NCBI RefSeq assembly: GCF_001586275.1
Contig: NZ_CP014545.1
Coordinates: 496,001-560,000, forward strand
Direction of reading: 5' to 3'
Source of the DNA: Sphingorhabdus sp. M41
Lineage (GTDB): Bacteria; Pseudomonadota; Alphaproteobacteria; Sphingomonadales; Sphingomonadaceae
DNA length: 64,000 bases
The position numbers and the translations under genes were made by a program. The notes beneath the pieces are model-generated. The model worked only from the letters and a program-made list of their open reading frames with translations. It was not told the origin of the DNA and ran no database searches. Position 1 is the first letter of the stretch. Each line of letters opens with the position of its first letter. Of this stretch, positions 1-64,000 are shown piece by piece.

Positions 1-1925
1 GCGACCATTATGCTGCGGGACAGAAATTCGGGCCGGGCTTCGACCTGAAACGCGGACGCGGCGGGATTCGCGAAACGGAATTCTACGCCCAGATGCACCA
101 GCTGATCTTTGGTGGCCGGCAACCGGATCTGCGCGCACCCGCGACACGCGATGCACTGGCTGCGCTGGTCAAAGCCGGACGGATCGATGGCGACAAGGCG
201 CGTGTCCTCAGCGAGTCCTACGAACTCTACCGGGTCATTGAGCACCGGCTGCAGATGGTCAACGACCAGCAAACCCACAGCCTTCCCGATACCACAGCAG
301 ACCTCGACCGGGTGGCGCGGCTGCACGGGCTGGAAAGCGGCCAGAGATTGCTCGACCTGCTGGCTCCCCATGTCGACGCGGTCGGCAATATTTACGATGA
401 TCTGATCGAGCCGGAAGATGACAGGCGTCTGCCGACTGATGAAGAGAAGCTGGCAGCGGTGATCGCCGGGAAAAATCTGATCGAAGGCGACAGTTTTCTG
501 CAGGCGATCAAGCGCTGGCGGAGCGGAAAGGTGACGGCGCTGCGGTCTGCTGCGGCCCAGGAGTCCTTCGAGGCGATCCTCCCGGATCTGGTCGACGCGA
601 TTGCAACGGCGCCAAATTCCACAAAGGCGCTGGCGCGGCTGGACAGTCTGATCGACAAGTTGCCGACCGCGATCAATTTTTTCCGGATATTGGAAGCGCG
701 GCCCGCTCTGCTCGACTTGCTCGGCAAGATTCTCAGCCATGCACCCGTGCTGGCCGATGCACTGGCGCAGCGGGCGGAATTATTCGATGGCCTGATCGAT
801 GCGACAGCGCTTGATCTGCCTCCGTCCGTTGAAGAACTGGCAGAACAATTTGCGCGTATCGAACCGGGCGATGATTATCAGATATTGCTCGACCGGGTCC
901 GGGCCCGGGTCGGCGAGAAACGCTTTGCGCTCGGGGTCCAGCTGATCGAAGGTCACCATGATGCGCTGGATATTTCGGCGGGCTATGCCCGGGTTGCCGA
1001 AGCAGCGATCCAGGTGCTGACCGATGCGACGACCAAAGAGTTTGAGGAGACGCATGGAAAGATTCCCGGCGGCGCACTGCTGATATTGGCGCTGGGCCGG
1101 CTGGGCGGAGAGGCCCTGACCCATGCCTCGGATCTTGACTTGATCTTCCTGTTTAGCGGCGATCATAGCGCCGAGTCCGATGGGGCAAGATCCTTGGGTG
1201 CGACCCGATATTATAACCGTCTGACAGCGCGGATTGTGACGGCGCTTTCGGTGCCGACCGCTGCCGGGCCACTTTATGAAGTGGATACCAGATTGCGGCC
1301 ATCCGGCACGCAGGGGCCGCTGGCGGTGACCCTCGAGAGTTTCTACAAATATCAGCGCGAGAGCGCCTGGACCTGGGAACATATGGCTCTTACACGGGCG
1401 CGACCCGTCTATGGCAACAAGGCAGGCTGCGCGGAACTGGAGCAGGAGATCCGCGAAATCTTGGGCAAGGATCGTGAGCCGGAAGAGCTGCGCAAGGCGG
1501 TTCGGAAGATGCGTCTGGATATTGTCGAGCACAAACCGCCCAAGGGGCCGCTCGATACCAAGTTGATGGAAGGCGGGCTGGTCGACTGGGAGTTTATCGT
1601 CCATTTTCTGCAGCTGAAAACAGGAGAAGCGCTGTATCCGCAGCTCGGCCATGCGGTGCGCGCGCTGGTTGCCGCCGGTCATCTCGGCGAAGATATGGTG
1701 ACCGCGCACGAACTGATGACGCGTCTGCTGGTAGCCTTGCGGCTAATGTCCCCGGATTGCGACTATCCGCCGGAAACCAGCCGGGCGTTGATCGCCAAGG
1801 CGGCAGGGCAGGAGAGCTGGGATGCCCTGCTGGACGGCTATGATCGGGCGCGGCAATGCGTTATTGAAGAGTGGAACCGGCTCTTGCGGCCGGATCCCGA
1901 TGAAATTTTAGGAGATATAATATGA
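1..1925 (+). CDS. glnE: Bifunctional glutamine synthetase adenylyltransferase/deadenylase, 5'-truncated by the window edge
   Basis: GlnE attaches AMP to, and removes it from, glutamine synthetase under PII control, tuning nitrogen assimilation. The frame is open from base 3, so the N-terminal part lies outside the window. The first visible residues hold the KRGRGGIRE signature that ends the N-terminal nucleotidyltransferase (deadenylase) half. The second, adenylylating half shows ALGRLGGEALTHASDLDLIF, the G-K-L-G-G...D-x-D pattern of the family, around base 1100. About 640 residues are visible of a protein usually near 900-950. The stop codon overlaps the next ATG (ATGA), and the next gene's AGGAGA ribosome site sits inside the glnE end, so the peroxiredoxin is translationally coupled. 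Confident from motifs and length. Confidence 0.95.
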   Translation, partial: DHYAAGQKFGPGFDLKRGRGGIRETEFYAQMHQLIFGGRQPDLRAPATRDALAALVKAGRIDGDKARVLSESYELYRVIEHRLQMVNDQQTHSLPDTTADLDRVARLHGLESGQRLLDLLAPHVDAVGNIYDDLIEPEDDRRLPTDEEKLAAVIAGKNLIEGDSFLQAIKRWRSGKVTALRSAAAQESFEAILPDLVDAIATAPNSTKALARLDSLIDKLPTAINFFRILEARPALLDLLGKILSHAPVLADALAQRAELFDGLIDATALDLPPSVEELAEQFARIEPGDDYQILLDRVRARVGEKRFALGVQLIEGHHDALDISAGYARVAEAAIQVLTDATTKEFEETHGKIPGGALLILALGRLGGEALTHASDLDLIFLFSGDHSAESDGARSLGATRYYNRLTARIVTALSVPTAAGPLYEVDTRLRPSGTQGPLAVTLESFYKYQRESAWTWEHMALTRARPVYGNKAGCAELEQEIREILGKDREPEELRKAVRKMRLDIVEHKPPKGPLDTKLMEGGLVDWEFIVHFLQLKTGEALYPQLGHAVRALVAAGHLGEDMVTAHELMTRLLVALRLMSPDCDYPPETSRALIAKAAGQESWDALLDGYDRARQCVIEEWNRLLRPDPDEILGDII

Positions 1926-2383
1926 TCGATGTGGGCGACAAAATTCCGGACATGGACCTGGTCGCACCGGATGGCAGCCCGGTAAAGATTTCCGATTATG
2001 CCGGCAAGAAGCTGGTGCTGTTTTTCTATCCTAAAGCCAGCACACCCGGCTGTACAACGGAGTCGAAGGATTTTTCAGCGCTCTTGCCGGAATTCGAGAA
2101 AGCCGGCGCAGCGGTGCTCGGCATGTCTGCCGATACTCCGAAAAGACAGCAGAATTTCATCAACAAACAGGAGCTGACCGTCGATATCGCCTCCGATGAA
2201 AGCACGGCGTTTCTCGAGAAAATCGGCGTCTGGGCAGAAAAGAAAATGTACGGCAAGACCTATATGGGGATCATCCGCTCGACATTTCTGGTTGGGCCGG
2301 ACGGGACGGTGCTGAAAGCCTGGCCGAAAGTGAAGGTCAAGGGGCATGCGGAAGAAGTACTTGCCGCGGTACAGGCGGCATAG
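1922..2383 (+). CDS. bcp: Peroxiredoxin, Bcp/PrxQ family (1-Cys form)
   Basis: A 153-residue cytosolic thiol peroxidase that reduces hydrogen and organic peroxides. The peroxidatic cysteine is C44 in YPKASTPGCTTE, the classic T-x-x-C site. The resolving cysteine often found five residues later in Bcp proteins is a lysine here (ESKDF), so the enzyme must work as a 1-Cys type or use an external thiol. The C-terminal half has the usual thioredoxin-fold FLVGPDGTVLKAW strand. It overlaps glnE by four bases and has AGGAGA upstream, so it is probably co-transcribed with glnE. Family assignment is firm; the reductant is unknown. Confidence 0.93.
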   Translation: MIDVGDKIPDMDLVAPDGSPVKISDYAGKKLVLFFYPKASTPGCTTESKDFSALLPEFEKAGAAVLGMSADTPKRQQNFINKQELTVDIASDESTAFLEKIGVWAEKKMYGKTYMGIIRSTFLVGPDGTVLKAWPKVKVKGHAEEVLAAVQAA

Positions 2384-2393
2384 ACCAGTCCAA

Positions 2394-3191
2394 ATGACCG
2401 AACAATCCACTGTCGGGGCGGAAGTTTTGCGCGTCCTGCAAACCGCCGATCCGGTCGCCAAGGTGATGGCTGCGCGTCTTGCTGCGCGTCAATGGCGGCT
2501 GGGACGACTGAAACATGACTTTGGCGAAACCATGCCGGATATACCTGCGCGACCCGACAATCCGGTCCTGATGCGCCCGCGGGACATGCCGCGCCGTGGC
2601 AAGGGCAGTTCGGTACCCCGGAGGATCGCCCTGATCCACGCGCTGGCTCATATCGAATTTGTCGCTATCGACCTTGCCTTCGACATGATCGGTCGTTTCG
2701 GATCGCAATTTCCGCGCGAATTTACCGATGACTGGATGCGTGTCGGTGCGGAGGAAGCGATGCATTTTGCCTTGCTCGATCGCCGGTTGCGGGATCAGGG
2801 CAGCTTTTACGGCGCTCTCCCCGCTCATGACGGTCTTTGGGACAGTGCAAGAAATACGGCTTATGATGTGTCGGCGCGCCTCGCCATCGTTCCGATGGTA
2901 CTTGAAGCCCGGGGGCTGGATGTCACGTTGGAGACCGTTGAACGTTTCAAACGGCAGGGAGACCCTATCACGGCGAAAGTGTTGAACCGCATTTACAATG
3001 ACGAAATTCGCCATGTTTTCTATGGAACAAAATGGTTCGAATTCGTCTGCAACCGAAGCGACAAGTTGCCTCATGACCACTGGAAGCGGCTCGTAAAAAC
3101 CCACTTCAAAGGCGGGTTAAAGCCTCCATTCAACGACTCAGCGCGCCGAGCAGCCGGTCTGACCCAAGATTATTATTATGGTATTGAATAA
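2394..3191 (+). CDS. DUF455 family ferritin-like protein
   Basis: A 265-residue protein of the DUF455 family, predicted to fold as a ferritin-like four-helix bundle with a di-metal site. Visible candidate ligands are the ALIHALAHIEFVAIDLAFD helix, GAEEAMHF and NDEIRHVFYGTKWFE, which give the E/H pairs expected in such bundles. Related proteins include tRNA-hydroxylase-like oxidases, but no substrate is established for this family. I chose ATG 2394 (MTEQSTVG) over an upstream ATG at 2346, because the latter would overlap bcp by 38 bases and add a basic, non-conserved tail. It starts ten bases after bcp, so probably shares its transcript. Confidence 0.85.
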   Translation: MTEQSTVGAEVLRVLQTADPVAKVMAARLAARQWRLGRLKHDFGETMPDIPARPDNPVLMRPRDMPRRGKGSSVPRRIALIHALAHIEFVAIDLAFDMIGRFGSQFPREFTDDWMRVGAEEAMHFALLDRRLRDQGSFYGALPAHDGLWDSARNTAYDVSARLAIVPMVLEARGLDVTLETVERFKRQGDPITAKVLNRIYNDEIRHVFYGTKWFEFVCNRSDKLPHDHWKRLVKTHFKGGLKPPFNDSARRAAGLTQDYYYGIE

Positions 3192-3298
3192 TTAACCAGA
3201 ATGAATTTACACCCGTAAACGCACAACGGGGGCGAAGGTTCCGCCACAAAATTCAAGCCATGGATTTCATGGGTCGCAAATAAAGGTTCGATCATTAT

Positions 3299-3994
3299 AT
3301 GACCGAAAACATAGTAGTTTTGTTTAAGAAATCTGTGAGCAAGATCACAGCCATTGCTTTTCTCGGATCAGCAATGATTTTTTCCACCGCCGCATCAGCC
3401 GAAGCAGCCGCAGAATCCAGCATCCCTGTTGACGTTCTGAAAAGCCAGGCAGCAGAAAGCGCTCTCGGCGAGGCGGACCCGGCCTTCAAGATGATTTTCA
3501 AAAACTGGAGCGGCCAGGGCAAGATTGAAGCGGTGAAACTCACCATTCCTTCGAGAAAGCCGGTTAAAGATTTCACGCTGACCAGTTCTTATGGTTTTCG
3601 TTCCGATCCATTCAAGGGTCGCCGCGCCAATCACAAGGGCCTCGACATGGCCGGCCCGATCGGCACTCCCATTTATGCAACAGCGGACGGCATCATCGGT
3701 CGCGCGCAATGGGTGAACGGCTATGGCAAATATATCGAAATCAATCACGGTAACGGCATCCAGACCCGTTACGGCCACATGTCCCGTCTCAACGTCGAGG
3801 CGAATGCGCGCGTCAAGAGCGGTGACCTGATCGGCTTCATGGGTTCTACCGGTCGTTCGACGGGCAGCCATCTTCACTATGAAGTGCGCATTGCCGGCGA
3901 AGCGGTCAATCCAATCCCGTTCATGCAGTCCAATGATTTCCTGATTGCACAGAAGCTGAATTCCGGCGTTGCATTGGGCGGCCCAGCGGAATAA
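3299..3994 (+). CDS. Exported M23 (LytM-type) metallopeptidase
   Basis: A 231-residue periplasmic protein with an N-terminal signal peptide (basic KKSVSK, hydrophobic AIAFLGSAMIF, cleavage near ASA-E). The M23 domain fills residues 95-210, with zinc ligands H112 and D116 in NHKGLDM and H191/H193 in SHLHYEV; H160 in YGHMSRL is the other active-site histidine. All catalytic residues are present, so it is likely an active peptidoglycan endopeptidase rather than a LytM activator, though this is inference. It stands alone, with 107 bases of non-coding DNA before it and a strong terminator after it. Confidence 0.92.
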   Translation: MTENIVVLFKKSVSKITAIAFLGSAMIFSTAASAEAAAESSIPVDVLKSQAAESALGEADPAFKMIFKNWSGQGKIEAVKLTIPSRKPVKDFTLTSSYGFRSDPFKGRRANHKGLDMAGPIGTPIYATADGIIGRAQWVNGYGKYIEINHGNGIQTRYGHMSRLNVEANARVKSGDLIGFMGSTGRSTGSHLHYEVRIAGEAVNPIPFMQSNDFLIAQKLNSGVALGGPAE

Positions 3995-4027
3995 GACAGA
4001 TTTTACACCTTTGGGAGAGGGTGCATC

Positions 4028-4064
4028 AAGGAGCGGTTCGAGCTTAAGGCTTGCCGCTCCTTTT
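4028..4064 (+). terminator. Rho-independent terminator after the M23 peptidase
   Basis: AAGGAGCGG (4028-4036) pairs perfectly with CCGCTCCTT (4054-4062), and a run of T follows the stem. It lies 34 bases after the peptidase stop and 22 bases before the erpA-like start, so it ends the peptidase transcript and separates it from erpA-xthA. Confidence 0.8.
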
Positions 4065-4085
4065 GATTCTCCCTATCTAGAGATT

Positions 4086-4436
4086 ATGAACCAAGCCCTC
4101 GCAACCGTCGCACAGGATATAATCCTGACCCCCAATGCCGCAAGGCGCGTGGCTGTCATTGCCGAAAAACAGGGCAAAGCCGCGATATTGCGGCTGGCGG
4201 TTGAAGGCGGAGGCTGTTCCGGCTTCCAATATCGTTTTGGCCTGGCGGACAGCATCGAAGCGGATGATATCGCGGTTGAAGAATCGGGTGTTACTCTGGT
4301 TGTCGACGAAATAAGCCTGGACCTGGTGCGCGGAAGCGCCGTGGATTTTGTCGAGTCGCTTGGCGGCAGTGCTTTTCAGGTGACCAATCCCAATGCGGCT
4401 TCGGGTTGCGGCTGCGGCTCCAGCTTCTCCGTCTAA
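4086..4436 (+). CDS. erpA: ErpA/HesB-type iron-sulfur cluster insertion protein
   Basis: A 116-residue A-type carrier that receives Fe-S clusters and passes them to apo-enzymes. The three cluster-binding cysteines are present: C44 in GGGCSGFQY and C108/C110 in SGCGCGSSF near the C-terminus. ATG 4086 starts the conserved region directly; a longer reading from 3969 would run through the terminator hairpin and is rejected. The next gene begins on the base after its stop codon, so they form a two-gene unit. ErpA is favoured over IscA because no isc or suf genes are adjacent, but motifs alone do not separate the two. Confidence 0.88.
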   Translation: MNQALATVAQDIILTPNAARRVAVIAEKQGKAAILRLAVEGGGCSGFQYRFGLADSIEADDIAVEESGVTLVVDEISLDLVRGSAVDFVESLGGSAFQVTNPNAASGCGCGSSFSV

Positions 4437-5225
4437 GTGAAAATAGCCAGCTACAATATTAATGGCATCAAGGCGCGCTTGCCGCGCCTGCTGGAATGGC
4501 TTGAAGAAACCAAGCCGGATGTCGCCTGCCTGCAGGAAATCAAGACGCAGGACGAGGGCTTTCCCGCCGACAAGTTCGAGGAAATCGGCTATGGCGCGAT
4601 CTGGCACGGCCAGAAGAGCTTCAATGGCGTTGCCATATTGGCGCGCGATCAGGTGCCGGAAGAGGTCAAGCGCGGGCTCGATGGAGAACCGGAAGACGAA
4701 CACAGCCGCTATATCGAAGCCAATATCAGCACCAAAGACGGTTCGAAAGTCCGTGTCTCCAGCATCTATCTGCCGAACGGCAATCCCCATCCCGGACCCA
4801 AATTCGAATTCAAACTGCGCTGGATGAAACGGTTGCGCGAGCGCGCTGCTGAAATCTGGGCCGAAGAAGTGCCGGCCGTGCTGGCGGGCGACTATAATGT
4901 CATCCCGCGCGACAATGATGTCTATTCGGTCAAGGCGATGCAGAATGACGCGCTGATGCAGCCGGAAAGCCGCCAAGGGTATCGGCGCATGTTGAATGAC
5001 GGCTGGACCGATGCGCTGGGCGTGACCTATCCTGCGGGCAATGTCTGGACTTACTGGGATTATCGCAGCGGCGGCTGGCAGCGGGATCAGGGTTTTCGCA
5101 TAGATCATCTGCTGCTTAGTCCGCTAGCCGCAGACAGACTCCAAAATTGCGGTGTCGACAAGGAGCATCGCGGCCGGGAAAAGGCCAGCGATCACACGCC
5201 GGCCTGGGTGGATTTGGACATCTGA
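4437..5225 (+). CDS. xthA: Exodeoxyribonuclease III (AP endonuclease)
   Basis: A 262-residue Mg-dependent endonuclease/exonuclease that cuts at abasic sites in base-excision repair. Diagnostic residues are N7 in SYNINGIKAR, E34 in CLQEIKT, the D-x-N pair in LAGDYNVIPRDNDVY and the terminal SDHTPAWVDL. The start is GTG at 4437, immediately after the erpA stop, so it depends on coupling; no good ribosome site is seen. Length is normal. It converges on the acyltransferase gene with 31 bases between the stops. Confidence 0.94.
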   Translation: MKIASYNINGIKARLPRLLEWLEETKPDVACLQEIKTQDEGFPADKFEEIGYGAIWHGQKSFNGVAILARDQVPEEVKRGLDGEPEDEHSRYIEANISTKDGSKVRVSSIYLPNGNPHPGPKFEFKLRWMKRLRERAAEIWAEEVPAVLAGDYNVIPRDNDVYSVKAMQNDALMQPESRQGYRRMLNDGWTDALGVTYPAGNVWTYWDYRSGGWQRDQGFRIDHLLLSPLAADRLQNCGVDKEHRGREKASDHTPAWVDLDI

Positions 5226-5256
5226 GCCGCCTGTCGGCGACTGATTGCGGTTTCGC

Positions 5257-6420
5257 TTAGGCGATCGGCTTCTCGTAAATCAGATATTCGCGGTTGATGG
5301 TCGCCTCGATCGCTTCGGCAATCGCCACCATTCCCTGATTATCTTCCAGTATCCAGCCGATTTCCGCGCGTTTGGTACCAAAATTGAGCTTGGCATCGCG
5401 GCGGATATATTCGATCAGCATGAACACCATCTGGCTAGCCAGCCGGCTGTTTTGCAGCTCCTTCTTGACCCCCATCAGCGGCACCCGCATCGAATTTGAT
5501 TTCGGGAATTTCAGCCACCATAACAGTTTCGCCCAGCCGAAGGGCCACAGCGAACCGTTCATTGTCTTGAGCACCTCGTTCATGTCGGGCAGCGTCATCA
5601 TGAAGGCTACCGGCTCGCCTTCCAGTTCGGCAATCCGGATCAGATCTTCATGTACAATGGGTTTCAGGCTTTTGCCGGCATGTTCAATCTCGTGATCGGT
5701 CATCGGGACAAATCCCCAATTGCTCGACCAGGCGTCGTTCAGCAGATTCATGATGATCGCGGCATCGCGGTCGAAATATTTCTTGTCGACTTTACGAATC
5801 TTGAGCCTTTTGTTGCGCTCGCCCGATGCCACGATCCGTTTGACCAAATCGGGGAAGCCATCTTCGACCGGAAGGTGATATGTCACCAGCCGCTTGGCGA
5901 CAGTATATCCAAGACTCTCTATCCAGCCCTGATAATCCGCATTGTGATGGCCCATCATGATCATCGGACTATGGTCGTGTCCCTCGGTCAGGAGGCCGGG
6001 TTCTTCCCAGACCGACATGCTGATCGGGGCAAGCACGCGGGTCATGCCCTGTTCCTTGAGCCATGCCTCGGCTGCACGAATCAGCGCGTGCATCGCCGCT
6101 TCGTCGCTTGCTTCCATCAGGCCCCAATTGCCCGTTCCGGGACCCATGCCCTGTTCCGGGGGCTGTTCCAGCGCCAGTTCATCGATATGCGCGCTGATCC
6201 GTCCGACCACTCGGCCTCGCCGCAACGCGAGAAAAAACTGCACCCGTGCATGTTCGAAAAACGGGTTCTTCCCGGGCGTGATCAGCTTGGCGACTTCCGA
6301 CCTCAGGGGCGGAACCCAATGCGGATCATGGGCGTTGAGCTCATAGGCAATTTCAATGAATTGCTTGGTCTGGGCCTTGGTAGTCACAGGCTGAATTACT
6401 ATATCCTGACCGGCCACCAT
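5257..6420 (-). CDS. GNAT-fold N-acyltransferase, candidate bacterial ceramide synthase
   Basis: A 387-residue soluble protein with the GNAT layout: an early strand-helix region (VQFFLALRRGRVVGRISAHID, about residues 60-80), an internal conserved block around NDAWSSNWGFVPMTDHE, and a C-terminal RAEIGWILEDNQGM core strand. It matches the family often annotated only as hypothetical or GNAT; by my recall the ceramide synthase (bCerS) of the Caulobacter sphingolipid cluster belongs to this type. Its place about 7 kb from spt and the acyl carrier protein supports N-acylation of a sphingoid base, but that function is inference. Divergent from the desaturase across a 131-base gap. Confidence 0.6.
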   Translation of the reverse strand: MVAGQDIVIQPVTTKAQTKQFIEIAYELNAHDPHWVPPLRSEVAKLITPGKNPFFEHARVQFFLALRRGRVVGRISAHIDELALEQPPEQGMGPGTGNWGLMEASDEAAMHALIRAAEAWLKEQGMTRVLAPISMSVWEEPGLLTEGHDHSPMIMMGHHNADYQGWIESLGYTVAKRLVTYHLPVEDGFPDLVKRIVASGERNKRLKIRKVDKKYFDRDAAIIMNLLNDAWSSNWGFVPMTDHEIEHAGKSLKPIVHEDLIRIAELEGEPVAFMMTLPDMNEVLKTMNGSLWPFGWAKLLWWLKFPKSNSMRVPLMGVKKELQNSRLASQMVFMLIEYIRRDAKLNFGTKRAEIGWILEDNQGMVAIAEAIEATINREYLIYEKPIA

Positions 6421-6551
6421 ATTTTATCCTTCTACATTTGTGGCTGGCTGTGGCGTTAATCGCGGCGCAATGTCAAGGGCAGCCGCGCGATTGCGGTCTT
6501 GCCGTTGCCATGATGTCGCCACGATATGTTGCTCTAGGCCGTCTAACGATT

Positions 6552-7664
6552 ATGCAGGTGTTTATGAGTTCGACAACCATCTCCCCCAAAAATGCGCCCA
6601 AGGCCGCCGCAGAGCTGCGCCTGAGCTCGGCGGCTGTGCCCGTTGCCGAGGATGCTGGCCTGATCCGGACCGCAGCCAAGGTCACGCGTGACCTCAATAC
6701 GCCAAAGCCCTCGATTTATTGGGCTGACTTTCTGGCATCGGTTGCCGTTGGCTACGGATCGCTTGCCGGTGCGATCGTCGTTCAATCCACAGGGTTCGCC
6801 ATTTTTTTCGCCCTGATCGCTGTTCTGGCTCTCTATCGGGCCGGCAGCTTCATTCATGAATTGACTCATGTGCGCCGCAACGCACTGCCGGGCTTTCATT
6901 TCGCCTGGAATGCCTTGTTCGGAGTTCCGATGCTGATTCCGTCCTTCATGTACGAGGGGATCCACAGCATTCATCACCGGACCAAGAAATATGGGACGGT
7001 GGAAGACCCGGAATATTTGCCGCTGGCGCTGATGAAGCCCTGGTCGGTTCCGTTATTCGTGATCGTCGCGGCGCTGGCGCCGGTAGCGCTGCTGTTCCGC
7101 TATGCTGTTCTATCGCCGCTTTCCGCGATCATTCCGCCACTGCGCAAAATAGTGGTGGAGCGCTATTCCGGTTTGATCATCAACCCGGATTTTCGGCGCA
7201 AGCCGCCGGAGGGCGATCTCAAACGCCGCTGGCTGGCCTGCGAAATCGGCGCCAGCATCTGGGCTATTGCTCTGTTGACGATGGTAGCGACGGACATAAT
7301 TCCGATGCGCGCATTTCTGATATTCCTTGGTGTGATGTCGGGGAGCGTGGTGCTCAACCAGATTCGGACATTGGTCGCGCATCTTTGGGAAAATGACGGC
7401 CATGAGATGAGCGTGACGGCGCAATATCTCGATAGTGTCAACGTGCCACCGCCAGCAACTCTGCCAGCCTTATGGGCGCCGGTCGGGCTACGTTATCACG
7501 CTCTGCATCATCTATTGCCCGGTGTGCCTTATCATAGTCTGGGAGAGGCGCATCGACGTCTGGCGGCCGAATTGCCGAGCGATTCCAAATTCTATCGGGC
7601 GAATCATGACAGTCTCTGGACTCTGATCACTGGACTGGTACGCGGCAGCGCTGGCAGAAACTGA
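6552..7664 (+). CDS. Membrane fatty acid/sphingolipid desaturase family protein
   Basis: A 370-residue integral membrane di-iron enzyme. Three histidine boxes are present: HELTH (about residues 102-106), HSIHH (138-142) and HALHH with a following PGVPYH near the C-terminus. Hydrophobic segments lie between them (GAIVVQSTGFAIFFALIAV, PLFVIVAALAPVALLF, IWAIALLTMVATDIIP). ATG 6552 is used; ATG 6564 is an equally plausible start, and neither has a strong ribosome site. The substrate could be a fatty acyl chain, a carotenoid or a sphingoid base; the neighbours favour a sphingolipid, which is inference. It converges on lptG with five bases between the stops. Confidence 0.8.
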   Translation: MQVFMSSTTISPKNAPKAAAELRLSSAAVPVAEDAGLIRTAAKVTRDLNTPKPSIYWADFLASVAVGYGSLAGAIVVQSTGFAIFFALIAVLALYRAGSFIHELTHVRRNALPGFHFAWNALFGVPMLIPSFMYEGIHSIHHRTKKYGTVEDPEYLPLALMKPWSVPLFVIVAALAPVALLFRYAVLSPLSAIIPPLRKIVVERYSGLIINPDFRRKPPEGDLKRRWLACEIGASIWAIALLTMVATDIIPMRAFLIFLGVMSGSVVLNQIRTLVAHLWENDGHEMSVTAQYLDSVNVPPPATLPALWAPVGLRYHALHHLLPGVPYHSLGEAHRRLAAELPSDSKFYRANHDSLWTLITGLVRGSAGRN

Positions 7665-7669
7665 AGCGG

Positions 7670-8758
7670 CTATTCCTCGGTCCGGATCAGCACGGTTTCG
7701 CCGATCAGGAAGAACAGCATGAATGGTGCCCAGGCCGCCAATAAAGTCGGATAAGCGCCAATATTGCCCATAGCGAGAGCGAAATTATCGGCGACGAAAT
7801 AGGCGAAGCCCAGCGCCATGCCGATTACGGCCCGGATGAACAATTGTCCCGACCGCGCCAGACCGAAGGCGGCAACAGCACCCAGCAAAGGCATCAATGT
7901 AGCCGACATCGGGCCTGAAATCTTGTGCCACCAACCGGCCTTGAGGCTCATTGTCGGACGACCTGCGCGCTCAAGCTCACCAATAGCAGTGTGCAGAGCT
8001 GTAATCGACAGGCTGTCCGCACTGACATTGGTCAAGGTGAACTGATCTGGCCGGATCGAATCGCCGATCAACATTTCGGGTTTCTTTTCCTCGGTGCCGG
8101 TACTGACGTCAAACTGGGTGACATCGGTGAGCAACCAGCCGGAAGGCGTGAACCGGCCCTCGTCGCCCTGCAGCAGACTTTTCAGTCCGTTTGCGGTGCG
8201 GTTGTAAATCGTGATGTCACGCAGCACGACCTTTTCGCCATGACCCGTCACTGTTCGTGCATTGATCAGATTATTGCCATCCTTGACCCAGACGTTGGTG
8301 CGTATGTTGCTCTCCGCCGGGATCGGACCGAAGTCGACTTTCTCCCACTGGGACAGACGGGCTGTTGACGGCGCGACAAGTGTTTCGTTGAACACGAAGG
8401 AAAACAGTGCAACGCCCATGCTGGTAACAATCAGCGGTGCCAGAATCTGGTGCGCGGACAGGCCTCCCGCTTTCATCGAAATGACTTCGCTATTCTGGTT
8501 CAGGGTAGCCAGTGTGATGATGGTTCCGAGCAATACCGAAAAGGGCAGGAAGCGGGCTATGAGTTGCGGAGCCCGCAACGAGACATAGGTCCAGAGTTCG
8601 GCTTCGCCGTTGCCCTGATAGGCGAGAATCTTGCCGCTCTCGCCGAGCAGATCGAGCGCCTGCAGGACCAGTACCAACAGCGCCAGTACCGCCAGGGTGC
8701 GGACAATGAACATTTTGGCCATATAGATGGCGAGTGTCCGGGAAGGGAAAAAGTCCAT
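7670..8758 (-). CDS. lptG: LptG-type permease of lipid export
   Basis: A 362-residue inner-membrane protein of the YjgP/YjgQ family, the transmembrane half of the Lpt ABC exporter that pulls glycolipids from the inner membrane to the periplasmic bridge. Hydrophobic helices sit at the N-terminus (MFIVRTLAVLALLVLVLQAL, then two more) and C-terminus, with a central periplasmic beta-jellyroll region at roughly residues 130-260, as in LptF/LptG. It begins six bases after lptF ends. Because sphingomonads carry glycosphingolipids in place of ordinary LPS, the cargo may be a sphingolipid; the sequence alone does not say. Confidence 0.88.
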   Translation of the reverse strand: MDFFPSRTLAIYMAKMFIVRTLAVLALLVLVLQALDLLGESGKILAYQGNGEAELWTYVSLRAPQLIARFLPFSVLLGTIITLATLNQNSEVISMKAGGLSAHQILAPLIVTSMGVALFSFVFNETLVAPSTARLSQWEKVDFGPIPAESNIRTNVWVKDGNNLINARTVTGHGEKVVLRDITIYNRTANGLKSLLQGDEGRFTPSGWLLTDVTQFDVSTGTEEKKPEMLIGDSIRPDQFTLTNVSADSLSITALHTAIGELERAGRPTMSLKAGWWHKISGPMSATLMPLLGAVAAFGLARSGQLFIRAVIGMALGFAYFVADNFALAMGNIGAYPTLLAAWAPFMLFFLIGETVLIRTEE

Positions 8759-8764
8759 GTCCGG

Positions 8765-9976
8765 CTATTCCTTCATCAACGCGCGTTTGCGATTGAAATT
8801 GAGCAAGCCCTTGAATACGCCGCCGAATTTTGAGAATGCTTTTTCCAATGCGCCGATTGGCTGGCCACCGGGCACGTGGGCCGCGACATGATACATCCAC
8901 ATGATCAGCGCGGCGAACAGGCAGAAAGGCAGCCACAGGGCTATGATCGGATCAACGAGACCCAGTGATCCGATATCTTCGCCATATTCGTTGACCTTGT
9001 GATAGGTCACGATCATCACGATAGACAGAAATACGCCAAGCGCGGAACTGGAGCGCTTTGGCGGAACCGCCAGCGCAATGGCCAGTAGCGGCATCAGCAG
9101 CATCATCACCACCTCGACCATGCGAAAGTGGAAATTGGAGCGGCTTTCGTTGCGTTCGGTTTCCGGACGCTCCTTGTCCAGGCCGACTCGCACGAGTTCC
9201 GGTATCGTATATTCCAGATCCTTGCCGCCCCGCGAGCGGAAGGATTCGATAGTGGGCAAATCGATCGGCAAATCATGATTGCTGAAACTCAGGATCCTCG
9301 GCTTTTCATAATTGGGTGCGTCGTGCACCAGCACGCCGTCGGTCAGGCGCAGGATGATCGTGTCGGGATCATCGGTTGCGAGAAATTGGCCGTTTTCCGC
9401 AGTGACCGAGACGGTCTGGCCCTTTTTATTCTCTGCGCGGACAAAAATCCCGCTCAATTTGGTGCCATTGTCACGGCTTTCCTCGATCCGCAGGGTCATC
9501 CGGCTGCCCAGATTGGTAAATTCGCCAACCTTGATCGAGGCACCAAGCGCACCCGAACGCAGTTCGAAGCGCAGTTCTTCATAATAATAGCGGGACAGCG
9601 GCTGAATGAACCCGACCAAAGCAAGATTGACCAGCATCAGCGCCACCGCGAACATATAGGGCACCCGGAGCAGACGCCCGTAACCTTGGCCAACGGCTCG
9701 GAAAACATCGAGTTCGGAGCTAAGCGCAAGCTGCCGGAAGGCCAGCAAAATGCCGAGCAGCAATCCGATCGGTATGCCAAGAGAAAGATATTCGGGAATC
9801 AGGTTGGCCAGCATCCGCCAAACGACGCTGACGGGGCCGCCTTCTGCCGCGACAAAATCGAACAGACGCAGCATTTTTTCCAGCACCAGCAGCATGGCGG
9901 CAATCACCAGCGTGCTGAACAGAGGTACCGCTATCAATTTTGCCAGATAGCGATCAGTGGAAGTCAGCAGTTTCAA
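8765..9976 (-). CDS. lptF: LptF-type permease of lipid export
   Basis: A 403-residue partner of LptG: N-terminal transmembrane helices (LIAVPLFSTLVIAAMLLVLE and LSLGIPIGLLLGILLAF), a periplasmic jellyroll domain at roughly 130-270, and three C-terminal helices (VVMMLLMPLLAIALAV, VFLSIVMIVTYHKV, ALWLPFCLFAALIMWMY). The SSELDVFRAVG motif, typical of LptF/G coupling helices, is present after the first helices. It heads a two-gene unit with lptG and is divergent from the DUF2141 gene across 125 bases. No LptA, B, C or D gene is in the window. Confidence 0.88.
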   Translation of the reverse strand: MKLLTSTDRYLAKLIAVPLFSTLVIAAMLLVLEKMLRLFDFVAAEGGPVSVVWRMLANLIPEYLSLGIPIGLLLGILLAFRQLALSSELDVFRAVGQGYGRLLRVPYMFAVALMLVNLALVGFIQPLSRYYYEELRFELRSGALGASIKVGEFTNLGSRMTLRIEESRDNGTKLSGIFVRAENKKGQTVSVTAENGQFLATDDPDTIILRLTDGVLVHDAPNYEKPRILSFSNHDLPIDLPTIESFRSRGGKDLEYTIPELVRVGLDKERPETERNESRSNFHFRMVEVVMMLLMPLLAIALAVPPKRSSSALGVFLSIVMIVTYHKVNEYGEDIGSLGLVDPIIALWLPFCLFAALIMWMYHVAAHVPGGQPIGALEKAFSKFGGVFKGLLNFNRKRALMKE

Positions 9977-10101
9977 CTTGTTGTCTCCCTCTCACCATGT
10001 TTTCGCCGCAAATCAAATCCATAACAATCGGTAGATCGGGGGCTGATTCTTGTCCGTGTCGGAGTAATGGCGCGGGTATAACGACTAGGAGTAACTTCGT
10101 C

Positions 10102-10584
10102 ATGTTGAAATTTGCGGCATCTATCGCATTATCGACCACTATTTTGCTATCCTCTGCCCCGGCATTTGCTGGTGGCCAGGTAGTGCCCAATGATCTTCGC
10201 AAATGTCAGGCGGGCGTTGGCCCTGCCGTTCTTGTCAATGTCAGTGGCGTCAAGGAATCCAATGGCAAAATGCGGGTTCAGACCTATCGCGGAATCTCGT
10301 CGGAATGGTTGAAAACAGGGGCATGGCTGCACCGGGTAGAGGCTCCGGCCAAGTCCGGGAATATGCAATTCTGTCTGCCCGTCCCTTCGGCGGGTACTTA
10401 CGCCATTGCGATCCGGCACGATATTAATGGCAATGGCAAGACCGATATATTTGGTGATGGCGGCGGCATGTCGAACAATCCGAGCATCAATCTCTTCAAT
10501 CTCGGCAAGCCGAGCTACAAGAAAACCGCCTTCACCATCGGGAATGAAGTCAAATCGATCAATATCACAATGAAATACAGATGA
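10102..10584 (+). CDS. DUF2141 exported protein
   Basis: A 160-residue secreted protein. Residues 1-24 form a signal peptide (FAASIALSTTILLSSAPAFA-G). The mature part matches the DUF2141 pattern: a beta-rich core with FCLPVPSAGTYAIAIRHDI, NGNGKTDIFGDGG and a conserved asparagine/glycine stretch before the last strands. The start ATG 10102 follows AGGAG at 10087-10091; longer readings lack a signal peptide. It is the first of three co-directional genes with the lipid kinase and the nucleotidyltransferase-like protein. Its function is unknown. Confidence 0.85.
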   Translation: MLKFAASIALSTTILLSSAPAFAGGQVVPNDLRKCQAGVGPAVLVNVSGVKESNGKMRVQTYRGISSEWLKTGAWLHRVEAPAKSGNMQFCLPVPSAGTYAIAIRHDINGNGKTDIFGDGGGMSNNPSINLFNLGKPSYKKTAFTIGNEVKSINITMKYR

Positions 10585-10619
10585 TGCATCCGGCACACGG
10601 GACAAACTAGGGCTAATTC

Positions 10620-11594
10620 ATGGCAAATGTCGCACTTCTTTCCAATCCGAATTCAACCGGGAATCGGGCGATTTTGCCAGAAGTGCGGTCTTATTGCGTA
10701 AAGAATAGTGATGTTTTTCACTATGAAGTGGATCATGTCGATGAAATTGCCAAGGCATTGGAAACCATTGCCCGGGTGAAGCCGAAAGTGCTGGTCATCA
10801 ACGGCGGTGACGGGACGGTACAGGCGGCACTGACCGAATTATATCAGGGCGGACATTTTGGTGACAACCCGCCCCCGGTCGCGGTGCTGCCCAATGGCAA
10901 GACGAATTTGATTGCTCTTGATCTCGGGTCCGAAGGCAATCCGCTAAAGGCGCTGGAACGCATTGTCGAACTGGCCAAACATGATTTGCACGAACATCTG
11001 GTCGACCGGGAACTGATCGCGCTTTCCGATGGTGGCAAGGACAGCAAGGTCGTGCTCGGCATGTTTCTGGGCGGTGCCGGCCTGTCGGAGTTCATTCTCT
11101 ATTGCCGTCACAAGATCTATCCGCTGGGACTGCCCAATGCGGCCGCGCACGTGTTGACGGTTTTTGCTGCGCTCGCATCTGTGCTGTTCGGCATAAAGGG
11201 AAAATTTCTGCCCAACCGGTCACGACCAATCAAGATATCGCTGATCCGGGACGGCCAGTTTCAGGGCAATTTTGCGGTACTGATCGTTACCACGCTGGAG
11301 CGGTTGTTGTTGATGAAACGTTCGATGCGAAACCAGAATGCGATTGGCCGGATGCAGTTTCTGGCGATCGATCAGCGAGCCGGTGCCATTGTCCGCTTTC
11401 TGCTGTCGGTGATTTTTGGCCGGCTGGGCAAGAATGTCCAGAAGGGCATCCATCTGGAACGCGGCGACATGATCCGGATCGAGGGCGAGGGCAGCAACGT
11501 ACTGATGGACGGCGAGCTATTCTCCGCCCAGCCGGGGCATCCGATTGTTCTGAAATCTACCAAGGCAGTGTCCTTCCTTCGGCTCGCTGCTTGA
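10620..11594 (+). CDS. Diacylglycerol/sphingosine-kinase family lipid kinase
   Basis: A 324-residue protein with the DAG-kinase catalytic domain: nucleotide-binding NGGDGTVQAA at residues 61-70, then VAVLPNGKTNLIALDLGS, the family's G-x-x-N region. A beta-sandwich C-terminal half ends with GDMIRIEGEGSNVLMDGELF, which carries the conserved D-G-E. This family phosphorylates diacylglycerol, sphingoid bases or ceramide. Next to spt, ceramide phosphorylation is the more attractive guess, and a related kinase (CpgB) is reported to make anionic ceramide in Caulobacter; the match is recalled, not computed. No membrane helix is obvious. It is 35 bases after DUF2141. Confidence 0.82.
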   Translation: MANVALLSNPNSTGNRAILPEVRSYCVKNSDVFHYEVDHVDEIAKALETIARVKPKVLVINGGDGTVQAALTELYQGGHFGDNPPPVAVLPNGKTNLIALDLGSEGNPLKALERIVELAKHDLHEHLVDRELIALSDGGKDSKVVLGMFLGGAGLSEFILYCRHKIYPLGLPNAAAHVLTVFAALASVLFGIKGKFLPNRSRPIKISLIRDGQFQGNFAVLIVTTLERLLLMKRSMRNQNAIGRMQFLAIDQRAGAIVRFLLSVIFGRLGKNVQKGIHLERGDMIRIEGEGSNVLMDGELFSAQPGHPIVLKSTKAVSFLRLAA

Positions 11595-11609
11595 GCTAGG
11601 GCGTTTCGC

Positions 11610-12527
11610 GTGAGCGAACTCAAATCCCTAATTGCACAGGAACTGGCACATCCGGTTGATTCGCAGGTGGCTGCTTTCGCTGCGTCGATTGCCGCGCAAT
11701 ATGGTGACGCATCTCGCGCTGTGCTCTTTTATGGCTCTTGCCTGCGGACGACCGAACTAGACGGGCAGATGCTCGATTTCTACCTTATCGTTTCGGACTA
11801 TGAGGCGGCTTACGGGAAAAGCTGGCTAGTGGGGGCGAACAAACGGCTGCCACCCAATGTATTTCCCGCAGAATATGGCGGCCTGATCGCCAAGGTGGCC
11901 GTGCTGAGCGAGAGCGATTTTTACAGACTGAACCGGATCAGCGCCAGCGCGGTCAGCCTTTGGGCGCGATTTGCGCAACCGTCCCGACTGGTCTGGCAGG
12001 CGGATGAAGCGGCGCGGATCCAAGCAGTTGAAGCGATTGAAGGGGCGGCGGTCACGTTATTCGACATGACCTTTCCGATGATGGATATTGATACGGAATA
12101 TACGATTGCGGATCTATGGAAGCGCGGTTTCGAACTGACTTACGGGGCGGAGCTGCGCGCCGAAAGGAAGGATCGTTCCGATACGGTCGTCGATTCGGAT
12201 CCCGAGCGTTATGCGCGATTTGGACCAGCCGTCGTGGCCGCGATTACGGAACGGGACAAAGCACGCGGGAAAAAGCTCAAAATAGTGGCTTCTCGCGATA
12301 CAGTCGAAAAAAGATGGCGGCAATTGCGGCGCAACGGCAAGATTTTGACTCTCGCCAGACTGGCCAAGGCATCCGCCACCTACGCCGGTGGCATTGATTA
12401 TCTGGCGTGGAAGATCAACCGCCATGCCGGAACCGATTATGTGATCAGGCCCTGGCAGCGCAAATGGCCGATCCTCGGCGCGCTGGTGATGCTGCCGCGG
12501 TTGATTCTAGGCGGGGCGATCAAGTAA
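11610..12527 (+). CDS. Nucleotidyltransferase-like protein of the lipid locus
   Basis: A 305-residue protein starting at GTG 11610, 15 bases after the lipid kinase. It has a GS-x12-D pattern (YGSCLR at residues 41-46 to LDFYLIVSDYE at 55-65) like the pol-beta nucleotidyltransferase motif G-S...D-x-D, but the second acid is Y58 rather than D. The C-terminus is basic with a hydrophobic stretch (WPILGALVMLPRLILGGAIK), suggesting peripheral membrane contact. Proteins like this are sometimes labelled phosphatidate cytidylyltransferase. A role in modifying the phosphorylated lipid made by the previous gene is inference; the fold call is tentative. Confidence 0.6.
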   Translation: MSELKSLIAQELAHPVDSQVAAFAASIAAQYGDASRAVLFYGSCLRTTELDGQMLDFYLIVSDYEAAYGKSWLVGANKRLPPNVFPAEYGGLIAKVAVLSESDFYRLNRISASAVSLWARFAQPSRLVWQADEAARIQAVEAIEGAAVTLFDMTFPMMDIDTEYTIADLWKRGFELTYGAELRAERKDRSDTVVDSDPERYARFGPAVVAAITERDKARGKKLKIVASRDTVEKRWRQLRRNGKILTLARLAKASATYAGGIDYLAWKINRHAGTDYVIRPWQRKWPILGALVMLPRLILGGAIK

Positions 12528-12551
12528 ACCCATCCTCCAAATGACGAGATG

Positions 12552-13346
12552 CTAGCGATCCTTGTAATCAGGTTTCCGCTTGGCAAAAAACGCCTTAGCC
12601 GCCTCGCGGCTGTCTTCGGTCATCGACAGCATCACCTGTTGCCGGTCTTCGATGGCGAGTGCCGCTTCGAAACTTTGCGCATCGATATTGCGGTTCAGGG
12701 CATCCTTGGAAAGGCGCAGGCCCATCGGGGCGGTGTCGAGCATCTCTTCGGCCAGTGACAGGCCAGTCGAGAGCAGCTTGCCCTCATCGACCATTTCGCT
12801 GATCAAACCATATTTTTCGGCGCGTTCGGCATGGATGAATCTGCCGGTCAGGATCAGTTCCGAGGCGATCGAAGCACCCACCATTCGCGGCAGAAAATAG
12901 CTGGAACCCATGTCGCAGCCGCCGAGCCCGATTTTTATATAGGCCGCATTCATCTTGAGCGACGGTGCGCCATAGCGGACGTCGCTAGCGAGCAATAGCG
13001 AGAAGCCGCCGCCGCAGGCTGCGCCCTGTGCCAGCGCGATAATCGGTTGCGGGCATTGCCGCATCAATTGCATCACGGTCGCGATCGAGCGCTGGGTGTT
13101 CCAGACATGCTGGACTTGTCCGCGCGAGCCGTCATTCTTCCAGCCGCTGATGTCGAGCCCAGCACAAAAGGCGCGGCCTTCGGCGCGAAACAGCACGACT
13201 CGAACATCGAGACGTTTCTGAAGGCCACGAAAATAATCCTGCAGCGCGAAGATCATGTCCTCGTTCATCGTGTTGAGCTTGTCGGGGCGGTTGAGCGTCA
13301 GGATTTCAATTGCGCCGCGCTGTTCGATATGGATGGAGTTGGTCAT
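12552..13346 (-). CDS. Enoyl-CoA hydratase/isomerase (crotonase) family protein
   Basis: A 264-residue cytosolic crotonase. Oxyanion-hole segments are visible as GRAFCAGLDISGW (near residue 60) and AQGAACGGGFSLLLASDVRYG (around 105-125). The usual catalytic glutamate positions read MGSSYFLPRMVG, where the first acidic residue is replaced, so it may be an isomerase or another crotonase reaction rather than a classic hydratase. It closes the minus-strand group downstream of spt. Acyl-chain metabolism for sphingolipids is possible but unproven. Confidence 0.85.
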   Translation of the reverse strand: MTNSIHIEQRGAIEILTLNRPDKLNTMNEDMIFALQDYFRGLQKRLDVRVVLFRAEGRAFCAGLDISGWKNDGSRGQVQHVWNTQRSIATVMQLMRQCPQPIIALAQGAACGGGFSLLLASDVRYGAPSLKMNAAYIKIGLGGCDMGSSYFLPRMVGASIASELILTGRFIHAERAEKYGLISEMVDEGKLLSTGLSLAEEMLDTAPMGLRLSKDALNRNIDAQSFEAALAIEDRQQVMLSMTEDSREAAKAFFAKRKPDYKDR

Positions 13347-13357
13347 TTATATGCCTT

Positions 13358-13606
13358 TTATTGACTGACAGAGCCGTATGTTGCGATGGCTACCAAACCG
13401 GCCAGCAATAGGCCAACGACCATGAAAACCAAATAGAGCAAAACCGTGATGACAAAGAAAGCTCCCAAATCATTGTCGAACCGGAGCGCAAGCCACAATG
13501 GCCAGAAAAATATGACAATGGCGCCGGCCTGATCGCTGAAAACCAGCCAGCAAAGCGCGGCGACAAACGGGAGGACGAATAGCGAAGGGACCCAATGCCA
13601 CCGCAT
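13358..13606 (-). CDS. Small hydrophobic membrane protein, unrecognised
   Basis: An 82-residue protein with three apparent membrane segments: VPSLFVLPFVAALCWLVF, AIVIFFWPLWLALRF and AFFVITVLLYLVFMVVGLLL. The start is taken at ATG 13606, 20 bases after the spt stop; longer readings overlap spt in another frame and add a basic tail. It lies between spt and the crotonase gene on one strand, so it is probably co-transcribed. I do not recognise the family. Confidence 0.6.
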   Translation of the reverse strand: MRWHWVPSLFVLPFVAALCWLVFSDQAGAIVIFFWPLWLALRFDNDLGAFFVITVLLYLVFMVVGLLLAGLVAIATYGSVSQ

Positions 13607-13625
13607 CGGGTTTAAGGATATATTC

Positions 13626-14825
13626 CTAAATCGCCCCAACAGCCTTGCCAGCCGCTTCAAACATGCCGAGAATCTGGTCGACTTGCTCGCTCGTATGTTC
13701 GGCACAAAGCGAACAGCGCAGCAGTGTCATATTGGCTGGTGTCGCGGGTGGTCTCGCCAGATTGACATATAGGCCCTCCGCGAGCAGCGCCTGCCACATC
13801 ATCGCGCCTTTTTCGAGATCCGGCATTATTACCGCGATAATCGCGCTTTGCGCTTCCGGCGTGCCGAGGGTGAAACCGAGGTTGCGCAGTCCCTTGTGCA
13901 GTTTCTTGCTATTCTCCCAGAGATGCGCGCGCTTGTTGCCGCTGTGCATCAGCTTGCGGATCGAGGTGCTCGCCGTCGCCATCACGCTGGGTGGCAGGCT
14001 GGCGGTGAACACATAGGGGCGGCAGACCAGCCGCATGATTTCGAATTTCGGATGGTTGGAGACGCAGAAGCCGCCGACCGTGCCGACGCTTTTGCTGAAC
14101 GTACCGATGATGAAGTCGACATCGTCGATCACGCCCTGCGCTTCGCAGACGCCGCGTCCGTTTTCGCCGATGAAACCCATCGAGTGGGCTTCGTCGACCA
14201 GTACCATGGCGCCGTTTTCCTTGCAGACGCGAACCATTTCCTTGAGCGGTGCGACATCACCGAGCATCGAATAGACGCCTTCCAGGACCACCAGCTTGCC
14301 GGCTTCGGCGGGCAGGCGTTTGAGGCGCTTTTCCAGCGCTTCCACATCATTGTGGCGGAACGCGACAATTTCGGCATTGCCCATCGCGCAACCGTCATAG
14401 ATCGATGCATGGCTGTCGATGTCGAGAATGACATAGTCGCCCTTGCCCGCCAGCGTCGAGATGATCCCCAAATTGGCCTGATAGCCGGTGGAAAAGACCA
14501 TCGCATGGTCCATCGCGTAAAATTCCTTGAGCGCATCCTCGCAATCGCGGTGGAGGCTGTAGGTCCCGTTAAGCACGCGGCTGCCGGTGGTGCCGGATCC
14601 GAATTCTTCCAGCGCTTTCAGGCCAGCCTGACGAACATCATCGTCAAAGGTCATGCCCATATAATTATAGGTGCCGAGAAGAATGGTTTCCTTGCCATCA
14701 CAAATGGCGACGGTCGGTGAAAGCACTTCCTCCATCACCAGTGAAAACGGGTCTTTGACACCCGTCGCGAGGAGGTTTTCACGCTCCTGGATGAGCGGGT
14801 CAAATTTACTGAGTAGATCGGTCAT
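13626..14825 (-). CDS. spt: Serine palmitoyltransferase
   Basis: A 399-residue PLP enzyme of the alpha-oxoamine synthase family that condenses serine with palmitoyl-CoA or an acyl-ACP to 3-ketosphinganine, the first step of sphingolipid synthesis. PLP-binding residues are visible: H139 in DIDSHASIYDG (ring stacking), D211 and H214 in VDEAHSMGF, and K245 in GTFSKSVGTVGGF as the Schiff-base lysine. The N-terminus has no membrane anchor, as in the soluble Sphingomonas enzyme. KBL, HemA and BioF are close relatives, but a dedicated acyl carrier protein immediately upstream on the same strand argues for SPT. Confidence 0.9.
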   Translation of the reverse strand: MTDLLSKFDPLIQERENLLATGVKDPFSLVMEEVLSPTVAICDGKETILLGTYNYMGMTFDDDVRQAGLKALEEFGSGTTGSRVLNGTYSLHRDCEDALKEFYAMDHAMVFSTGYQANLGIISTLAGKGDYVILDIDSHASIYDGCAMGNAEIVAFRHNDVEALEKRLKRLPAEAGKLVVLEGVYSMLGDVAPLKEMVRVCKENGAMVLVDEAHSMGFIGENGRGVCEAQGVIDDVDFIIGTFSKSVGTVGGFCVSNHPKFEIMRLVCRPYVFTASLPPSVMATASTSIRKLMHSGNKRAHLWENSKKLHKGLRNLGFTLGTPEAQSAIIAVIMPDLEKGAMMWQALLAEGLYVNLARPPATPANMTLLRCSLCAEHTSEQVDQILGMFEAAGKAVGAI

Positions 14826-14834
14826 TCTTTACTT

Positions 14835-14906
14835 CCGTTGGTCCTGAGCCTGTCGAAGGACGAAACACCCGCTCGTGCGACCCTTCGTCAAGCTCAGGGC
14901 GAACGG
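14835..14906. repeat. REP-like inverted repeat between the acyl carrier protein gene and spt
   Basis: Two 25-base arms face each other: 14835-14859 (core CCTGAGCCTGTCGAAGG) and 14882-14906 (core CCTTCGTCAAGCTCAGG). They match at 21 of 25 positions when one is reverse-complemented, separated by 22 bases. The core resembles a short palindromic unit common between genes of sphingomonads (established pattern, recalled). Within an ACP-spt transcript it would form a hairpin that could protect or attenuate the message. Confidence 0.8.
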
Positions 14907-14916
14907 GTGCTTTGGT

Positions 14917-15162
14917 TTAGCTGTCCATCAACTTCGTGACGGAATCGGCAAGTTGGCCGATGCTTTCGATTTCGGCCTGCATGTTCATGGTGATGATGAT
15001 ATCAAATTCGTCTTCGACGGCAGCGACAAAATCCATGACCGTCAAGCTGTCCCATTCGAGATCACCCTGAAAGGTCGTATCTGCGGTCAAATCGACGCCC
15101 TTATTGTTGAAAGGCCCGATCAGTTCGCTGATCTTGGTCATGATTTCGTCGCGATTTGCCAT
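14917..15162 (-). CDS. Acyl carrier protein of sphingolipid synthesis
   Basis: An 81-residue acidic carrier protein. The phosphopantetheine attachment serine is S39 in LEWDSLTVMDF, the D-S-L motif. Helices before and after are typical of ACP. It lies directly upstream of spt on the same strand, separated only by the inverted repeat, which suggests it delivers the acyl chain to SPT rather than serving general fatty acid synthesis. No fab genes are nearby. Confidence 0.85.
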   Translation of the reverse strand: MANRDEIMTKISELIGPFNNKGVDLTADTTFQGDLEWDSLTVMDFVAAVEDEFDIIITMNMQAEIESIGQLADSVTKLMDS

Positions 15163-15193
15163 AATATGCTTTCAAAATTACTATTCCTGACCT

Positions 15194-15220
15194 TTGCCAA
15201 GACATGCGCACCATTGGCAA
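15194..15220. promoter_or_regulatory. Inverted repeat in the divergent ACP/DUF5706 intergenic region
   Basis: TTGCCAA (15194-15200) is followed 13 bases later by its reverse complement TTGGCAA (15214-15220). The arrangement is like a dimeric regulator site and lies 32 bases before the acyl carrier protein start. It is short enough to be chance. Confidence 0.3.
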
Positions 15221-15326
15221 GTGAATAAGGCGTAAAAGCGGCATAATGCGTGCCTTGGCTTGCCCATGCATGCGCTTTCTGCCACTCTTTTGCCGTATCG
15301 CGGTCGACCTAAGGGGGAGAGTGTTT

Positions 15327-15851
15327 ATGGACGAAGGCAGCAAATGGCCGGATGAAGTTGTGTACGCGCTTGGCACCACCCAGCGACATCATGTGCAATT
15401 GAGCGTTATGGCGGATAATAAGGCGAATATGCTGATTGGCGCGACCTTTGTCGTGTTCACGCTCGCCATTGGCCAAAGCCATGCCGGCGATATCTCCCTG
15501 CCGCTTCTCATTCTTGCTATTTCCGCCTTTGGATCCGCCGGCTTGGCGGCCTTGGCGGTGATGCCATCGGTAAGGCCGCAGAAAAACACGTCTCCCAACA
15601 TGCTGTTCTTTGGCGGTTTTTCCAAAATCAGTGAAGATGAGTTCATCGACCAGCTGCTGGAAACGGAATTGCGCAGCCAGGAATCAACCTACCGGGCGAT
15701 GCTGCGCGATATCTATCAAATGGGTCAGATTCTGGAGCACAAGAAATACCGTTTTCTCGGCTGGGCCTATCGGGTATTTCTGATCGGCCTGACGCTAACC
15801 TTCATCACCTATGTTTACGAACAGTTCGCCGGACCGGTTTTTCAGGCCTGA
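15327..15851 (+). CDS. DUF5706 (Pycsar effector-like) membrane protein
   Basis: A 174-residue protein. The motif MADNKANMLIGA at about residues 28-39 at the start of the first membrane helix is the hallmark I associate with the DUF5706/Pycsar effector domain. Three hydrophobic helices are seen: MLIGATFVVFTLAIG, LPLLILAISAFGSAGLAALA and YRVFLIGLTLTFITYVYE. A charged cytosolic loop (EDEFIDQLLETELRSQE) sits between helices two and three. The start ATG 15327 follows AGGGGGAG. In Pycsar defence the partner is a pyrimidine cyclase; none is adjacent. It may instead serve a housekeeping membrane role. It meets the SDR gene stop to stop with no gap. Confidence 0.7.
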   Translation: MDEGSKWPDEVVYALGTTQRHHVQLSVMADNKANMLIGATFVVFTLAIGQSHAGDISLPLLILAISAFGSAGLAALAVMPSVRPQKNTSPNMLFFGGFSKISEDEFIDQLLETELRSQESTYRAMLRDIYQMGQILEHKKYRFLGWAYRVFLIGLTLTFITYVYEQFAGPVFQA

Positions 15852-16784
15852 TTACAGCCAGTCGTTATGGCGATACCATTTTGCGGTATCCTTCAGGCCT
15901 TGCCGTGTTTCAATCTGCGCTTGCCACAATTGTGACGGCAGGCGCTTTTGCGGGTCTATTGTCCAGTCGTCATGGCAAAAATAATTGACCCGGTCTGTGG
16001 TAAGCTTGGCCTTGTTGCCGCGCGCCAGACGGTCCGCCTTGGCAGCAAGACGCAATAGAGATTTTGGCATGCCGAATGTAGCAACGCGTTTGCCTATCGC
16101 TTGGCCTATCGCCTTGGCAAAATCGGCCTGAGTCCAGCCGCCCGGCTTGCCGTCATCGACCTCGAAAATCTGAGCAGTAAAATCTTCCTGTTCCGGCAAA
16201 AGGGCAAGCAGCGCCTGGCACAGGTCCTGGACGTGTATCACTGATAAAAGTCCGTCAGCATCAGGGGGCAGGGTAACAAATCCCAGTCTGGCCATTTTGA
16301 ACAGGTCGAGAAATTCGCCGTCGCCAGGTCCATAGACTGCGGGTGGGCGGAGGATCGTCCAGTCGAGGCCGCTGGTCTTGACCAGCTTTTCCGCCTTGGC
16401 CTTGGTTTCGCCGTAGATCGACAACTGCGGCTGAGTAGCCGCGAGCGAAGAGACGTGGACGAACCGCTTGGTTCCGGCCTGTTTGGCAGCTTCGATGACC
16501 GCAAGCGTTCCTGCGACGTTACCAGTCTCAAAGCCGACTCTGTCTGGGGCATTGACGACCCCGGCAATGTGCAGAACCATGTCCGCGCCGTGGCATAAGG
16601 TCGAGAGGCTTGCTGTATCGTCTAGCGCACCGCGCACCCATGTGACGCTCGAACGGTCATCCTGTTTCCGCCGTGTCAAAGCGCGTGCGTCATATCCCTC
16701 GCTGATCACCAGATCGAGCATCCGGCTACCGACAAAACCGGTTGCGCCGGTTATCGCGATTGTTTTTCGGGAAGTGCCAGTCAT
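15852..16784 (-). CDS. NAD(P)-dependent epimerase/extended SDR, candidate ketosphinganine (ceramide) reductase
   Basis: A 310-residue extended short-chain dehydrogenase. The Rossmann motif GATGFVGSR is at residues 13-21, with S-x-Y-G-E-T-K as the catalytic Ser...Tyr-x3-Lys (HVSSLAA and IYGETKAKAEK), and RPPAVYGPGDG follows. Bacterial ketosphinganine/ceramide reduction (CerR in Caulobacter) is done by proteins of this type. Proximity to spt supports that here, but many epimerase-like SDRs exist and the assignment is inference. It is followed on the same strand by nothing closer than the acyl carrier protein, 690 bases on, and preceded by proB with five bases between. Confidence 0.65.
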   Translation of the reverse strand: MTGTSRKTIAITGATGFVGSRMLDLVISEGYDARALTRRKQDDRSSVTWVRGALDDTASLSTLCHGADMVLHIAGVVNAPDRVGFETGNVAGTLAVIEAAKQAGTKRFVHVSSLAATQPQLSIYGETKAKAEKLVKTSGLDWTILRPPAVYGPGDGEFLDLFKMARLGFVTLPPDADGLLSVIHVQDLCQALLALLPEQEDFTAQIFEVDDGKPGGWTQADFAKAIGQAIGKRVATFGMPKSLLRLAAKADRLARGNKAKLTTDRVNYFCHDDWTIDPQKRLPSQLWQAQIETRQGLKDTAKWYRHNDWL

Positions 16785-16789
16785 GGTGG

Positions 16790-18993
<2,204 letters not shown>

Positions 18994-19038
18994 CTAGGCT
19001 TTGCTGCAATATAACGACATTGCATATTTCGGTTCACC

Positions 19039-19064
19039 GGCCTGAGAAGCTAGATGCTCAGGCC
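19039..19064 (-). other. Hairpin across the end of the SDR gene
   Basis: GGCCTGAG (19039-19046) pairs perfectly with CTCAGGCC (19057-19064) around a ten-base loop holding the SDR stop codon. On the minus strand no T run follows, so it is not a standard intrinsic terminator, but it could shield the 3' end of the Mo-Rieske-SDR message. Confidence 0.4.
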
Positions 19065-19805
19065 TCCGTCGACTGCGAAGGCGGCTCCGGTGGCGAATTT
19101 GCTTTCGTCCGAGGCCAGATAGACAATCAGATGCGCGATGTCGTCGGGCTCGCCCATATGACCGACCGGCTGCGCCAGCTGGAACGATTCCTCGGTTTCA
19201 GCGGGATTCGGCGTTCCGTCGATGACGCTGCGCACATTGGGGGTCATGATCGTGCCGGGCAGCACGGCGTTGACCCGGACCCTGTTCTTCTCTCTGGCGC
19301 AGTAGAGCGCGATGGATTTGGTCAGCATCGGGATCGCGGCTTTCGCGCTGTTATAGGCGACCAGATCGGGGCTGGCGTTGATCGCGGCAGCCGATGAAAG
19401 ATTGATGATCGAACCTCCCGTCTTGCTCATCAGCGGCAGGGCTGTCTTGCAACCGAGGAATATCGAGTCGACATCGACGGTGTAACAGCGCTTGAAATCC
19501 TCGTAGCTGACGTCTGCTATCGAACCGAAAACCGTAACCGCAGCATTGTTCACCAGCACGTCGAGCCGTCCATATTCTGCTTCGACATGGGCGATGACGT
19601 CGCCCCAGCGTTCGGGATCGGTCACGTCCTGCTCCAGAAAATCGACACTGCCGCCGAGCTCTGCCGCCGTTGCCGCTCCGGCCTGCCCATCATGATCGGT
19701 GATCAGTATGCGCGCGCCTTCTTCGGCCAGTCGCCGTGCAGCCGCCTTGCCCAGCCCCATTGCGCCGCCGGTCAGCAATATGATCTTGTCCTGCACGCGT
19801 CCCAT
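19050..19805 (-). CDS. SDR family oxidoreductase
   Basis: A 251-residue classical short-chain dehydrogenase. Cofactor motif TGGAMGLG at about residues 12-19, NNAAV, catalytic S in NLSSAAA and Y-N-S-A-K (Y-x3-K), then the C-terminal ATGAAFAVDGGLSI. D38 in ITDHDGQ suggests NAD preference. The start at 19805 follows GGGAGA. It ends a three-gene set with the Rieske and molybdopterin enzymes, so probably oxidises an alcohol intermediate in the same pathway; the substrate is unknown. Confidence 0.88.
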   Translation of the reverse strand: MGRVQDKIILLTGGAMGLGKAAARRLAEEGARILITDHDGQAGAATAAELGGSVDFLEQDVTDPERWGDVIAHVEAEYGRLDVLVNNAAVTVFGSIADVSYEDFKRCYTVDVDSIFLGCKTALPLMSKTGGSIINLSSAAAINASPDLVAYNSAKAAIPMLTKSIALYCAREKNRVRVNAVLPGTIMTPNVRSVIDGTPNPAETEESFQLAQPVGHMGEPDDIAHLIVYLASDESKFATGAAFAVDGGLSI

Positions 19806-19851
19806 TTGTCTCTCCCGGTTGCTGCCGTTCGTCGTTGGCGGTTTCGAACCG

Positions 19852-21153
19852 TTATTCGGCGGCTTCCATCTGTTCCATCTGCGCGATCCTGGGATCATTG
19901 GGAAAGACCCATTCTTCGCCGATCACCTGCTCGACGGCGAGATGTTCCGGCACCCGGTTGAGGCCGATCATCTTGTCGCAATTCTGGTGAAAGCTGTAGA
20001 TGCGCGCTTCCTGATAGCTCAGCGGAACGCTCTTGAAGCCGTCGCTTTCCATCGATTTCTGGATCATTTCGCCGAACTGCGTATCCTCGAGGATGATTGG
20101 CGACATATCGCGGCCATTGGGCTTGCTGTCGTCCGGTACGGTCCAGAGATCCGGGGCCGGGCCATCGCCCCAGTCCATTGCCATGGTGATCAGTTCCAGC
20201 CGGGTTGTATTCAGCGAGGTCGGCCAGAAGATCAGCGGCGGGACGAAATAATTGCTCAGCGGCGACACCCAGTTGGGGAACATCGTGTAACTTTGCGTGC
20301 AGGTCCGGCCGAATTCACCGACACCCTCGATCTCCTGCCAGTTCGCCGGGCTATCGATGGCCCGGACATGCTCGCGGTCTGTCTGTTCGGGCGCGGGTGC
20401 GAGCATCCGGGCATGGCCGTTGGGATAGAGCGTGTTCACATTGCGCTTGCTGTCGACCAGAGGCGCGACGGTGTCTGGGTGGATGAAGGGGACATGATAG
20501 ACCTCCATATTGGCCTCCATCGCCACCTTCCAGTTGCACTTCAGGTCGAAACTGTGGCGCGCGGCGAGCCGGATCTTGTCGAAGCGGAATTCCTGCCATT
20601 CGTCCCAGACCGGGCCGAGCCATTGCTTTAGCGGCATTGCGTCTTCGTCAAAATTGACGAAAATCAGATTGCCCAGCGTCTCGCATCGCACCGGGATCAG
20701 GCTGCGGCAGGACATGTCGAAATGCGGACCAAAATCCTGTTTTTCCGGTACGCCGACCAATGTGCCGTCGGTCTTGTAGGTCCAGTTGTGATAACCGCAC
20801 ATCAGCCGCGGCGCCTTGCCCTTTTCCTCGGTGACGACGGGCGCACCGCGATGGCGGCAGGTGTTGTAGAAAGCGCGTATTTCGCCATCCATGCCGTGCA
20901 CGATGATGATCGGGTCGCCGATCTGTTCCCATTTCATGAAACAGCCAGGTTCGGGTACTTCATCGATATGGGCGGCGAACAGCCAGGTTTTCTTCCACAG
21001 ATATTGTTGCTCGAGGTCATAATATTCCCGGGATGTATAACGACCCGCCGGCAGGTCCGGTAACCGCGGGAAATTCTCGGGTGGTGCCTTGCGGGCGGCT
21101 TCCCATTCCATGAGACGTTTCATCTGATCGATATAGTCTTGCGTCATGGGCAT
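19852..21153 (-). CDS. Rieske non-haem iron oxygenase, large (alpha) subunit
   Basis: A 433-residue ring-hydroxylating oxygenase alpha subunit. The Rieske cluster ligands are C99, H101, C119 and H122 (TCRHRG and MCGYHNW). The mononuclear iron site is in EANMEVYHVPFIHPD with H220 and H225. The start at 21153 has AGGAGA upstream. No beta subunit, ferredoxin or reductase is adjacent, so electron transfer must come from elsewhere. It sits 11 bases after the molybdopterin enzyme and 46 before the SDR, in one operon. The substrate cannot be read from the sequence. Confidence 0.9.
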   Translation of the reverse strand: MPMTQDYIDQMKRLMEWEAARKAPPENFPRLPDLPAGRYTSREYYDLEQQYLWKKTWLFAAHIDEVPEPGCFMKWEQIGDPIIIVHGMDGEIRAFYNTCRHRGAPVVTEEKGKAPRLMCGYHNWTYKTDGTLVGVPEKQDFGPHFDMSCRSLIPVRCETLGNLIFVNFDEDAMPLKQWLGPVWDEWQEFRFDKIRLAARHSFDLKCNWKVAMEANMEVYHVPFIHPDTVAPLVDSKRNVNTLYPNGHARMLAPAPEQTDREHVRAIDSPANWQEIEGVGEFGRTCTQSYTMFPNWVSPLSNYFVPPLIFWPTSLNTTRLELITMAMDWGDGPAPDLWTVPDDSKPNGRDMSPIILEDTQFGEMIQKSMESDGFKSVPLSYQEARIYSFHQNCDKMIGLNRVPEHLAVEQVIGEEWVFPNDPRIAQMEQMEAAE

Positions 21154-21164
21154 TGCCTGCTCTC

Positions 21165-23303
21165 CTAAGCCGCGCTCACCCGCACGGGGATCGCGCTTTG
21201 CATCGCCTGTCCGGTAATCGGATCGAGATGATCATTGTCGACAATCAGCCGGTTGGTCGAGCCGCCCTTGGTCATCACGTCGCCTTTGCCGGCCTCGCTA
21301 TCGCCAAAGGCATGGCTCATCGAGATGACGCCTGGCCGGACCTTGTCGTCCGCCTTTGCGAGACCGAAAATCGAGGCGGTGGGAGAGCTGATTTCGATGA
21401 TCGCGCCGTCTTCGATGCCTGCTGCAGCCAGATCACCGGGGTTGAAGAAGGCCGGATTGGTCGGCATTTTCTCGACCAGTTTCGGGAAGGTATGGCCATT
21501 GCTGTTATAGCGATGCTTGGAGCGGCGCGAAATCAGGCGGAAGTCGAAGCCGCTCTCGACCGGGTCATTAGCAGCATAGTCGAGAAGCTCGCTGGGCATG
21601 GCGCCGGCGTTGAGATCGAATTTCTCCTGCGCATCGGGTTCCGCCGGACCGACGACGGGGTGCAGTTCGTCATAGGTGATGGCAGCGCCCTTGCGCTCCA
21701 GCGCCGCCGCATCGGCCTTGGCCTTGCTGGGCTTGAGCAGCGAACCTTCGGAAATCAGGTCGAGCACGGTCGCCTTGTCAGGGCAGGTCTCCATCGACAC
21801 GGAGCCACCGGGGAAATTCATCTCGATGCCCATATGTTTGGCGAGCCACCAGAGCATTTCATATTCGTCCATCGTGTCGCCGGGCGGCGGCACCATCGCT
21901 TCGGTATAATGGCCATAGGCTTCCTCGGTGAAGGCGTCGGAGACATTGTTTATGTCTTCGCGTTCGAGACACATGCTGGGCGCGAGGATCATGTCGGCGC
22001 GTTTGGCGCTGGCCGACATCCACGGGTCGACCTGGATGAACAATTCGCATTCGTCCAAGGCGCGGCGGACCTTCTGCTGGTCGGGAAAGGCGATCTCGGG
22101 ATTGCCGCCGATCGAGATCAGCGCCTTGATCTGGCCCTCGCCGGGCGTCAGGATTTCATCGGCCAAGACATTGCAGGGCATTTCCTTGCCGAGATGGCCG
22201 AGACCGCGGATGCGTGATTTCGGGAAGCCTTCGCCGAACGTCGGCATTTTTGGCGCAACCTGAGCCTTTTTCGGGCCGCCCATCAATGGATTGAAGACCA
22301 TCGGCGCGGAAACCTTCTCGCCTTGCTGGTTGAAGCGGGCGCAGAGGATGTTGAGCGAGGCCACCAGATATTCGGTGAGCGTGCCATTGCCGGCCATTTC
22401 CGGACCGGTGCCGGTGACGACGCGGCCCTTGTTGGCGCCAGCGAACATGCGGGCAGCGGCGATCAGCTGATCCTTGTCGACACCGGCGCGTTTCGCGGCG
22501 ACACCGGGCGTCATCGGTTTGACGGCGGCTTCCAACTCTTCGACGCCATCAACATGAGCGGCGACGAAATTCTGGTCGAACAGCTTTTCTTCGAAGATCA
22601 CGTTGAGCATGCCGGCGAGCAGGGCAGGGTCTTCACCCGGTTTCACCGGCAGATAGATATCTGCCAATTTGCCCATTTCGCTGACCCGCGGATCGGCAAC
22701 GATGACCTTGAGGCCGCGCTCCTTGGCATCTCTCAGGCCGCGCGAGGGCGAGGATGTCGGCATGCCGCCGGAATAGTGGGACACAATCGGATTATTGCCG
22801 ACAAACATCGCCACGTCGGATTCGGTGAAGGCGTTGCCGCCGCCCATCCACATGCCATAGCGGGCGGTGGTGAAAACCTTGGCTGGCTGGTCGACGGTGA
22901 CGCTGGTATACCAGTTGCGCGAGCCGATGCCCTGGGCAAAGGCATAGGACGTGCCGAGCACGGCGCTGTTCTGGAAAGCATTGGTGCCGCAATAGACCGC
23001 GATGCTGTGCGGGCCGTGTTCCTCGACCATCTTCTTCATCTGCGCGCCGGCCAGCTTGAGCGCTTCGGCGGTCGGGATGTCCTTGAAACTGCCATCGGGC
23101 TGGCGGATCTTGCTGGTAATCATCCGGTCGGGAAGATTGTGCATGTCGGGCAGCTGGCGGCCCTTGATGCAGGTATAGCCGTGGAACAGATGATCCTGCT
23201 TGTCGCCGCGCACGGATTTGACTTTATTGTCTTCCACCTCGACAATCATTGCGCAACTTGCGTGGCAAAAACGGCAAAAACTACGCTTGGTCTCGACAGC
23301 CAT
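21165..23303 (-). CDS. Molybdopterin-dependent oxidoreductase with N-terminal 4Fe-4S cluster
   Basis: A 712-residue enzyme of the DMSO-reductase superfamily. The N-terminal cluster cysteines are C10, C13, C17 and C45 (SFCRFCHASC and GYTCIKG). Molybdopterin-binding blocks include GNNPIVSHYSGG, VADPRVSE and ISIGGNPEIAFPD, and a C-terminal dinucleotide-binding domain holds NPGDLAAAGIEDGA. There is no Tat signal, so it is cytoplasmic. I chose ATG 23303, with AGGAGA before it, over an upstream start. The Shine-Dalgarno lies in a small 5-bp hairpin (TCTCC/GGAGA, 23309-23325). Substrate unknown; the downstream Rieske and SDR genes suggest a degradative pathway. Confidence 0.88.
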   Translation of the reverse strand: MAVETKRSFCRFCHASCAMIVEVEDNKVKSVRGDKQDHLFHGYTCIKGRQLPDMHNLPDRMITSKIRQPDGSFKDIPTAEALKLAGAQMKKMVEEHGPHSIAVYCGTNAFQNSAVLGTSYAFAQGIGSRNWYTSVTVDQPAKVFTTARYGMWMGGGNAFTESDVAMFVGNNPIVSHYSGGMPTSSPSRGLRDAKERGLKVIVADPRVSEMGKLADIYLPVKPGEDPALLAGMLNVIFEEKLFDQNFVAAHVDGVEELEAAVKPMTPGVAAKRAGVDKDQLIAAARMFAGANKGRVVTGTGPEMAGNGTLTEYLVASLNILCARFNQQGEKVSAPMVFNPLMGGPKKAQVAPKMPTFGEGFPKSRIRGLGHLGKEMPCNVLADEILTPGEGQIKALISIGGNPEIAFPDQQKVRRALDECELFIQVDPWMSASAKRADMILAPSMCLEREDINNVSDAFTEEAYGHYTEAMVPPPGDTMDEYEMLWWLAKHMGIEMNFPGGSVSMETCPDKATVLDLISEGSLLKPSKAKADAAALERKGAAITYDELHPVVGPAEPDAQEKFDLNAGAMPSELLDYAANDPVESGFDFRLISRRSKHRYNSNGHTFPKLVEKMPTNPAFFNPGDLAAAGIEDGAIIEISSPTASIFGLAKADDKVRPGVISMSHAFGDSEAGKGDVMTKGGSTNRLIVDNDHLDPITGQAMQSAIPVRVSAA

Positions 23304-23432
23304 GAATCTCTCCTGATTTCGGAGAAGTCTAGGCGTGGCAATTGGCGCAGGCGACTGACAAAAATGCTTGGAAACAACCCTGTGCAACATAGCATCAGGA
23401 TTCAGGCTTTGCCCCTTTCAGGCGATGCCAAA

Positions 23433-26120
23433 TCAGCCGCTGTTGCGCAGCGCGGTCGCTATGGCGTTGAGCGACAACTGAATACCTTCGCCGATGCGCG
23501 GGTCATCTTCGCCGCCGCGCAGGCGTTTCATAAGCTCGATCTGGAGATGGTTGAGCGGCTCGATATAGGGCAGGCGCAACTCGATGCTGTTGAACAGCGC
23601 CGGGCTTTTTGCCAGCAGATGCGGCTGGTCGGTGATTTCCAGCAATATGTCGCGGGTCTGGTACCAGCTCGAACGGATGCGACCGAAATAGGCCTGACCC
23701 ATGTCCTGATCCTCCACCAGTCCGGCATAGCGGGCGGCGATGCCCATGTCGGACTTGGCCAGCACCATTTCCATATTGGAGAGCGAAGCCTGAAAAAACG
23801 GCCAGCTCTGCGCCATATCTTTCAGCTTCGCCTTGTCCTCAAAACCAGCAAGCGCCTGTCCGACGCCATACCAGCCCGGCAGCATCACCCGCGCCTGTGC
23901 CCAGCTGAACACCCAGGGAATGGCGCGCAAATCCTCGATCTTGTCGCTTTTCGTCCGGCTGGCGGGACGCGAGCCTATCTTCAGTTTGGCGATTTCGGTC
24001 AGCGGAGTCATCTGCCGGAAGAAGGTCCGGAAGCTGTCGTCGCCATAGACCAGATCGCGATATTCGGTGAATGCAACCTGCGAGATTTGGTCCATTGCAT
24101 CGGCATGGTCGGCCAGCACCTTGCTGTCGGTCCGGTCGGGCTCCAGCGAGTTGATCAGCACCGCCGAGGTCATCGCTTCCAGATTGGCTTCCGCGACATC
24201 CTCCGTGCCATATTTCGCGGCGATCACCTCGCCCTGTTCGGTGATCCGGATGCGGCCGGCAACCGTGCCCTTGGGCTGCGCCTTGATTGCGCCGAAGGCC
24301 GAGCCGCCTCCGCGCCCCACGGCGCCGCCGCGTCCGTGGAAAAGCTGCATTTTTATGCCGGCTTCGGCAAATATCGGAGTCAGGGCATCGCTCGCCTTGA
24401 ACAGGCTCCAGGTCGAGGTCAGATAGCCGCCGTCCTTGTTGCTGTCGGAATAGCCGATCATCACTTCCTGATGGCCGCGGCCCTTTGCCAGAGCGTGCAT
24501 TTCGGGAAGGGCGAAAAAATCGGTCATCACTTCAGGCGCATTTTCGAGATCGGCGACCGTCTCGAACAAAGGCACGGCCATGACCGGGCAGGACGGCGAT
24601 GCATTGTCCTCGGTCGGCGCGTGATAGAGGCCCGTTTCCATCAACAGGACATAGACTTCCAATATATCGGAGACGCTCTCTCCATTGCTGATATTATAAT
24701 TGGTGATGACTTCGGGGCCATATTTGCGATGCGCTTCGGCAGCGGCGCGGATGATCGACAATTCTTTTGCGGTTTCTTCGCTATAGGCGATCCATGGGCT
24801 GGCCAGTGGGCGGTTGTTGGCCAGTTCCTTCCGCAGCCGCTTTACCCGGGCCGCTTCGTCCAATGCCAGATAGTCCGGTTCAACTCCTGCTTGTTTGAGC
24901 AGTTCGGCGACCACCCGTTCATGCACCCGGCTGTTCTGACGCATGTCGAGGGTCGCAAGGTGGAATCCAAACAATTCGACGGTGCGGATCAGCCGCCCCA
25001 AAGCGCCCGAGGTTGCGAAGACGCCCTTGCCGGCGGTCTTGAGGCCTTGCCCCAATATTGCCAGTTCCTCGCGCAACTGCTGCGGGTTGTCGTAAGCCTG
25101 GGCTGTAATGGTCGATGCGCGACCGGGTACATGACCACAAAGCTTGAGATGGGTTGCCGATAATCTGGCATAGATGCCGGACAAGGCGCGGCGATAGGGT
25201 TCGTCCTTGCGGCTCAGTGCATCATCACCGCTTGCTTCGGCGAGTTCCAGCACAGCATCGGGTACTTCGGCCAGTTCGGTTGAGATAGACAGTTCCGCGC
25301 CGAGGGTGTGAACGCACATCAGATAATAGCCGATGACGGTTTCCGCCGCGCGCGACAGGGCTTCCTCCATCGCGCCCGCGTCGACAAAGGGATTACCGTC
25401 GCGATCGCCGCCAATCCAGCTGTTGAGTTTGAGGAAGCTTGGCAGCCGCGCACCCAAGGTCCGTTCCCATTTGCCATATAGCCGCGGCAGGACGGGCAGG
25501 AATACGTCCTTCATATAGCTTTGCGAAATCTGGACTTCGTCGGTGACGAACAGGCGCTCGCGGCGCAGCGGACGAGTCTGCCACAGCAGGGCGATCTGGC
25601 GCATGATTGCGTCGTCGAGCATGTCGCCTTGCGGCGTTTCCTCCTCTCCGGCATCTTTCATCAGCAAAAGTTCGGCGATCCGGGATTTGTGATCGATGAT
25701 GCTCTTGCGCCGGACCTCGGTGGGGTGAGCGGTCAGAACCGGCGCAATCAATGCGTCGTCGAGCAGTTCCAGAATCGCTTCACGATCAACTCCTTCGCTG
25801 GCGAGCAACTCGATAGCCTCGACCACCGTGGCGCCTTTTTCTGCTGCCACACCCTGGCGATCCTCGGCAAGATTGGCGAGCAGGGAAAACAGCATGAACC
25901 CGCGCACGAAGGCGAGTGTTTCGTCGAGCGATAGCGCATCCAGGCCGGGATCAATCGCATCCGCATCGGCCAGACCGCGATGGCGATCGACGCTGGTGGA
26001 CCGGATATATTCGGTGCGCCTGTATAGATCCTCTCCGCCATAGGAACGAATGACATCGCCCAGCAATTTGCCGAGATATTTGATGTCTGGATTTTGGCTT
26101 ACGGTGAGGGATTGGGTCAT
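23433..26120 (-). CDS. ppc: Phosphoenolpyruvate carboxylase
   Basis: An 895-residue anaplerotic enzyme that makes oxaloacetate from PEP and bicarbonate. Catalytic motifs are LTAHPTEVRRKS (active-site histidine), GYSDSNKDGGYLTS and FHGRGGAVGRGGG. The C-terminus is TALRNSG, like the family's terminal NTG. ATG 26120 is used; a GTG at 26135 would add five residues. It stands alone, divergent from the CPBP gene across 111 bases that hold a perfect ten-base palindrome at 26164-26173. Confidence 0.96.
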   Translation of the reverse strand: MTQSLTVSQNPDIKYLGKLLGDVIRSYGGEDLYRRTEYIRSTSVDRHRGLADADAIDPGLDALSLDETLAFVRGFMLFSLLANLAEDRQGVAAEKGATVVEAIELLASEGVDREAILELLDDALIAPVLTAHPTEVRRKSIIDHKSRIAELLLMKDAGEEETPQGDMLDDAIMRQIALLWQTRPLRRERLFVTDEVQISQSYMKDVFLPVLPRLYGKWERTLGARLPSFLKLNSWIGGDRDGNPFVDAGAMEEALSRAAETVIGYYLMCVHTLGAELSISTELAEVPDAVLELAEASGDDALSRKDEPYRRALSGIYARLSATHLKLCGHVPGRASTITAQAYDNPQQLREELAILGQGLKTAGKGVFATSGALGRLIRTVELFGFHLATLDMRQNSRVHERVVAELLKQAGVEPDYLALDEAARVKRLRKELANNRPLASPWIAYSEETAKELSIIRAAAEAHRKYGPEVITNYNISNGESVSDILEVYVLLMETGLYHAPTEDNASPSCPVMAVPLFETVADLENAPEVMTDFFALPEMHALAKGRGHQEVMIGYSDSNKDGGYLTSTWSLFKASDALTPIFAEAGIKMQLFHGRGGAVGRGGGSAFGAIKAQPKGTVAGRIRITEQGEVIAAKYGTEDVAEANLEAMTSAVLINSLEPDRTDSKVLADHADAMDQISQVAFTEYRDLVYGDDSFRTFFRQMTPLTEIAKLKIGSRPASRTKSDKIEDLRAIPWVFSWAQARVMLPGWYGVGQALAGFEDKAKLKDMAQSWPFFQASLSNMEMVLAKSDMGIAARYAGLVEDQDMGQAYFGRIRSSWYQTRDILLEITDQPHLLAKSPALFNSIELRLPYIEPLNHLQIELMKRLRGGEDDPRIGEGIQLSLNAIATALRNSG

Positions 26121-26231
26121 GCCGATATGCTGCACTGCAGCGTCGCAACGGTCAAGAAATTCTGCAAGCTTGCGACAATAACATCTGGTGTTATATACAC
26201 ATAATACACTCGCTATGCAGGTTCGGATTAC

Positions 26232-26948
26232 ATGTCAGGTATCGGAGGTTTGAGAGCCAAGTTGACGGAGCAGCCTAAGCGATTTGATATTGGTGCATTG
26301 GTTGACCTGTTGACCATTCTGACGGTGTTGGTCATAGTCAAGCAATCGGTTCTGCCATTCAGCTTTCTTTATGCGGGTCCGGCATCGACGTTTTCGGCAA
26401 TGGTGGTTGCAACCATGATATTGCGGCGCCGGGGATTGGGGTGGAAAGATCTCGGCTTCCGTTGGCCCGAAAACTGGTGGAAAATCATAGGTCTGACGGT
26501 ACTATCGATGGTCGCTTTCATCGCTGCGACTCAGATGATGCAGCTGTTCGCCGATACATTCTTTGTAGATATTGGCGTAAGTGGACGGTTTGACCATATT
26601 GAAGGCAATCTCCCAGCCTATATCGGGATCATGTTGCTGGTCTGGACCCATGGTTCCTTTTTCGAGGAACTGTTATTCCGTGCCTTTGTCATTGATCGGG
26701 CAAGCAATGCTTTCGGGGGCGGCCGGATAGCTGATATTGCCGCAGCACTGTTTTCATCAATATTTTTCGGCTATCGTCACTATTATTATCAAGGCATGCA
26801 CGGTGCCTTGATCACTGGAGCCGGAGGCTTCGCCTTTGCCATGCTGTATCTCTGGTTTGGACGCAAAAACATCATGCCACTGATTTTTGCCCATGGTATA
26901 TTCAATAGTCTGGGCCAGACTTTCCGTTTTCTCGGCATCCGCGACTGA
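26232..26948 (+). CDS. CPBP family intramembrane metalloprotease
   Basis: A 238-residue polytopic protein of the Rce1/CPBP (Abi) family. The glutamate pair and arginine are E145, E146 and R150 in FFEELLFRAF; the second motif has H183 in FFGYRHYY; the third has H221 and N225 in FAHGIFNSLG. At least six hydrophobic segments are visible. All catalytic positions are kept, so it is probably an active protease or prenyl-protein-type processing enzyme; substrate unknown. Confidence 0.87.
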   Translation: MSGIGGLRAKLTEQPKRFDIGALVDLLTILTVLVIVKQSVLPFSFLYAGPASTFSAMVVATMILRRRGLGWKDLGFRWPENWWKIIGLTVLSMVAFIAATQMMQLFADTFFVDIGVSGRFDHIEGNLPAYIGIMLLVWTHGSFFEELLFRAFVIDRASNAFGGGRIADIAAALFSSIFFGYRHYYYQGMHGALITGAGGFAFAMLYLWFGRKNIMPLIFAHGIFNSLGQTFRFLGIRD

Positions 26949-27045
26949 TAAATTTTACGTGACGGTCAATTCTTTCGCTTGATATCAACATAAGCAGCCT
27001 TGTTCCGCATCATGCCGGACATGCAGTACCCAGTCTGCATTTAAT

Positions 27046-27061
27046 ACTAGCGAGCGCTAGT
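27046..27061. promoter_or_regulatory. Perfect inverted repeat upstream of the hybrid kinase
   Basis: ACTAGCGAGCGCTAGT is a 7-bp inverted repeat with a two-base centre, 60 bases before the kinase ATG. It has the size and symmetry of a dimeric repressor operator (TetR-like sites often look so). No regulator of that class is encoded beside it. Confidence 0.5.
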
Positions 27062-27121
27062 TAATCGGAACGCAAGCATTCTCCGATAAAGCGCTTTTTG
27101 TTCATCGAAAGCTCCACAGCA

Positions 27122-29506
27122 ATGCTGATTTTCTCGCGCCTTTTTGCCGGTCACGACACAAGCCGCATAGCGATGCTGGTTGCCGGGGCATTTTTTATTG
27201 CCGCACTATCGGGAATATTTGTGACCCAAGACAATGGCCGATTGCCCTCAATATGGGCAGCCAATGCCATCCTGTTATCTGGCTTGTTGCTAACCCGTCC
27301 ACGTCAATGGCCGGTCCTGCTCGGCTCAGCGTTGCTGTCAAATGTCGGCGCCAATCTCGTGATCGGAGACGACATAGTGACGGCGTTCCTGTTGTCGGCA
27401 TGCAATATGCTGGAATGTCTGATGGGGGCCAGCCTGCTCAACCATGTTCAGAAAAAGCAGGTGGCGCGGATCAATCGGACATGGCTGGCGCAACTGACCA
27501 TTTTTGGAGCCCTGATACCCTGTGCGATATCCGCATCCTTTGCTTCGCTTCTGGTGTCGGCGACCCCTACCGAATATGCATTTATCTGGTCGATTTATTT
27601 TCCGGCCCATGTTCTGGGCATTCTAACGATCGTGCCACTGATCTATATTTTTGCCAAAGACGGCGGAAAATCCATCTACCGCCATTTGCACCGGGAGCTG
27701 CTGCTTGTGGCATTGATTGCTACTGTGGCTTCCGCGATTATTTTCCTGCAACTCCTGCCGGTCACTTTTCTCATCTTTCCGGTGCTGGCATGGTCGGCTT
27801 TCCGGAGTGGCATACCGGGCGCAGCTTTGGCCATTTTCATTTTCACCTTCGTTGCGACGATCCTTACCATTGAGGGATTCGGTCCGATTGCCCTGATCGA
27901 CGCCAGCGAATATATGCGGATCTTGTTTCTGCAGGCGCTGATCGTCGTCGTCACCTTCTCGACACTGCCGATCGCAACCGTTCTGGAAGGTCGCAAAAAT
28001 GACGCGCTGAATCTGGCCAAAGCAAAAGTGGCGGCAGAAGAGGCTACTGCAAGCAAGGCCCAGTTTCTTGCGAATATGAGCCACGAAATCCGTACACCGA
28101 TGAATGGCATTATCGGATTTGCCGAACTGCTTGCGCGTAGCGAGCTGGATGACAGCCAAAGCCGTCAGGTGGAGATAATCCGGACGTCGTCGGACAGTCT
28201 GCTTTACCTGCTCAACGATATACTTGATATTTCCAAAATCGAAGCCGGCCAGCTCGACATTGCCCGATCACCAGTCCGCATCGCAGACTGTATCTCGGAA
28301 TGTGTTTCGCTTGTCACAACTTTGGCAGAGGCCAAAAATCTGACAATCGACACGGACCTGGATGTCGACAGGCAGCTGTTCATCGAATCGGACAGAATTC
28401 GTATCCGTCAGATATTGCTGAATCTGCTGGGCAACGCCGTGAAGTTTACGGAGCGTGGAACTGTGCGAATTGCCGCGCAAATCGTCGTTCACAAAGACCA
28501 GCCCGTTTTGCAAATTGCGGTTAGCGACACCGGTATCGGTATTCCCGCCCATCGACTGGCGAAGGTATTCGATGAGTTCGAGCAGGCAGATGTTGAAACC
28601 TCGCACAAATATGGTGGAACCGGGCTTGGCCTGGCGATCAGTCGTCAACTGGCCGTCTTGCTGGGTGGGCGGCTATGGCTCGAAAGCAGACAAGAAGAAG
28701 GAACAACGGTGACGTTGGAGCTGCCCGGCACAGCGATGGCGGTTCCCGAGGTGGATCACGACGCGCAAAATTCCGGGGCTGCTGTGGAGAAATTTGGCCA
28801 TTCCTACCATATTCTGGTGGCCGATGATGTGGACATCAATCGTCAAGTTATCGGGGAAATATTGGATGGCCTGGGCGCCCGCACCGATTTTGCAGAAAAT
28901 GGCAAGCAAGCCGTGGCTATGGCACTTTCCTGTGATCTGACCGACGATCCTTATAATTTGATCCTCATGGACAACCGCATGCCCGTGCTTGGCGGGAATG
29001 AAGCAACGCGGAAAATCAGGGAGAACGGCATTGATCCCGGACAATTGCCGATCCTGGCGCTGACCGCCAATGTCTTTGCAGAAGACGTGCAGAAAAATCT
29101 TGATGCGGGGATGCAAGCGGTGCTGTCAAAACCTGTTCGCACCCGTGACCTTCATGCCGCGGTCATCAAATATGCCACTATTCCCAGCAACGATCACGAA
29201 CCCCGTTCCTCCGGGTGGGGCAGCAATGCGGCACCGAAAGCGGATGCCAAAACGCTATATGCAGAACGAAAGCGGCTCGGCGTGCTGGAAATATCACAGT
29301 TGATGGCGCAGAATATACAGGATCGCGAGAATCTCGAAAAGCTGTCGGAAATCGCACATAAATTGGCCGGTTCCGCTGGGTTTTTTGGCGATAGTGAGTT
29401 TGGCCGAATGGCTGCCGACCTGGATCAAAGCGTGCGGTCATCCAAATCAAATATCGATAATACCAAGCTGAAGGAACTAGTGAGAGCGCTGTGCAAGGCC
29501 GCGTGA
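27122..29506 (+). CDS. Hybrid histidine kinase: MASE1 sensor, HisKA, HATPase, receiver and Hpt
   Basis: A 794-residue sensor. Residues 1-290 are a multi-helix membrane sensor with the MASE1 pattern (PSIWAANAILLSGLLL, then about eight helices). HisKA carries H321 in ANMSHEIRTPMNG. The ATPase domain shows NLLGNAVKF, DTGIGIPAHRL and KYGGTGLGLAISRQL. A receiver follows with D617 in LILMDNRMP, and a C-terminal Hpt domain with H746 in IAHKLAGSAGFF. All phosphorelay residues are intact. The start is ATG 27122; a TTG at 27098 is possible. A lone receiver gene follows 71 bases on, a likely relay partner. Confidence 0.92.
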   Translation: MLIFSRLFAGHDTSRIAMLVAGAFFIAALSGIFVTQDNGRLPSIWAANAILLSGLLLTRPRQWPVLLGSALLSNVGANLVIGDDIVTAFLLSACNMLECLMGASLLNHVQKKQVARINRTWLAQLTIFGALIPCAISASFASLLVSATPTEYAFIWSIYFPAHVLGILTIVPLIYIFAKDGGKSIYRHLHRELLLVALIATVASAIIFLQLLPVTFLIFPVLAWSAFRSGIPGAALAIFIFTFVATILTIEGFGPIALIDASEYMRILFLQALIVVVTFSTLPIATVLEGRKNDALNLAKAKVAAEEATASKAQFLANMSHEIRTPMNGIIGFAELLARSELDDSQSRQVEIIRTSSDSLLYLLNDILDISKIEAGQLDIARSPVRIADCISECVSLVTTLAEAKNLTIDTDLDVDRQLFIESDRIRIRQILLNLLGNAVKFTERGTVRIAAQIVVHKDQPVLQIAVSDTGIGIPAHRLAKVFDEFEQADVETSHKYGGTGLGLAISRQLAVLLGGRLWLESRQEEGTTVTLELPGTAMAVPEVDHDAQNSGAAVEKFGHSYHILVADDVDINRQVIGEILDGLGARTDFAENGKQAVAMALSCDLTDDPYNLILMDNRMPVLGGNEATRKIRENGIDPGQLPILALTANVFAEDVQKNLDAGMQAVLSKPVRTRDLHAAVIKYATIPSNDHEPRSSGWGSNAAPKADAKTLYAERKRLGVLEISQLMAQNIQDRENLEKLSEIAHKLAGSAGFFGDSEFGRMAADLDQSVRSSKSNIDNTKLKELVRALCKAA

Positions 29507-29577
29507 TCGTCGTCTGAAGAACCGGGTAAAGTTGTTAACCAGTCTCTGCTAGACAGATAGTTTGAGGAGAATTTTTG

Positions 29578-29988
29578 ATGGCGCGAATAATATATGCAGA
29601 AGATGATGAGTTGGTCGGCGAGGTCGTTCGTGACACGCTGATGGATGCCGGTCATGCTGTCGGTGTGATCGGTGATGGTGTTACCGCACTCCAAGTCGCC
29701 AAGATCAAAAATCCCGATTTGATCATTCTTGATTGCAGTATGCCGAGAATGGGCGGGGTAGAAGTTCTGCGCCGGATTCGCAATCATCAGGAACTTTTCT
29801 CCACGCCGGTATTGATGCTGACCGGGCGATCATCCGCAGCCGATGAACAAATTGCGTTCGATGCGGGCGCCACGGAATATTTGAAGAAACCCTTTGATCG
29901 CGACGAACTGGTGTTCATCATCGAAAATATGCTGGACGATGCTGAAAGGCGCAGGGGAACGAAAAAGCTGCCGATGCGATACGTCTGA
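29578..29988 (+). CDS. Single-domain response regulator (CheY-like)
   Basis: A 136-residue receiver with no output domain. The acidic pocket is D9/D10 (AEDDELV), the phosphoacceptor D52 (LIILDCSMPRMGG), the switch threonine T82 and the lysine in YLKKPFD (K103/K104). The start ATG 29578 has GAGGAGA upstream. Its position after a hybrid kinase with its own Hpt suggests it accepts phosphate from that kinase or feeds back on it. Confidence 0.92.
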   Translation: MARIIYAEDDELVGEVVRDTLMDAGHAVGVIGDGVTALQVAKIKNPDLIILDCSMPRMGGVEVLRRIRNHQELFSTPVLMLTGRSSAADEQIAFDAGATEYLKKPFDRDELVFIIENMLDDAERRRGTKKLPMRYV

Positions 29989-30165
29989 TCCTGCGATCAC
30001 GGCATAACGCAAGCCAACGCAATTCCTGATCCGAAAACAACCGCTAATAAGCCTGGCGACGATCACCATCGACCTAGCCATATCAACTAGACCATCTTCG
30101 CCACCTTCGGCTTCCCCCTCCCTGTCCAGAAGGCCCTGCCGGTCGGTTTCAATATCGTCGCTTCG

Positions 30166-30732
30166 TCAGCTTTCCAGCTCGATATCCCAATATAACCAGT
30201 CATGCCACGTATCGTGCAGGAAATTGGGCGGGAAAGCCCGGCCATGTTCCTGCAGATGCCAGCTGGTCGGCTTGATCGGACGATTGGCGAGCTGCATATG
30301 CGCTTCCTTGGGCGTCCGGCCGCCTTTCTTGAGGTTGCAGGGAAGGCAGGCAGTGGCGACATTTTCCCAAGTCGTGCGGCCCTTCTGTCGGCGCGGAATG
30401 ACATGGTCAAAGGTCAGATTGTCGGGTGACCCGCAATATTGGCATTCAAACTTGTCGCGCAGAAACAGGTTGAAACGGGTGAAGGCCGGATATTCGGAAG
30501 GTTTGATATATTTCTTCAGCGCAATCACTGACGGGATTTTCATGTCGAGATTGGGGCTGTGCACTTCGCGCTCATAGCTGGATATGATGTCGACCCGGTC
30601 GAGAAACACGGCCTTGATTGCGGTTTGCCAGGGCCACAGGCTGAGCGGATAATAAGACAGGGGCGTATAGTCTGCGTTGAGGACGAGCGAGGGGCAGCTT
30701 TCCGGATGCCTTTGCAGGTCGGGGTGATACAT
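30166..30732 (-). CDS. HNH endonuclease family protein
   Basis: A 188-residue protein with an HNH domain at about residues 95-145: zinc pair C-Q-Y-C (ECQYCG), the motif DHVIPRRQKGRTTWENV with catalytic D-H, and the second zinc pair in CLPCNLKKGG. The N-terminal SLVLNADYTPLSYYPLSLW is typical of a widespread family found as single chromosomal genes. A DNA-repair or nuclease role is inferred; no restriction or phage partner is near. The 177 bases between it and the receiver gene hold nothing I recognise. Confidence 0.88.
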   Translation of the reverse strand: MYHPDLQRHPESCPSLVLNADYTPLSYYPLSLWPWQTAIKAVFLDRVDIISSYEREVHSPNLDMKIPSVIALKKYIKPSEYPAFTRFNLFLRDKFECQYCGSPDNLTFDHVIPRRQKGRTTWENVATACLPCNLKKGGRTPKEAHMQLANRPIKPTSWHLQEHGRAFPPNFLHDTWHDWLYWDIELES

Positions 30733-30819
30733 AAGCGCTTGTCTCCCTTGTCCTTTACTGTCTGCTCTTTATGCCTAAGAACATGACATGACTATTACAC
30801 AGAGAACATTATCCGGCTT

Positions 30820-31704
30820 ATGACGTCAAGTGGGCAAATGAATCGACATATTGTGGTGCGTTTTGCCCCGAGCCCCAACGGATTGTTGCATTTGGGTCAC
30901 GCCTATGCCGCGATGGTGGCGCATGATTTTGCCCGGGCGCGGGGTGGCGAGTTTCTGCTCCGGATCGAGGATATCGACAGCGGCCGCAGCCGTCCCGAAT
31001 TTGTCACCGCAATACTGGACGACCTGCGCTGGCTGGGTCTGGAATGGGACAGGGAGGTGATTTTCCAGTCCGAACGGCTGGACAGCTATGCCGCTGCCGC
31101 CGACCGGCTGAAGGCGATGGAGCTGCTATATCCCTGTTTCTGCACCCGATCGGACATGCGGCAATTGCAGGAAGATGGCCCGCAGCCGGAAGGGCCGGAC
31201 GGTCCGATCTATGCCGGAACATGCCGGCATCTCGACCCGGATCTGGCCAGGAAACGGGCGGCAGCAGAGCCGCACAGCTGGCGGCTTGATGTGGCGAAGG
31301 CGGCGGCGATTGCCGGCCCGCTGCGATGGAGAGATGAACGGCACGGCGAGCAATTGAACCATCCCGAGCGGCTTGGCGATGTTATCCTTGTGCCAAAGGA
31401 TATGCCGGTGGCCTATCATCTCGCCGTGACGGTCGACGATGCCCGCGACGGGATTACCCATGTCGTGCGCGGGGATGATCTGTTCGCTTCCACCGATATT
31501 CATCGGTTGCTGCAGGCGCTGCTGGTCCTGCCGACGCCGACCTATTTTCATCATCCGCTTCTGCTCGATGAGACCGGCGGAAAACTGTCCAAGAGCCGGG
31601 ATTCTGCCTCTTTGTCCGTATTGCGCCTGGCCGGTCAAAGCGGGCAAAAGCTGCTGCAAGATTTCCGGCAGGGCATCTTCCCTGTTGGAATCTCCCTTTC
31701 CTAA
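30820..31704 (+). CDS. gluQ: Glutamyl-Q tRNA(Asp) synthetase
   Basis: A 294-residue paralogue of the GluRS catalytic domain that attaches glutamate to the queuosine base of tRNA(Asp). The class I signatures are HLGH (residues 24-27, in SPNGLLHLGHAY) and KLSKS (in ETGGKLSKSRDS). Zinc-site cysteines are in PCFCTR and YAGTCR. It lacks the anticodon-binding domain, which marks it as GluQ-RS. MTSSGQ at 30820 or MNRHIV at 30838 may be the start; neither has a clear ribosome site. queF, which supplies the queuosine precursor, is 16 kb away. Confidence 0.93.
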   Translation: MTSSGQMNRHIVVRFAPSPNGLLHLGHAYAAMVAHDFARARGGEFLLRIEDIDSGRSRPEFVTAILDDLRWLGLEWDREVIFQSERLDSYAAAADRLKAMELLYPCFCTRSDMRQLQEDGPQPEGPDGPIYAGTCRHLDPDLARKRAAAEPHSWRLDVAKAAAIAGPLRWRDERHGEQLNHPERLGDVILVPKDMPVAYHLAVTVDDARDGITHVVRGDDLFASTDIHRLLQALLVLPTPTYFHHPLLLDETGGKLSKSRDSASLSVLRLAGQSGQKLLQDFRQGIFPVGISLS

Positions 31705-31719
31705 GCTTAAGGTGACCAT

Positions 31720-31950
31720 ATGAGCTATATTTTGATATTGATGATCGTCGCAGCCGCAGGCGCTGTCATTTATGCACTCGTACGCGGGCTGATCGCCTTC
31801 GCCAATATGAAGCCGGGTGACGTCGATGCCGACGGCATCACCGCGTCGCACAAGAAGCAGAATGAAATGATGTTTGCCCGCGTCAAATATCAGGCGATCG
31901 CGATCATCCTGGTGGTGATATTACTGGCTGTGGCGGGTGGCCAGAGCTAG
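31720..31950 (+). CDS. HIG1-domain two-helix membrane protein
   Basis: A 76-residue protein with two hydrophobic helices (ILILMIVAAAGAVIYALVRG and YQAIAIILVVILLAVAGG) joined by a loop with KKQNEMMFARVKYQ, the HIG1 pattern. Family members associate with respiratory complex IV; in bacteria the role is not settled. It lies 15 bases after gluQ and 11 before the adenosyltransferase, so it is in the same transcript. Confidence 0.88.
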   Translation: MSYILILMIVAAAGAVIYALVRGLIAFANMKPGDVDADGITASHKKQNEMMFARVKYQAIAIILVVILLAVAGGQS

Positions 31951-31961
31951 GCCGCTAACCG

Positions 31962-32540
31962 ATGGTAAAGCTAAACAAGATATATACCAAAACCGGCGAT
32001 GACGGTACGACCGGGCTCGTCGACGGATCGCGGATTGCCAAGAATGATCCGCGCATGGCGGCGATTGGTGATGTAGACGAACTGAACAGCGCGCTTGGTG
32101 TAGCGATTTGCGAAATTGGCGATGATGCGCTGGTTCAGCAATTGCGGATCATCCAGAACGATCTGTTCGATCTCGGCGCGGATCTCGCGACCCCGGCAGC
32201 CGACGGAGACGATTTCACCCCCTCGGACATGATCCTTCGGATCGTGCCTTCGCAGGTGGAGCGGCTGGAAAAAGCAATCGACGCAGCCACTGCTGAGCTT
32301 GATCCGCTGACCAGTTTCATTCTGCCTGGCGGCTCGAAAGCCGCTGCTGCCATCCATCTGGTTCGTGCCGTTGCCAGACGGACCGAGCGGACTTGTGTTG
32401 CCGCTGGCAGAGACATGTCGATCAACCCGCAGGCGCTGGCCTATGTCAATCGTCTCTCGGACTATCTGTTCGTACTCGGACGGGCGCTCAATAACGGCGG
32501 CGCGGACGATATTTTATGGGTGCCGGGGGCATCTCGCTAG
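31962..32540 (+). CDS. Cob(I)alamin adenosyltransferase, PduO type
   Basis: A 192-residue enzyme that adenosylates cob(I)alamin to coenzyme B12. Signature motifs: KIYTKTGDDGTTGLVDG at the N-terminus (ATP loop), DELNSALG, and the C-terminal VARRTERTC and NRLSDYLFVLGRALN. No cob genes are near. It probably ends the gluQ transcript; a GAAA-loop hairpin (GGCGC/GCGCC, 32541-32554) follows its stop directly but lacks a T run. Confidence 0.93.
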   Translation: MVKLNKIYTKTGDDGTTGLVDGSRIAKNDPRMAAIGDVDELNSALGVAICEIGDDALVQQLRIIQNDLFDLGADLATPAADGDDFTPSDMILRIVPSQVERLEKAIDAATAELDPLTSFILPGGSKAAAAIHLVRAVARRTERTCVAAGRDMSINPQALAYVNRLSDYLFVLGRALNNGGADDILWVPGASR

Positions 32541-32559
32541 GGCGCGAAAGCGCCGTGCA

Positions 32560-32595
32560 TTGCAAATATTTGCAACCAACTGCCGCAAATATGCG
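32560..32595. promoter_or_regulatory. Paired GCAAATAT palindromes upstream of egtB
   Basis: TTGCAAATATTTGCAA at 32560-32575 is a perfect 16-base palindrome. A second site, CGCAAATATGCG at 32584-32595, repeats the GCAAATAT core on the same face, 22 bases downstream centre to centre, ending four bases before a -35-like element. This is the arrangement expected of a tandem operator or activator site controlling egtB-egtD. The regulator is unknown. Confidence 0.6.
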
Positions 32596-32598
32596 TTG

Positions 32599-32626
32599 TT
32601 GACCTAATCATTGTTCGCTCTATGTT
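32599..32626 (+). promoter_or_regulatory. Sigma-70-like promoter of egtB
   Basis: TTGACC (32599-32604) and TATGTT (32621-32626) are separated by 16 bases. Transcription would then start near 32633, downstream of the only canonical in-frame start codon (TTG 32611), which makes the egtB start uncertain. Confidence 0.5.
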
Positions 32627-33882
32627 CTGAAAAAATCGTAGCCACCGGAGTAGGATTAATCGCTAGCCAACCGCAACGCCCGTGTCCGCCTTCGTTCGAC
32701 GCAGAAAATCTTTCCCGATCAAGTGCCCTGCTGGATCGTTTTCGGGACGTCAGGCGCCATTCGGTTCGTCTCGCCGAAGGCTTGAGCGATGCCGATGCGA
32801 CCGCGCAATCGATGGATGATGCTTCACCGACGAAATGGCATCTGGCGCACATCAGCTGGTTTTTTGAAACCTTCCTGCTGCGCGATCATGTCGCAGGTTA
32901 TCAGCTGTTTGATGATGCTTTTCCCTATCTGTTCAACAGCTATTACGAAGCCGAAGGCGCACGGCATGCTCGCCCGGAGCGAGGTTTGCTGACCCGTCCG
33001 TCACTGGCAGAAGTGATCGATTATCGCACCCATGTCGACAGCGCGATGGTGGAGGCTATGGAGGGATTCTCCGAAGAATTGCTCGATCTGGTCGAACTCG
33101 GTTTGAATCATGAACAGCAGCATCAGGAATTGCTGCTTACGGATATTCTTCACCTCTTCTCCCGCAATCCCTTGAAGCCCGCCTATTCCAGCATGGCTCC
33201 TGTCTCTGCATCCGAGCCCGGACCATTGCAATGGATCGAGGGCAGGACCGGCATCCAGCAGATCGGACATGATGGTCAGGGCTTCGCCTTTGATTGCGAA
33301 GGTCCGCGCCACGACGTGCTGCTGCATCCGCATGCGATCGCCGATCGTCCGGTCACCAACGGCGAGTGGCTCGAGTTCATTGAGGATGGGGGTTATCGCG
33401 AAGCCCGCCACTGGCTGTCCGACGGCTGGGCCTGGGTGCAACAGGAAGGAATCGACGCGCCGCTTTACTGGAACCGGATATCTGATCCGGAATGGGCTGA
33501 GTTCGGACTGTGCGGCAATCAAAGTCTCGACCAGTTCGCACCCGTGAAGCATGTCAGCCATTATGAAGCGGATGCCTATGCCACTTGGGCGGGGGCACGC
33601 CTGCCGACCGAAGCCGAATGGGAGGTGGCAGCGAACAATGGCCTACCCAATAGCGGCGCCGTCTGGGAATGGACCGGCAGCGCCTATCTGCCCTATCCCG
33701 GTTTCAAGCCTGCCGATGGCGCGGTTGGTGAATATAATGGCAAGTTCATGTCGGGCCAGTCTGTCCTGAAGGGCGGCAGCACCGCCACAGCGCCGAACCA
33801 TATCCGGCCCAGTTACCGGAATTTCTTCTATCCCCACCAGCGCTGGCAGTTCTGCGGACTGCGGCTTGCAAAAGACCTTTGA
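32611..33882 (+). CDS. egtB: Ergothioneine biosynthesis protein EgtB (sulfoxide synthase)
   Basis: Non-haem iron enzyme that joins a thiol donor to trimethylhistidine (hercynine). The DinB-like N-terminal half holds the iron-binding histidines: H in PTKWHLAHISWFFE and the HEQQHQE motif (H-x3-H-x-E). The C-terminal half is an FGE-sulfatase domain (RLPTEAEWEVAANNG, GAVWEWTGS, RPSYRNFFYPHQRWQFCGLRLA). Starting at TTG 32611 gives 423 residues. No ATG occurs before the conserved ALLDRFRDVRRHS. The only good ribosome site (GGAG, 32647-32650) stands eight bases before an in-frame ATC at 32659, so a non-standard start is possible. egtD follows after 18 bases. Confidence 0.92.
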   Translation: MFALCSEKIVATGVGLIASQPQRPCPPSFDAENLSRSSALLDRFRDVRRHSVRLAEGLSDADATAQSMDDASPTKWHLAHISWFFETFLLRDHVAGYQLFDDAFPYLFNSYYEAEGARHARPERGLLTRPSLAEVIDYRTHVDSAMVEAMEGFSEELLDLVELGLNHEQQHQELLLTDILHLFSRNPLKPAYSSMAPVSASEPGPLQWIEGRTGIQQIGHDGQGFAFDCEGPRHDVLLHPHAIADRPVTNGEWLEFIEDGGYREARHWLSDGWAWVQQEGIDAPLYWNRISDPEWAEFGLCGNQSLDQFAPVKHVSHYEADAYATWAGARLPTEAEWEVAANNGLPNSGAVWEWTGSAYLPYPGFKPADGAVGEYNGKFMSGQSVLKGGSTATAPNHIRPSYRNFFYPHQRWQFCGLRLAKDL

Positions 33883-33900
33883 CGTAAAGGATTATCCCCC

Positions 33901-34860
33901 ATGGACATGACCACTTCGCTCGTCGATCATAGCTTTCGCAAGGACGTCAGGCGCTGCTTTGAACAGCAGACTTATGCGATTCCGGCACGCTGGCTTTATG
34001 ATCGCCGCGGATCGGAATTGTTCGAGGAAATCACAGAGCTTCCGGAATATTACCCGACGCGCACGGAGACACAGTTGCTCAAGGCAAACGGGCCTGCCTT
34101 TGCAGCATCAGTGGGACCGAACCGGGCGGTGATTGAATTTGGTTCCGGCAGTTCGGTCAAGACCCCGCATCTGCTGAAAGCAATCGATCCCGCGGCTTAC
34201 GTACCGATCGATATTTCCGGGGAGTTTCTCGAACATAGCGCATCGCTGCTGCAGGCCGAATTTCCAGACCTGCCGATATATCCGGTCGAGGCCGATTTCA
34301 TGAAGCGGGTGGCGCTGCCCGAAGCCGTCGCGGACATGCCGAAACTGGGCTTCTTTCCCGGCTCGACCATTGGCAACATGATTGCCCGGACCTCGGTCGA
34401 CCTGCTGCGCTTCATGCGGGAAACTTTGGGTGAAGGCGCTCAGCTTCTGATCGGTATTGACCGGATCAAGGATATTCAGACACTGATTGACGCCTATGAT
34501 GATGCTGCCGGCGTGACGGCGCAATTCTCGCTGAATCTGCTCCACCGGATCAACCGCGAACTGGACGGCGATATACCCTGCGATAAATTCCGGCATGTGG
34601 CTGTCTGGAACGACCTTTATGCAAGGGTTGAAATCTATCTGGAAGCGCAGGCCGATGTACGCTTCTCGATCGACGGACATGTCCATGAAATGGTTCAGGG
34701 CCAGAAAATCCATATCGAGAACAGCCATAAATATGGCCTGCGCGATGCCCGGCTGATGCTGCGGGCTGGCGGCTGGACGCCGTTGCACGAATGGAGCGAC
34801 GAGCAGGACCATTTCACGCTAATGCTGGTAGAAGCCCACCCGCTCAAATATGCACCCTAG
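33901..34860 (+). CDS. egtD: L-histidine N-alpha-methyltransferase EgtD
   Basis: A 319-residue SAM-dependent enzyme that trimethylates histidine to hercynine, the substrate for EgtB. Motifs: YDRRGSELFEEITELPEYYPTR is the N-terminal family hallmark (here cited in part), VIEFGSGSSVKTPHL is the SAM loop, and YVPIDISGEFL follows. With egtB it makes a complete two-gene pathway. No EgtC or EgtA is near, so the thiol donor (cysteine or glutamylcysteine) is not determined here. Confidence 0.94.
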   Translation: MDMTTSLVDHSFRKDVRRCFEQQTYAIPARWLYDRRGSELFEEITELPEYYPTRTETQLLKANGPAFAASVGPNRAVIEFGSGSSVKTPHLLKAIDPAAYVPIDISGEFLEHSASLLQAEFPDLPIYPVEADFMKRVALPEAVADMPKLGFFPGSTIGNMIARTSVDLLRFMRETLGEGAQLLIGIDRIKDIQTLIDAYDDAAGVTAQFSLNLLHRINRELDGDIPCDKFRHVAVWNDLYARVEIYLEAQADVRFSIDGHVHEMVQGQKIHIENSHKYGLRDARLMLRAGGWTPLHEWSDEQDHFTLMLVEAHPLKYAP

Positions 34861-34863
34861 CGC

Positions 34864-35955
34864 CTATTTTGCTGGCGATGCTGCATTTTCAAGCTTGCGA
34901 TATTTTGCCCGCCAGACGGTGATCCATTCATAGGCTCCGCGGCACTCATCCATCGCACTGGCATCGGTCATGCGGAATCTCTCTCCGTCCCAGACATAGC
35001 TTTCGGCGCTACCGCAATCGCCAAGTCCTCGGCCCTTGCCATAGCTGCTGAGCGTTTGCTCCCGTTCGTCCCAGCCGGCGTTAACCAGCAGAGGCTGACT
35101 GCCTTCGCCGCCCCATTTCGGCTGGCGATCAAATTCGGCCGGTTTAAACGTCCACCCCTCAGGACCATCTTTACGATGTTCTCCGATATAGGGCGCGCTG
35201 GAGAAATTATAGGCGCCCGAGCCACAGGATATCAGCACCAGTGCCCGGTATAAATCACCGCGTCTGCCGAGCGGATAGGCTTGATCTTCGACCAGGCCAT
35301 AGCGCTCATCCTTGCACTTTGAATCTTCAGCCAGAGCGACCAGGGCATCGGCTTCGGGGACCAGACTTGCGCTCTCCCATTGGTCTACAATGATCATTGG
35401 CACTTCGACATTTTCGGGTTTAAATGTTCGCGAACCACGGGAAACCAGCGCGGTGTCGGTACCGGCACGCCTTTGCTTCTCGTCAATATAGCGTAAAGCG
35501 GCTGACGAACCGGCGAGCGAAGCGCGGGTGAGGTTTTCACCTTTGGGACCCTTTATGACCACAAGCTTCCCTTTGATGATCGCCTGCGCAACCTTCCGGG
35601 CATCCTGGCCAACAATCTCGATCGGATAGTCGCCCTGAACTATCGGACCGGTATCGACCAAATCGCCATCGATCATCATCCGGTAGCGGTCCATGCCCTT
35701 GGCTTCGAACTGGACGCGAATCTTGAAAATATCATCGCTCCGTGCTGACCGAACGATCGAAATTGGGCCACCCCAGTCATCAAAACCGGCGCCACCCTCT
35801 TCCGACATCAGCGAAACGGCCTGGCAATTGCCGCCATTGTCGCAGCCTGCGGTCCAATCCTTGAAGGTTCGGATTTCTCCAAGCTGCGGAACCGGTAGAG
35901 CGGTGGCAGCGACGGCTGTCGCCAATATTGCGGCAATGAAACTGATAGGGGACAT
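34864..35955 (-). CDS. DUF1176 exported protein
   Basis: A 363-residue secreted protein of the DUF1176 family. The signal peptide is FIAAILATAVAATALP. The family pattern includes FKDWTAGCDNGGNC (a probable disulfide), MIIVDQWESASLVPEA and a C-terminal CRGAYEWITVWRAKYR. Cysteines recur in CKDERYG, ISCGSGAY and GLGDCGSAE. The role is unknown. It converges on egtD with three bases between. Confidence 0.83.
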   Translation of the reverse strand: MSPISFIAAILATAVAATALPVPQLGEIRTFKDWTAGCDNGGNCQAVSLMSEEGGAGFDDWGGPISIVRSARSDDIFKIRVQFEAKGMDRYRMMIDGDLVDTGPIVQGDYPIEIVGQDARKVAQAIIKGKLVVIKGPKGENLTRASLAGSSAALRYIDEKQRRAGTDTALVSRGSRTFKPENVEVPMIIVDQWESASLVPEADALVALAEDSKCKDERYGLVEDQAYPLGRRGDLYRALVLISCGSGAYNFSSAPYIGEHRKDGPEGWTFKPAEFDRQPKWGGEGSQPLLVNAGWDEREQTLSSYGKGRGLGDCGSAESYVWDGERFRMTDASAMDECRGAYEWITVWRAKYRKLENAASPAK

Positions 35956-36031
35956 AATTGCAATCTAGCCAGTTTGACCGACAATCGCTAGTGACTTGTT
36001 CAACCATCAAGAATAGCTCGAAAGGCAGGAA

Positions 36032-36900
36032 ATGAAAGCAATTGGCATAATCGGATCGGGGCAAATGGGTGCAGGTATTGCACAGGTCTCGGCTCAGGCA
36101 GGCTATCATGTCTATCTCTCGGATGTTAGTTTGGAGATTGCCGAAAGCAGCAAGGCCGGTATCGCCAGGCAGCTGGCGCGGCTTGTCGAAAAGGAAAAAA
36201 TCGAGCAGCAGGCGGCTGAGACCGCTCTCGGCCGGATCGAACCCATTGTTCAGCTTGATCCCATGGCCAACGCCGATATCATCATCGAAGCCGCCACCGA
36301 GCGCGAAGAGGTCAAGCGCCAGATTTTCGCCGCCGCCTCCGAGGTTCTTGGCCACCAGGCAATACTCGCGAGCAACACGTCATCGATTTCGATCACCCGG
36401 CTGGCGCAGTCGGTCAAAGATCCGTCGCGCTTTGTCGGTGTGCATTTTTTCAATCCGGTGCCACTCATGGGCTGGTTGAAGTCATCCGCGGACTGGCGAC
36501 CAGCGATCAGACCGCAGCCATGGCCAGCGACTTTGCCAAGGCCGTCGGCAAGACTCCGGTCATGGCCAAGGATTCTCCCTGTTTCGTCGTCAATCGCATT
36601 CTGCTGCCGATGCTCAACGAGGCCTTTTTTGCGCTCGGCGAAGGCACAGCGTCGATGGAGGATATTGACCGGGGGATTCAACTGGGCCTCGGCCATCCGA
36701 TGGGGCCGATCACGTTGGCCGATCTGATCGGGCTCGATACGTTGCTGGAAATCCTGCGCGTGCTGCAAAATGACTTTGGCGACCCGAAATATCGCCCCGC
36801 TCCGATCCTGATGAAATATGTCGAGGCTGGCTGGCTGGGCCGCAAGACGGGCAAGGGCTTTTATGATTATTCAGGCGAAGTGCCGGTCCCGACGATGTAG
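36032..36900 (+). pseudogene. 3-hydroxyacyl-CoA (3-hydroxybutyryl-CoA) dehydrogenase with a single-base frameshift
   Basis: The two halves are read in different frames. The N-terminal half (36032 to about 36471) has the NAD motif [22 protein letters not shown] and HFFNPVPLM. The C-terminal half continues from CTG 36472 in the next frame ([13 protein letters not shown]) through [30 protein letters not shown] and [13 protein letters not shown]. After ATG 36467-36469 only GG remains where a three-base glycine codon (as in MGLVEVI of relatives) is expected, so one base is missing. Repaired, it would be 289 residues, the normal size. Both halves look well conserved, so a recent mutation or a sequencing error are equally possible. 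Confidence 0.8.
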
Positions 36901-36998
36901 GTGCAAAATCTTTCGAGATGACCAGTCGGGGATGAAGAGCAGAAAAGACCAATCGCCCGCTGAGAAAATCGGAGCGAACATATAGAGGATGACACGGC

Positions 36999-38144
36999 GT
37001 GAGCGACGAAATCAGAGACTTCAGAATTGACATCCCGAAAACGGCACTGGACGATCTGGACATAAGGCTCCGCCATGTGCGCTGGCCTGATCCGGAGCCG
37101 GTTGATGACTGGTCGCAGGGCATCCCGCTCGACTATGTCAAGACGGTCGTCGAACATTGGCGAACCAGCTATGATTGGCGGCGCTGTGAAGATGCGCTCA
37201 ATCAATATAGTCATCATCTGACCGAGATTGACGGTGTCGATATCCACTTCATGCATATCCGCTCGCCGGAAGCGGATGCGCGGCCGCTGCTGATGACCCA
37301 TGGCTGGCCGGGTTCGATTGTCGAGTTCATGGATGTGATCGGCCCGCTGACCGATCCGGTTGCCTATGGCGGCGAGGCGAAGGACGCCTATCATCTGGTG
37401 GTGCCCTCGCTGCCGGGATTTGGCTTTTCGGGTAAGCCGACCACCACTGGCTGGGGCATGGAAAAAATCGCAACCGCATGGGACACGCTCATGACCCGGC
37501 TCGGCTATGACCGCTATTTTGCCCAGGGCGGCGACTGGGGCGGGATGGTGACATCCGTCATCGGCGCGCAAGATCTGGGGCATTGTGCAGGCATCCATGT
37601 CAATCTGGTCATTGTCGGTCCCCCTTCCGAAGAGATCATGTCCAATCCGACGCCGGAAGAGCAGGCATCGCTGGTGCATTTTGCCACTTATCAGGAACAG
37701 GGTTCGGGCTATGCCGAAATCCAGCGGACCCGGCCCCAGACCCTCGGCTATGGTCTCGCCGATTCTCCGGTCGGTCAGATGGCCTGGATCATGGAGAAAT
37801 TCCAGGGCTGGGCCGACGATGCCAAGGCCCCGGATGACAATTTCGACTGTGACCGGTTGCTCGACAATGTGATGATCTACTGGCTCAACAACGCCGGCGC
37901 ATCCTCGGCACGCCTCTACCGAGAAAGTTTCGGCGCGCCCAATATCGATCCCGTCAGCATACCCTCCGGCTGCAGCATTTTTCCCAACGAGATTATCACC
38001 CCCTCGCGCCGCTGGGCGGAGCAACGGTTCAAGAATTTGCGCCACTGGGGCGAGCTGGAAAAGGGCGGTCATTTCGCGGCGATGGAAGTGCCGGAGCTGT
38101 TTGTGCAGGAAGTGCGCAGCTGTTTTGCCGGGATGGAGCTCTAG
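36999..38144 (+). CDS. Epoxide hydrolase family alpha/beta hydrolase
   Basis: A 381-residue protein with an N-terminal EHN domain (DFRIDIPKTALDDLDIRL) and an alpha/beta-hydrolase domain. The oxyanion motif is HGWPGS (101-106), the nucleophile D179 in GGDWGG, and the catalytic histidine in EKGGHFAAMEVPELF near the C-terminus. It opens epoxides through a covalent ester; microsomal-type relatives act on lipophilic or juvenile-hormone-like epoxides. The start is GTG 36999. Three ABC transporter genes follow, seven bases on. Confidence 0.9.
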   Translation: MSDEIRDFRIDIPKTALDDLDIRLRHVRWPDPEPVDDWSQGIPLDYVKTVVEHWRTSYDWRRCEDALNQYSHHLTEIDGVDIHFMHIRSPEADARPLLMTHGWPGSIVEFMDVIGPLTDPVAYGGEAKDAYHLVVPSLPGFGFSGKPTTTGWGMEKIATAWDTLMTRLGYDRYFAQGGDWGGMVTSVIGAQDLGHCAGIHVNLVIVGPPSEEIMSNPTPEEQASLVHFATYQEQGSGYAEIQRTRPQTLGYGLADSPVGQMAWIMEKFQGWADDAKAPDDNFDCDRLLDNVMIYWLNNAGASSARLYRESFGAPNIDPVSIPSGCSIFPNEIITPSRRWAEQRFKNLRHWGELEKGGHFAAMEVPELFVQEVRSCFAGMEL

Positions 38145-38150
38145 CGGCAC

Positions 38151-39071
38151 GTGCTTTCCCTGATCACCCGGCGGCTGATGACGGCGATCCCGACGCTGCT
38201 GGTGATCATATTGGCGTCTTTCTTCCTCATGCGCCTCGCGCCCGGCGGGCCGTTTGACGGGGAACGTCCGCTCGACCCGGCAACGCAGGCGGCATTGCAA
38301 CAGGCTTATGGTCTGGATCGGCCACTCTGGGAGCAGGCGTGGCTCTATATTTCTCGGCTGGTGCAGGGGGATTTCGGACCTTCGCTGGTCTATCGCGATT
38401 TCACCGTATCGGAACTGATCGCGCAGGGGCTGCCGATTTCCCTCACCCTAGGCGGTCTGGCGATCATGCTCGCGCTGATAATCGGCGTGACAGCCGGCCT
38501 GTTTGCTGCCGTGCGAGCGGGACAGGCGGCAGACAAGGCGATCATGATGCTGGCAACGGTCGCCACTGCGCTGCCGACCTTTGTCACCGGACCGGCCCTG
38601 GCCTTGTTCTTCGGGCTGTGGCTCGGATTGCTGCCGGTTTCTGGCATGGGAGACGGAGGCGCCTGGCTGATCATGCCGGTTGTCGCCCTGGCGCTGCCAG
38701 TATCGGGAGCCATTGCCAAGCTCACCCGCGCCGGACTGGCCAGCGTGCTCAAGCAGGACCATATCCGCACCGCGCGGGCGCGCGGTCTTTCCGAAACCAA
38801 AATCCTGTTCAAACATGGACTCCGGCCAGCGCTGGTTCCGGTGGCGAGCTATCTCGGTCCGGCAGCGGCGGGCCTTTTGACCGGGGCAGTCGTGGTCGAA
38901 ACGGTTTTCGGCCTGCCGGGTCTCGGGCGCTATTTTGTCCAGGGCGCGCTCAATCGCGACTATCCGCTCGTACTCGGCGTGGTGACGCTCTACGCCGCGC
39001 TGATCATATTGTTCAATCTGTTTGCCGACCTGATATACGGCTGGCTCGACCCCAGAATACGGGAAGGGTGA
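38151..39071 (+). CDS. ABC transporter permease, DppB/OppB type
   Basis: A 306-residue inner-membrane permease. N-terminal helix IPTLLVIILASFFLMRL and PGGPFDGERPLDP are typical of DppB; the EAA loop reads IRTARARGLSETKILFKHGLRPAL; ETVFGLPGLGRYFVQGALNRDYP is the conserved C-terminal block. The start is GTG 38151. The system imports di/oligopeptides or related compounds, but no substrate-binding protein is in the window. Confidence 0.92.
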   Translation: MLSLITRRLMTAIPTLLVIILASFFLMRLAPGGPFDGERPLDPATQAALQQAYGLDRPLWEQAWLYISRLVQGDFGPSLVYRDFTVSELIAQGLPISLTLGGLAIMLALIIGVTAGLFAAVRAGQAADKAIMMLATVATALPTFVTGPALALFFGLWLGLLPVSGMGDGGAWLIMPVVALALPVSGAIAKLTRAGLASVLKQDHIRTARARGLSETKILFKHGLRPALVPVASYLGPAAAGLLTGAVVVETVFGLPGLGRYFVQGALNRDYPLVLGVVTLYAALIILFNLFADLIYGWLDPRIREG

Positions 39072-39075
39072 GACG

Positions 39076-39864
39076 TTGCTGAAACATCATTTCCCGCTTG
39101 TTCTGGTGCTGGTGATTGTGACGCTGGCTCTATTGCTGCCGTTCTTGTTACCGTGGAGCTATGACCAGATCGACTGGGATGCCGTCCGCTCACCGGCATT
39201 TAGCGGCTCGCATCTTTTCGGGACGGATGAAATCGGCCGAGACCGCCTGGCGCGGCTGGCAGCGGGCACCCGGATCACGCTGATGGTCGCGATTGCAGCG
39301 GCGCTGGTTTCCCTGATTGTCGGCATCGCCTGGGGCGCCACCGCAGGCTGGATCGGCGGCAGAGTCGACGAAGCGATGATGCGCATAGTCGACGGCCTGT
39401 ACGCTCTGCCCTTCATGTTCATCGTCATCCTGCTGATGGTGGTGTTCGGACGGTCAATATTGCTGGTCTTCGTCGGCATCGGACTGGTTGAGTGGCTGAC
39501 CATGGCGCGGGTGGTCCGCGGGCAGGTGATGGCGCTGAAACAGCGGCCCTTCATTCTCGCCGCCGAAGCGGCGGGTACACCCTCAATCGCGATCATCCTG
39601 CGCCATATTTTGCCCAATATTGCCGGTGTCGCGCTTGCCTATCTGATGCTGACCGTGCCGCAGGTGGTGATGGTCGAGAGCTTCCTCTCCTTCCTCGGTC
39701 TGGGCGTGCAGGAACCGCTGACCTCGCTGGGTATATTGGTGAAAGAAGGTGCCGACGACATGGATATGGCACCGCTCGGCCTGCTGCTGCCCGGCGGCTT
39801 GCTGGTGCTGATCCTGGTCTGCCTGACGATAGAAGGCGAACGACTGAGAGACCGTTTCTCATGA
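39076..39864 (+). CDS. ABC transporter permease, DppC/OppC type
   Basis: A 262-residue partner permease. HLFGTDEIGRDRLARL and the EAA loop PFILAAEAAGTPSIAIILRHILPN are diagnostic, and SFLSFLGLGVQEPLTSLG is conserved. The start is TTG 39076 with AGGGTGAG just upstream; it begins four bases after the first permease. The stop overlaps the ATPase start as ATGA. Confidence 0.91.
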   Translation: MLKHHFPLVLVLVIVTLALLLPFLLPWSYDQIDWDAVRSPAFSGSHLFGTDEIGRDRLARLAAGTRITLMVAIAAALVSLIVGIAWGATAGWIGGRVDEAMMRIVDGLYALPFMFIVILLMVVFGRSILLVFVGIGLVEWLTMARVVRGQVMALKQRPFILAAEAAGTPSIAIILRHILPNIAGVALAYLMLTVPQVVMVESFLSFLGLGVQEPLTSLGILVKEGADDMDMAPLGLLLPGGLLVLILVCLTIEGERLRDRFS

Positions 39865-41408
39865 GCCTTTATGAGATCCGAAACCTGGCCGTGGATATTG
39901 CCGGCAAGCGGCTGGTTGAAGAAGTCAGTCTGGCTGTTGAAGCGGGGAAATGCACAGCGATTATCGGTGCATCCGGTTCCGGGAAAAGCCTGACCTGCCT
40001 GACACCGTTCAGACTGACTCCCGGGATCGCTTCCGGAGCGATGATATTGGATGGTATCAGTATCGGTGATGCTGACGCCCAGCAGTTGCGCGATGCGCGC
40101 CGCCGGCTCACCGGATTCATATTCCAGCAGCCATTGACCGCGCTGACGCCGCATCTTTCTATCGGCGCGCAATTGCAGGAAGCGACGATGCAGGCCGGAG
40201 CAGCGCGGCCATCCCGCCAGGAGCTGGCGCAGAAGCTTGAGCGCGTAGGTCTGTCCCGGCCGGACGAGCGGCTGGACCAGTTCCCGCATCGCCTGTCCGG
40301 TGGCGAACGCCAGCGAGTGATGATTGCCGCTGCCATCGCCCACAGTCCCAAATTGCTGATCGCCGACGAACCGACCAGCGCGCTGGATGCGTCCCTGCGC
40401 GCGGAGATCATGGATCTGCTGGATGAATTGCGTGCCGAGCAAGGAATCGGAATGCTGCTGGTCAGCCATGATCTTGCTTCGGTCCGGGAGCATGCGGATC
40501 AACTGGTTGTGATGGAGAAGGGACGGTTGGTGGAATCCGGTCCGGCTGGCGCTTTGATGGCCAATCCTGCGGAAGATTATACCAAGCGTCTGATTGCCGC
40601 CACTCCCCGTCTTGATGAGCCACTCCCAAAGCTCAGCCATCCTCGTGAGCCGTTGCTCGAAACCGTGCGCATTGGCGTCGAGTTCCATCGCCCCGGCTGG
40701 CGACGCGGCAATATCCGCGCGGTGGTTGATGCCAGTATCATCGTACGACAGAGCGAATCTGTGGCCCTTGTCGGCGGCTCCGGTTCCGGAAAATCAACGC
40801 TCGGGCGCGCCATTGCCAGTATCGGCCCGGTGACCGACGGTGAAATCCTGTGGCAAGGAACCGCGCTTCCCGAGCGCGGCAAGCGCGATCTGGAAATGCG
40901 CCGGTTGATCCAGCCGGTTTTTCAAGACCCGGTCGCCAGTCTCGATCCGCAATGGCGGGTCAGCGACATCGTGACCGAACCGCTGCGTAACCTTCGGCTT
41001 GATCTGACAAGGACCGAATGGAATGATCTGGCGCGACAAGCGTTATCCAATGTCGATTTGACGGACGATTTTCTGAGCCGCCTGCCAGCCAGTCTCTCGG
41101 GTGGCCAGGCGCAGCGGGTGGCGATTGCGCGAGCGATTGTTGCATCTCCGCAGCTGCTGGTGCTGGACGAAGCGACATCGGCGCTTGATCCGCTGGTCGG
41201 AGCGGAAATTCTCGACCTGCTTCTCCGGCTGCAGGTCGAGAATGGTTTGAGCTTGCTGGTCATCACCCACGACATTGCCGCCGCGCGCCGGTTGTGCCAC
41301 CGGATTGCGGTGATGGAAGAGGGGCGGATCGTTGAGACGGGTGATATGCAGGCGGTCATTGACGATCCCCGGCATCCGGCGACACAAAAGCTTATCACCG
41401 CCAGTTAA
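39861..41408 (+). CDS. Fused double-ATPase ABC protein (DppD-DppF type)
   Basis: A 515-residue protein carrying two nucleotide-binding domains in one chain. Domain one: Walker A GASGSGKS (36-43), signature LSGGERQRV, Walker B LLIADEPTSALD. Domain two (from about residue 260): GGSGSGKST, LSGGQAQRV, LLVLDEATSALD. Fused ATPases of this kind serve peptide, nickel and oligosaccharide importers. The ATG at 39861 overlaps the permease stop; a longer reading from 39492 is a shadow. A strong terminator begins at its stop codon. Confidence 0.93.
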   Translation: MSLYEIRNLAVDIAGKRLVEEVSLAVEAGKCTAIIGASGSGKSLTCLTPFRLTPGIASGAMILDGISIGDADAQQLRDARRRLTGFIFQQPLTALTPHLSIGAQLQEATMQAGAARPSRQELAQKLERVGLSRPDERLDQFPHRLSGGERQRVMIAAAIAHSPKLLIADEPTSALDASLRAEIMDLLDELRAEQGIGMLLVSHDLASVREHADQLVVMEKGRLVESGPAGALMANPAEDYTKRLIAATPRLDEPLPKLSHPREPLLETVRIGVEFHRPGWRRGNIRAVVDASIIVRQSESVALVGGSGSGKSTLGRAIASIGPVTDGEILWQGTALPERGKRDLEMRRLIQPVFQDPVASLDPQWRVSDIVTEPLRNLRLDLTRTEWNDLARQALSNVDLTDDFLSRLPASLSGGQAQRVAIARAIVASPQLLVLDEATSALDPLVGAEILDLLLRLQVENGLSLLVITHDIAAARRLCHRIAVMEEGRIVETGDMQAVIDDPRHPATQKLITAS

Positions 41409-41446
41409 AAAAGGGGCCACCCGGTTATCCGAATGGCCCCCTTTTT
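41407..41446. terminator. Bidirectional terminator between the ABC operon and the porin
   Basis: AAAAAAGGGGCCA (41407-41419) pairs with TGGCCCCCTTTTT (41434-41446), flanked by A and T runs, so it can stop transcription from both the ABC operon (+) and the porin gene (-). Confidence 0.85.
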
Positions 41447-41465
41447 CAGCGTGGCTTTTGTGAAT

Positions 41466-42245
41466 TTAGAAGGATACGCCGAGAGTGAAAACGATCGCGC
41501 TGTCGGTAAAATTGTTGATCGAAGGCGCGTCGGTATCGGTATAGGCCAGTGTGGCGGTCAGATTGTCGGTGATCGCCCAGTCCACACCGAGCATCCAGTC
41601 AACATAATCATTCACGCCGAGAACACCCGCTGGATTGCCCAGTGATCCTTCATTGATGCCGATATTGGCGTTCAATGTGATCGGGGTCTCCGGAATTCCG
41701 GCCGAAACACCGGTGTAGATGTAGACATTATCCGAATTGCCCAAGCTGTCCTGACTCCAGGCATAAGCGATGCCGCTGGTGACTTCGACCGGACCGACTG
41801 TGCCGGACACTGAAGCATAAGGCTCGAAATAGTCGCTCGGTCCAGCTGCTCCGTCTTCACCATTGGGGTAGAAGTAATAGAGCAGTCCCACGTCAAGGGT
41901 CAGGCCGGATGTTACTTCACCGGACCAGCCGCCATAGATATCCAGTTCTGTATGACCATATGTAGGGCTGTCTTCGATCGAAGATCCCCATGTGCCGATA
42001 TAGAAGCCGCTATCGTGTGCTACGTCAATACCGCCCTGGATGGCGATGTCGCCGTCGGAAAAGGACAGGCCACGGAAGCGATAATCTGATGTTACCGCAG
42101 CATTGCCCGACACTGTGATTCCGCTGGAAGATTCACCTTCCTGAGCAAAAGCTGGTGCGGCCGTGCTGGCCAGCAAGATGGCCGAGAGGCCGACGATTGT
42201 TGACTTGGCTTTTCCGCCAAGGTTGATTTTATTGGACGTGCGCAT
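41466..42245 (-). CDS. TorF-family putative outer-membrane porin
   Basis: A 259-residue beta-barrel protein. The signal peptide has STIVGLSAILLASTAAPAFA-Q. The mature chain is made of alternating amphipathic strands (VTSDYRFRGLSFSDGDIAIQ is the TorF start, cited in part) and ends in IVFTLGVSF, with the terminal phenylalanine required for barrel insertion. The start at 42245 follows AAAGGGA; longer readings have no signal peptide. The solute is unknown. Confidence 0.88.
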   Translation of the reverse strand: MRTSNKINLGGKAKSTIVGLSAILLASTAAPAFAQEGESSSGITVSGNAAVTSDYRFRGLSFSDGDIAIQGGIDVAHDSGFYIGTWGSSIEDSPTYGHTELDIYGGWSGEVTSGLTLDVGLLYYFYPNGEDGAAGPSDYFEPYASVSGTVGPVEVTSGIAYAWSQDSLGNSDNVYIYTGVSAGIPETPITLNANIGINEGSLGNPAGVLGVNDYVDWMLGVDWAITDNLTATLAYTDTDAPSINNFTDSAIVFTLGVSF

Positions 42246-42548
42246 GGAAATCCCTTTCTCGTTAATGCGTATCGCCCCTCCTGATATTGCTTCGGCTGTT
42301 TTTTTATTGCGCCAGATGCCCCGAACGCGAACAGTCTCTAAACAACTGCAGGAAAGCTGCTCTATATTATTGCGCTGTACAAGAAAGAAAACGACAGGAA
42401 CGATGACATAGTTCAAAAATGTTGCACTTGCGCCACATACGGGTTTTTGGTCGCTTAAAATTTAGGCGGATTTTGTCCGTGGTGACTAATAAAGCGCCAT
42501 TTGGAGATTGGCAGCTTGATCACCACAACTTGATATTGCGCCTTTGCC
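42246..42548. other. Non-coding stretch between mscS and the porin gene
   Basis: These 303 bases hold the porin leader and promoter region (minus strand) and the 3' side of mscS. The only structure I see is GTGGTGA (42479-42485) with its reverse complement TCACCAC (42520-42526), 34 bases apart, plus AT-rich DNA at 42300-42420. No gene, RNA or clear promoter hexamers can be supported. Confidence 0.5.
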
Positions 42549-43886
42549 TCACTCGGTTGGTGTCGATTCTGTCAGGGGCATAGTCGGTTCGGAGCCGGCT
42601 TCAAGCGTGAAGGTTCCACCCTTTGGCAGTGACCGGATATGAACGTCCCGTTGCGGGAAGGGGATCTCGACCCCATGTTCCTTGAACAAATCCCATACCC
42701 GTTTCAGGATCGCTGCCTTGAAATTGCCAACCCCGGATTGCGGATCCTTGATCCAGCAGCGGATTTCAAAATTGACACTATTATCGCCGAATTCCAGCAT
42801 CCAGACGACCGGCTTGGGATGATTGAGCACCCGTGGTACGTCGACGCAAGCCTGTTTCATCAGATCAATCGCCTGATCCATGTCGGTATTATAGGATACA
42901 CCTACCGGGATGCTGATCCGGACATTGGGACTGGAGTAAGACCAGTTTTCCACTTCCCGCGTCATGAGATCCTCGTTCGGGATCAGATGTTCCTTGCCTT
43001 CCCGAGTGAGAACCGAGACCGCGCGGACACCAATCTTGTTGACCCAGCCATAGGTGTTGCCGACCGCGATCACGTCACCGGGCTTGATCGAACGATCCAT
43101 TAACAGGATGATTCCGGCGATCAGGTTACCAATTGTCTTCTGCATGCCGAAACCGATGGCGAGGCCGAAAGCGCCGGAGAAGACGGCCAAGGCAGTGAGG
43201 TCGATCCCGACCACGTCTAGGCCCAGAACAAAGGCGCCGGCCAATATCGCGACGGTGGCGAGTTTCTGGCCCAATACCTTCTGCGCGCCATCCAGTTCGC
43301 TGTTGCTGATGATATAAGCGACCAGCTTCATAAGCACGCGGGCAACCGCGAGCAGGATCACGGCAGTCATCGCCAGGGTCACGATCCAGAGCAGCGAAAT
43401 CCTTCTCGAGCCGATACCGAAACCAACCTTGTCCAGAGCAAGGGTGATTGGTTCGATTCCGCCAACCAGGCCCGATCCGATACTCACGAACAGGGCCAGA
43501 CCAATGAGTGTACCCAACCAGTCCGGCATTCGCACACCGCGGATCAGGTCATTGGCAAACAGGCCGACCGTTATGGCAATGGTGAGAGAAAAGACGACCT
43601 GGGCGATCAGATGCCAGGGATAGAAAGCCAGGAAAATGCCGCACAGGATGAATGTGGTTGCACGCCGGGTCATGTCACGGATACGCCGACCGGCGAGTTC
43701 GCTCTCATAGCCCGCGCGCGCTTCCCAGAGGTGGCGCAACTTGGGGCCGATATATTTGCTGAGATACCAGCCGGCGGTCAGGGCCAGCATGACCAGTCCC
43801 GCGGCCACGGCGCCTTCGATATATTGGACGTTGCGGGGTGTGTCAGGAGTCAGAGATTCCAGATATTTGAACGCATTGTCGATCAT
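42549..43886 (-). CDS. Mechanosensitive channel, MscS family
   Basis: A 445-residue MscS-like channel with an extended N-terminus. Six hydrophobic segments precede the pore helix GAFGLAIGFGMQKTIGNLIAGIIL (its G/A pattern near residues 235-258; cited by key positions), followed by the beta domain RSIKPGDVIAVGNTYGWV and a C-terminal alpha/beta domain ending near VHIRSLP. It releases solutes on hypo-osmotic shock. It overlaps metC by four bases, so is the last gene of sseA-metC-mscS. Confidence 0.9.
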   Translation of the reverse strand: MIDNAFKYLESLTPDTPRNVQYIEGAVAAGLVMLALTAGWYLSKYIGPKLRHLWEARAGYESELAGRRIRDMTRRATTFILCGIFLAFYPWHLIAQVVFSLTIAITVGLFANDLIRGVRMPDWLGTLIGLALFVSIGSGLVGGIEPITLALDKVGFGIGSRRISLLWIVTLAMTAVILLAVARVLMKLVAYIISNSELDGAQKVLGQKLATVAILAGAFVLGLDVVGIDLTALAVFSGAFGLAIGFGMQKTIGNLIAGIILLMDRSIKPGDVIAVGNTYGWVNKIGVRAVSVLTREGKEHLIPNEDLMTREVENWSYSSPNVRISIPVGVSYNTDMDQAIDLMKQACVDVPRVLNHPKPVVWMLEFGDNSVNFEIRCWIKDPQSGVGNFKAAILKRVWDLFKEHGVEIPFPQRDVHIRSLPKGGTFTLEAGSEPTMPLTESTPTE

Positions 43887-45082
43887 GGTTTTGCACTGTG
43901 GTAATGTTCAAAAGCTTTGGCAAGGTCCGCTATCAGATCATCCGGGTCTTCCAGTCCGATATTCAGCCGCACCAACGGGCCTTTCCCGGTCCATTCGGTT
44001 GCGGTGCGATGTTTTTCCGGATCAACCGGCAGCGCAAGGCTTTCGAAACCACCCCAGCTATAGCCGATGCCGAATAGAGTCAGCGCATCGATGAAAGCGG
44101 CGCGGGACCGGTCGTCACCATCCGATAGCTCGAAGGAAAACAGGCCTGACGCTCCGGTGAAATCACGTTTCCATATTTCGTGACCCGGACAATCCGGCAG
44201 GGCAGGGTGAAGGACCAGGCCGACTTCGAGCCGTTCTTTCAACCAATGGGCGATTTTAAGAGCGCTGGATTCATGCTGGCGCAGCCGGACGTCGAGCGTC
44301 CTCAATCCCCGCGCAGCGAGATAGGCGTCATCCGGTGAGACCACCTGGCCCAGTTGCTGGGCTGTGCGCCGGAGGCGGGTCCAATATTTGCTGTGGGTGG
44401 TGACCGCGCCCATCATTACATCGCTATGCCCGACAATATATTTGGTTGCGGCGGTTATCGCGATATCGACACCATGTTCCAGCGCCAGGAAGAAGCGCGA
44501 AGTCGCCCATGTGTTGTCGAGGAGGGTGATCACGCCCGCCGCACGCGCCGCCTCGCAGATCGCCGGCACGTCCTGAACCTCGAAGGTCAGGCTGCCGGGG
44601 CTTTCCAACAATATCGCCTTTGTGTCGGGACCGAAGAGATCGGCGATGTCGGCGCCGATCAACGGATCATAATAGCGCGCTGTTATCCCCATGCGTTTAA
44701 GAAAGGCATCGGCGAAGCTGCGGCTGGGGTCATAGCTGCTGTCGGTGAGTAATATCTCGTCGCCCGGCTTCAGAACCGCGAGGAGCGAACAGGAAATGGC
44801 GGCAACACCGGAAGGATAAAGCATGGTGCCGGCGGCGCCGGGCTCCATTTCGGTCAGCGCTTCCGCCAGTGACCATTGGGTCGGAGAACCGCGACGACCG
44901 TAGAAAAAACGGCCATCATCGTTCGACGTCAGGCCTTCCCGGAGATGAGCGACATCGTCATAGAGATGCGTGCTTCCGCGCCATACGGGCGGATTGACCA
45001 CGGCTCCGGTCCATATTTTCCGGCGACCACCGGTAACGACCTGAGTCGCGGGCTTTTTTGAACCAGAGCCGGTATCGGCCAA
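43883..45082 (-). CDS. metC: Cystathionine beta-lyase
   Basis: A 399-residue PLP enzyme of trans-sulfuration that cleaves cystathionine to homocysteine. PLP lysine K214 is in AATKYIVGHSDVM, D189 in LLDNTWAT, and the N-terminal active-site region reads FFYGRRGSPTQ. The SDVMMG segment fits beta-lyase rather than gamma-synthase. It starts 26 bases after sseA, both acting on sulfur amino acids. Confidence 0.91.
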   Translation of the reverse strand: MADTGSGSKKPATQVVTGGRRKIWTGAVVNPPVWRGSTHLYDDVAHLREGLTSNDDGRFFYGRRGSPTQWSLAEALTEMEPGAAGTMLYPSGVAAISCSLLAVLKPGDEILLTDSSYDPSRSFADAFLKRMGITARYYDPLIGADIADLFGPDTKAILLESPGSLTFEVQDVPAICEAARAAGVITLLDNTWATSRFFLALEHGVDIAITAATKYIVGHSDVMMGAVTTHSKYWTRLRRTAQQLGQVVSPDDAYLAARGLRTLDVRLRQHESSALKIAHWLKERLEVGLVLHPALPDCPGHEIWKRDFTGASGLFSFELSDGDDRSRAAFIDALTLFGIGYSWGGFESLALPVDPEKHRTATEWTGKGPLVRLNIGLEDPDDLIADLAKAFEHYHSAKP

Positions 45083-45108
45083 TTAAAGTTCCAGCAGTGC
45101 TGGCATAT

Positions 45109-45945
45109 TCAGACGGTTTCTTTCGGGGTGTCCGCATCGGCGCCCCATTCGGACCAGCTGCCGTCGTAGAGCGCGGTTTTGTCAGCTCCCGCGAGCGCCG
45201 CAGCAAAGGATATAACCGCTGCCGTGATCCCCGAACCACATGTCGTTACAAGCGGCTTGGAGAGATCCACGCCGGCGTCGCTAAAGACGGCCTTGATTTC
45301 ATCGACGCTTTTCCATGTCCCGTCGGCGTTGAAAAAGTTGCTGTGCGGGATATTGGTCGAGCCGGGGATATGGCCGGATGCGGTATTGCCGCGCGGGTCG
45401 GGCGTTTCGCCGCTGAACCGGTCGGCGGGACGCGCATCGACAACCTGTTCATTCTTGCTGTGCAAATTGGCGAGCATATCCGCCTTGGTGCGGATATCCT
45501 TGTCGTCTTTCCAGACGGTGAAATGACGGTGGCGCAACGCTTCCTTGCCGGTTTCAAGCGGCCGACCTTCGGCTTTCCATTTGGCAATGCCGCCATCGAG
45601 AATCGCAACTTCATGCGCGCCAAAAATGGTCAGCATCCACCAGGCGCGGGCTGCGGTATTGAACGGACTGTCATCGTAAAGCACCACACGGCTGCCATCG
45701 CCCAGACCGAGTGACTGCATCCGGCTGGCAAATTTCTCGGCTGGCGGGAGCATATTGTCGACCGGATTGTTGGTATCGGTCAAATCACTGAGATCCATGA
45801 AGACTGCGCCGGGGATATGGCCGGCTTCATATTCGGCTGCAGGATTACGTCCCGCATCCGGCATGAATTTTGTCGCGTCCACGATCCGCAGATCAGACGC
45901 GCCCAGTTCGTTGGCCAACCATTCGGTCGTTACCAGCAATTCCAT
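45109..45945 (-). CDS. sseA: 3-mercaptopyruvate sulfurtransferase
   Basis: A 278-residue tandem-rhodanese protein. The catalytic loop is CGSGITA with C236, the MST signature (thiosulfate sulfurtransferases have CRKGVTA). The N-terminal inactive rhodanese holds VVLYDDSPFNTAARAWW, the C-terminal one QVVDARPADRFSGE. It moves sulfane sulfur from mercaptopyruvate. It heads the sseA-metC-mscS unit, and a perfect palindrome lies 130 bases upstream. Confidence 0.94.
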   Translation of the reverse strand: MELLVTTEWLANELGASDLRIVDATKFMPDAGRNPAAEYEAGHIPGAVFMDLSDLTDTNNPVDNMLPPAEKFASRMQSLGLGDGSRVVLYDDSPFNTAARAWWMLTIFGAHEVAILDGGIAKWKAEGRPLETGKEALRHRHFTVWKDDKDIRTKADMLANLHSKNEQVVDARPADRFSGETPDPRGNTASGHIPGSTNIPHSNFFNADGTWKSVDEIKAVFSDAGVDLSKPLVTTCGSGITAAVISFAAALAGADKTALYDGSWSEWGADADTPKETV

Positions 45946-46074
45946 ATTAAACTCCTCATGCCCGCAATTATTTGCGCTACTCTAACCGCCGTTTAGCGAC
46001 TCGATTTCAAGGCGTCGAGGCTATAACGCATTGCTCTGCGAATCCACCGCTTATGTGCTTTTTCTGCATGACAT

Positions 46075-46091
46075 GATGTTACGGTAACATC
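46075..46091. promoter_or_regulatory. Perfect inverted repeat upstream of sseA-metC-mscS
   Basis: GATGTTACGGTAACATC is an 8-bp perfect inverted repeat around a single base, a strong candidate for a dimeric regulator operator. It lies in the 194-base gap between sseA and the end of the proline-rich protein gene, both on the minus strand, so it would act on sseA. No regulator gene is adjacent. Confidence 0.55.
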
Positions 46092-46139
46092 TGAATCGCG
46101 ACACGATCAATATCGACCACTTATATTCCCCCGGAAGGT

Positions 46140-47411
46140 TCAATTCATGGCGAGCGGGCGGTGACCGAGCGGAGCAAAGCTGCGTGGTCCCAGATCCAAC
46201 CGAAACGGCGCCATTTTGGGGCGTAGCGGCTGGTGTTCCTGACCGACAAGATAGGCAGCGGTCTGAATATGCTGGGTGCCGGATACATCGGTAAATTCAA
46301 TCGCAATCTGCACCAGCGGCACGAACAAGGCCTGTGACTGGAACTGAATCGGGCGGATACCCGTCAACGGGATGCGAAATTCTGCGACAATTTTCTCGGT
46401 TTCTCCAGTCGGGAGATTGGGAACCTCTGCCAATGGGGATAAATCGGCCAAAACGGGATCGCCAGCGCCATGGTTCTGCGCCTGTACCATGGCTCCACTG
46501 ACCCTGATGCCCGTCAGATCGTCACCGCCATGGTTGGAGAGGGTCAGTTCGAAGCCCAGCACCGCATTGATCAAAGTCGCATTGGCCGAATGTGGCTGGA
46601 AGCCGATGCTGAGGGCAGCCACAGGCAGGATTGGATCGGGAAGGGTGGCGATGTCGCTAGGCAGGCCGGCTGTGGCGCGCTCAGGATCGGTGACAGTCGT
46701 TTGCTTCGGCGCAGCATGGCGGCGGGCCCGCCAAAGAAATAATGCGCCAAGCAGGACGAACAGCAGAAGCCCCAGCACCAGGAGTTGCCAATCACTGGTC
46801 TCAGTCTCCGGTAAGGGCTCTGTGAGGGTTGCCGTCGGGGATGAGAATATATCAGCCGGCGTGGTTGTGGATTCCGGACCATCGTCTGTATTGATTGCAG
46901 GTTCTGCCGGGGCAGAGCCGGTTTCGGATGCGGGTTTTTCCACTTGGGCATCTGGTCTGCGTCGAGTTGGCTCGATCGTCGATGGCGGTTGATCGGCTCT
47001 TCTGTCGATAGCGGCAGGCTTGATCGCCGGGCTGGCGGATGGGGAAGTGCTCAATGGCGTGGGCGGTTTCGCGGGACTTGTTCGCGGTGTGACGATGGTC
47101 GGCTCGGCAAGTGGAATGTCGGCGTCGACGGGACCTTGCAAGACTTTCTTCGCTGGCGTGCTGCTTGGTCCGGGCGGCAGCGAATAGCTGTCCACCGACG
47201 GTTGGCTTTGCAGAACAGGCAATGGTTCGTCGATCGCCGATTGTGCCATGGCGACAGAGCTCGGGGACAGACCCAAAGCTGCGCCGGTCAAAAGGGCGTG
47301 GAACCCGATATGTCTGATGGTCTGAAAAACGGCTATTTCCCTGCATTGTTTCAGATCGGAATGCCGCCCGACGCGCTGAACCGGCGATGAATGCAGCAGG
47401 GGTGATGACAT
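46140..47411 (-). CDS. Proline-rich single-span membrane protein, unrecognised
   Basis: A 423-residue protein. Residues 35-57 look like a signal peptide or anchor (GFHALLTGAALGLSPSSVAMA). A long low-complexity region rich in Pro, Ser and Thr runs from 60 to 205. A membrane span follows (LLVLGLLLFVLLGALFLW, about 212-229) with basic RARRHA after it, and then a beta-rich domain of about 180 residues with a conserved-domain-like SNHGGDDLTGIRVSGAMVQ stretch (cited in part), resembling an Ig-like fold. I do not recognise the family. Divergent from queF with 28 bases between. Confidence 0.6.
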   Translation of the reverse strand: MSSPLLHSSPVQRVGRHSDLKQCREIAVFQTIRHIGFHALLTGAALGLSPSSVAMAQSAIDEPLPVLQSQPSVDSYSLPPGPSSTPAKKVLQGPVDADIPLAEPTIVTPRTSPAKPPTPLSTSPSASPAIKPAAIDRRADQPPSTIEPTRRRPDAQVEKPASETGSAPAEPAINTDDGPESTTTPADIFSSPTATLTEPLPETETSDWQLLVLGLLLFVLLGALFLWRARRHAAPKQTTVTDPERATAGLPSDIATLPDPILPVAALSIGFQPHSANATLINAVLGFELTLSNHGGDDLTGIRVSGAMVQAQNHGAGDPVLADLSPLAEVPNLPTGETEKIVAEFRIPLTGIRPIQFQSQALFVPLVQIAIEFTDVSGTQHIQTAAYLVGQEHQPLRPKMAPFRLDLGPRSFAPLGHRPLAMN

Positions 47412-47439
47412 GAAGCGCCCCGTGCACTAGATAATCTGC

Positions 47440-47910
47440 ATGACCGACAAACCAACCTCTCCGCCAGCTCCGAAATTTCTCGGCAAGACCAGTCCGATGC
47501 CTGCTTCTCCCGAAGAGGCGATACTCGACTATGTCCCCAATCCGCGCGTTGGCGAGCTCTATCTCACGCGCTTTGCGGTACCGGAATTTACCTCGCTGTG
47601 CCCGGTAACCGGTCAGCCGGACTTTGCCCATCTGGTGATCGACTATGCACCGGATCAAACCATCGTCGAATCCAAGTCGCTCAAGCTGTTCCTTGGTTCG
47701 TTCCGCGACCATGCCGCCTTTCACGAGGATTGCACGGTCGGCATCGGCAAGCGGCTGTTTGACGAAATGAAACCTCAATGGCTGCGGATCGGTGGCTACT
47801 GGTATCCGCGTGGCGGTATACCGATCGACATATTCTGGCAATCGGGTGAGCCGCCCAAGGGCCTCTGGATACCGGATCAGGGCGTCGCGCCCTATCGTGG
47901 CCGTGGCTGA
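47440..47910 (+). CDS. queF: NADPH-dependent 7-cyano-7-deazaguanine reductase
   Basis: A 156-residue type I QueF that reduces preQ0 to preQ1 in queuosine synthesis. The catalytic cysteine C54 is in [13 protein letters not shown], with D61 and substrate-binding E77 in [14 protein letters not shown] and HEDC at 95-98. The last base is shared with the next ATG (TGATG). gluQ at 31 kb modifies the finished queuosine. Confidence 0.95.
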
Positions 47911-48998
47911 TGAAGCATAAATTCTACGGCGGGCCGCTGTCGCTCTATTCCGGCAAGGCGCGGGCCTATCTCGATTGGAAAGGGGTGGATTACGAGGAAA
48001 TCCTCAGCACCACCGAAGTCTATAAAACGATCATCGTTCCCAAAGTCGGCCGTCCTGTCATTCCGGTGATGGTAACCGGAGATGGGGAAACGCTTCAGGA
48101 CACAACATTGATCATCGACCATTTTGAAGCGAAGATCGGCGGACCGTCCGTCTATCCCGATACGCCGAAACAGCGGCTGGTGGCTTTGCTGATGGAAGTG
48201 TTCGGTGATGAATGGCTGGTGATCCCGGCCATGCACTATCGCTGGAACTATAATGAGGAATGGGTCTACGGCGAATTTGGCGCCGTTGCAGCGCCTGATG
48301 CCAGCCAGGAAGAGCAGCTGGCAATCGGCCGCGAGCGCGGGCAGACGTTCAAGGGTTTTTGCCCGATATTGGGGATTAACGAACAAACCATCCCCGCGAT
48401 CGAGGCCAGCTATGAAGCGCTTCTGGCCGACCTTGACCGGCATTTTTCCCAATATGATTATCTACTGGGGTCGCGGCCCTCGATTGGCGATTTTGGCCTG
48501 ATCGGGCCGCTTTATGCCCATTTGTATCGCGATCCCGCATCGGGCGAGATCATGAAACGGCTGGCACCGAAAGTTGCCGAATGGGTCGAGCGGATGGTGG
48601 ATGTGCAGCAGCCTTTATCCGGAGAATTTCTGCCCGATGACGAGGTTCCGGAGACATTGGTTCCGGTGCTGGAAAGAATGATGACGGAGCAAATGCCCTT
48701 CCTTCAGAAAACCGCCGACATTTTTGCCGCCTGGGCCAGAGCCAATCCGGATATGGAGATTCCGCGCGCTGTCGGAATGACGGATTTCACCATCGAGGGT
48801 GTGACCGGACAACGGATCGCACCACCGTTCAGCCTGTGGATGTTGCAGCGACCGCTGGACTATTATCGCCAGTTGGAAGAATCCGACAAATCAGCTGCGG
48901 AGGAATTTTTGTCGACAATCGACGGCGCCCTGGCGTTTCGGGATTTCACGATGGAGCGGCCGTTGGCGTTCGAAAACTTCAAGTTGATATTGCACTAA
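47910..48998 (+). CDS. Glutathione S-transferase-like protein
   Basis: A 362-residue protein with an N-terminal thioredoxin-fold GST domain (KFYGGPLSLYSGKARAYLDW; LQDTTLIIDHFE carries the cis-Pro/Glu-Ser-type glutathione site region) and a long helical C-terminal part (residues 90-360), longer than ordinary GSTs of about 210-230. It contains SRPSIGDFGLIGPLYAHLYRD, the family D-x-x-L-L-like N-capping motif. The ATG overlaps the queF stop. Substrate and role unknown. Confidence 0.8.
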   Translation: MKHKFYGGPLSLYSGKARAYLDWKGVDYEEILSTTEVYKTIIVPKVGRPVIPVMVTGDGETLQDTTLIIDHFEAKIGGPSVYPDTPKQRLVALLMEVFGDEWLVIPAMHYRWNYNEEWVYGEFGAVAAPDASQEEQLAIGRERGQTFKGFCPILGINEQTIPAIEASYEALLADLDRHFSQYDYLLGSRPSIGDFGLIGPLYAHLYRDPASGEIMKRLAPKVAEWVERMVDVQQPLSGEFLPDDEVPETLVPVLERMMTEQMPFLQKTADIFAAWARANPDMEIPRAVGMTDFTIEGVTGQRIAPPFSLWMLQRPLDYYRQLEESDKSAAEEFLSTIDGALAFRDFTMERPLAFENFKLILH

Positions 48999-49081
48999 TA
49001 TTACGAACTGCCGCCATTTTTTGGAACAGAAAATCAGTTTGCCCTATCAATCGGCCGCCGCCAATCTTATATATTACTGAT

Positions 49082-49474
49082 ATGAGCAGCGTTTCACATC
49101 ATCACAGCATTGCCATCGAGGCATCCGACATTGATTTCATGGGACATGTAAACAATGCCAACTACCTGACGTGGGTGCAGGACGCAGTGGTAGCACATTG
49201 GCAGAAATTTGCCCCTTCCGAAGCTGTTGCAGCCCATCTCTGGGTAGCAATCAAGCACGAGATTACCTATCGCAAGCCCGCTTTTCTGGATGATGACGTT
49301 ATCGCCGAAGTGTTGCTCGAAAAAGTGCACGGGGCACGGGCATTTTACAGCACGATCATTCGTCGTGGCGAAGAGGTGCTTGCCGAAGTGCAATCGAGCT
49401 GGTGCTGTATCGATGCCGATACCTTGCGCCCGACCCGTCTGGCGAAAGATATCGTCGCCCGTTTTTTCGGGTAG
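49082..49474 (+). CDS. Acyl-CoA thioesterase, YbgC/4HBT hotdog family
   Basis: A 130-residue hotdog-fold protein. The signature is ASDIDFMGHVNNANYLTW with catalytic D and H-V-N-N, followed by HEITYRKPAFLDD. It hydrolyses acyl-CoA or 4-hydroxybenzoyl-CoA-like substrates; the natural one is unknown. ATG 49082 is the only start that fits; 83 bases separate it from the GST-like gene. Confidence 0.88.
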   Translation: MSSVSHHHSIAIEASDIDFMGHVNNANYLTWVQDAVVAHWQKFAPSEAVAAHLWVAIKHEITYRKPAFLDDDVIAEVLLEKVHGARAFYSTIIRRGEEVLAEVQSSWCCIDADTLRPTRLAKDIVARFFG

Positions 49475-49530
49475 AAGGTTGAAGCGTTTCAGTCCGCTGG
49501 CGCAGCAATAACGAGCTGGCTAGCAGACCA

Positions 49531-51111
49531 TCAACGCATCAGCCCGCCGATCAGGTTGCGCACGAAGCGTCCGGCAACCGGCCCGGCAAGATCGGTAACC
49601 ACCGACCCGACTGCAGAAGTCACGCCTGACCGCATCGGGTCCGCCCGGGATTTTTTACCGAGCATCGTCGAAGCCGCCATACCTGCTGCTGACCCCACGG
49701 CGACCTTCGCACCGCGGCTGAAGGCTTTTTCCCAGATGCTTTTGGTCTTGCGTGAGCGCTTGCCAACTTCTTCTTCGCCTTTTTCCTCAACTTCCCGCGC
49801 GGTTTCCGTGGCGTCGATGACTTTTTGCGCCAGGATCTCCTCGGCACTATTTCTGTCTATCTCTTCGTCATATTTGCCATCATAGGGCGAGATCGAATTG
49901 ATGATCGCGCGTTCCTTGACCGAAACCGGTCCCAGTCGAGAGCGGGGCGGTTTTATCAGGGTCCGCTGGACAATCGATGGCGCACCGTCTTCCATCAAGG
50001 TTGACACCAGCGCTTCGCCAACGCGCAATTCGGTAATGGCTTGCTCGACATCCAGATCGGGGTTGATGCGGAAAGTATCGGCAGCCGCCTTGATCGCCTT
50101 TTTGTCGCGCGGGGTGAAGGCGCGCAGGGCATGTTGCACCCGGTTGCCGAGCTGGCCAGCAACCTCTTGAGGTATATCAACGGGGTTCTGGGTAACGAAA
50201 TAGACGCCAACGCCCTTGGACCGGATCAGGCGCACGACCTGCTCAATCTTGTCCTCGAGTGCCTTGGGTGCGTCGTCGAACAGCAGATGGGCTTCGTCGA
50301 AGAAGAACACCAGCTTCGGCTTTGTCGGATCACCGATTTCCGGTAATGTTTCGAACAGTTCGGCGAGCAGCCAGAGCAGGAATGTCGCATATAGTTTCGG
50401 GCTGCGCATCAGCTGATCGGCGGCGAGTATGTTGATATAGCCGCGTCCCTGATCATCGCATTTGATGAAATCATCAATTTCCAGAGCGGGTTCGCCGAAA
50501 AACTGGCCTGCGCCCTGACTGTCCAGCTGCAGCAACTGACGCTGGATTGCGCCGACGCTGGCCTTGCTGACATTGCCATATTTGGCGGACAGTTGCTTCG
50601 CATTTTCTGCCGTATAAGCGAGCATCGACTGCAGATCATCGAGGTTCAGCAGCAGCAATCCCTCTTCATCGGCAAAGCGGAAGACAATATTCAGCACGCC
50701 TTCCTGCGTGTCGTTCAGGTCCATCAAGCGAGCGAGCAGCAGCGGCCCCATTTCCGAGATCGTGGTCCGGATGGGATGGCCCTGTTTGCCATATAGGTCC
50801 CAGAAAATTGCCGGATTGTCAGAATAGGCATAGTCGCTCATTCCAAGGTCCTTGGCACGTCCTTCCAGCTTGTCGGCATGTTTGAATTGCGAGGAGCCGG
50901 CCATCGAAACGCCGGAGAGGTCACCTTTGACGTCGGCAACAAAGACCGGCACGCCATTGGCGGAAAAGCTCTCGGCAAGCCCTTGCAAAGTGACGGTTTT
51001 ACCAGTGCCGGTCGCTCCGGCAATCAGTCCGTGCCGGTTGGCTCGGGACAGATTGAGGCTTTGCCGTTCGTCACCGCCCAGTCCGAGAAAAATTTCTGTT
51101 GCATCGGCCAT
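49531..51111 (-). CDS. HerA-like ATPase (DUF853/YjgR family)
   Basis: A 526-residue FtsK/HerA-type ATPase. Walker A is GATGTGKT in [17 protein letters not shown] (residues 31-38), [12 protein letters not shown] follows, and Walker B is [16 protein letters not shown]. An alanine/arginine-rich C-terminal tail with charged [17 protein letters not shown] follows. DUF853 proteins are widely conserved, but their function is not settled; DNA translocation is inferred from family. Minus strand, alone before the degQ group. Confidence 0.9.
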
Positions 51112-51160
51112 TGGCGGATCCCTTTACTCATATTGCAAGTTTGAGCTTCGACTTGACGCA

Positions 51161-51193
51161 AAAAAAAGGCCGGCGTCAAGCACCGGCCCTTTT
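51161..51193 (-). terminator. Rho-independent terminator after degQ
   Basis: GGCCGG (51168-51173) pairs with CCGGCC (51183-51188), with A7 and T4 on the flanks. Read on the minus strand the stem is followed by a run of T, as expected for the end of degQ, 24 bases after its stop. Confidence 0.8.
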
Positions 51194-51216
51194 CTGTTAC
51201 ATGTGTTTAAACGCGC

Positions 51217-52758
51217 TTAATCGTCCTGCAGGCGCACCGCGACAAATTGCGGATCGCGAGCGCCGCGACGGACCTGTAGCAGCACTGCTTCGCGATTTGA
51301 CCGTTTCGCATTGCTGATGGCCTGATCCAGTTCGGCCGCGCTCGTCACAGGTTGGCGGTTGACGCTGGTGATCAGAAATCCGCGCCGAATTCCTTTTTGG
51401 CCGGCATCGCTGTTCGGATTAACCGTGGTTACGACAACACCTTTTTGCGTCGACGGCACACCGATCTGCCGTGCGATTGCCGGAGTCAGATCGATCACAG
51501 ACAATCCCAGTGCATCGGCGGTTGCCTGCGCGCTGGTGCCATCGTCATCCTGACCCATTGCATTATCTTCGGCATCAGGATCGAATGTGCTTCCGGCCAG
51601 TTCCTCTTCGGATGGACGTTTACCAAGCTTTGCATTGACCTTGATGGTCTTGCCGTTGCGGATCAGCTCGATCGGAACTTCTGTGCCAATCGGCAGATTG
51701 GCAACCAGATAGGACAGGGTCTGGTCCGGTGTAATGGCCTTGCCGTGCACCTTGGTGATCACGTCACCTGCCTGAATACCGGCTTTCTGTGCCGCTTCAC
51801 CGGGTTCGACCCGCTGGACGAATTCGCCGCGATTTTTTTCCAGACCGAGTGAGTCGGCCAAGTCTTCCGAAAGGGCGCTGATCTGCACACCAAGATAACC
51901 GCGCTCGATTGTCTGGCCGGCTTTCAGCGTTTCGACGATCGGAGCAGCGACTTCTGCGGGGATAGCAAAGCCGATGCCGACATTGCCGCCGGTTGGCGAG
52001 ATAATCGCGTTGTTGATGCCGATGACATTGCCGTTGAGGTCGAACATTGGCCCGCCACTATTGCCGCGGTTGATCGATGCATCGGTTTGCAGGAAACGAT
52101 CATAAGCGCCGCCCTGTCCAGTGTTCCTGTGGATCGCAGAAAGAATGCCTGTGGTCACAGTTCCGCCAAGACCGAAGGGATTGCCGATGGCAATGACCCA
52201 GTCGCCAACCCGGGCGCCAGTGCTGTCGCCAAATTTGACGAATGGCAGGGGCTTATTCGCCTTGATCTTGAGTACCGCGATATCGGATGCCGCATCGCGG
52301 CCAACCAGTTCGGCTTCATATTCGGTACGATCCGGCATGATCACGGTGATGGATTCGATAGTCGCGTTGCGGTTGCCCGGTGCCACCACATGGTTGTTGG
52401 TTACGACATAGCCATCGGCCGAGATGATGAATCCGGATCCCAGCGATTGTGCCTCGCGGGTTTGCCCCCCACCGTTGCCGCCCTGACGATTGCCGAACAG
52501 GCCGTCAAAAGGCGTGCCCGCAAAAGGATTGTTGTTGGTCACCCTAACGCGCTGGGTGGTCGAAATATTGACCACAGCAGGCTGCAATTGTTCTGTCAGA
52601 TCCGCAAAGCTCATCGGCGCGCCTGCGCGCGGCACGACATTGCGCATCACCGAGCTGTCATTGGCGGCGGTTTGTGCTCCAGCCGGGACGACGCCGGTCA
52701 GGGTTGCTGCACTGCCGGCCAAAAGCAAAGCTGCTGAAATTCCGTAAGAGTAACGCAC
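51217..52758 (-). CDS. degQ: Do/DegQ-family periplasmic serine protease
   Basis: A 513-residue HtrA protease/chaperone. Signal peptide: ISAALLLAGSAATLTGVVPAGA. The catalytic triad is H in VTNNHVVAPG, D in AASDIAVLKI and S in INRGNSGGPM. Two PDZ domains follow (GYLGVQISAL and GLSVIDLTPAIA to about residue 510). The start is GTG 52758 (VRYSYG), with GAGAGGAAG upstream; an earlier start would put residues before the signal peptide. Downstream of hflK-hflC, a common alphaproteobacterial arrangement, but 276 bases separate it from hflC. Confidence 0.95.
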   Translation of the reverse strand: MRYSYGISAALLLAGSAATLTGVVPAGAQTAANDSSVMRNVVPRAGAPMSFADLTEQLQPAVVNISTTQRVRVTNNNPFAGTPFDGLFGNRQGGNGGGQTREAQSLGSGFIISADGYVVTNNHVVAPGNRNATIESITVIMPDRTEYEAELVGRDAASDIAVLKIKANKPLPFVKFGDSTGARVGDWVIAIGNPFGLGGTVTTGILSAIHRNTGQGGAYDRFLQTDASINRGNSGGPMFDLNGNVIGINNAIISPTGGNVGIGFAIPAEVAAPIVETLKAGQTIERGYLGVQISALSEDLADSLGLEKNRGEFVQRVEPGEAAQKAGIQAGDVITKVHGKAITPDQTLSYLVANLPIGTEVPIELIRNGKTIKVNAKLGKRPSEEELAGSTFDPDAEDNAMGQDDDGTSAQATADALGLSVIDLTPAIARQIGVPSTQKGVVVTTVNPNSDAGQKGIRRGFLITSVNRQPVTSAAELDQAISNAKRSNREAVLLQVRRGARDPQFVAVRLQDD

Positions 52759-52944
52759 TATTATCTTCCTCTCAAATTTTTGGCTGAGCAAATGAATATC
52801 TGCCGCCAAATCCGTTCAAAATCGCGGAATTAATGGCGCAATTTTCATGAACGGAAATTGAATATTAGCATATTTGTCCGCCGATCTTAAGCGCAGAACT
52901 GCGAGACATTTCCCATCCAAGCCTATTTGGGTGCGCCACAGCCC

Positions 52945-52961
52945 TTTCGCAAGCTGCGAAA
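52945..52961. promoter_or_regulatory. Perfect inverted repeat between hflC and degQ
   Basis: TTTCGCAAGCTGCGAAA is a 7-bp inverted repeat around three bases, 187 bases before the degQ start. A second, wider repeat, CCGTTCA (52812-52818) with TGAACGG (52848-52854), lies closer to degQ. Either may be an operator, suggesting degQ has its own control. No T run follows, so neither is a clear hflC terminator. Confidence 0.45.
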
Positions 52962-53034
52962 TATCATTTGGTCGAAAAAAAACGACGTTGAGCAGAAAAG
53001 ACGACAAATGTAGTCGGTGGGCTTTCACCGGCGA

Positions 53035-53886
53035 CTATCGGCCCCGGAACTGACGCAGATATTCATTGTCAGGCGAAAGCACGAACGAACTTTGCGGATC
53101 ATTCGGACCACCACCCTGGAATGTCGTTTCATAGCTCTTCATGGCGCGGTAGAAATCATAGAAATTCGCATCCTTGCCAAAGCTTTCTGCATAGGTCCGG
53201 GCGGCGCTGGCATCGGCTTCAGCACGAATGATCTGCGCCTGCTTTGCGCCTTGCGCACGGATGGTCCGCGCTTCCTGGTCACGCGCGGTCCGCATCCGTT
53301 GATAGGCGCTGTCGAGTGGCGTGCCGTCGGGCAGGTCGGCGCGCTTGATCCGCACGTCGACAATCTCCGCACCATATTGGCGCGCAACCCGGTTGAGACC
53401 GGCCTGGATATTGTCCATCACCTGGCCGCGTTCCGGACTCAGAAGAGCCGCAAACGGACGCTTGCCGAGTTCGTTTCTCAGGGCCGAGCCTAGAATTGGT
53501 CGGAGTTCCTCAGAGACGCGCTCTTCGCTGCCTGCAGCGATATACATGCGCAGCGGATCGGTGATCCGGAAGCGGGCAAAGGCATCAACCTGCAAGCGCA
53601 GCTGGTCGGTGGACAGCACTTGCTGCTGTTCCATCTCGACGTCGCGGATACGCTTGTCGATCCACACGATCTGTTCGAAAAACGGAATCTTGGCGATAAG
53701 ACCCGCACCGGTTTCGCCAAAGGCTTCCCCGGACTGGTAACGATTGACGATTCGCTTGGGTTCACCAAGCTGGACTACGACGCCCTGCCGGGTTTCCGGC
53801 ACGATGACGATAGTGTTGAGCAGGATGAACAGCGCGGCGATGATGATTACGCCAAGCGCAACGGGATTTTGCATTATCCGTTTCAT
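53035..53886 (-). CDS. hflC: HflC, SPFH-family modulator of FtsH
   Basis: A 283-residue membrane-anchored SPFH protein. The N-terminal anchor is GVIIIAALFILLNTIVIV; the band-7 domain follows (VVVQLGEPKRIV, DKRIRDVEMEQQ). The C-terminal alanine-rich coil holds QIIRAEADASAARTYAES. With HflK it forms a complex around FtsH. Its ATG overlaps the hflK stop by one base (TAATG). Confidence 0.94.
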   Translation of the reverse strand: MKRIMQNPVALGVIIIAALFILLNTIVIVPETRQGVVVQLGEPKRIVNRYQSGEAFGETGAGLIAKIPFFEQIVWIDKRIRDVEMEQQQVLSTDQLRLQVDAFARFRITDPLRMYIAAGSEERVSEELRPILGSALRNELGKRPFAALLSPERGQVMDNIQAGLNRVARQYGAEIVDVRIKRADLPDGTPLDSAYQRMRTARDQEARTIRAQGAKQAQIIRAEADASAARTYAESFGKDANFYDFYRAMKSYETTFQGGGPNDPQSSFVLSPDNEYLRQFRGR

Positions 53887-54983
53887 TATTTGCCCTCCAC
53901 GGTTGTAATCGCGGGTTGCTGCGCGCGTTTCTTCAGTTCCGGCAGGGCCAGATAAGGCGTCACGCCTTTCACTTCGACCACCGTCTTGTCGACCTTGGAC
54001 AATACGCGCTCCATTGTTTCATAATACATCCGCTGTCTCGTCACCGTCGGAGCAAGTCGATATTCTTCGTAGACCTTGTCAAAGGCGGCCGATTCACCCT
54101 GCGCCTGGGCGGTCAGCTGTTGTGCATAGGCACGCGCTTCGTTGAGATAGGTTTGCGCTGTCTGCTGCGCGGCGGACACTTCCTTAAACGCATCGTTGAC
54201 CGCAGCGGGGGGATCGGCTTTCTTGATGGCGATACCGCGAATGACCACGCCAGCGCCGTAGCCATCGAGCAGCTGTTGCATATTCTGTTCGACCTGCTGT
54301 TCGATTTCGGTCCGTTCGGAACCAATTGTGTCATCCAGCGTGAAATTGGCCACGGCTGCCCGCATTGCGGCTTCCGCGACTTCCTTGATCGTTTCTTCCG
54401 GTTCGGCGATCTGGAACAGGAACAGTTCCGGCGCCTTGATATTCCAACGTACCGAATAGGCCAGATCGACGATATTCTGATCGCCGGTCAGGATCAGCTT
54501 TTCGGATTCTCCTTCGGGAATATCGATCGTCCGGATGTCCTCGACGTCGAGTTTGACGACTTGCTCCAACGGAGTGGGAAGGGAAAAGTGCAGGCCAGGC
54601 TGCAGGGTTCGCGAATAGGAACCCAGAAATGTCACGACGCCGCGTTCCTGCGGGCTGACACGGTGAATACTTGTCAGCAATACCCAGAGGATGATGAAGC
54701 CGATTGCCATGAGAGGCCACCAGGACCGTCCGCCGGGACGCTTTGGAATGCCGCCCTTGAAACCACCGCCAGTGCCCTTTTTGAACAGTTCTTCGAGAGA
54801 ACCGGCACCCTTGCGGCCGCCACCGGAAGATCCGCCAGGAGGGTTGCCCCACGGGTTGCGGGGACCGCCGCCGTTGCCACCATCATTGCCGCTGTCGCCG
54901 TTATTGCCCCAGGGGCCGGACATGTTCAATATTGAGCCCAAAATCGATTTGCGGCGCGCTTCACCGTTAATATTATCATTCAT
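53886..54983 (-). CDS. hflK: HflK, SPFH-family modulator of FtsH
   Basis: A 365-residue partner of HflC. A glycine/asparagine-rich N-terminus (residues 20-75) is typical of HflK; the anchor WWPLMAIGFIILWVLL is followed by ERGVVTFLGSYSRTLQPG and the SPFH domain with a long coiled C-terminus. The start is set at ATG 54983 (MNDNING); a later ATG at 54923 is possible. Divergent from mrp across about 70 bases. Confidence 0.92.
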   Translation of the reverse strand: MNDNINGEARRKSILGSILNMSGPWGNNGDSGNDGGNGGGPRNPWGNPPGGSSGGGRKGAGSLEELFKKGTGGGFKGGIPKRPGGRSWWPLMAIGFIILWVLLTSIHRVSPQERGVVTFLGSYSRTLQPGLHFSLPTPLEQVVKLDVEDIRTIDIPEGESEKLILTGDQNIVDLAYSVRWNIKAPELFLFQIAEPEETIKEVAEAAMRAAVANFTLDDTIGSERTEIEQQVEQNMQQLLDGYGAGVVIRGIAIKKADPPAAVNDAFKEVSAAQQTAQTYLNEARAYAQQLTAQAQGESAAFDKVYEEYRLAPTVTRQRMYYETMERVLSKVDKTVVEVKGVTPYLALPELKKRAQQPAITTVEGK

Positions 54984-55054
54984 AGTTTCTTTATAGGTAG
55001 CACGCCGCCAGAAAAACAGTGTCAATCCGAGAAAAGTGTAACTATGTCGATCCG

Positions 55055-56017
55055 ATGACCGATATTTCCACAATTGAGACAGCGCTCGACGGCGTTGCCA
55101 AGGGCCGTTTCAGCGCCGTAAAATACACCGAAGGCCGCGTCACTCTGGTGCTGAACGTCGGCGGATTGGACGTGCGTGAGCGTGGCCAGATCGAGATTGC
55201 CGTCAAGGGCAGCCTGCTGGCCTTGGACGGTGTCGAGAAAGTCGACATCGCGATGACAGCCGAGAAAGTCGAGCGCCGTCTGATCGCCGTGGCCAGCGGC
55301 AAAGGCGGGGTCGGCAAGTCGACGCTTTCCGCCAATCTGGCAATTGCCATGCAGCGCTTGGGCCGCAAGGTCGGGATGGTGGATGCCGATATATACGGGC
55401 CGTCGCAGCCGCGCCTGCTTCACTGCGAGGGGCAGCGTCCCGAAGCCGAAGGCAAGCAGCTGATTCCGGTGCCCAATGACTATGATGTGCCGGTGCTGTC
55501 GATGGGCCATCTGGCGAAACCCGGACAGGCAATCGCCTGGCGCGGACCGATGGCGGGCAAGGCGCTCGAGCAGCTGATCGACGCGCATTGGGGTGATGTC
55601 GAGGAACTGATCGTCGACATGCCGCCAGGCACCGGCGATGTACAATTGTCGATGATGCAGAATCACAAGCCGGTTGGCGCGGTGATCGTTTCGACGCCGC
55701 AGGACCTGGCACTGATGGATGCCACCCGTGCGGTCGATCTGTTCAATCAGGCAAAGATTCCGATCATCGGCATGGTCGAGAATATGGCCGGCTATCAATG
55801 CCCGCATTGCGGCGAAGTGAGCGATCCTTTCGGGGCAGGCGGTGCCGAAGCGGCTGCGAAGACAATGGGCATGCCCTTCCTTGGTCGTATTCCGCTGGAT
55901 ATCGAAATTCGCAAGTCGAGCGATGGCGGAACGCCACCGGCTTGCGGCGATGATGTGCACGGACAGGCTTTCCGTGATATTGCCAAAAAGCTCGCGACAT
56001 GGCTGGATAACCAATAG
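55055..56017 (+). CDS. Mrp/ApbC family Fe-S carrier ATPase
   Basis: A 320-residue cytosolic ATPase that carries or inserts Fe-S clusters. An N-terminal MIP18-like domain (residues 1-75) precedes the deviant Walker A SGKGGVGKST at 81-90. YGPSQPRLL, DMPPGTGDVQLSMMQ and the cluster-binding C-P-H-C in GYQCPHCG are present. ATG 55055 is preferred to GTG 55019. It is the first of eleven closely packed genes. Confidence 0.93.
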   Translation: MTDISTIETALDGVAKGRFSAVKYTEGRVTLVLNVGGLDVRERGQIEIAVKGSLLALDGVEKVDIAMTAEKVERRLIAVASGKGGVGKSTLSANLAIAMQRLGRKVGMVDADIYGPSQPRLLHCEGQRPEAEGKQLIPVPNDYDVPVLSMGHLAKPGQAIAWRGPMAGKALEQLIDAHWGDVEELIVDMPPGTGDVQLSMMQNHKPVGAVIVSTPQDLALMDATRAVDLFNQAKIPIIGMVENMAGYQCPHCGEVSDPFGAGGAEAAAKTMGMPFLGRIPLDIEIRKSSDGGTPPACGDDVHGQAFRDIAKKLATWLDNQ

Positions 56018-56034
56018 AGCGGAGAGAGGGCGAC

Positions 56035-56457
56035 ATGCTGCTGGAAAAAGATCAGGACATAGCGGGATTGCTTACAGCGACGCGGCGCATCGCTCTGGTC
56101 GGAGCGTCGGCGAAGCCTGAACGAGCAAGCAATCGGATATTCAAATTCCTTCTCGAACAGGGTTATGACGTGGTGCCGGTCAATCCCGGCCTCGCTGGCC
56201 AGCAATTGCATGGAGAGACGGTGGTCGAATCGTTGTCCCTGGTCACGGGCGAGATTGATATGGTCGATATTTTTCGCAACTCAGCCGCTGCCGGTGATGT
56301 GGTCGACGAGGCTATCGCGGTGGGCGCGAAATCGGTCTGGATGCAGCTTGGCGTCATCAACCAAGCTGCGGCCAGACGTGCAATCGAAGCGGGCCTCAAG
56401 GTTGTCATGGACCGTTGCCCGAAAATCGATATTCCCCGGTTGGGCCTGCTGAAGTAA
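56035..56457 (+). CDS. CoA-binding (YccU-type) protein
   Basis: A 140-residue Rossmann-like CoA-binding domain protein. Motifs: RRIALVGASAKPERASN, QGYDVVPVNPG, VDIFRNS, and SVWMQLGVINQAAARRA with C-terminal VMDRCPKIDIPRL. This is the YccU/CoA_binding_2 family; function unknown, perhaps protein acylation or CoA sensing. It starts 17 bases after mrp. Confidence 0.9.
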   Translation: MLLEKDQDIAGLLTATRRIALVGASAKPERASNRIFKFLLEQGYDVVPVNPGLAGQQLHGETVVESLSLVTGEIDMVDIFRNSAAAGDVVDEAIAVGAKSVWMQLGVINQAAARRAIEAGLKVVMDRCPKIDIPRLGLLK

Positions 56458-56461
56458 CTCC

Positions 56462-58750
56462 ATGGCGGTTGAAACAGACAAGGACCGGGTCGAAGAAACA
56501 TCCACTGGATTGAACCGTCGCAAATTCCTGATCGGAGGCGGCGCGGCAGCCGGTCTGGTGGTAGCATGGGCAATATGGCCGCGCAGCTATGAGCCCAATA
56601 TTGCCGCGACCGAGAATGAGCAGATCTTTGGCGCTTTTCTGAAAATATCCGAGAATGGGCAGGTTACGGTGGTCGTGCCGCAAAGCGAAATGGGGCAGGG
56701 TGTCTATACCGTTCTGCCGCAAATTCTCGCCGACGAACTGGGTGCGGACTGGCGAACAGTCGCGGTTGAACCCGCACCGATCAACCCGCTTTACAACAAT
56801 AGTCTGCTGGCCGAGCAATGGGCGGATAGCCTGATGCCCGCAGGCACTGAAAAATTGTCCGAAAATGCCGCATTTCGATGGGTTGCGCAGAATGTAAAGA
56901 TCCGCGAGAAATTCATGGTGACGGCAGATTCCACTTCAATCCCTGCTTTCGCGGCCAGTTTTCGCGAGGCCGGAGCAGCAGCGAGAATATTGCTGACCAA
57001 GGCGGCAGCGGCCCAATGGGATGTTGCCTGGGAAGCCTGCACGGTCGAAAATGGGATTATCTCCCACGGCGGCAAGACATTGCGGTTCGGGGAACTGATC
57101 CGCGATGCAGTCACCCAGACCTTGCCGGATCCCGTGCCGCTGCGACCAGCCGGCACCGGCAATTTGACCGGACAGGACGTTCCCCGCCTTGATTTGCCTA
57201 GCAAACTTGATGGATCTGCCAATTTTGCCGGTGACGTCCGGCTGCCGGACATGGTTTTCGCCGCAATCCGGCAGGGTCCAATTGGCGAAACCCGCCTGAA
57301 ATCCTTCAACCGCGGCGGGGCCAGCAAGATCACCGGCTTTATCGACGTGGTCAAAGGCGAAAAATGGATCGCCGCTGTCGCCACCAACTGGTGGGCGGCC
57401 AACCGGGCATTGGACAAAATGAGCCCTGTGTTCGAAACCAGAGGCTTCATGGCCGATAGCGACAAGATCGACACGGCTTTGCGCAAGGCACTGGATGACG
57501 GGCCGGGGATTCGCTTCATATCTCGCGGTGAAACCAAGGGCATGTTTACCGAAGAGAATCTGTTACAGGCTCGCTATCACGCCGATGCTGCGCTGCATGC
57601 GCCGATCGAGACGCGGACGGCGACCGCGGAATATAAGGATGGTGGTCTGGAGCTGTGGATGGCCACCCAGGCACCAGCGGCAGCAGTTCAGGCGGCTGCC
57701 AAAATGCTGAATATCGGTCAGGACCGCGTCACCCTTTACCCGATGCTGAGCGGCGGCTCGTTCGACCGCAATCTCGACAATGAAATCGCCGGGCAGGTAG
57801 CGCTGATCGCCAGGAAAATGGGCCGGCCGGTGCAACTGGTCTGGTCCCGGGCCGAAGATTTGATGCACGATCATTATCGGGCGCCAAGCCAGGCACGGCT
57901 GGATGCTGCCATGGCCAAGGCTGGCCGCGTTGAAGCGATGCAGATCAAGATTGCCGCTCCGCCATCGGCGCGGGAACAGGCCAGACGCCTGTTCGACGGG
58001 ATGGGCAATGTAGAAGCGATGCGGTCTTCCGTCGGCGAAGCGGATAAAAAGGCGGTGGCCGGTCTCGACGTGCCCTATGATATTCCCAATCTGACCGTCG
58101 ATCACCATAGCGCCTTCGTCGGCGTGCCGACCGGCAACTGGCGCAGCAACGCCCATAGCAGCAACGTCTTCTATCTGGAATCGTTCATCGATGAGCTGGC
58201 TGCCAAGGCTGGTATCGAGCCCTTGTCCTTTCGCATGCAGATGATGAACAACCAGCCGCGGCTTGCCCGTTGCCTGACCAGTGTTGCTGCCATGTCCGGT
58301 TGGGATGGCGGTCTGGAGCAGAGCGGTCAGGGCATCGCCTGTCACAGTATGCGCGGTGGCTATATTGCCGTTATTGCAAGCGCCAGCAGGGGTGGCAGTG
58401 GTCTGGAGGTTCGCCGCATTTCGGCTACGGTCGACATCGGCCGGATCATCCATCCCGATATTGCGCGGCAACAAATTGAAGGCGGAATTGTCTTTGGACT
58501 GGCGATGGCGCTTGGGAGCGCGACCCGGTTTGAAAAGGGACTGCCGACGGCCAAGCGTCTGCGCGACCTGTCGCTGCCGCGACTGGCCGAAATACCGCCG
58601 ATCCAGATTGAATTTATCAGAAGCGAAGAAGAGCCCGTCGGTTATGAAGAGCTCGGTGTTCCCGCTGTTGCACCTGCAGTGGCCAACGCCTTGTTCTCGG
58701 CAACCGGCGTCCGGCTTCGGCAATTACCACTTTTCGGGGAAGTATCCTAA
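56462..58750 (+). CDS. Molybdenum hydroxylase large subunit, IorB-like, Tat-exported
   Basis: A 762-residue xanthine-dehydrogenase-family molybdopterin subunit close to isoquinoline 1-oxidoreductase beta. A twin-arginine signal is seen: NRRKFLIGGGAAAGLVVAW near residues 20-38. Mo-site sequences include QSEMGQGVYTVLPQ, LSGGSFDRNLDNE and EELGVPAVAPAVANALF near the end, keeping the catalytic glutamate of the G-x-G-E position. Its usual 2Fe-2S partner (IorA type) is missing from the neighbourhood. It sits between the CoA-binding gene and hemH in the packed operon. Substrate unknown. Confidence 0.87.
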   Translation: MAVETDKDRVEETSTGLNRRKFLIGGGAAAGLVVAWAIWPRSYEPNIAATENEQIFGAFLKISENGQVTVVVPQSEMGQGVYTVLPQILADELGADWRTVAVEPAPINPLYNNSLLAEQWADSLMPAGTEKLSENAAFRWVAQNVKIREKFMVTADSTSIPAFAASFREAGAAARILLTKAAAAQWDVAWEACTVENGIISHGGKTLRFGELIRDAVTQTLPDPVPLRPAGTGNLTGQDVPRLDLPSKLDGSANFAGDVRLPDMVFAAIRQGPIGETRLKSFNRGGASKITGFIDVVKGEKWIAAVATNWWAANRALDKMSPVFETRGFMADSDKIDTALRKALDDGPGIRFISRGETKGMFTEENLLQARYHADAALHAPIETRTATAEYKDGGLELWMATQAPAAAVQAAAKMLNIGQDRVTLYPMLSGGSFDRNLDNEIAGQVALIARKMGRPVQLVWSRAEDLMHDHYRAPSQARLDAAMAKAGRVEAMQIKIAAPPSAREQARRLFDGMGNVEAMRSSVGEADKKAVAGLDVPYDIPNLTVDHHSAFVGVPTGNWRSNAHSSNVFYLESFIDELAAKAGIEPLSFRMQMMNNQPRLARCLTSVAAMSGWDGGLEQSGQGIACHSMRGGYIAVIASASRGGSGLEVRRISATVDIGRIIHPDIARQQIEGGIVFGLAMALGSATRFEKGLPTAKRLRDLSLPRLAEIPPIQIEFIRSEEEPVGYEELGVPAVAPAVANALFSATGVRLRQLPLFGEVS

Positions 58751-58753
58751 ATC

Positions 58754-59761
58754 ATGCGTGAAACCGGACCATTGCCAAACGACCATCCGCTGGTCGCAGC
58801 TAAGAAAATCGGCCTTTTACTGGTCAATCTCGGTACGCCCGATGCGCCGGAGAAAAAGGCCGTCAAACGCTATCTCAAACAGTTTCTGTCGGACAAAAGG
58901 GTGGTCGAGATACCATCAATCATATGGCAGCCGATTTTGCGCGGGATCATTCTCAACACCCGACCGGCTAAATCTGCTGAAGCTTATGGTTTGGTGTGGA
59001 CCGAAGACGGCTCGCCGCTGGCTTCCTACACCCGAAAGCAGTCAGACAAGCTCGATGGCAGAATGGACGGCGTGATGGTCCACTGGGCGATGCGCTACGG
59101 CAATCCGAGCATCGCTTCCCGGCTGGATGCAATGAAAGCCGAGGGCTGCGATCGCATTTTGATCGCGCCGCTCTACCCGCAATATAGTGGTGCCACCACG
59201 GCGAGCGTGCATGATGCGGTGTTCGACGCGGTTGCTGCCATGCGCTGGCAACCGGCGATCCGGCTGCTCCCCGCCTATCATGATGACCCGGCCTATATCG
59301 ATGCGCTGGCGACCAGTCTGGAGCGCGATATCGCAACGCTGGATTTTGTGCCCGACGCAATTGTCGCCAGCTTCCACGGCATGCCGCAGCGCACGCTGGA
59401 ACTCGGCGACCCCTATCATTGCCACTGCCAGAAGACCGCGCGTCTACTGTCCGAGAAAATGGGCCGGGAACTGGTTGTGGCTTTCCAGTCGCGCTTTGGC
59501 CGGGCGAAATGGCTCGAGCCCGCAACCGACACGACGCTGGAAGCCCTGCCGGGCCAGGGAAAGAAAAATATCGCGATATTCGCGCCCGGCTTCTCCAGCG
59601 ATTGTCTGGAAACCTGCGAGGAACTGGCGATACGGGGCAAGGAGCAGTTTCAAGCCGCCGGCGGCGAGAAATTCGCCTATCTGCCGTGCCTCAACGATAG
59701 CGAGACGGGCATAGATATGCTGGAGACCCTGGTACGACGGGAATTGTCCGGGTGGATCTAG
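58754..59761 (+). CDS. hemH: Ferrochelatase
   Basis: A 335-residue enzyme that inserts iron into protoporphyrin IX, the last step of haem synthesis. Motifs: LLVNLGTPDAPE, PLYPQYSGATTAS, catalytic H in VASFHGMPQRTLELGDPYHCHC and AIFAPGFSSDCLET near the C-terminus. The C-H-C-Q-K cysteines may bind Fe-S as in some bacterial ferrochelatases. It begins four bases after the Mo subunit stop. Confidence 0.95.
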   Translation: MRETGPLPNDHPLVAAKKIGLLLVNLGTPDAPEKKAVKRYLKQFLSDKRVVEIPSIIWQPILRGIILNTRPAKSAEAYGLVWTEDGSPLASYTRKQSDKLDGRMDGVMVHWAMRYGNPSIASRLDAMKAEGCDRILIAPLYPQYSGATTASVHDAVFDAVAAMRWQPAIRLLPAYHDDPAYIDALATSLERDIATLDFVPDAIVASFHGMPQRTLELGDPYHCHCQKTARLLSEKMGRELVVAFQSRFGRAKWLEPATDTTLEALPGQGKKNIAIFAPGFSSDCLETCEELAIRGKEQFQAAGGEKFAYLPCLNDSETGIDMLETLVRRELSGWI

Positions 59762-60015
59762 AAAAGCCCGAACTGTTCCATCCTCCGGTCAAGCGCAGCA
59801 TCACCATTGCCGGGCATCAAACCTCCATTTCGCTGGAGCCGTTGTTCTGGGATATGCTGAAAGCGGCGTCGGATAGTCGCGGCCTGCCGGTCAATGCATT
59901 GGTGGCGCGAATCGACGTCGAACGCATTGCAGCGGCACAGCCGCCGGGCCTTGCGACAGCCATCCGCTTGTGGCTGACCAATGATATGCTTGGAAAAACG
60001 ACTCAAGCCGACTAA
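59752..60015 (+). CDS. Ribbon-helix-helix domain protein
   Basis: An 87-residue protein with an RHH_4-type domain: KRSITIAGHQTSISLEPLFW then DSRGLPVNALVARID, matching the family's strand and two helices. It starts at GTG 59752, overlapping the end of hemH by ten bases. Such proteins bind DNA as dimers; a role in regulating the operon is only inferred. Confidence 0.82.
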   Translation: MDLEKPELFHPPVKRSITIAGHQTSISLEPLFWDMLKAASDSRGLPVNALVARIDVERIAAAQPPGLATAIRLWLTNDMLGKTTQAD

Positions 60016-60024
60016 GGGACGCCC

Positions 60025-60402
60025 ATGAACGCTACCCTTCTTGTCATGGCAGGCGGTGCAATGGGTGCGGCGGGACGTTATCATCTCGGCCGACTTGTCT
60101 TTCACCTGGCTCCCGTTGGTTACCCCATTGGAACCCTGGTGGCCAATGTGACCGGCGGTCTTTTGATGGGTGTGCTGGCTGGTGTGCTGGCCCGCAGCAA
60201 TTTTGTCGATGAGCCGTGGCGGCTATTGCTTGGCGTTGGCCTGCTTGGCGGTTTTACAACTTTTTCGGCCTTTAGTTTGGAAGTTCTCAATATGATCGAA
60301 CGCAGTGAATGGGGCATCGCAATGATATATGCCTTGGTCTCCGTCGTCGGTTCCGTGCTGGCCCTGTTTGCTGGCCTGATGGCAGTGAGGGCACTGGCAT
60401 GA
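60025..60402 (+). CDS. crcB: CrcB/Fluc fluoride exporter
   Basis: A 125-residue four-helix membrane protein: GGAMGAAGRYHLGRL, VANVTGGLLMGVLAGVLA, GLLGGFTTFSAFSLEVL and a final ALVSVVGSVLALFAGLM. These match the Fluc fluoride channel motifs (G-A-x-G-R, N-x-x-G, T-F-S-T-F-like). No fluoride riboswitch is seen in the nine bases ahead. The stop overlaps the next start (ATGA). Confidence 0.93.
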   Translation: MNATLLVMAGGAMGAAGRYHLGRLVFHLAPVGYPIGTLVANVTGGLLMGVLAGVLARSNFVDEPWRLLLGVGLLGGFTTFSAFSLEVLNMIERSEWGIAMIYALVSVVGSVLALFAGLMAVRALA

Positions 60403-61688
60403 GCGGATTTGATCCCACCGCCGAAAGCGGCTCCGAGGAAGAATCGCCCCAAGGTTCGCCCAAGGAGCAGATGCAGGCGCTGAAGACACTTGATGTCCGG
60501 CAATTCACGGTTTCTCCCGATGATGACGATATCCGCGTGGACCGCTGGTTCAAGCGGCATATGGAAGATGTGCCGTTCAACATCGTTTCGCGCTGGGCGC
60601 GGACCGGGCAGTTGCGGCTGGATGGCAAACGCGTATCGCCGGGCGATCGCGTGCAGGCCGGGCAGGTTTTGCGCGTGCCGCCGCAGGAAATCGAACGGCC
60701 GGGCCGCGTTGCCAAGGCCAAGACCGATTTGTCGCAGGACCAGATCGATTTTGCCAGGGAACTGGTGATCCACAAGGACAAGGCCGCGATCGTGGTCAAC
60801 AAGCCTCCCGGTCTGGCGACGCAGGGTGGCAGCAAAACGACCACCCATCTCGACGGCCTGCTCGATGCGCTGACCTTTGATGCGAAATCGCGACCCAAGC
60901 TGGTCCACCGGCTCGACAAGGATACCAGCGGCGTGATTCTGCTGGCCCGTTCGGCGGGGGCGGCAGCCTTTTTCTCCAAACGCTTTTCCGGTCGCGACGT
61001 GCGCAAGGTCTATTGGGCGATTGTCATGGGCGTGCCCGAGATTGCTGATGGCGTGATCGATCTGCCGCTTTCCAAGCAGCCGGGTTCCGGCGGCGAGAAA
61101 ATGCATGTCGACGAAGAAAATGGCCAGTCGGCCAAATCTCGCTACCGGATCATCGAACGCGCCGGCAACCGCGCTTGCTGGGTCGAGTTGCAGCCTTATA
61201 CTGGCCGCACCCATCAGTTGCGCGTGCATATGGCAGCTATTGGTCATCCGATAGTCGGCGACGGCAAATATGGCGGCAAGGATGCCTTTCTGACCGGTAC
61301 GATCAGCCGCAAGATGCATCTGCACGCGCGGCGCCTGCGGATCGAGCATCCCGACGGCCACAATCTCGACGTGACAGCGGAGTTGCCAACCCATTTCGCC
61401 GAAACGATTGATAATCTGGGTCTCGATCTGGAACTCGGCGATCTTCCGCTCGACGAGAAGAAACCGGGCGGAAAATTGGTGCGCAAGCAGCAGGCCAAGG
61501 CCCACGCCAAGATGATCCGCAAGGACAAGCGCGGCGAGCGTCGCGGTCGCGGGGAGACCACGGGCAAGCCGACAAAGGCGGGCAAACCGACCAAGCGCGA
61601 ACGTCCCAATGCCGGCAAGGCGACGCACAAGAAAAACATGCCGCACAAGGCCAAGGTCAAGCAGGCGCTCCACAAGAAACCCAAATAA
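60399..61688 (+). CDS. rluC: RluC-type 23S rRNA pseudouridine synthase with basic tail
   Basis: A 429-residue RluA-family enzyme. An S4-like domain (about 40-110; VDRWFKRHM, VSRWARTGQLRLDG) precedes the catalytic domain with HRLDKDTSGVILLAR, whose aspartate is the nucleophile, and LQPYTGRTHQLRVHM. A tail of about 90 residues after 335 is rich in Lys and Arg (KMIRKDKRGERRGRG), longer than in typical RluC and probably RNA-binding. It overlaps crcB by four bases. Confidence 0.9.
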   Translation: MSGFDPTAESGSEEESPQGSPKEQMQALKTLDVRQFTVSPDDDDIRVDRWFKRHMEDVPFNIVSRWARTGQLRLDGKRVSPGDRVQAGQVLRVPPQEIERPGRVAKAKTDLSQDQIDFARELVIHKDKAAIVVNKPPGLATQGGSKTTTHLDGLLDALTFDAKSRPKLVHRLDKDTSGVILLARSAGAAAFFSKRFSGRDVRKVYWAIVMGVPEIADGVIDLPLSKQPGSGGEKMHVDEENGQSAKSRYRIIERAGNRACWVELQPYTGRTHQLRVHMAAIGHPIVGDGKYGGKDAFLTGTISRKMHLHARRLRIEHPDGHNLDVTAELPTHFAETIDNLGLDLELGDLPLDEKKPGGKLVRKQQAKAHAKMIRKDKRGERRGRGETTGKPTKAGKPTKRERPNAGKATHKKNMPHKAKVKQALHKKPK

Positions 61689-62323
61689 TGCATCCCGACC
61701 CCGCCTTCCGATGGCCCAAATCTGCCAATGATCATCAGGATGCCGACGAACGGGCTGCGCTTGAGGCAATGATAGCCGATATCGGTTTCGGGATGGTCTT
61801 CGCCGAGACACCGGACGGACCGCGCGTCGCCCATGTGCCGGTTTTTTCAACCGGCGATGGCGCGCTGCAATTTCATCTGTCGCGGGGCAATGCGCTGACC
61901 AAATATATTGCGAAGAAAAAGGCCCTGTGCGTGATCAACGGTCTCGATGCCTATATCAGTCCCGACTGGTATCAGATGGACGATCAGGTCCCGACATGGA
62001 ATTATCTGGCGCTGGAACTGGAAGGCAAGGTTCGCCAGATGGAACGCGAAGGTCTGATCAGTCTGCTTGACGATCTGGCCGCCGGGAATGAAGCGAAACT
62101 GGCTCCGAAAACGCCCTGGCATCGTAACAAGATGGATGCGGAAAAATTCGACAAGATGGTCGACGCGATTGTCGGCTTTGAAATGGAAATACTGGCCTGG
62201 CGCCCGACCGCCAAGCTGGGTCAGAACAAACCGGCTGCGGCTCGGAAAAATGCGGCTGCGGCGCTTGATGCGACCGGACGCCGCGCGATGGCACATTTGA
62301 TGCAGGAATTTGGAGAGACATGA
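61688..62323 (+). CDS. PaiB-type FMN-binding negative transcriptional regulator family protein
   Basis: A 211-residue split-barrel flavin-binding protein of the PaiB/FMN_bind_2 family: MVFAETPDGPRVAHVPVF, LQFHLSRGNALTK, CVINGLDAYISPDWYQ, VPTWNYLALELEG and the tail segment GFEMEILAW. Function outside Bacillus is unknown, and the regulatory name is by homology. It shares one base with rluC (TAATG). Confidence 0.87.
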   Translation: MHPDPAFRWPKSANDHQDADERAALEAMIADIGFGMVFAETPDGPRVAHVPVFSTGDGALQFHLSRGNALTKYIAKKKALCVINGLDAYISPDWYQMDDQVPTWNYLALELEGKVRQMEREGLISLLDDLAAGNEAKLAPKTPWHRNKMDAEKFDKMVDAIVGFEMEILAWRPTAKLGQNKPAAARKNAAAALDATGRRAMAHLMQEFGET

Positions 62324-62976
62324 CCAACAAGCTAGCCCTGTTCGATTGCGATGGCACCATGGTCGATAGCCAGGCCAATATCTGCGCCTCGATGGATCAG
62401 GCTTTTCAAAAGCACGGTCTGGTCCCGCCTGATCATCATCTGGTGCGGCGGATCGTGGGTCTCAGCCTGATGGAAGCAGTCGCGCAACTCTTTCCCGAAG
62501 GCGACAAAAAGATTGTTGCTGCGGTGACCCAATCCTACAAGGACGGCTTCTCCGAACTGCGCCGGGCAGGCGGTTTGCATGAACCACTCTATGACGGATT
62601 GATCCAGACATTGGAAGAATTGGACGCATCTGGCTGGGTATTGGGTGTGGCTACCGGCAAGTCGGACCGGGGTCTATCGCATGTGCTGGAAACCCACGGA
62701 CTCTCCAATCGATTTGTGACTCTGCAGACGGCAGACCGGCATCCATCAAAGCCCCATCCGGCGATGGTCGAACTGGCAATGGCCGAAGCCGGCGCAGCGC
62801 CGGAAACCACGGCGATGATCGGCGATACCAGCTTTGACATGGCGATGGCGGTCAATGCCAGGGTGCGCGCAGTCGGGGTAGACTGGGGCTATCATGACGA
62901 GAATGAACTGATCGAGGCTGGCGCAGAAATAGTGGCGGCGAATATGGCTGACCTGAACGGAATATTGAACCAATGA
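62320..62976 (+). CDS. HAD-IA family phosphatase
   Basis: A 218-residue haloacid-dehalogenase hydrolase. The nucleophile motif is FDCDGTMVDS (D9, D11), with ATGKSDRG as motif II, K in HPSKPHPAM and the acidic motif MIGDTSFDMAMA. It resembles phosphoglycolate phosphatase; small-metabolite dephosphorylation is likely but the substrate is unknown. Overlaps its neighbours by four bases on both sides. Confidence 0.9.
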   Translation: MTNKLALFDCDGTMVDSQANICASMDQAFQKHGLVPPDHHLVRRIVGLSLMEAVAQLFPEGDKKIVAAVTQSYKDGFSELRRAGGLHEPLYDGLIQTLEELDASGWVLGVATGKSDRGLSHVLETHGLSNRFVTLQTADRHPSKPHPAMVELAMAEAGAAPETTAMIGDTSFDMAMAVNARVRAVGVDWGYHDENELIEAGAEIVAANMADLNGILNQ

Positions 62977-63290
62977 GCGATCCGATTGAAGACCAGCCGA
63001 TTGACGATGAACCCGAATATGTGCCCGACCCGGTAAAGGAAAAACAGGCCAAGGCAGTGCATTTCATGGTCAGCATGATGCGTTTGCTGGGCGTGATTCT
63101 GGTGATGCTGGGATTGGCGATCGCACTGGATCGGCTGCCGCCGATGCCGGTACCTGTCGGCTATATTCTGATCCTCCTTGGGCTGACGCAAATGTGGGTA
63201 GTGCCGGTCTTGATCATCCGCCAATATATACGCGCGCGGGTTGCCGAAGAAGAAATGGCGAAAGCGGCGGACGGCGCAGACTCTCTATGA
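62973..63290 (+). CDS. Small two-helix membrane protein, unrecognised
   Basis: A 105-residue protein with an acidic N-terminus (DPIEDQPIDDEPEYVPDP), then two hydrophobic helices: MVSMMRLLGVILVMLGLAIA and YILILLGLTQMWVVPVLII. The C-terminus is charged. It is overlapped on both sides by the HAD phosphatase and ATP12 chaperone genes (ATGA at each junction), so is coupled to them; a link to ATP synthase assembly is only guilt by association. Confidence 0.75.
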   Translation: MSDPIEDQPIDDEPEYVPDPVKEKQAKAVHFMVSMMRLLGVILVMLGLAIALDRLPPMPVPVGYILILLGLTQMWVVPVLIIRQYIRARVAEEEMAKAADGADSL

Positions 63291-63985
63291 AACGCTTCTA
63301 CAAGGAGGTGTCGGTTTCACCGGTCGGGGAGGCATATGCTATCACGCTCGACGGGCGTCCGATGAAGACACCGCAGCGCAATCCGCTTGCCGTTCCGGCA
63401 TCCGGTCTCGCCGATGCGATTTCCGCAGAATGGGCAGGGCAAGGCGAGGATATCATCCCCGCATCAATGCCCCTGACCGCACTGGCGCAAGGGGCGCTGG
63501 ATCAGGTCGAGAGCGAGCGGGAGCGGATTGTCTCCCGCATCGCTGCTTTTGCCGACAGCGACATGCTCTATTATCGTGCCGATCAGGGGCAGCAGGCGCT
63601 GATCGCTCATCAGGCAGAACATTGGGATCCGCTGCTCGATTGGGCGCGGCAACGCTATGATGTCGGCTTCAATCTGATTCACGGCATCCGCTATGAAGCG
63701 CAGCCGGAAGCAACAATCGCGCGTCTGACCAATGTGGTTGAGGCGCAGGATGGCTTTACCATCGCGGCGATGCTGTCGCTTGTCGGACTGTCGGGTTCCT
63801 TGATCGCCACGCTGGGTCTGGTGGAACAGACGCACGATACCAAGACGCTCTGGCCGTTGGTCAATCTGGAAGAGCTTTGGCAGGAGCAGCAATGGGGCCG
63901 CGACGATGTTGCCGTTGCCATGCGCGATCTCAAACGGGCCGAATTCGAGGCGGCGGCGCGCTTCCTCGACCTGTCCCGTAGTTAG
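63287..63985 (+). CDS. ATP12-family F1-ATPase assembly chaperone
   Basis: A 232-residue homologue of ATP12, which binds the alpha subunit during F1 assembly; it is found in mitochondria and alphaproteobacteria. Features: MKRFYKEVSVSP, YAITLDGRPMKTP at the N-terminus, AISAEWAGQGEDI, MPLTALAQGALD, SDMLYYRAD and a C-terminal LASLGLSGS-like helix (LVGLSGSLIATL). The start ATG 63287 overlaps the previous stop. The last 15 bases of the window follow with nothing readable. Confidence 0.9.
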   Translation: MKRFYKEVSVSPVGEAYAITLDGRPMKTPQRNPLAVPASGLADAISAEWAGQGEDIIPASMPLTALAQGALDQVESERERIVSRIAAFADSDMLYYRADQGQQALIAHQAEHWDPLLDWARQRYDVGFNLIHGIRYEAQPEATIARLTNVVEAQDGFTIAAMLSLVGLSGSLIATLGLVEQTHDTKTLWPLVNLEELWQEQQWGRDDVAVAMRDLKRAEFEAAARFLDLSRS

Positions 63986-64000
63986 TTTTTCCCTTTGCCG

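Follow-up and report, generated by a model that had tools for sequence, protein, structure and literature searches.

A sphingolipid gene cluster in Sphingorhabdus with a putative LptF/LptG extractor for anionic sphingolipids

The 64,000-nucleotide stretch of Sphingorhabdus sp. M41 DNA analyzed here (the window) carries a gene set that is the sphingomonad form of the known Caulobacter cluster. We put at roughly three in four the probability that it is a sphingolipid synthesis-and-export cluster in which a sphingolipid-type LptF/LptG pair would act as the sole extractor, passing anionic sphingolipid to LptD, the LPS-type pair having been lost with lipid A. The evidence consists of gene content, gene order, phylogeny, and genome-wide presence or absence, all directly observed.

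Most of the sphingolipid genes lie within 11.5 kb, in the short divergent and convergent units, as opposed to one operon, that the original prediction had described, and the genes named there are all open and recognized by Pfam or NCBIfam profiles, save the Tam41-like one, for which the match is at the family level. Serine palmitoyltransferase (Spt; 13626–14825, minus strand) scores 802 bits against NF047603 (cut-off 670), contains the FSKS motif, and finds its best PDB matches in the SPT structures 2x8u and 2jg2. Next to it is an AcpR-type acyl carrier protein (ACP; 14917–15162, minus strand; PF00550, with a DSL motif), and at 15852–16784 on the minus strand lies an extended SDR (PF01370) that is a candidate ceramide reductase (CerR). 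The candidate ceramide synthase, a GNAT-fold acyltransferase (5257–6420, minus strand) in the bCerS, or CC_1154, position, matches PF00583 weakly (23.8 bits, cut-off 20.7), and its best PDB matches by sequence reach E-values of only 0.014 and 0.039; it lies beyond lptG, which is also its place in Caulobacter as published. We note that the CerR and bCerS labels derive from recurrent neighborhood and family, rather than from alignment with the Caulobacter proteins. ACP is present in all 54 full Sphingomonadales loci (of 80 named, 26 with short flanks having been set aside). Among 27 neighborhoods from elsewhere in the class, SDR relatives occur near ACP–SPT in 22 and GNAT relatives near SPT or LptFG in 18; three of these neighborhoods (G170, G191, and G065) are cut by contig ends, a further genome (G022) was left out because its 3 kb contig offers no 20-kb stretch around spt, and neighbor clusters resembling antisense shadow ORFs were passed over. 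The acyl synthetase that had been listed as missing is indeed absent from the locus, but the genome has an AasR-type one about 90 kb before the window (G000:C1:403765-405474), outside the cluster, with 53% identity to a cluster-borne counterpart (in G031) and a score of 627 bits, compared to 78 for the genome's next match.

A lipid kinase (10620–11594, plus strand; PF00781) and a Tam41-like nucleotidyltransferase (11610–12527, plus strand) are candidates for the CpgB-type ceramide kinase and for CpgC, which would activate ceramide phosphate. The kinase has a GGDG motif at residue 62 and no CxxxCxxC, as CpgB is described, and has no PDB match by sequence. The second protein, previously called nucleotidyltransferase-like, matches no Pfam or NCBIfam family when searched alone; the name finds its footing in its relatives, 2 of the 33 family members matching PF09139 (Tam41_Mmp37) in a Pfam search over the family, and the family profile retrieves nothing convincing from the PDB (best E 0.17). 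DAGK and Tam41 are glycerolipid families, CpgB phosphorylates diacylglycerol too in vitro, and sphingomonads are known for glycosphingolipids, all of which would fit a locus that makes only ceramide and glycosphingolipid, with the kinase and Tam41-like protein acting on diacylglycerol and phosphatidate to supply CDP-DAG. We consider this unlikely, as the kinase and Tam41-like genes are repeatedly found together next to spt and lptFG in different members of the class, the phosphatidate level is unchanged by cpgB deletion, and Caulobacter mutants in CC_1161 or in CC_1159/CC_1160 are without CPG, which CC_1160 restored (PMC11324152).

The permease genes lptG (7670–8758, minus strand) and lptF (8765–9976, minus strand) encode proteins that pass the NCBIfam equivalog cut-offs (TIGR04408, 298 bits against 240, and TIGR04407, 245 bits against 230, respectively), and the name "LPS export" comes solely from these matches. 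In their trees, each of the two proteins splits into 27 sphingolipid-type and 25 LPS-type rows, with a support of 100/100 for both genes and the split present in 100% of 200 bootstrap trees per gene, although long branches are flagged in both trees. For both genes, the window pair groups with the second pairs of genomes that have both SPT and LpxC, and not with the LptF/LptG of 13 LpxC-positive controls without SPT, hand-picked from 163 SPT-negative genomes; the sole pair of every pair-bearing genome with SPT and without LpxC falls on the same sphingolipid-type side. The window proteins share with the canonical LPS exporter (LptB2FGC-A-DE) the LptF/LptG family and the coupling-helix glutamates, that of LptG and the equivalent of E84 in LptF both being kept, but differ from it in their side of the tree and in the basic LptG residue at position 40, which in the structure from Shigella touches the 4'-phosphate of lipid A. 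Here the K40 equivalent is Gly, while that of K41 is Lys, and position 40 is K or R in 23 of the 25 LPS-type rows and in 1 of the 27 sphingolipid-type rows; growth was unaffected by K40E/K41E in the cited assay. LptG K34, which also touches lipid A in Shigella, was ruled out as a marker separating the two sides, since this position is mostly Asp in both.

A search of the window genome for the lipid A genes lpxC and lpxK gave no match to LpxC or LpxK, and the genome has one LptF/LptG pair, that of the locus, and one LptD, kept in the pepA / lptD-surA-pdxA-ksgA neighborhood of the canonical exporter. The lptF/lptG genes that had been described as lipid-export genes are more precisely the genome's only pair, of the sphingolipid-linked type. 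True SPT is present in 29 of 192 alphaproteobacterial genomes; two LptFG pairs, counted as four or more LptFG matches (G022 has five, with pieces), occur in 11 of the 12 that also have LpxC, compared to none of the 17 without LpxC, 16 of which have one pair and one of which has none (for G115, G183, and G189, the LpxC-negative status is taken from their absence among the listed positives). The association between LpxC and pair number across the 29 SPT genomes gives a Fisher value of 3.5e-7, which ignores kinship and overstates independence because the genomes are related. LpxC changes about five times on the SPT tree (4–5 in bootstraps, two forced by starred branches), and in an independent-pairs test of correlated LpxC and pair loss the pairs were too few for significance to be reachable. 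Across 27 lptD neighborhoods (G191, with LptD in two pieces, was left out), LPS-type lptFG adjoins lptD in 8 of 11 LpxC-positive loci and in 0 of 16 LpxC-negative ones, in 9 of which pepA remains the neighbor of lptD and no Lpt permease separates them. A search for a second LptC with PF06835 gave a single match in 25 of the 29 SPT genomes and none in four, a count in which a divergent LptC2 may be missed.

Retention of the pair by itself proves nothing, as, among the 12 genomes in which neither LpxC nor SPT is matched, 6 retain both LptFG and LptD. Such genomes would be expected if LptF/LptG exported another glycolipid or a lipid-linked polysaccharide in an LPS-less cell, its place beside spt being inherited order, or if lpxC had been overlooked, and G010 and G125, which have the sphingolipid-type pair and no cpgC-like gene, point the same way and indicate that the head group need not carry a phosphate. 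However, a second pair accompanies SPT: against 11 of the 12 genomes with SPT and LpxC, only 1 of 151 with LpxC and no SPT has four LptFG matches (G018; G152, G165, and G179 have three). Furthermore, the kinase shares a locus with lptFG in every one of the 25 full Sphingomonadales loci with lptFG, and the cpgC-like gene, found in 25 of the 29 SPT genomes, is present in 25 of the 27 with sphingolipid-type LptFG and in neither of the two without it (G055 and G064). We therefore regard another cargo as improbable, and more so than the glycerolipid role of the two enzymes discussed above. We note that physical linkage gives the pair no special place: in the seven genomes that have spt and the pair on different contigs, the cpgC-like gene lies with the pair in four (G065, G163, G080, and G137), with spt in two (G022 and G191), and apart from both, on another contig, in one (G170).

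The reading of the locus as a sphingolipid synthesis-and-export cluster is further strengthened by comparison with Caulobacter crescentus, whose cluster CC_1168-CC_1152 contains the ceramide and phosphosphingolipid genes, and for which a role of the LptF/LptG paralogues was proposed in 2024 (PMC11324152). The comparison of gene order suggested in the original prediction yields a match: cerR-acpR-spt, cpgC-cpgB, lptF2-lptG2, and cerS share one order in the two clusters, each of which is divided into several short units, the equivalence to CC numbers being by gene order, not sequence. Relative to Caulobacter, the window cluster is without aasR, a cpgA-type CDP-alcohol phosphotransferase (none came up in a seed search covering the window's first 26 kb), and a CC_1158-type phosphoesterase, and has desaturase-family and PycTM-family genes added, and its genome shows neither LpxC/LpxK nor a second LptFG pair. 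In other families of the class, and in some of the Sphingomonadales, spt has these same neighbors, which makes the grouping more than chance. In 29 of the 54 full Sphingomonadales loci, spt and ACP stand without lptFG and the kinase within 10 kb, so that about half of these relatives show the separation originally named as counting against a common locus; a fortuitous neighborhood of housekeeping lipid genes without joint function would produce such loci, but is highly improbable given the same neighbors in other families and the action of the corresponding Caulobacter genes in one pathway. The presence of the cluster in distant families suggests that dispersal in these 29 loci is derived. Orthologues of the cluster genes are also found in the Sphingomonadales Sphingomonas wittichii and Zymomonas mobilis, where the sphingolipid genes are reported to be spread across 6 and 10 regions of the genome (PMC11324152), in contrast to their concentration here.

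A desaturase/hydroxylase family protein (about 6552–7664, plus strand; PF00487, 89.6 bits; three His-box-like motifs) may be an acyl 2-hydroxylase or desaturase; its gene is a neighbor in 15 of the 54 full Sphingomonadales loci, and we saw nothing that supports the originally proposed desaturation of the sphingolipid, while the acylated and phosphorylated product and its export are supported by recurrence and by the Caulobacter order. The DUF2141 protein (10102–10584, plus strand; PF09912) is probably secreted, judging from its N-terminus, and may by position occupy the place of Caulobacter CC_1157; its gene occurs in 22 of the 54 full loci and 4 of the 27 other class neighborhoods. An enoyl-CoA hydratase/isomerase family gene (12552–13346, minus strand; PF00378), found in 6 of the 54, is probably an unrelated passenger. 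The PycTM-family membrane protein (about 15327–15851, plus strand; PF18967, 91 bits) has counterparts above 60 bits in 48 of the 80 loci, on the strand opposite to SPT in all 48, and the PADLOC PycTM model is matched in 26 of 26, with no cyclase family of the kind expected for a Pycsar pyrimidine cyclase among the scanned neighbors; the start codons of this gene and of the desaturase-family gene were picked by hand. A small membrane ORF at 13358–13705 was considered and rejected as an SPT small subunit: a search of 108 loci yielded nothing convincing, the best match reaching E 3.6, and the ORF probably does not represent a gene.

Taking these observations together, we infer what LptF/LptG carries in this genome, how the head group is made, and that LptB, LptA, and LptD take part, as follows. 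Spt would join serine to an acyl chain on its dedicated ACP, which the AasR-type synthetase from outside the cluster would load, the GNAT protein would attach the second acyl chain, and the SDR would reduce the 3-keto group. The kinase would then form ceramide-1-phosphate, which the Tam41-like protein may activate for a polar head group, and LptF/LptG with LptB would pull the finished anionic sphingolipid from the inner membrane, for the LptC/A bridge to hand it to the single LptD. The LPS-type pair would have disappeared from beside lptD upon loss of lipid A synthesis, LptD being kept for the sphingolipids, and the sphingolipid-type pair would most likely supply LptD with anionic sphingolipids over the bridge once used for LPS. 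More broadly, and with somewhat less confidence than for the locus itself, we think it probable that the Alphaproteobacteria possess an old and distinct class of Lpt extractor, which serves anionic sphingolipids and uses one LptD jointly with the LPS extractor, and that in several lineages the LPS-type pair disappeared along with lipid A synthesis, sphingolipids taking over the whole bridge, with the window representing an end state in which the extractor still lies beside spt.

Two papers from 2024 contain passages that call the route of sphingolipids to the outer membrane unknown, and sphingomonads are known for living without LPS. In our literature search, which covered few subscription journals, LptF/LptG paralogues were tied to sphingolipids in PMC11324152 only, and a comparison such as ours may be in print. 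What is added here beyond the known cluster is the exporter comparison, comprising copy number, trees, and the lptD locus. The division of the trees, the disappearance of the LPS-type pair from beside lptD, and the co-occurrence of the sphingolipid-type pair with the cpgC-like gene point to a transporter for testing, and suggest that this pair is mislabeled as "LPS export permease" in LPS-less sphingomonads, such that sphingolipid transport to the outer membrane becomes a directly testable question.

The window (496001–560000) lies on a single contig of 3.34 Mb, and the genes named in the original prediction are all found inside its 11.5 kb locus (5257–16784). Read in the direction of spt, their order is SDR, ACP, SPT, (ECH), Tam41-like, lipid kinase, DUF2141, lptF, lptG, desaturase-family and GNAT, with the Tam41-like, kinase and DUF2141 genes on the strand opposite to spt, and the desaturase-family gene, between lptG and the GNAT gene, on the strand opposite to these two. 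With 802 bits, the SPT clears the cut-off of the alphaproteobacterial SPT model (670), and its top solved-structure relatives are bacterial serine palmitoyltransferases. Among the matches listed, the nearest named genome by SPT identity is Sphingorhabdus sp. 109 (98%), which assigns the window to a sphingomonad of the Sphingorhabdus/Parasphingorhabdus kind. No AasR (acyl-CoA/ACP synthetase), CDP-alcohol phosphotransferase or CC_1158-like phosphoesterase is found inside the window's cluster. The synthetase predicted to be missing is absent from the cluster but not from the genome, which encodes an AasR about 90 kb before the window (53% identity, 627 bits; runner-up match in the genome, 78).

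The Caulobacter cluster is reported to comprise 17 genes (CC_1168–CC_1152) in four operons and two cistrons, ordered aasR-cerR-acpR-spt (CC_1165–CC_1162), CC_1161 (CDP-DAG-synthase-like), CC_1160 (ceramide kinase), CC_1159, CC_1158, CC_1157, lptF2, lptG2, cerS, CC_1153 and CC_1152, as derived by parallel reading of the gene lists in the legends of PMC11324152. The window has the same order, with gaps, a mapping based on order and intermediate genomes and not on Caulobacter protein sequences. CpgB acts as a ceramide kinase in vitro (PMC10331486), and Spt and the ceramide synthase bCerS are cytoplasmic while the ceramide reductase CerR is periplasmic (PMC11087976). A Caulobacter DesA-family protein encoded outside the cluster reportedly hydroxylates the amide-linked acyl chain (PMC11324152), and by analogy our guess is that the desaturase-family gene could play a similar role.

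Around spt in 27 other alphaproteobacterial genomes (in G125 also around lptFG), the recurrent neighbours are SDR and AasR (22 each), ACP (21), LptF/LptG (19), GNAT and Tam41-like (18 each), followed by kinase (16), CC_1158-like phosphoesterase (13), CDP-alcohol phosphotransferase (9) and DUF2141 (4). Within Sphingomonadales, 54 of the best 80 SPT loci have full 10-kb flanks; all 54 carry ACP, and LptF and LptG occur in an identical 25, alongside PycTM-family (29), kinase (25), Tam41-like (24), DUF2141 (22), GNAT (19), SDR and desaturase-family (15 each) and ECH (6) genes. Erythrobacter and Novosphingobium relatives among the matches listed have, in the 10-kb flanks, SPT-ACP alone or, frequently, SPT-ACP plus the PycTM-family gene. 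The compact cluster is thus one of two states within the order, and would be the older one, because distant families also carry the compact form.

Several neighbours merit separate mention. The ECH gene (12552–13346, minus strand), between SPT and the Tam41-like gene, occurs in six of the 54 full loci, five of which are among the closest relatives listed. DUF2141 (10102–10584, plus strand), found in 22 of the 25 full lptFG-bearing loci and in four other class neighbourhoods, is a candidate additional component of the system for sphingolipid export or the envelope. The PycTM-family ("Pycsar effector") membrane protein gene (about 15327–15851, plus strand) recurs in divergent orientation next to ACP-SPT, in 48 of 80 Sphingomonadales loci and also in genera without the remaining cluster nearby. 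No cyclase occurs among its scanned neighbours, and the family name may be wrong here, the product being a membrane protein tied to sphingolipids and not a defence effector. Elsewhere in the window, a gene for an FGE-sulfatase/DinB protein precedes one for a histidine-specific methyltransferase (32611–34860, plus strand), a pair that presumably resembles EgtB-EgtD (ergothioneine-type).

NCBIfam labels the window LptF and LptG as LPS exporters. The lipid A genes searched, lpxC and lpxK, have no match in the source genome, where the window pair is the only one and LptD is single. Among 192 class genomes, source genome included, 29 have a true SPT (at least 439.9 bits, against 262.7 for the next-best match of any genome) and 29 lack LpxC, 17 of the latter being SPT-positive; LpxK follows LpxC among the SPT genomes, occurring in the 12 that have it and in no others. 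Two LptF/LptG pairs occur in 11 of these 12 (G064 has one), and one pair in 16 of the 17 SPT genomes lacking LpxC (G055 has none; Fisher 3.5e-7, kinship ignored). Among the 151 genomes with LpxC and no SPT, four LptF/LptG matches occur in G018 alone and three in G152, G165 and G179. LptD is single in 28 of the 29 SPT genomes, G055 excepted (in G191 it is in two pieces), and thus, in two-pair genomes, either both extractors use one LptD or one works with something else; LptC, by PF06835, gives one match or none per genome. LptFG and LptD are retained in six of the 12 genomes lacking both LpxC and SPT, and both are absent from the other six (Fisher 0.011 for LptFG retention with versus without SPT among LpxC-lacking genomes, kinship ignored). 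Some of these are drafts, from whose assembly lpxC may be absent, and others may carry another cargo. The single-contig alphaproteobacterium G055 (locus L044) has SPT, SDR, ACP, GNAT and AasR, with no match for LpxC, LpxK, LptF/LptG, LptD, LptC or the cpgC-like family, and is apparently a natural sphingolipid genome without an Lpt bridge.

Trees built on 52 gene pairs, of which 39 come from 28 SPT genomes and 13 from SPT-negative controls, divide LptF and LptG each into 25 and 27 rows. The split is already visible in quick trees; in slower trees it has 100/100 support and is recovered, for either gene, in all 200 bootstrap trees, long branches being flagged. The 25-row side (LPS-type) holds all 13 controls and one pair per SPT genome with LpxC (12), whereas the 27-row side (sphingolipid-type) holds the window pair, as part of the sole pairs of all 16 pair-bearing SPT genomes lacking LpxC, and the second pair of 11 with LpxC. 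The sphingolipid-type pair lies within 14 kb of spt in 13 of the 16 LpxC-lacking genomes and 6 of the 11 with LpxC (the remaining five on separate contigs), compared to 0 of 12 for the LPS-type pair, nine of which are on separate contigs where distance is not measurable.

Comparing 27 lptD neighbourhoods (11 with LpxC, 16 without), LPS-type lptF-lptG directly adjoin lptD in 8 of 11 and 0 of 16 loci, respectively (Fisher 7e-5, kinship ignored). The arrangement in G105, G064 and G170 is pepA> <lptF-lptG-lptD-surA-pdxA-ksgA; in nine of the 16 LpxC-lacking genomes, the source genome among them, it is pepA> <lptD without an intervening permease. About five LpxC changes map onto the SPT tree (4–5 in bootstraps, two forced by starred branches), on which an independent-pairs test had no power.

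In a Shigella structure (PMC6744409), LptG K40 touches the 4'-phosphate of lipid A, and K41 touches the inner core. Lys or Arg occupies position 40 in 23 of 25 LPS-type versus 1 of 27 sphingolipid-type rows, and position 41 in 24 of 25 versus 4 of 27; the window LptG has Gly and Lys. However, LptG K40E/K41E leaves growth unaffected (PMC5548808), which counts against an argument from these residues. On the sphingolipid-type side, 27/27 LptF and 27/27 LptG retain the coupling-helix glutamates, which are crucial in E. coli (PMC5082905).

PMC11087976 states that neither a flippase nor a transporter was yet known; PMC11324152 proposes LptC2/F2/G2 as phosphosphingolipid carriers in Caulobacter and reports sphingomonad orthologues. 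Besides the gene set, order, copy numbers and phylogeny established directly here, three observations were not found in the literature searched: in SPT genomes lacking LpxC the only pair belongs to the sphingolipid type, the LPS pair is gone from beside lptD, as directly observed, and the cpgC-like gene co-occurs with the sphingolipid-type pair. This Tam41-like gene (11610–12527, plus strand), whose family has a weak tie to the mitochondrial Tam41 CDP-DAG synthase (2 of 33 members of alignment A2, best 8.7e-7), is present in 25 of 29 SPT genomes. It is absent from G055 and G064, the only two SPT genomes without a sphingolipid-type pair, and from two sphingomonads that do retain the pair, G010 and G125. 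Seven genomes carry spt and the pair on separate contigs; among these, the gene accompanies the pair in G065, G163, G080 and G137, accompanies spt in G022 and G191, and has a third contig to itself in G170, so that linkage alone is not decisive. Sphingomonads have glycosphingolipids. The co-occurrence points to the sphingolipid-type pair as a putative extractor of anionic sphingolipids, whose cargo would be phosphoceramide derivatives in most genomes and charged glycosphingolipids in G010 and G125.
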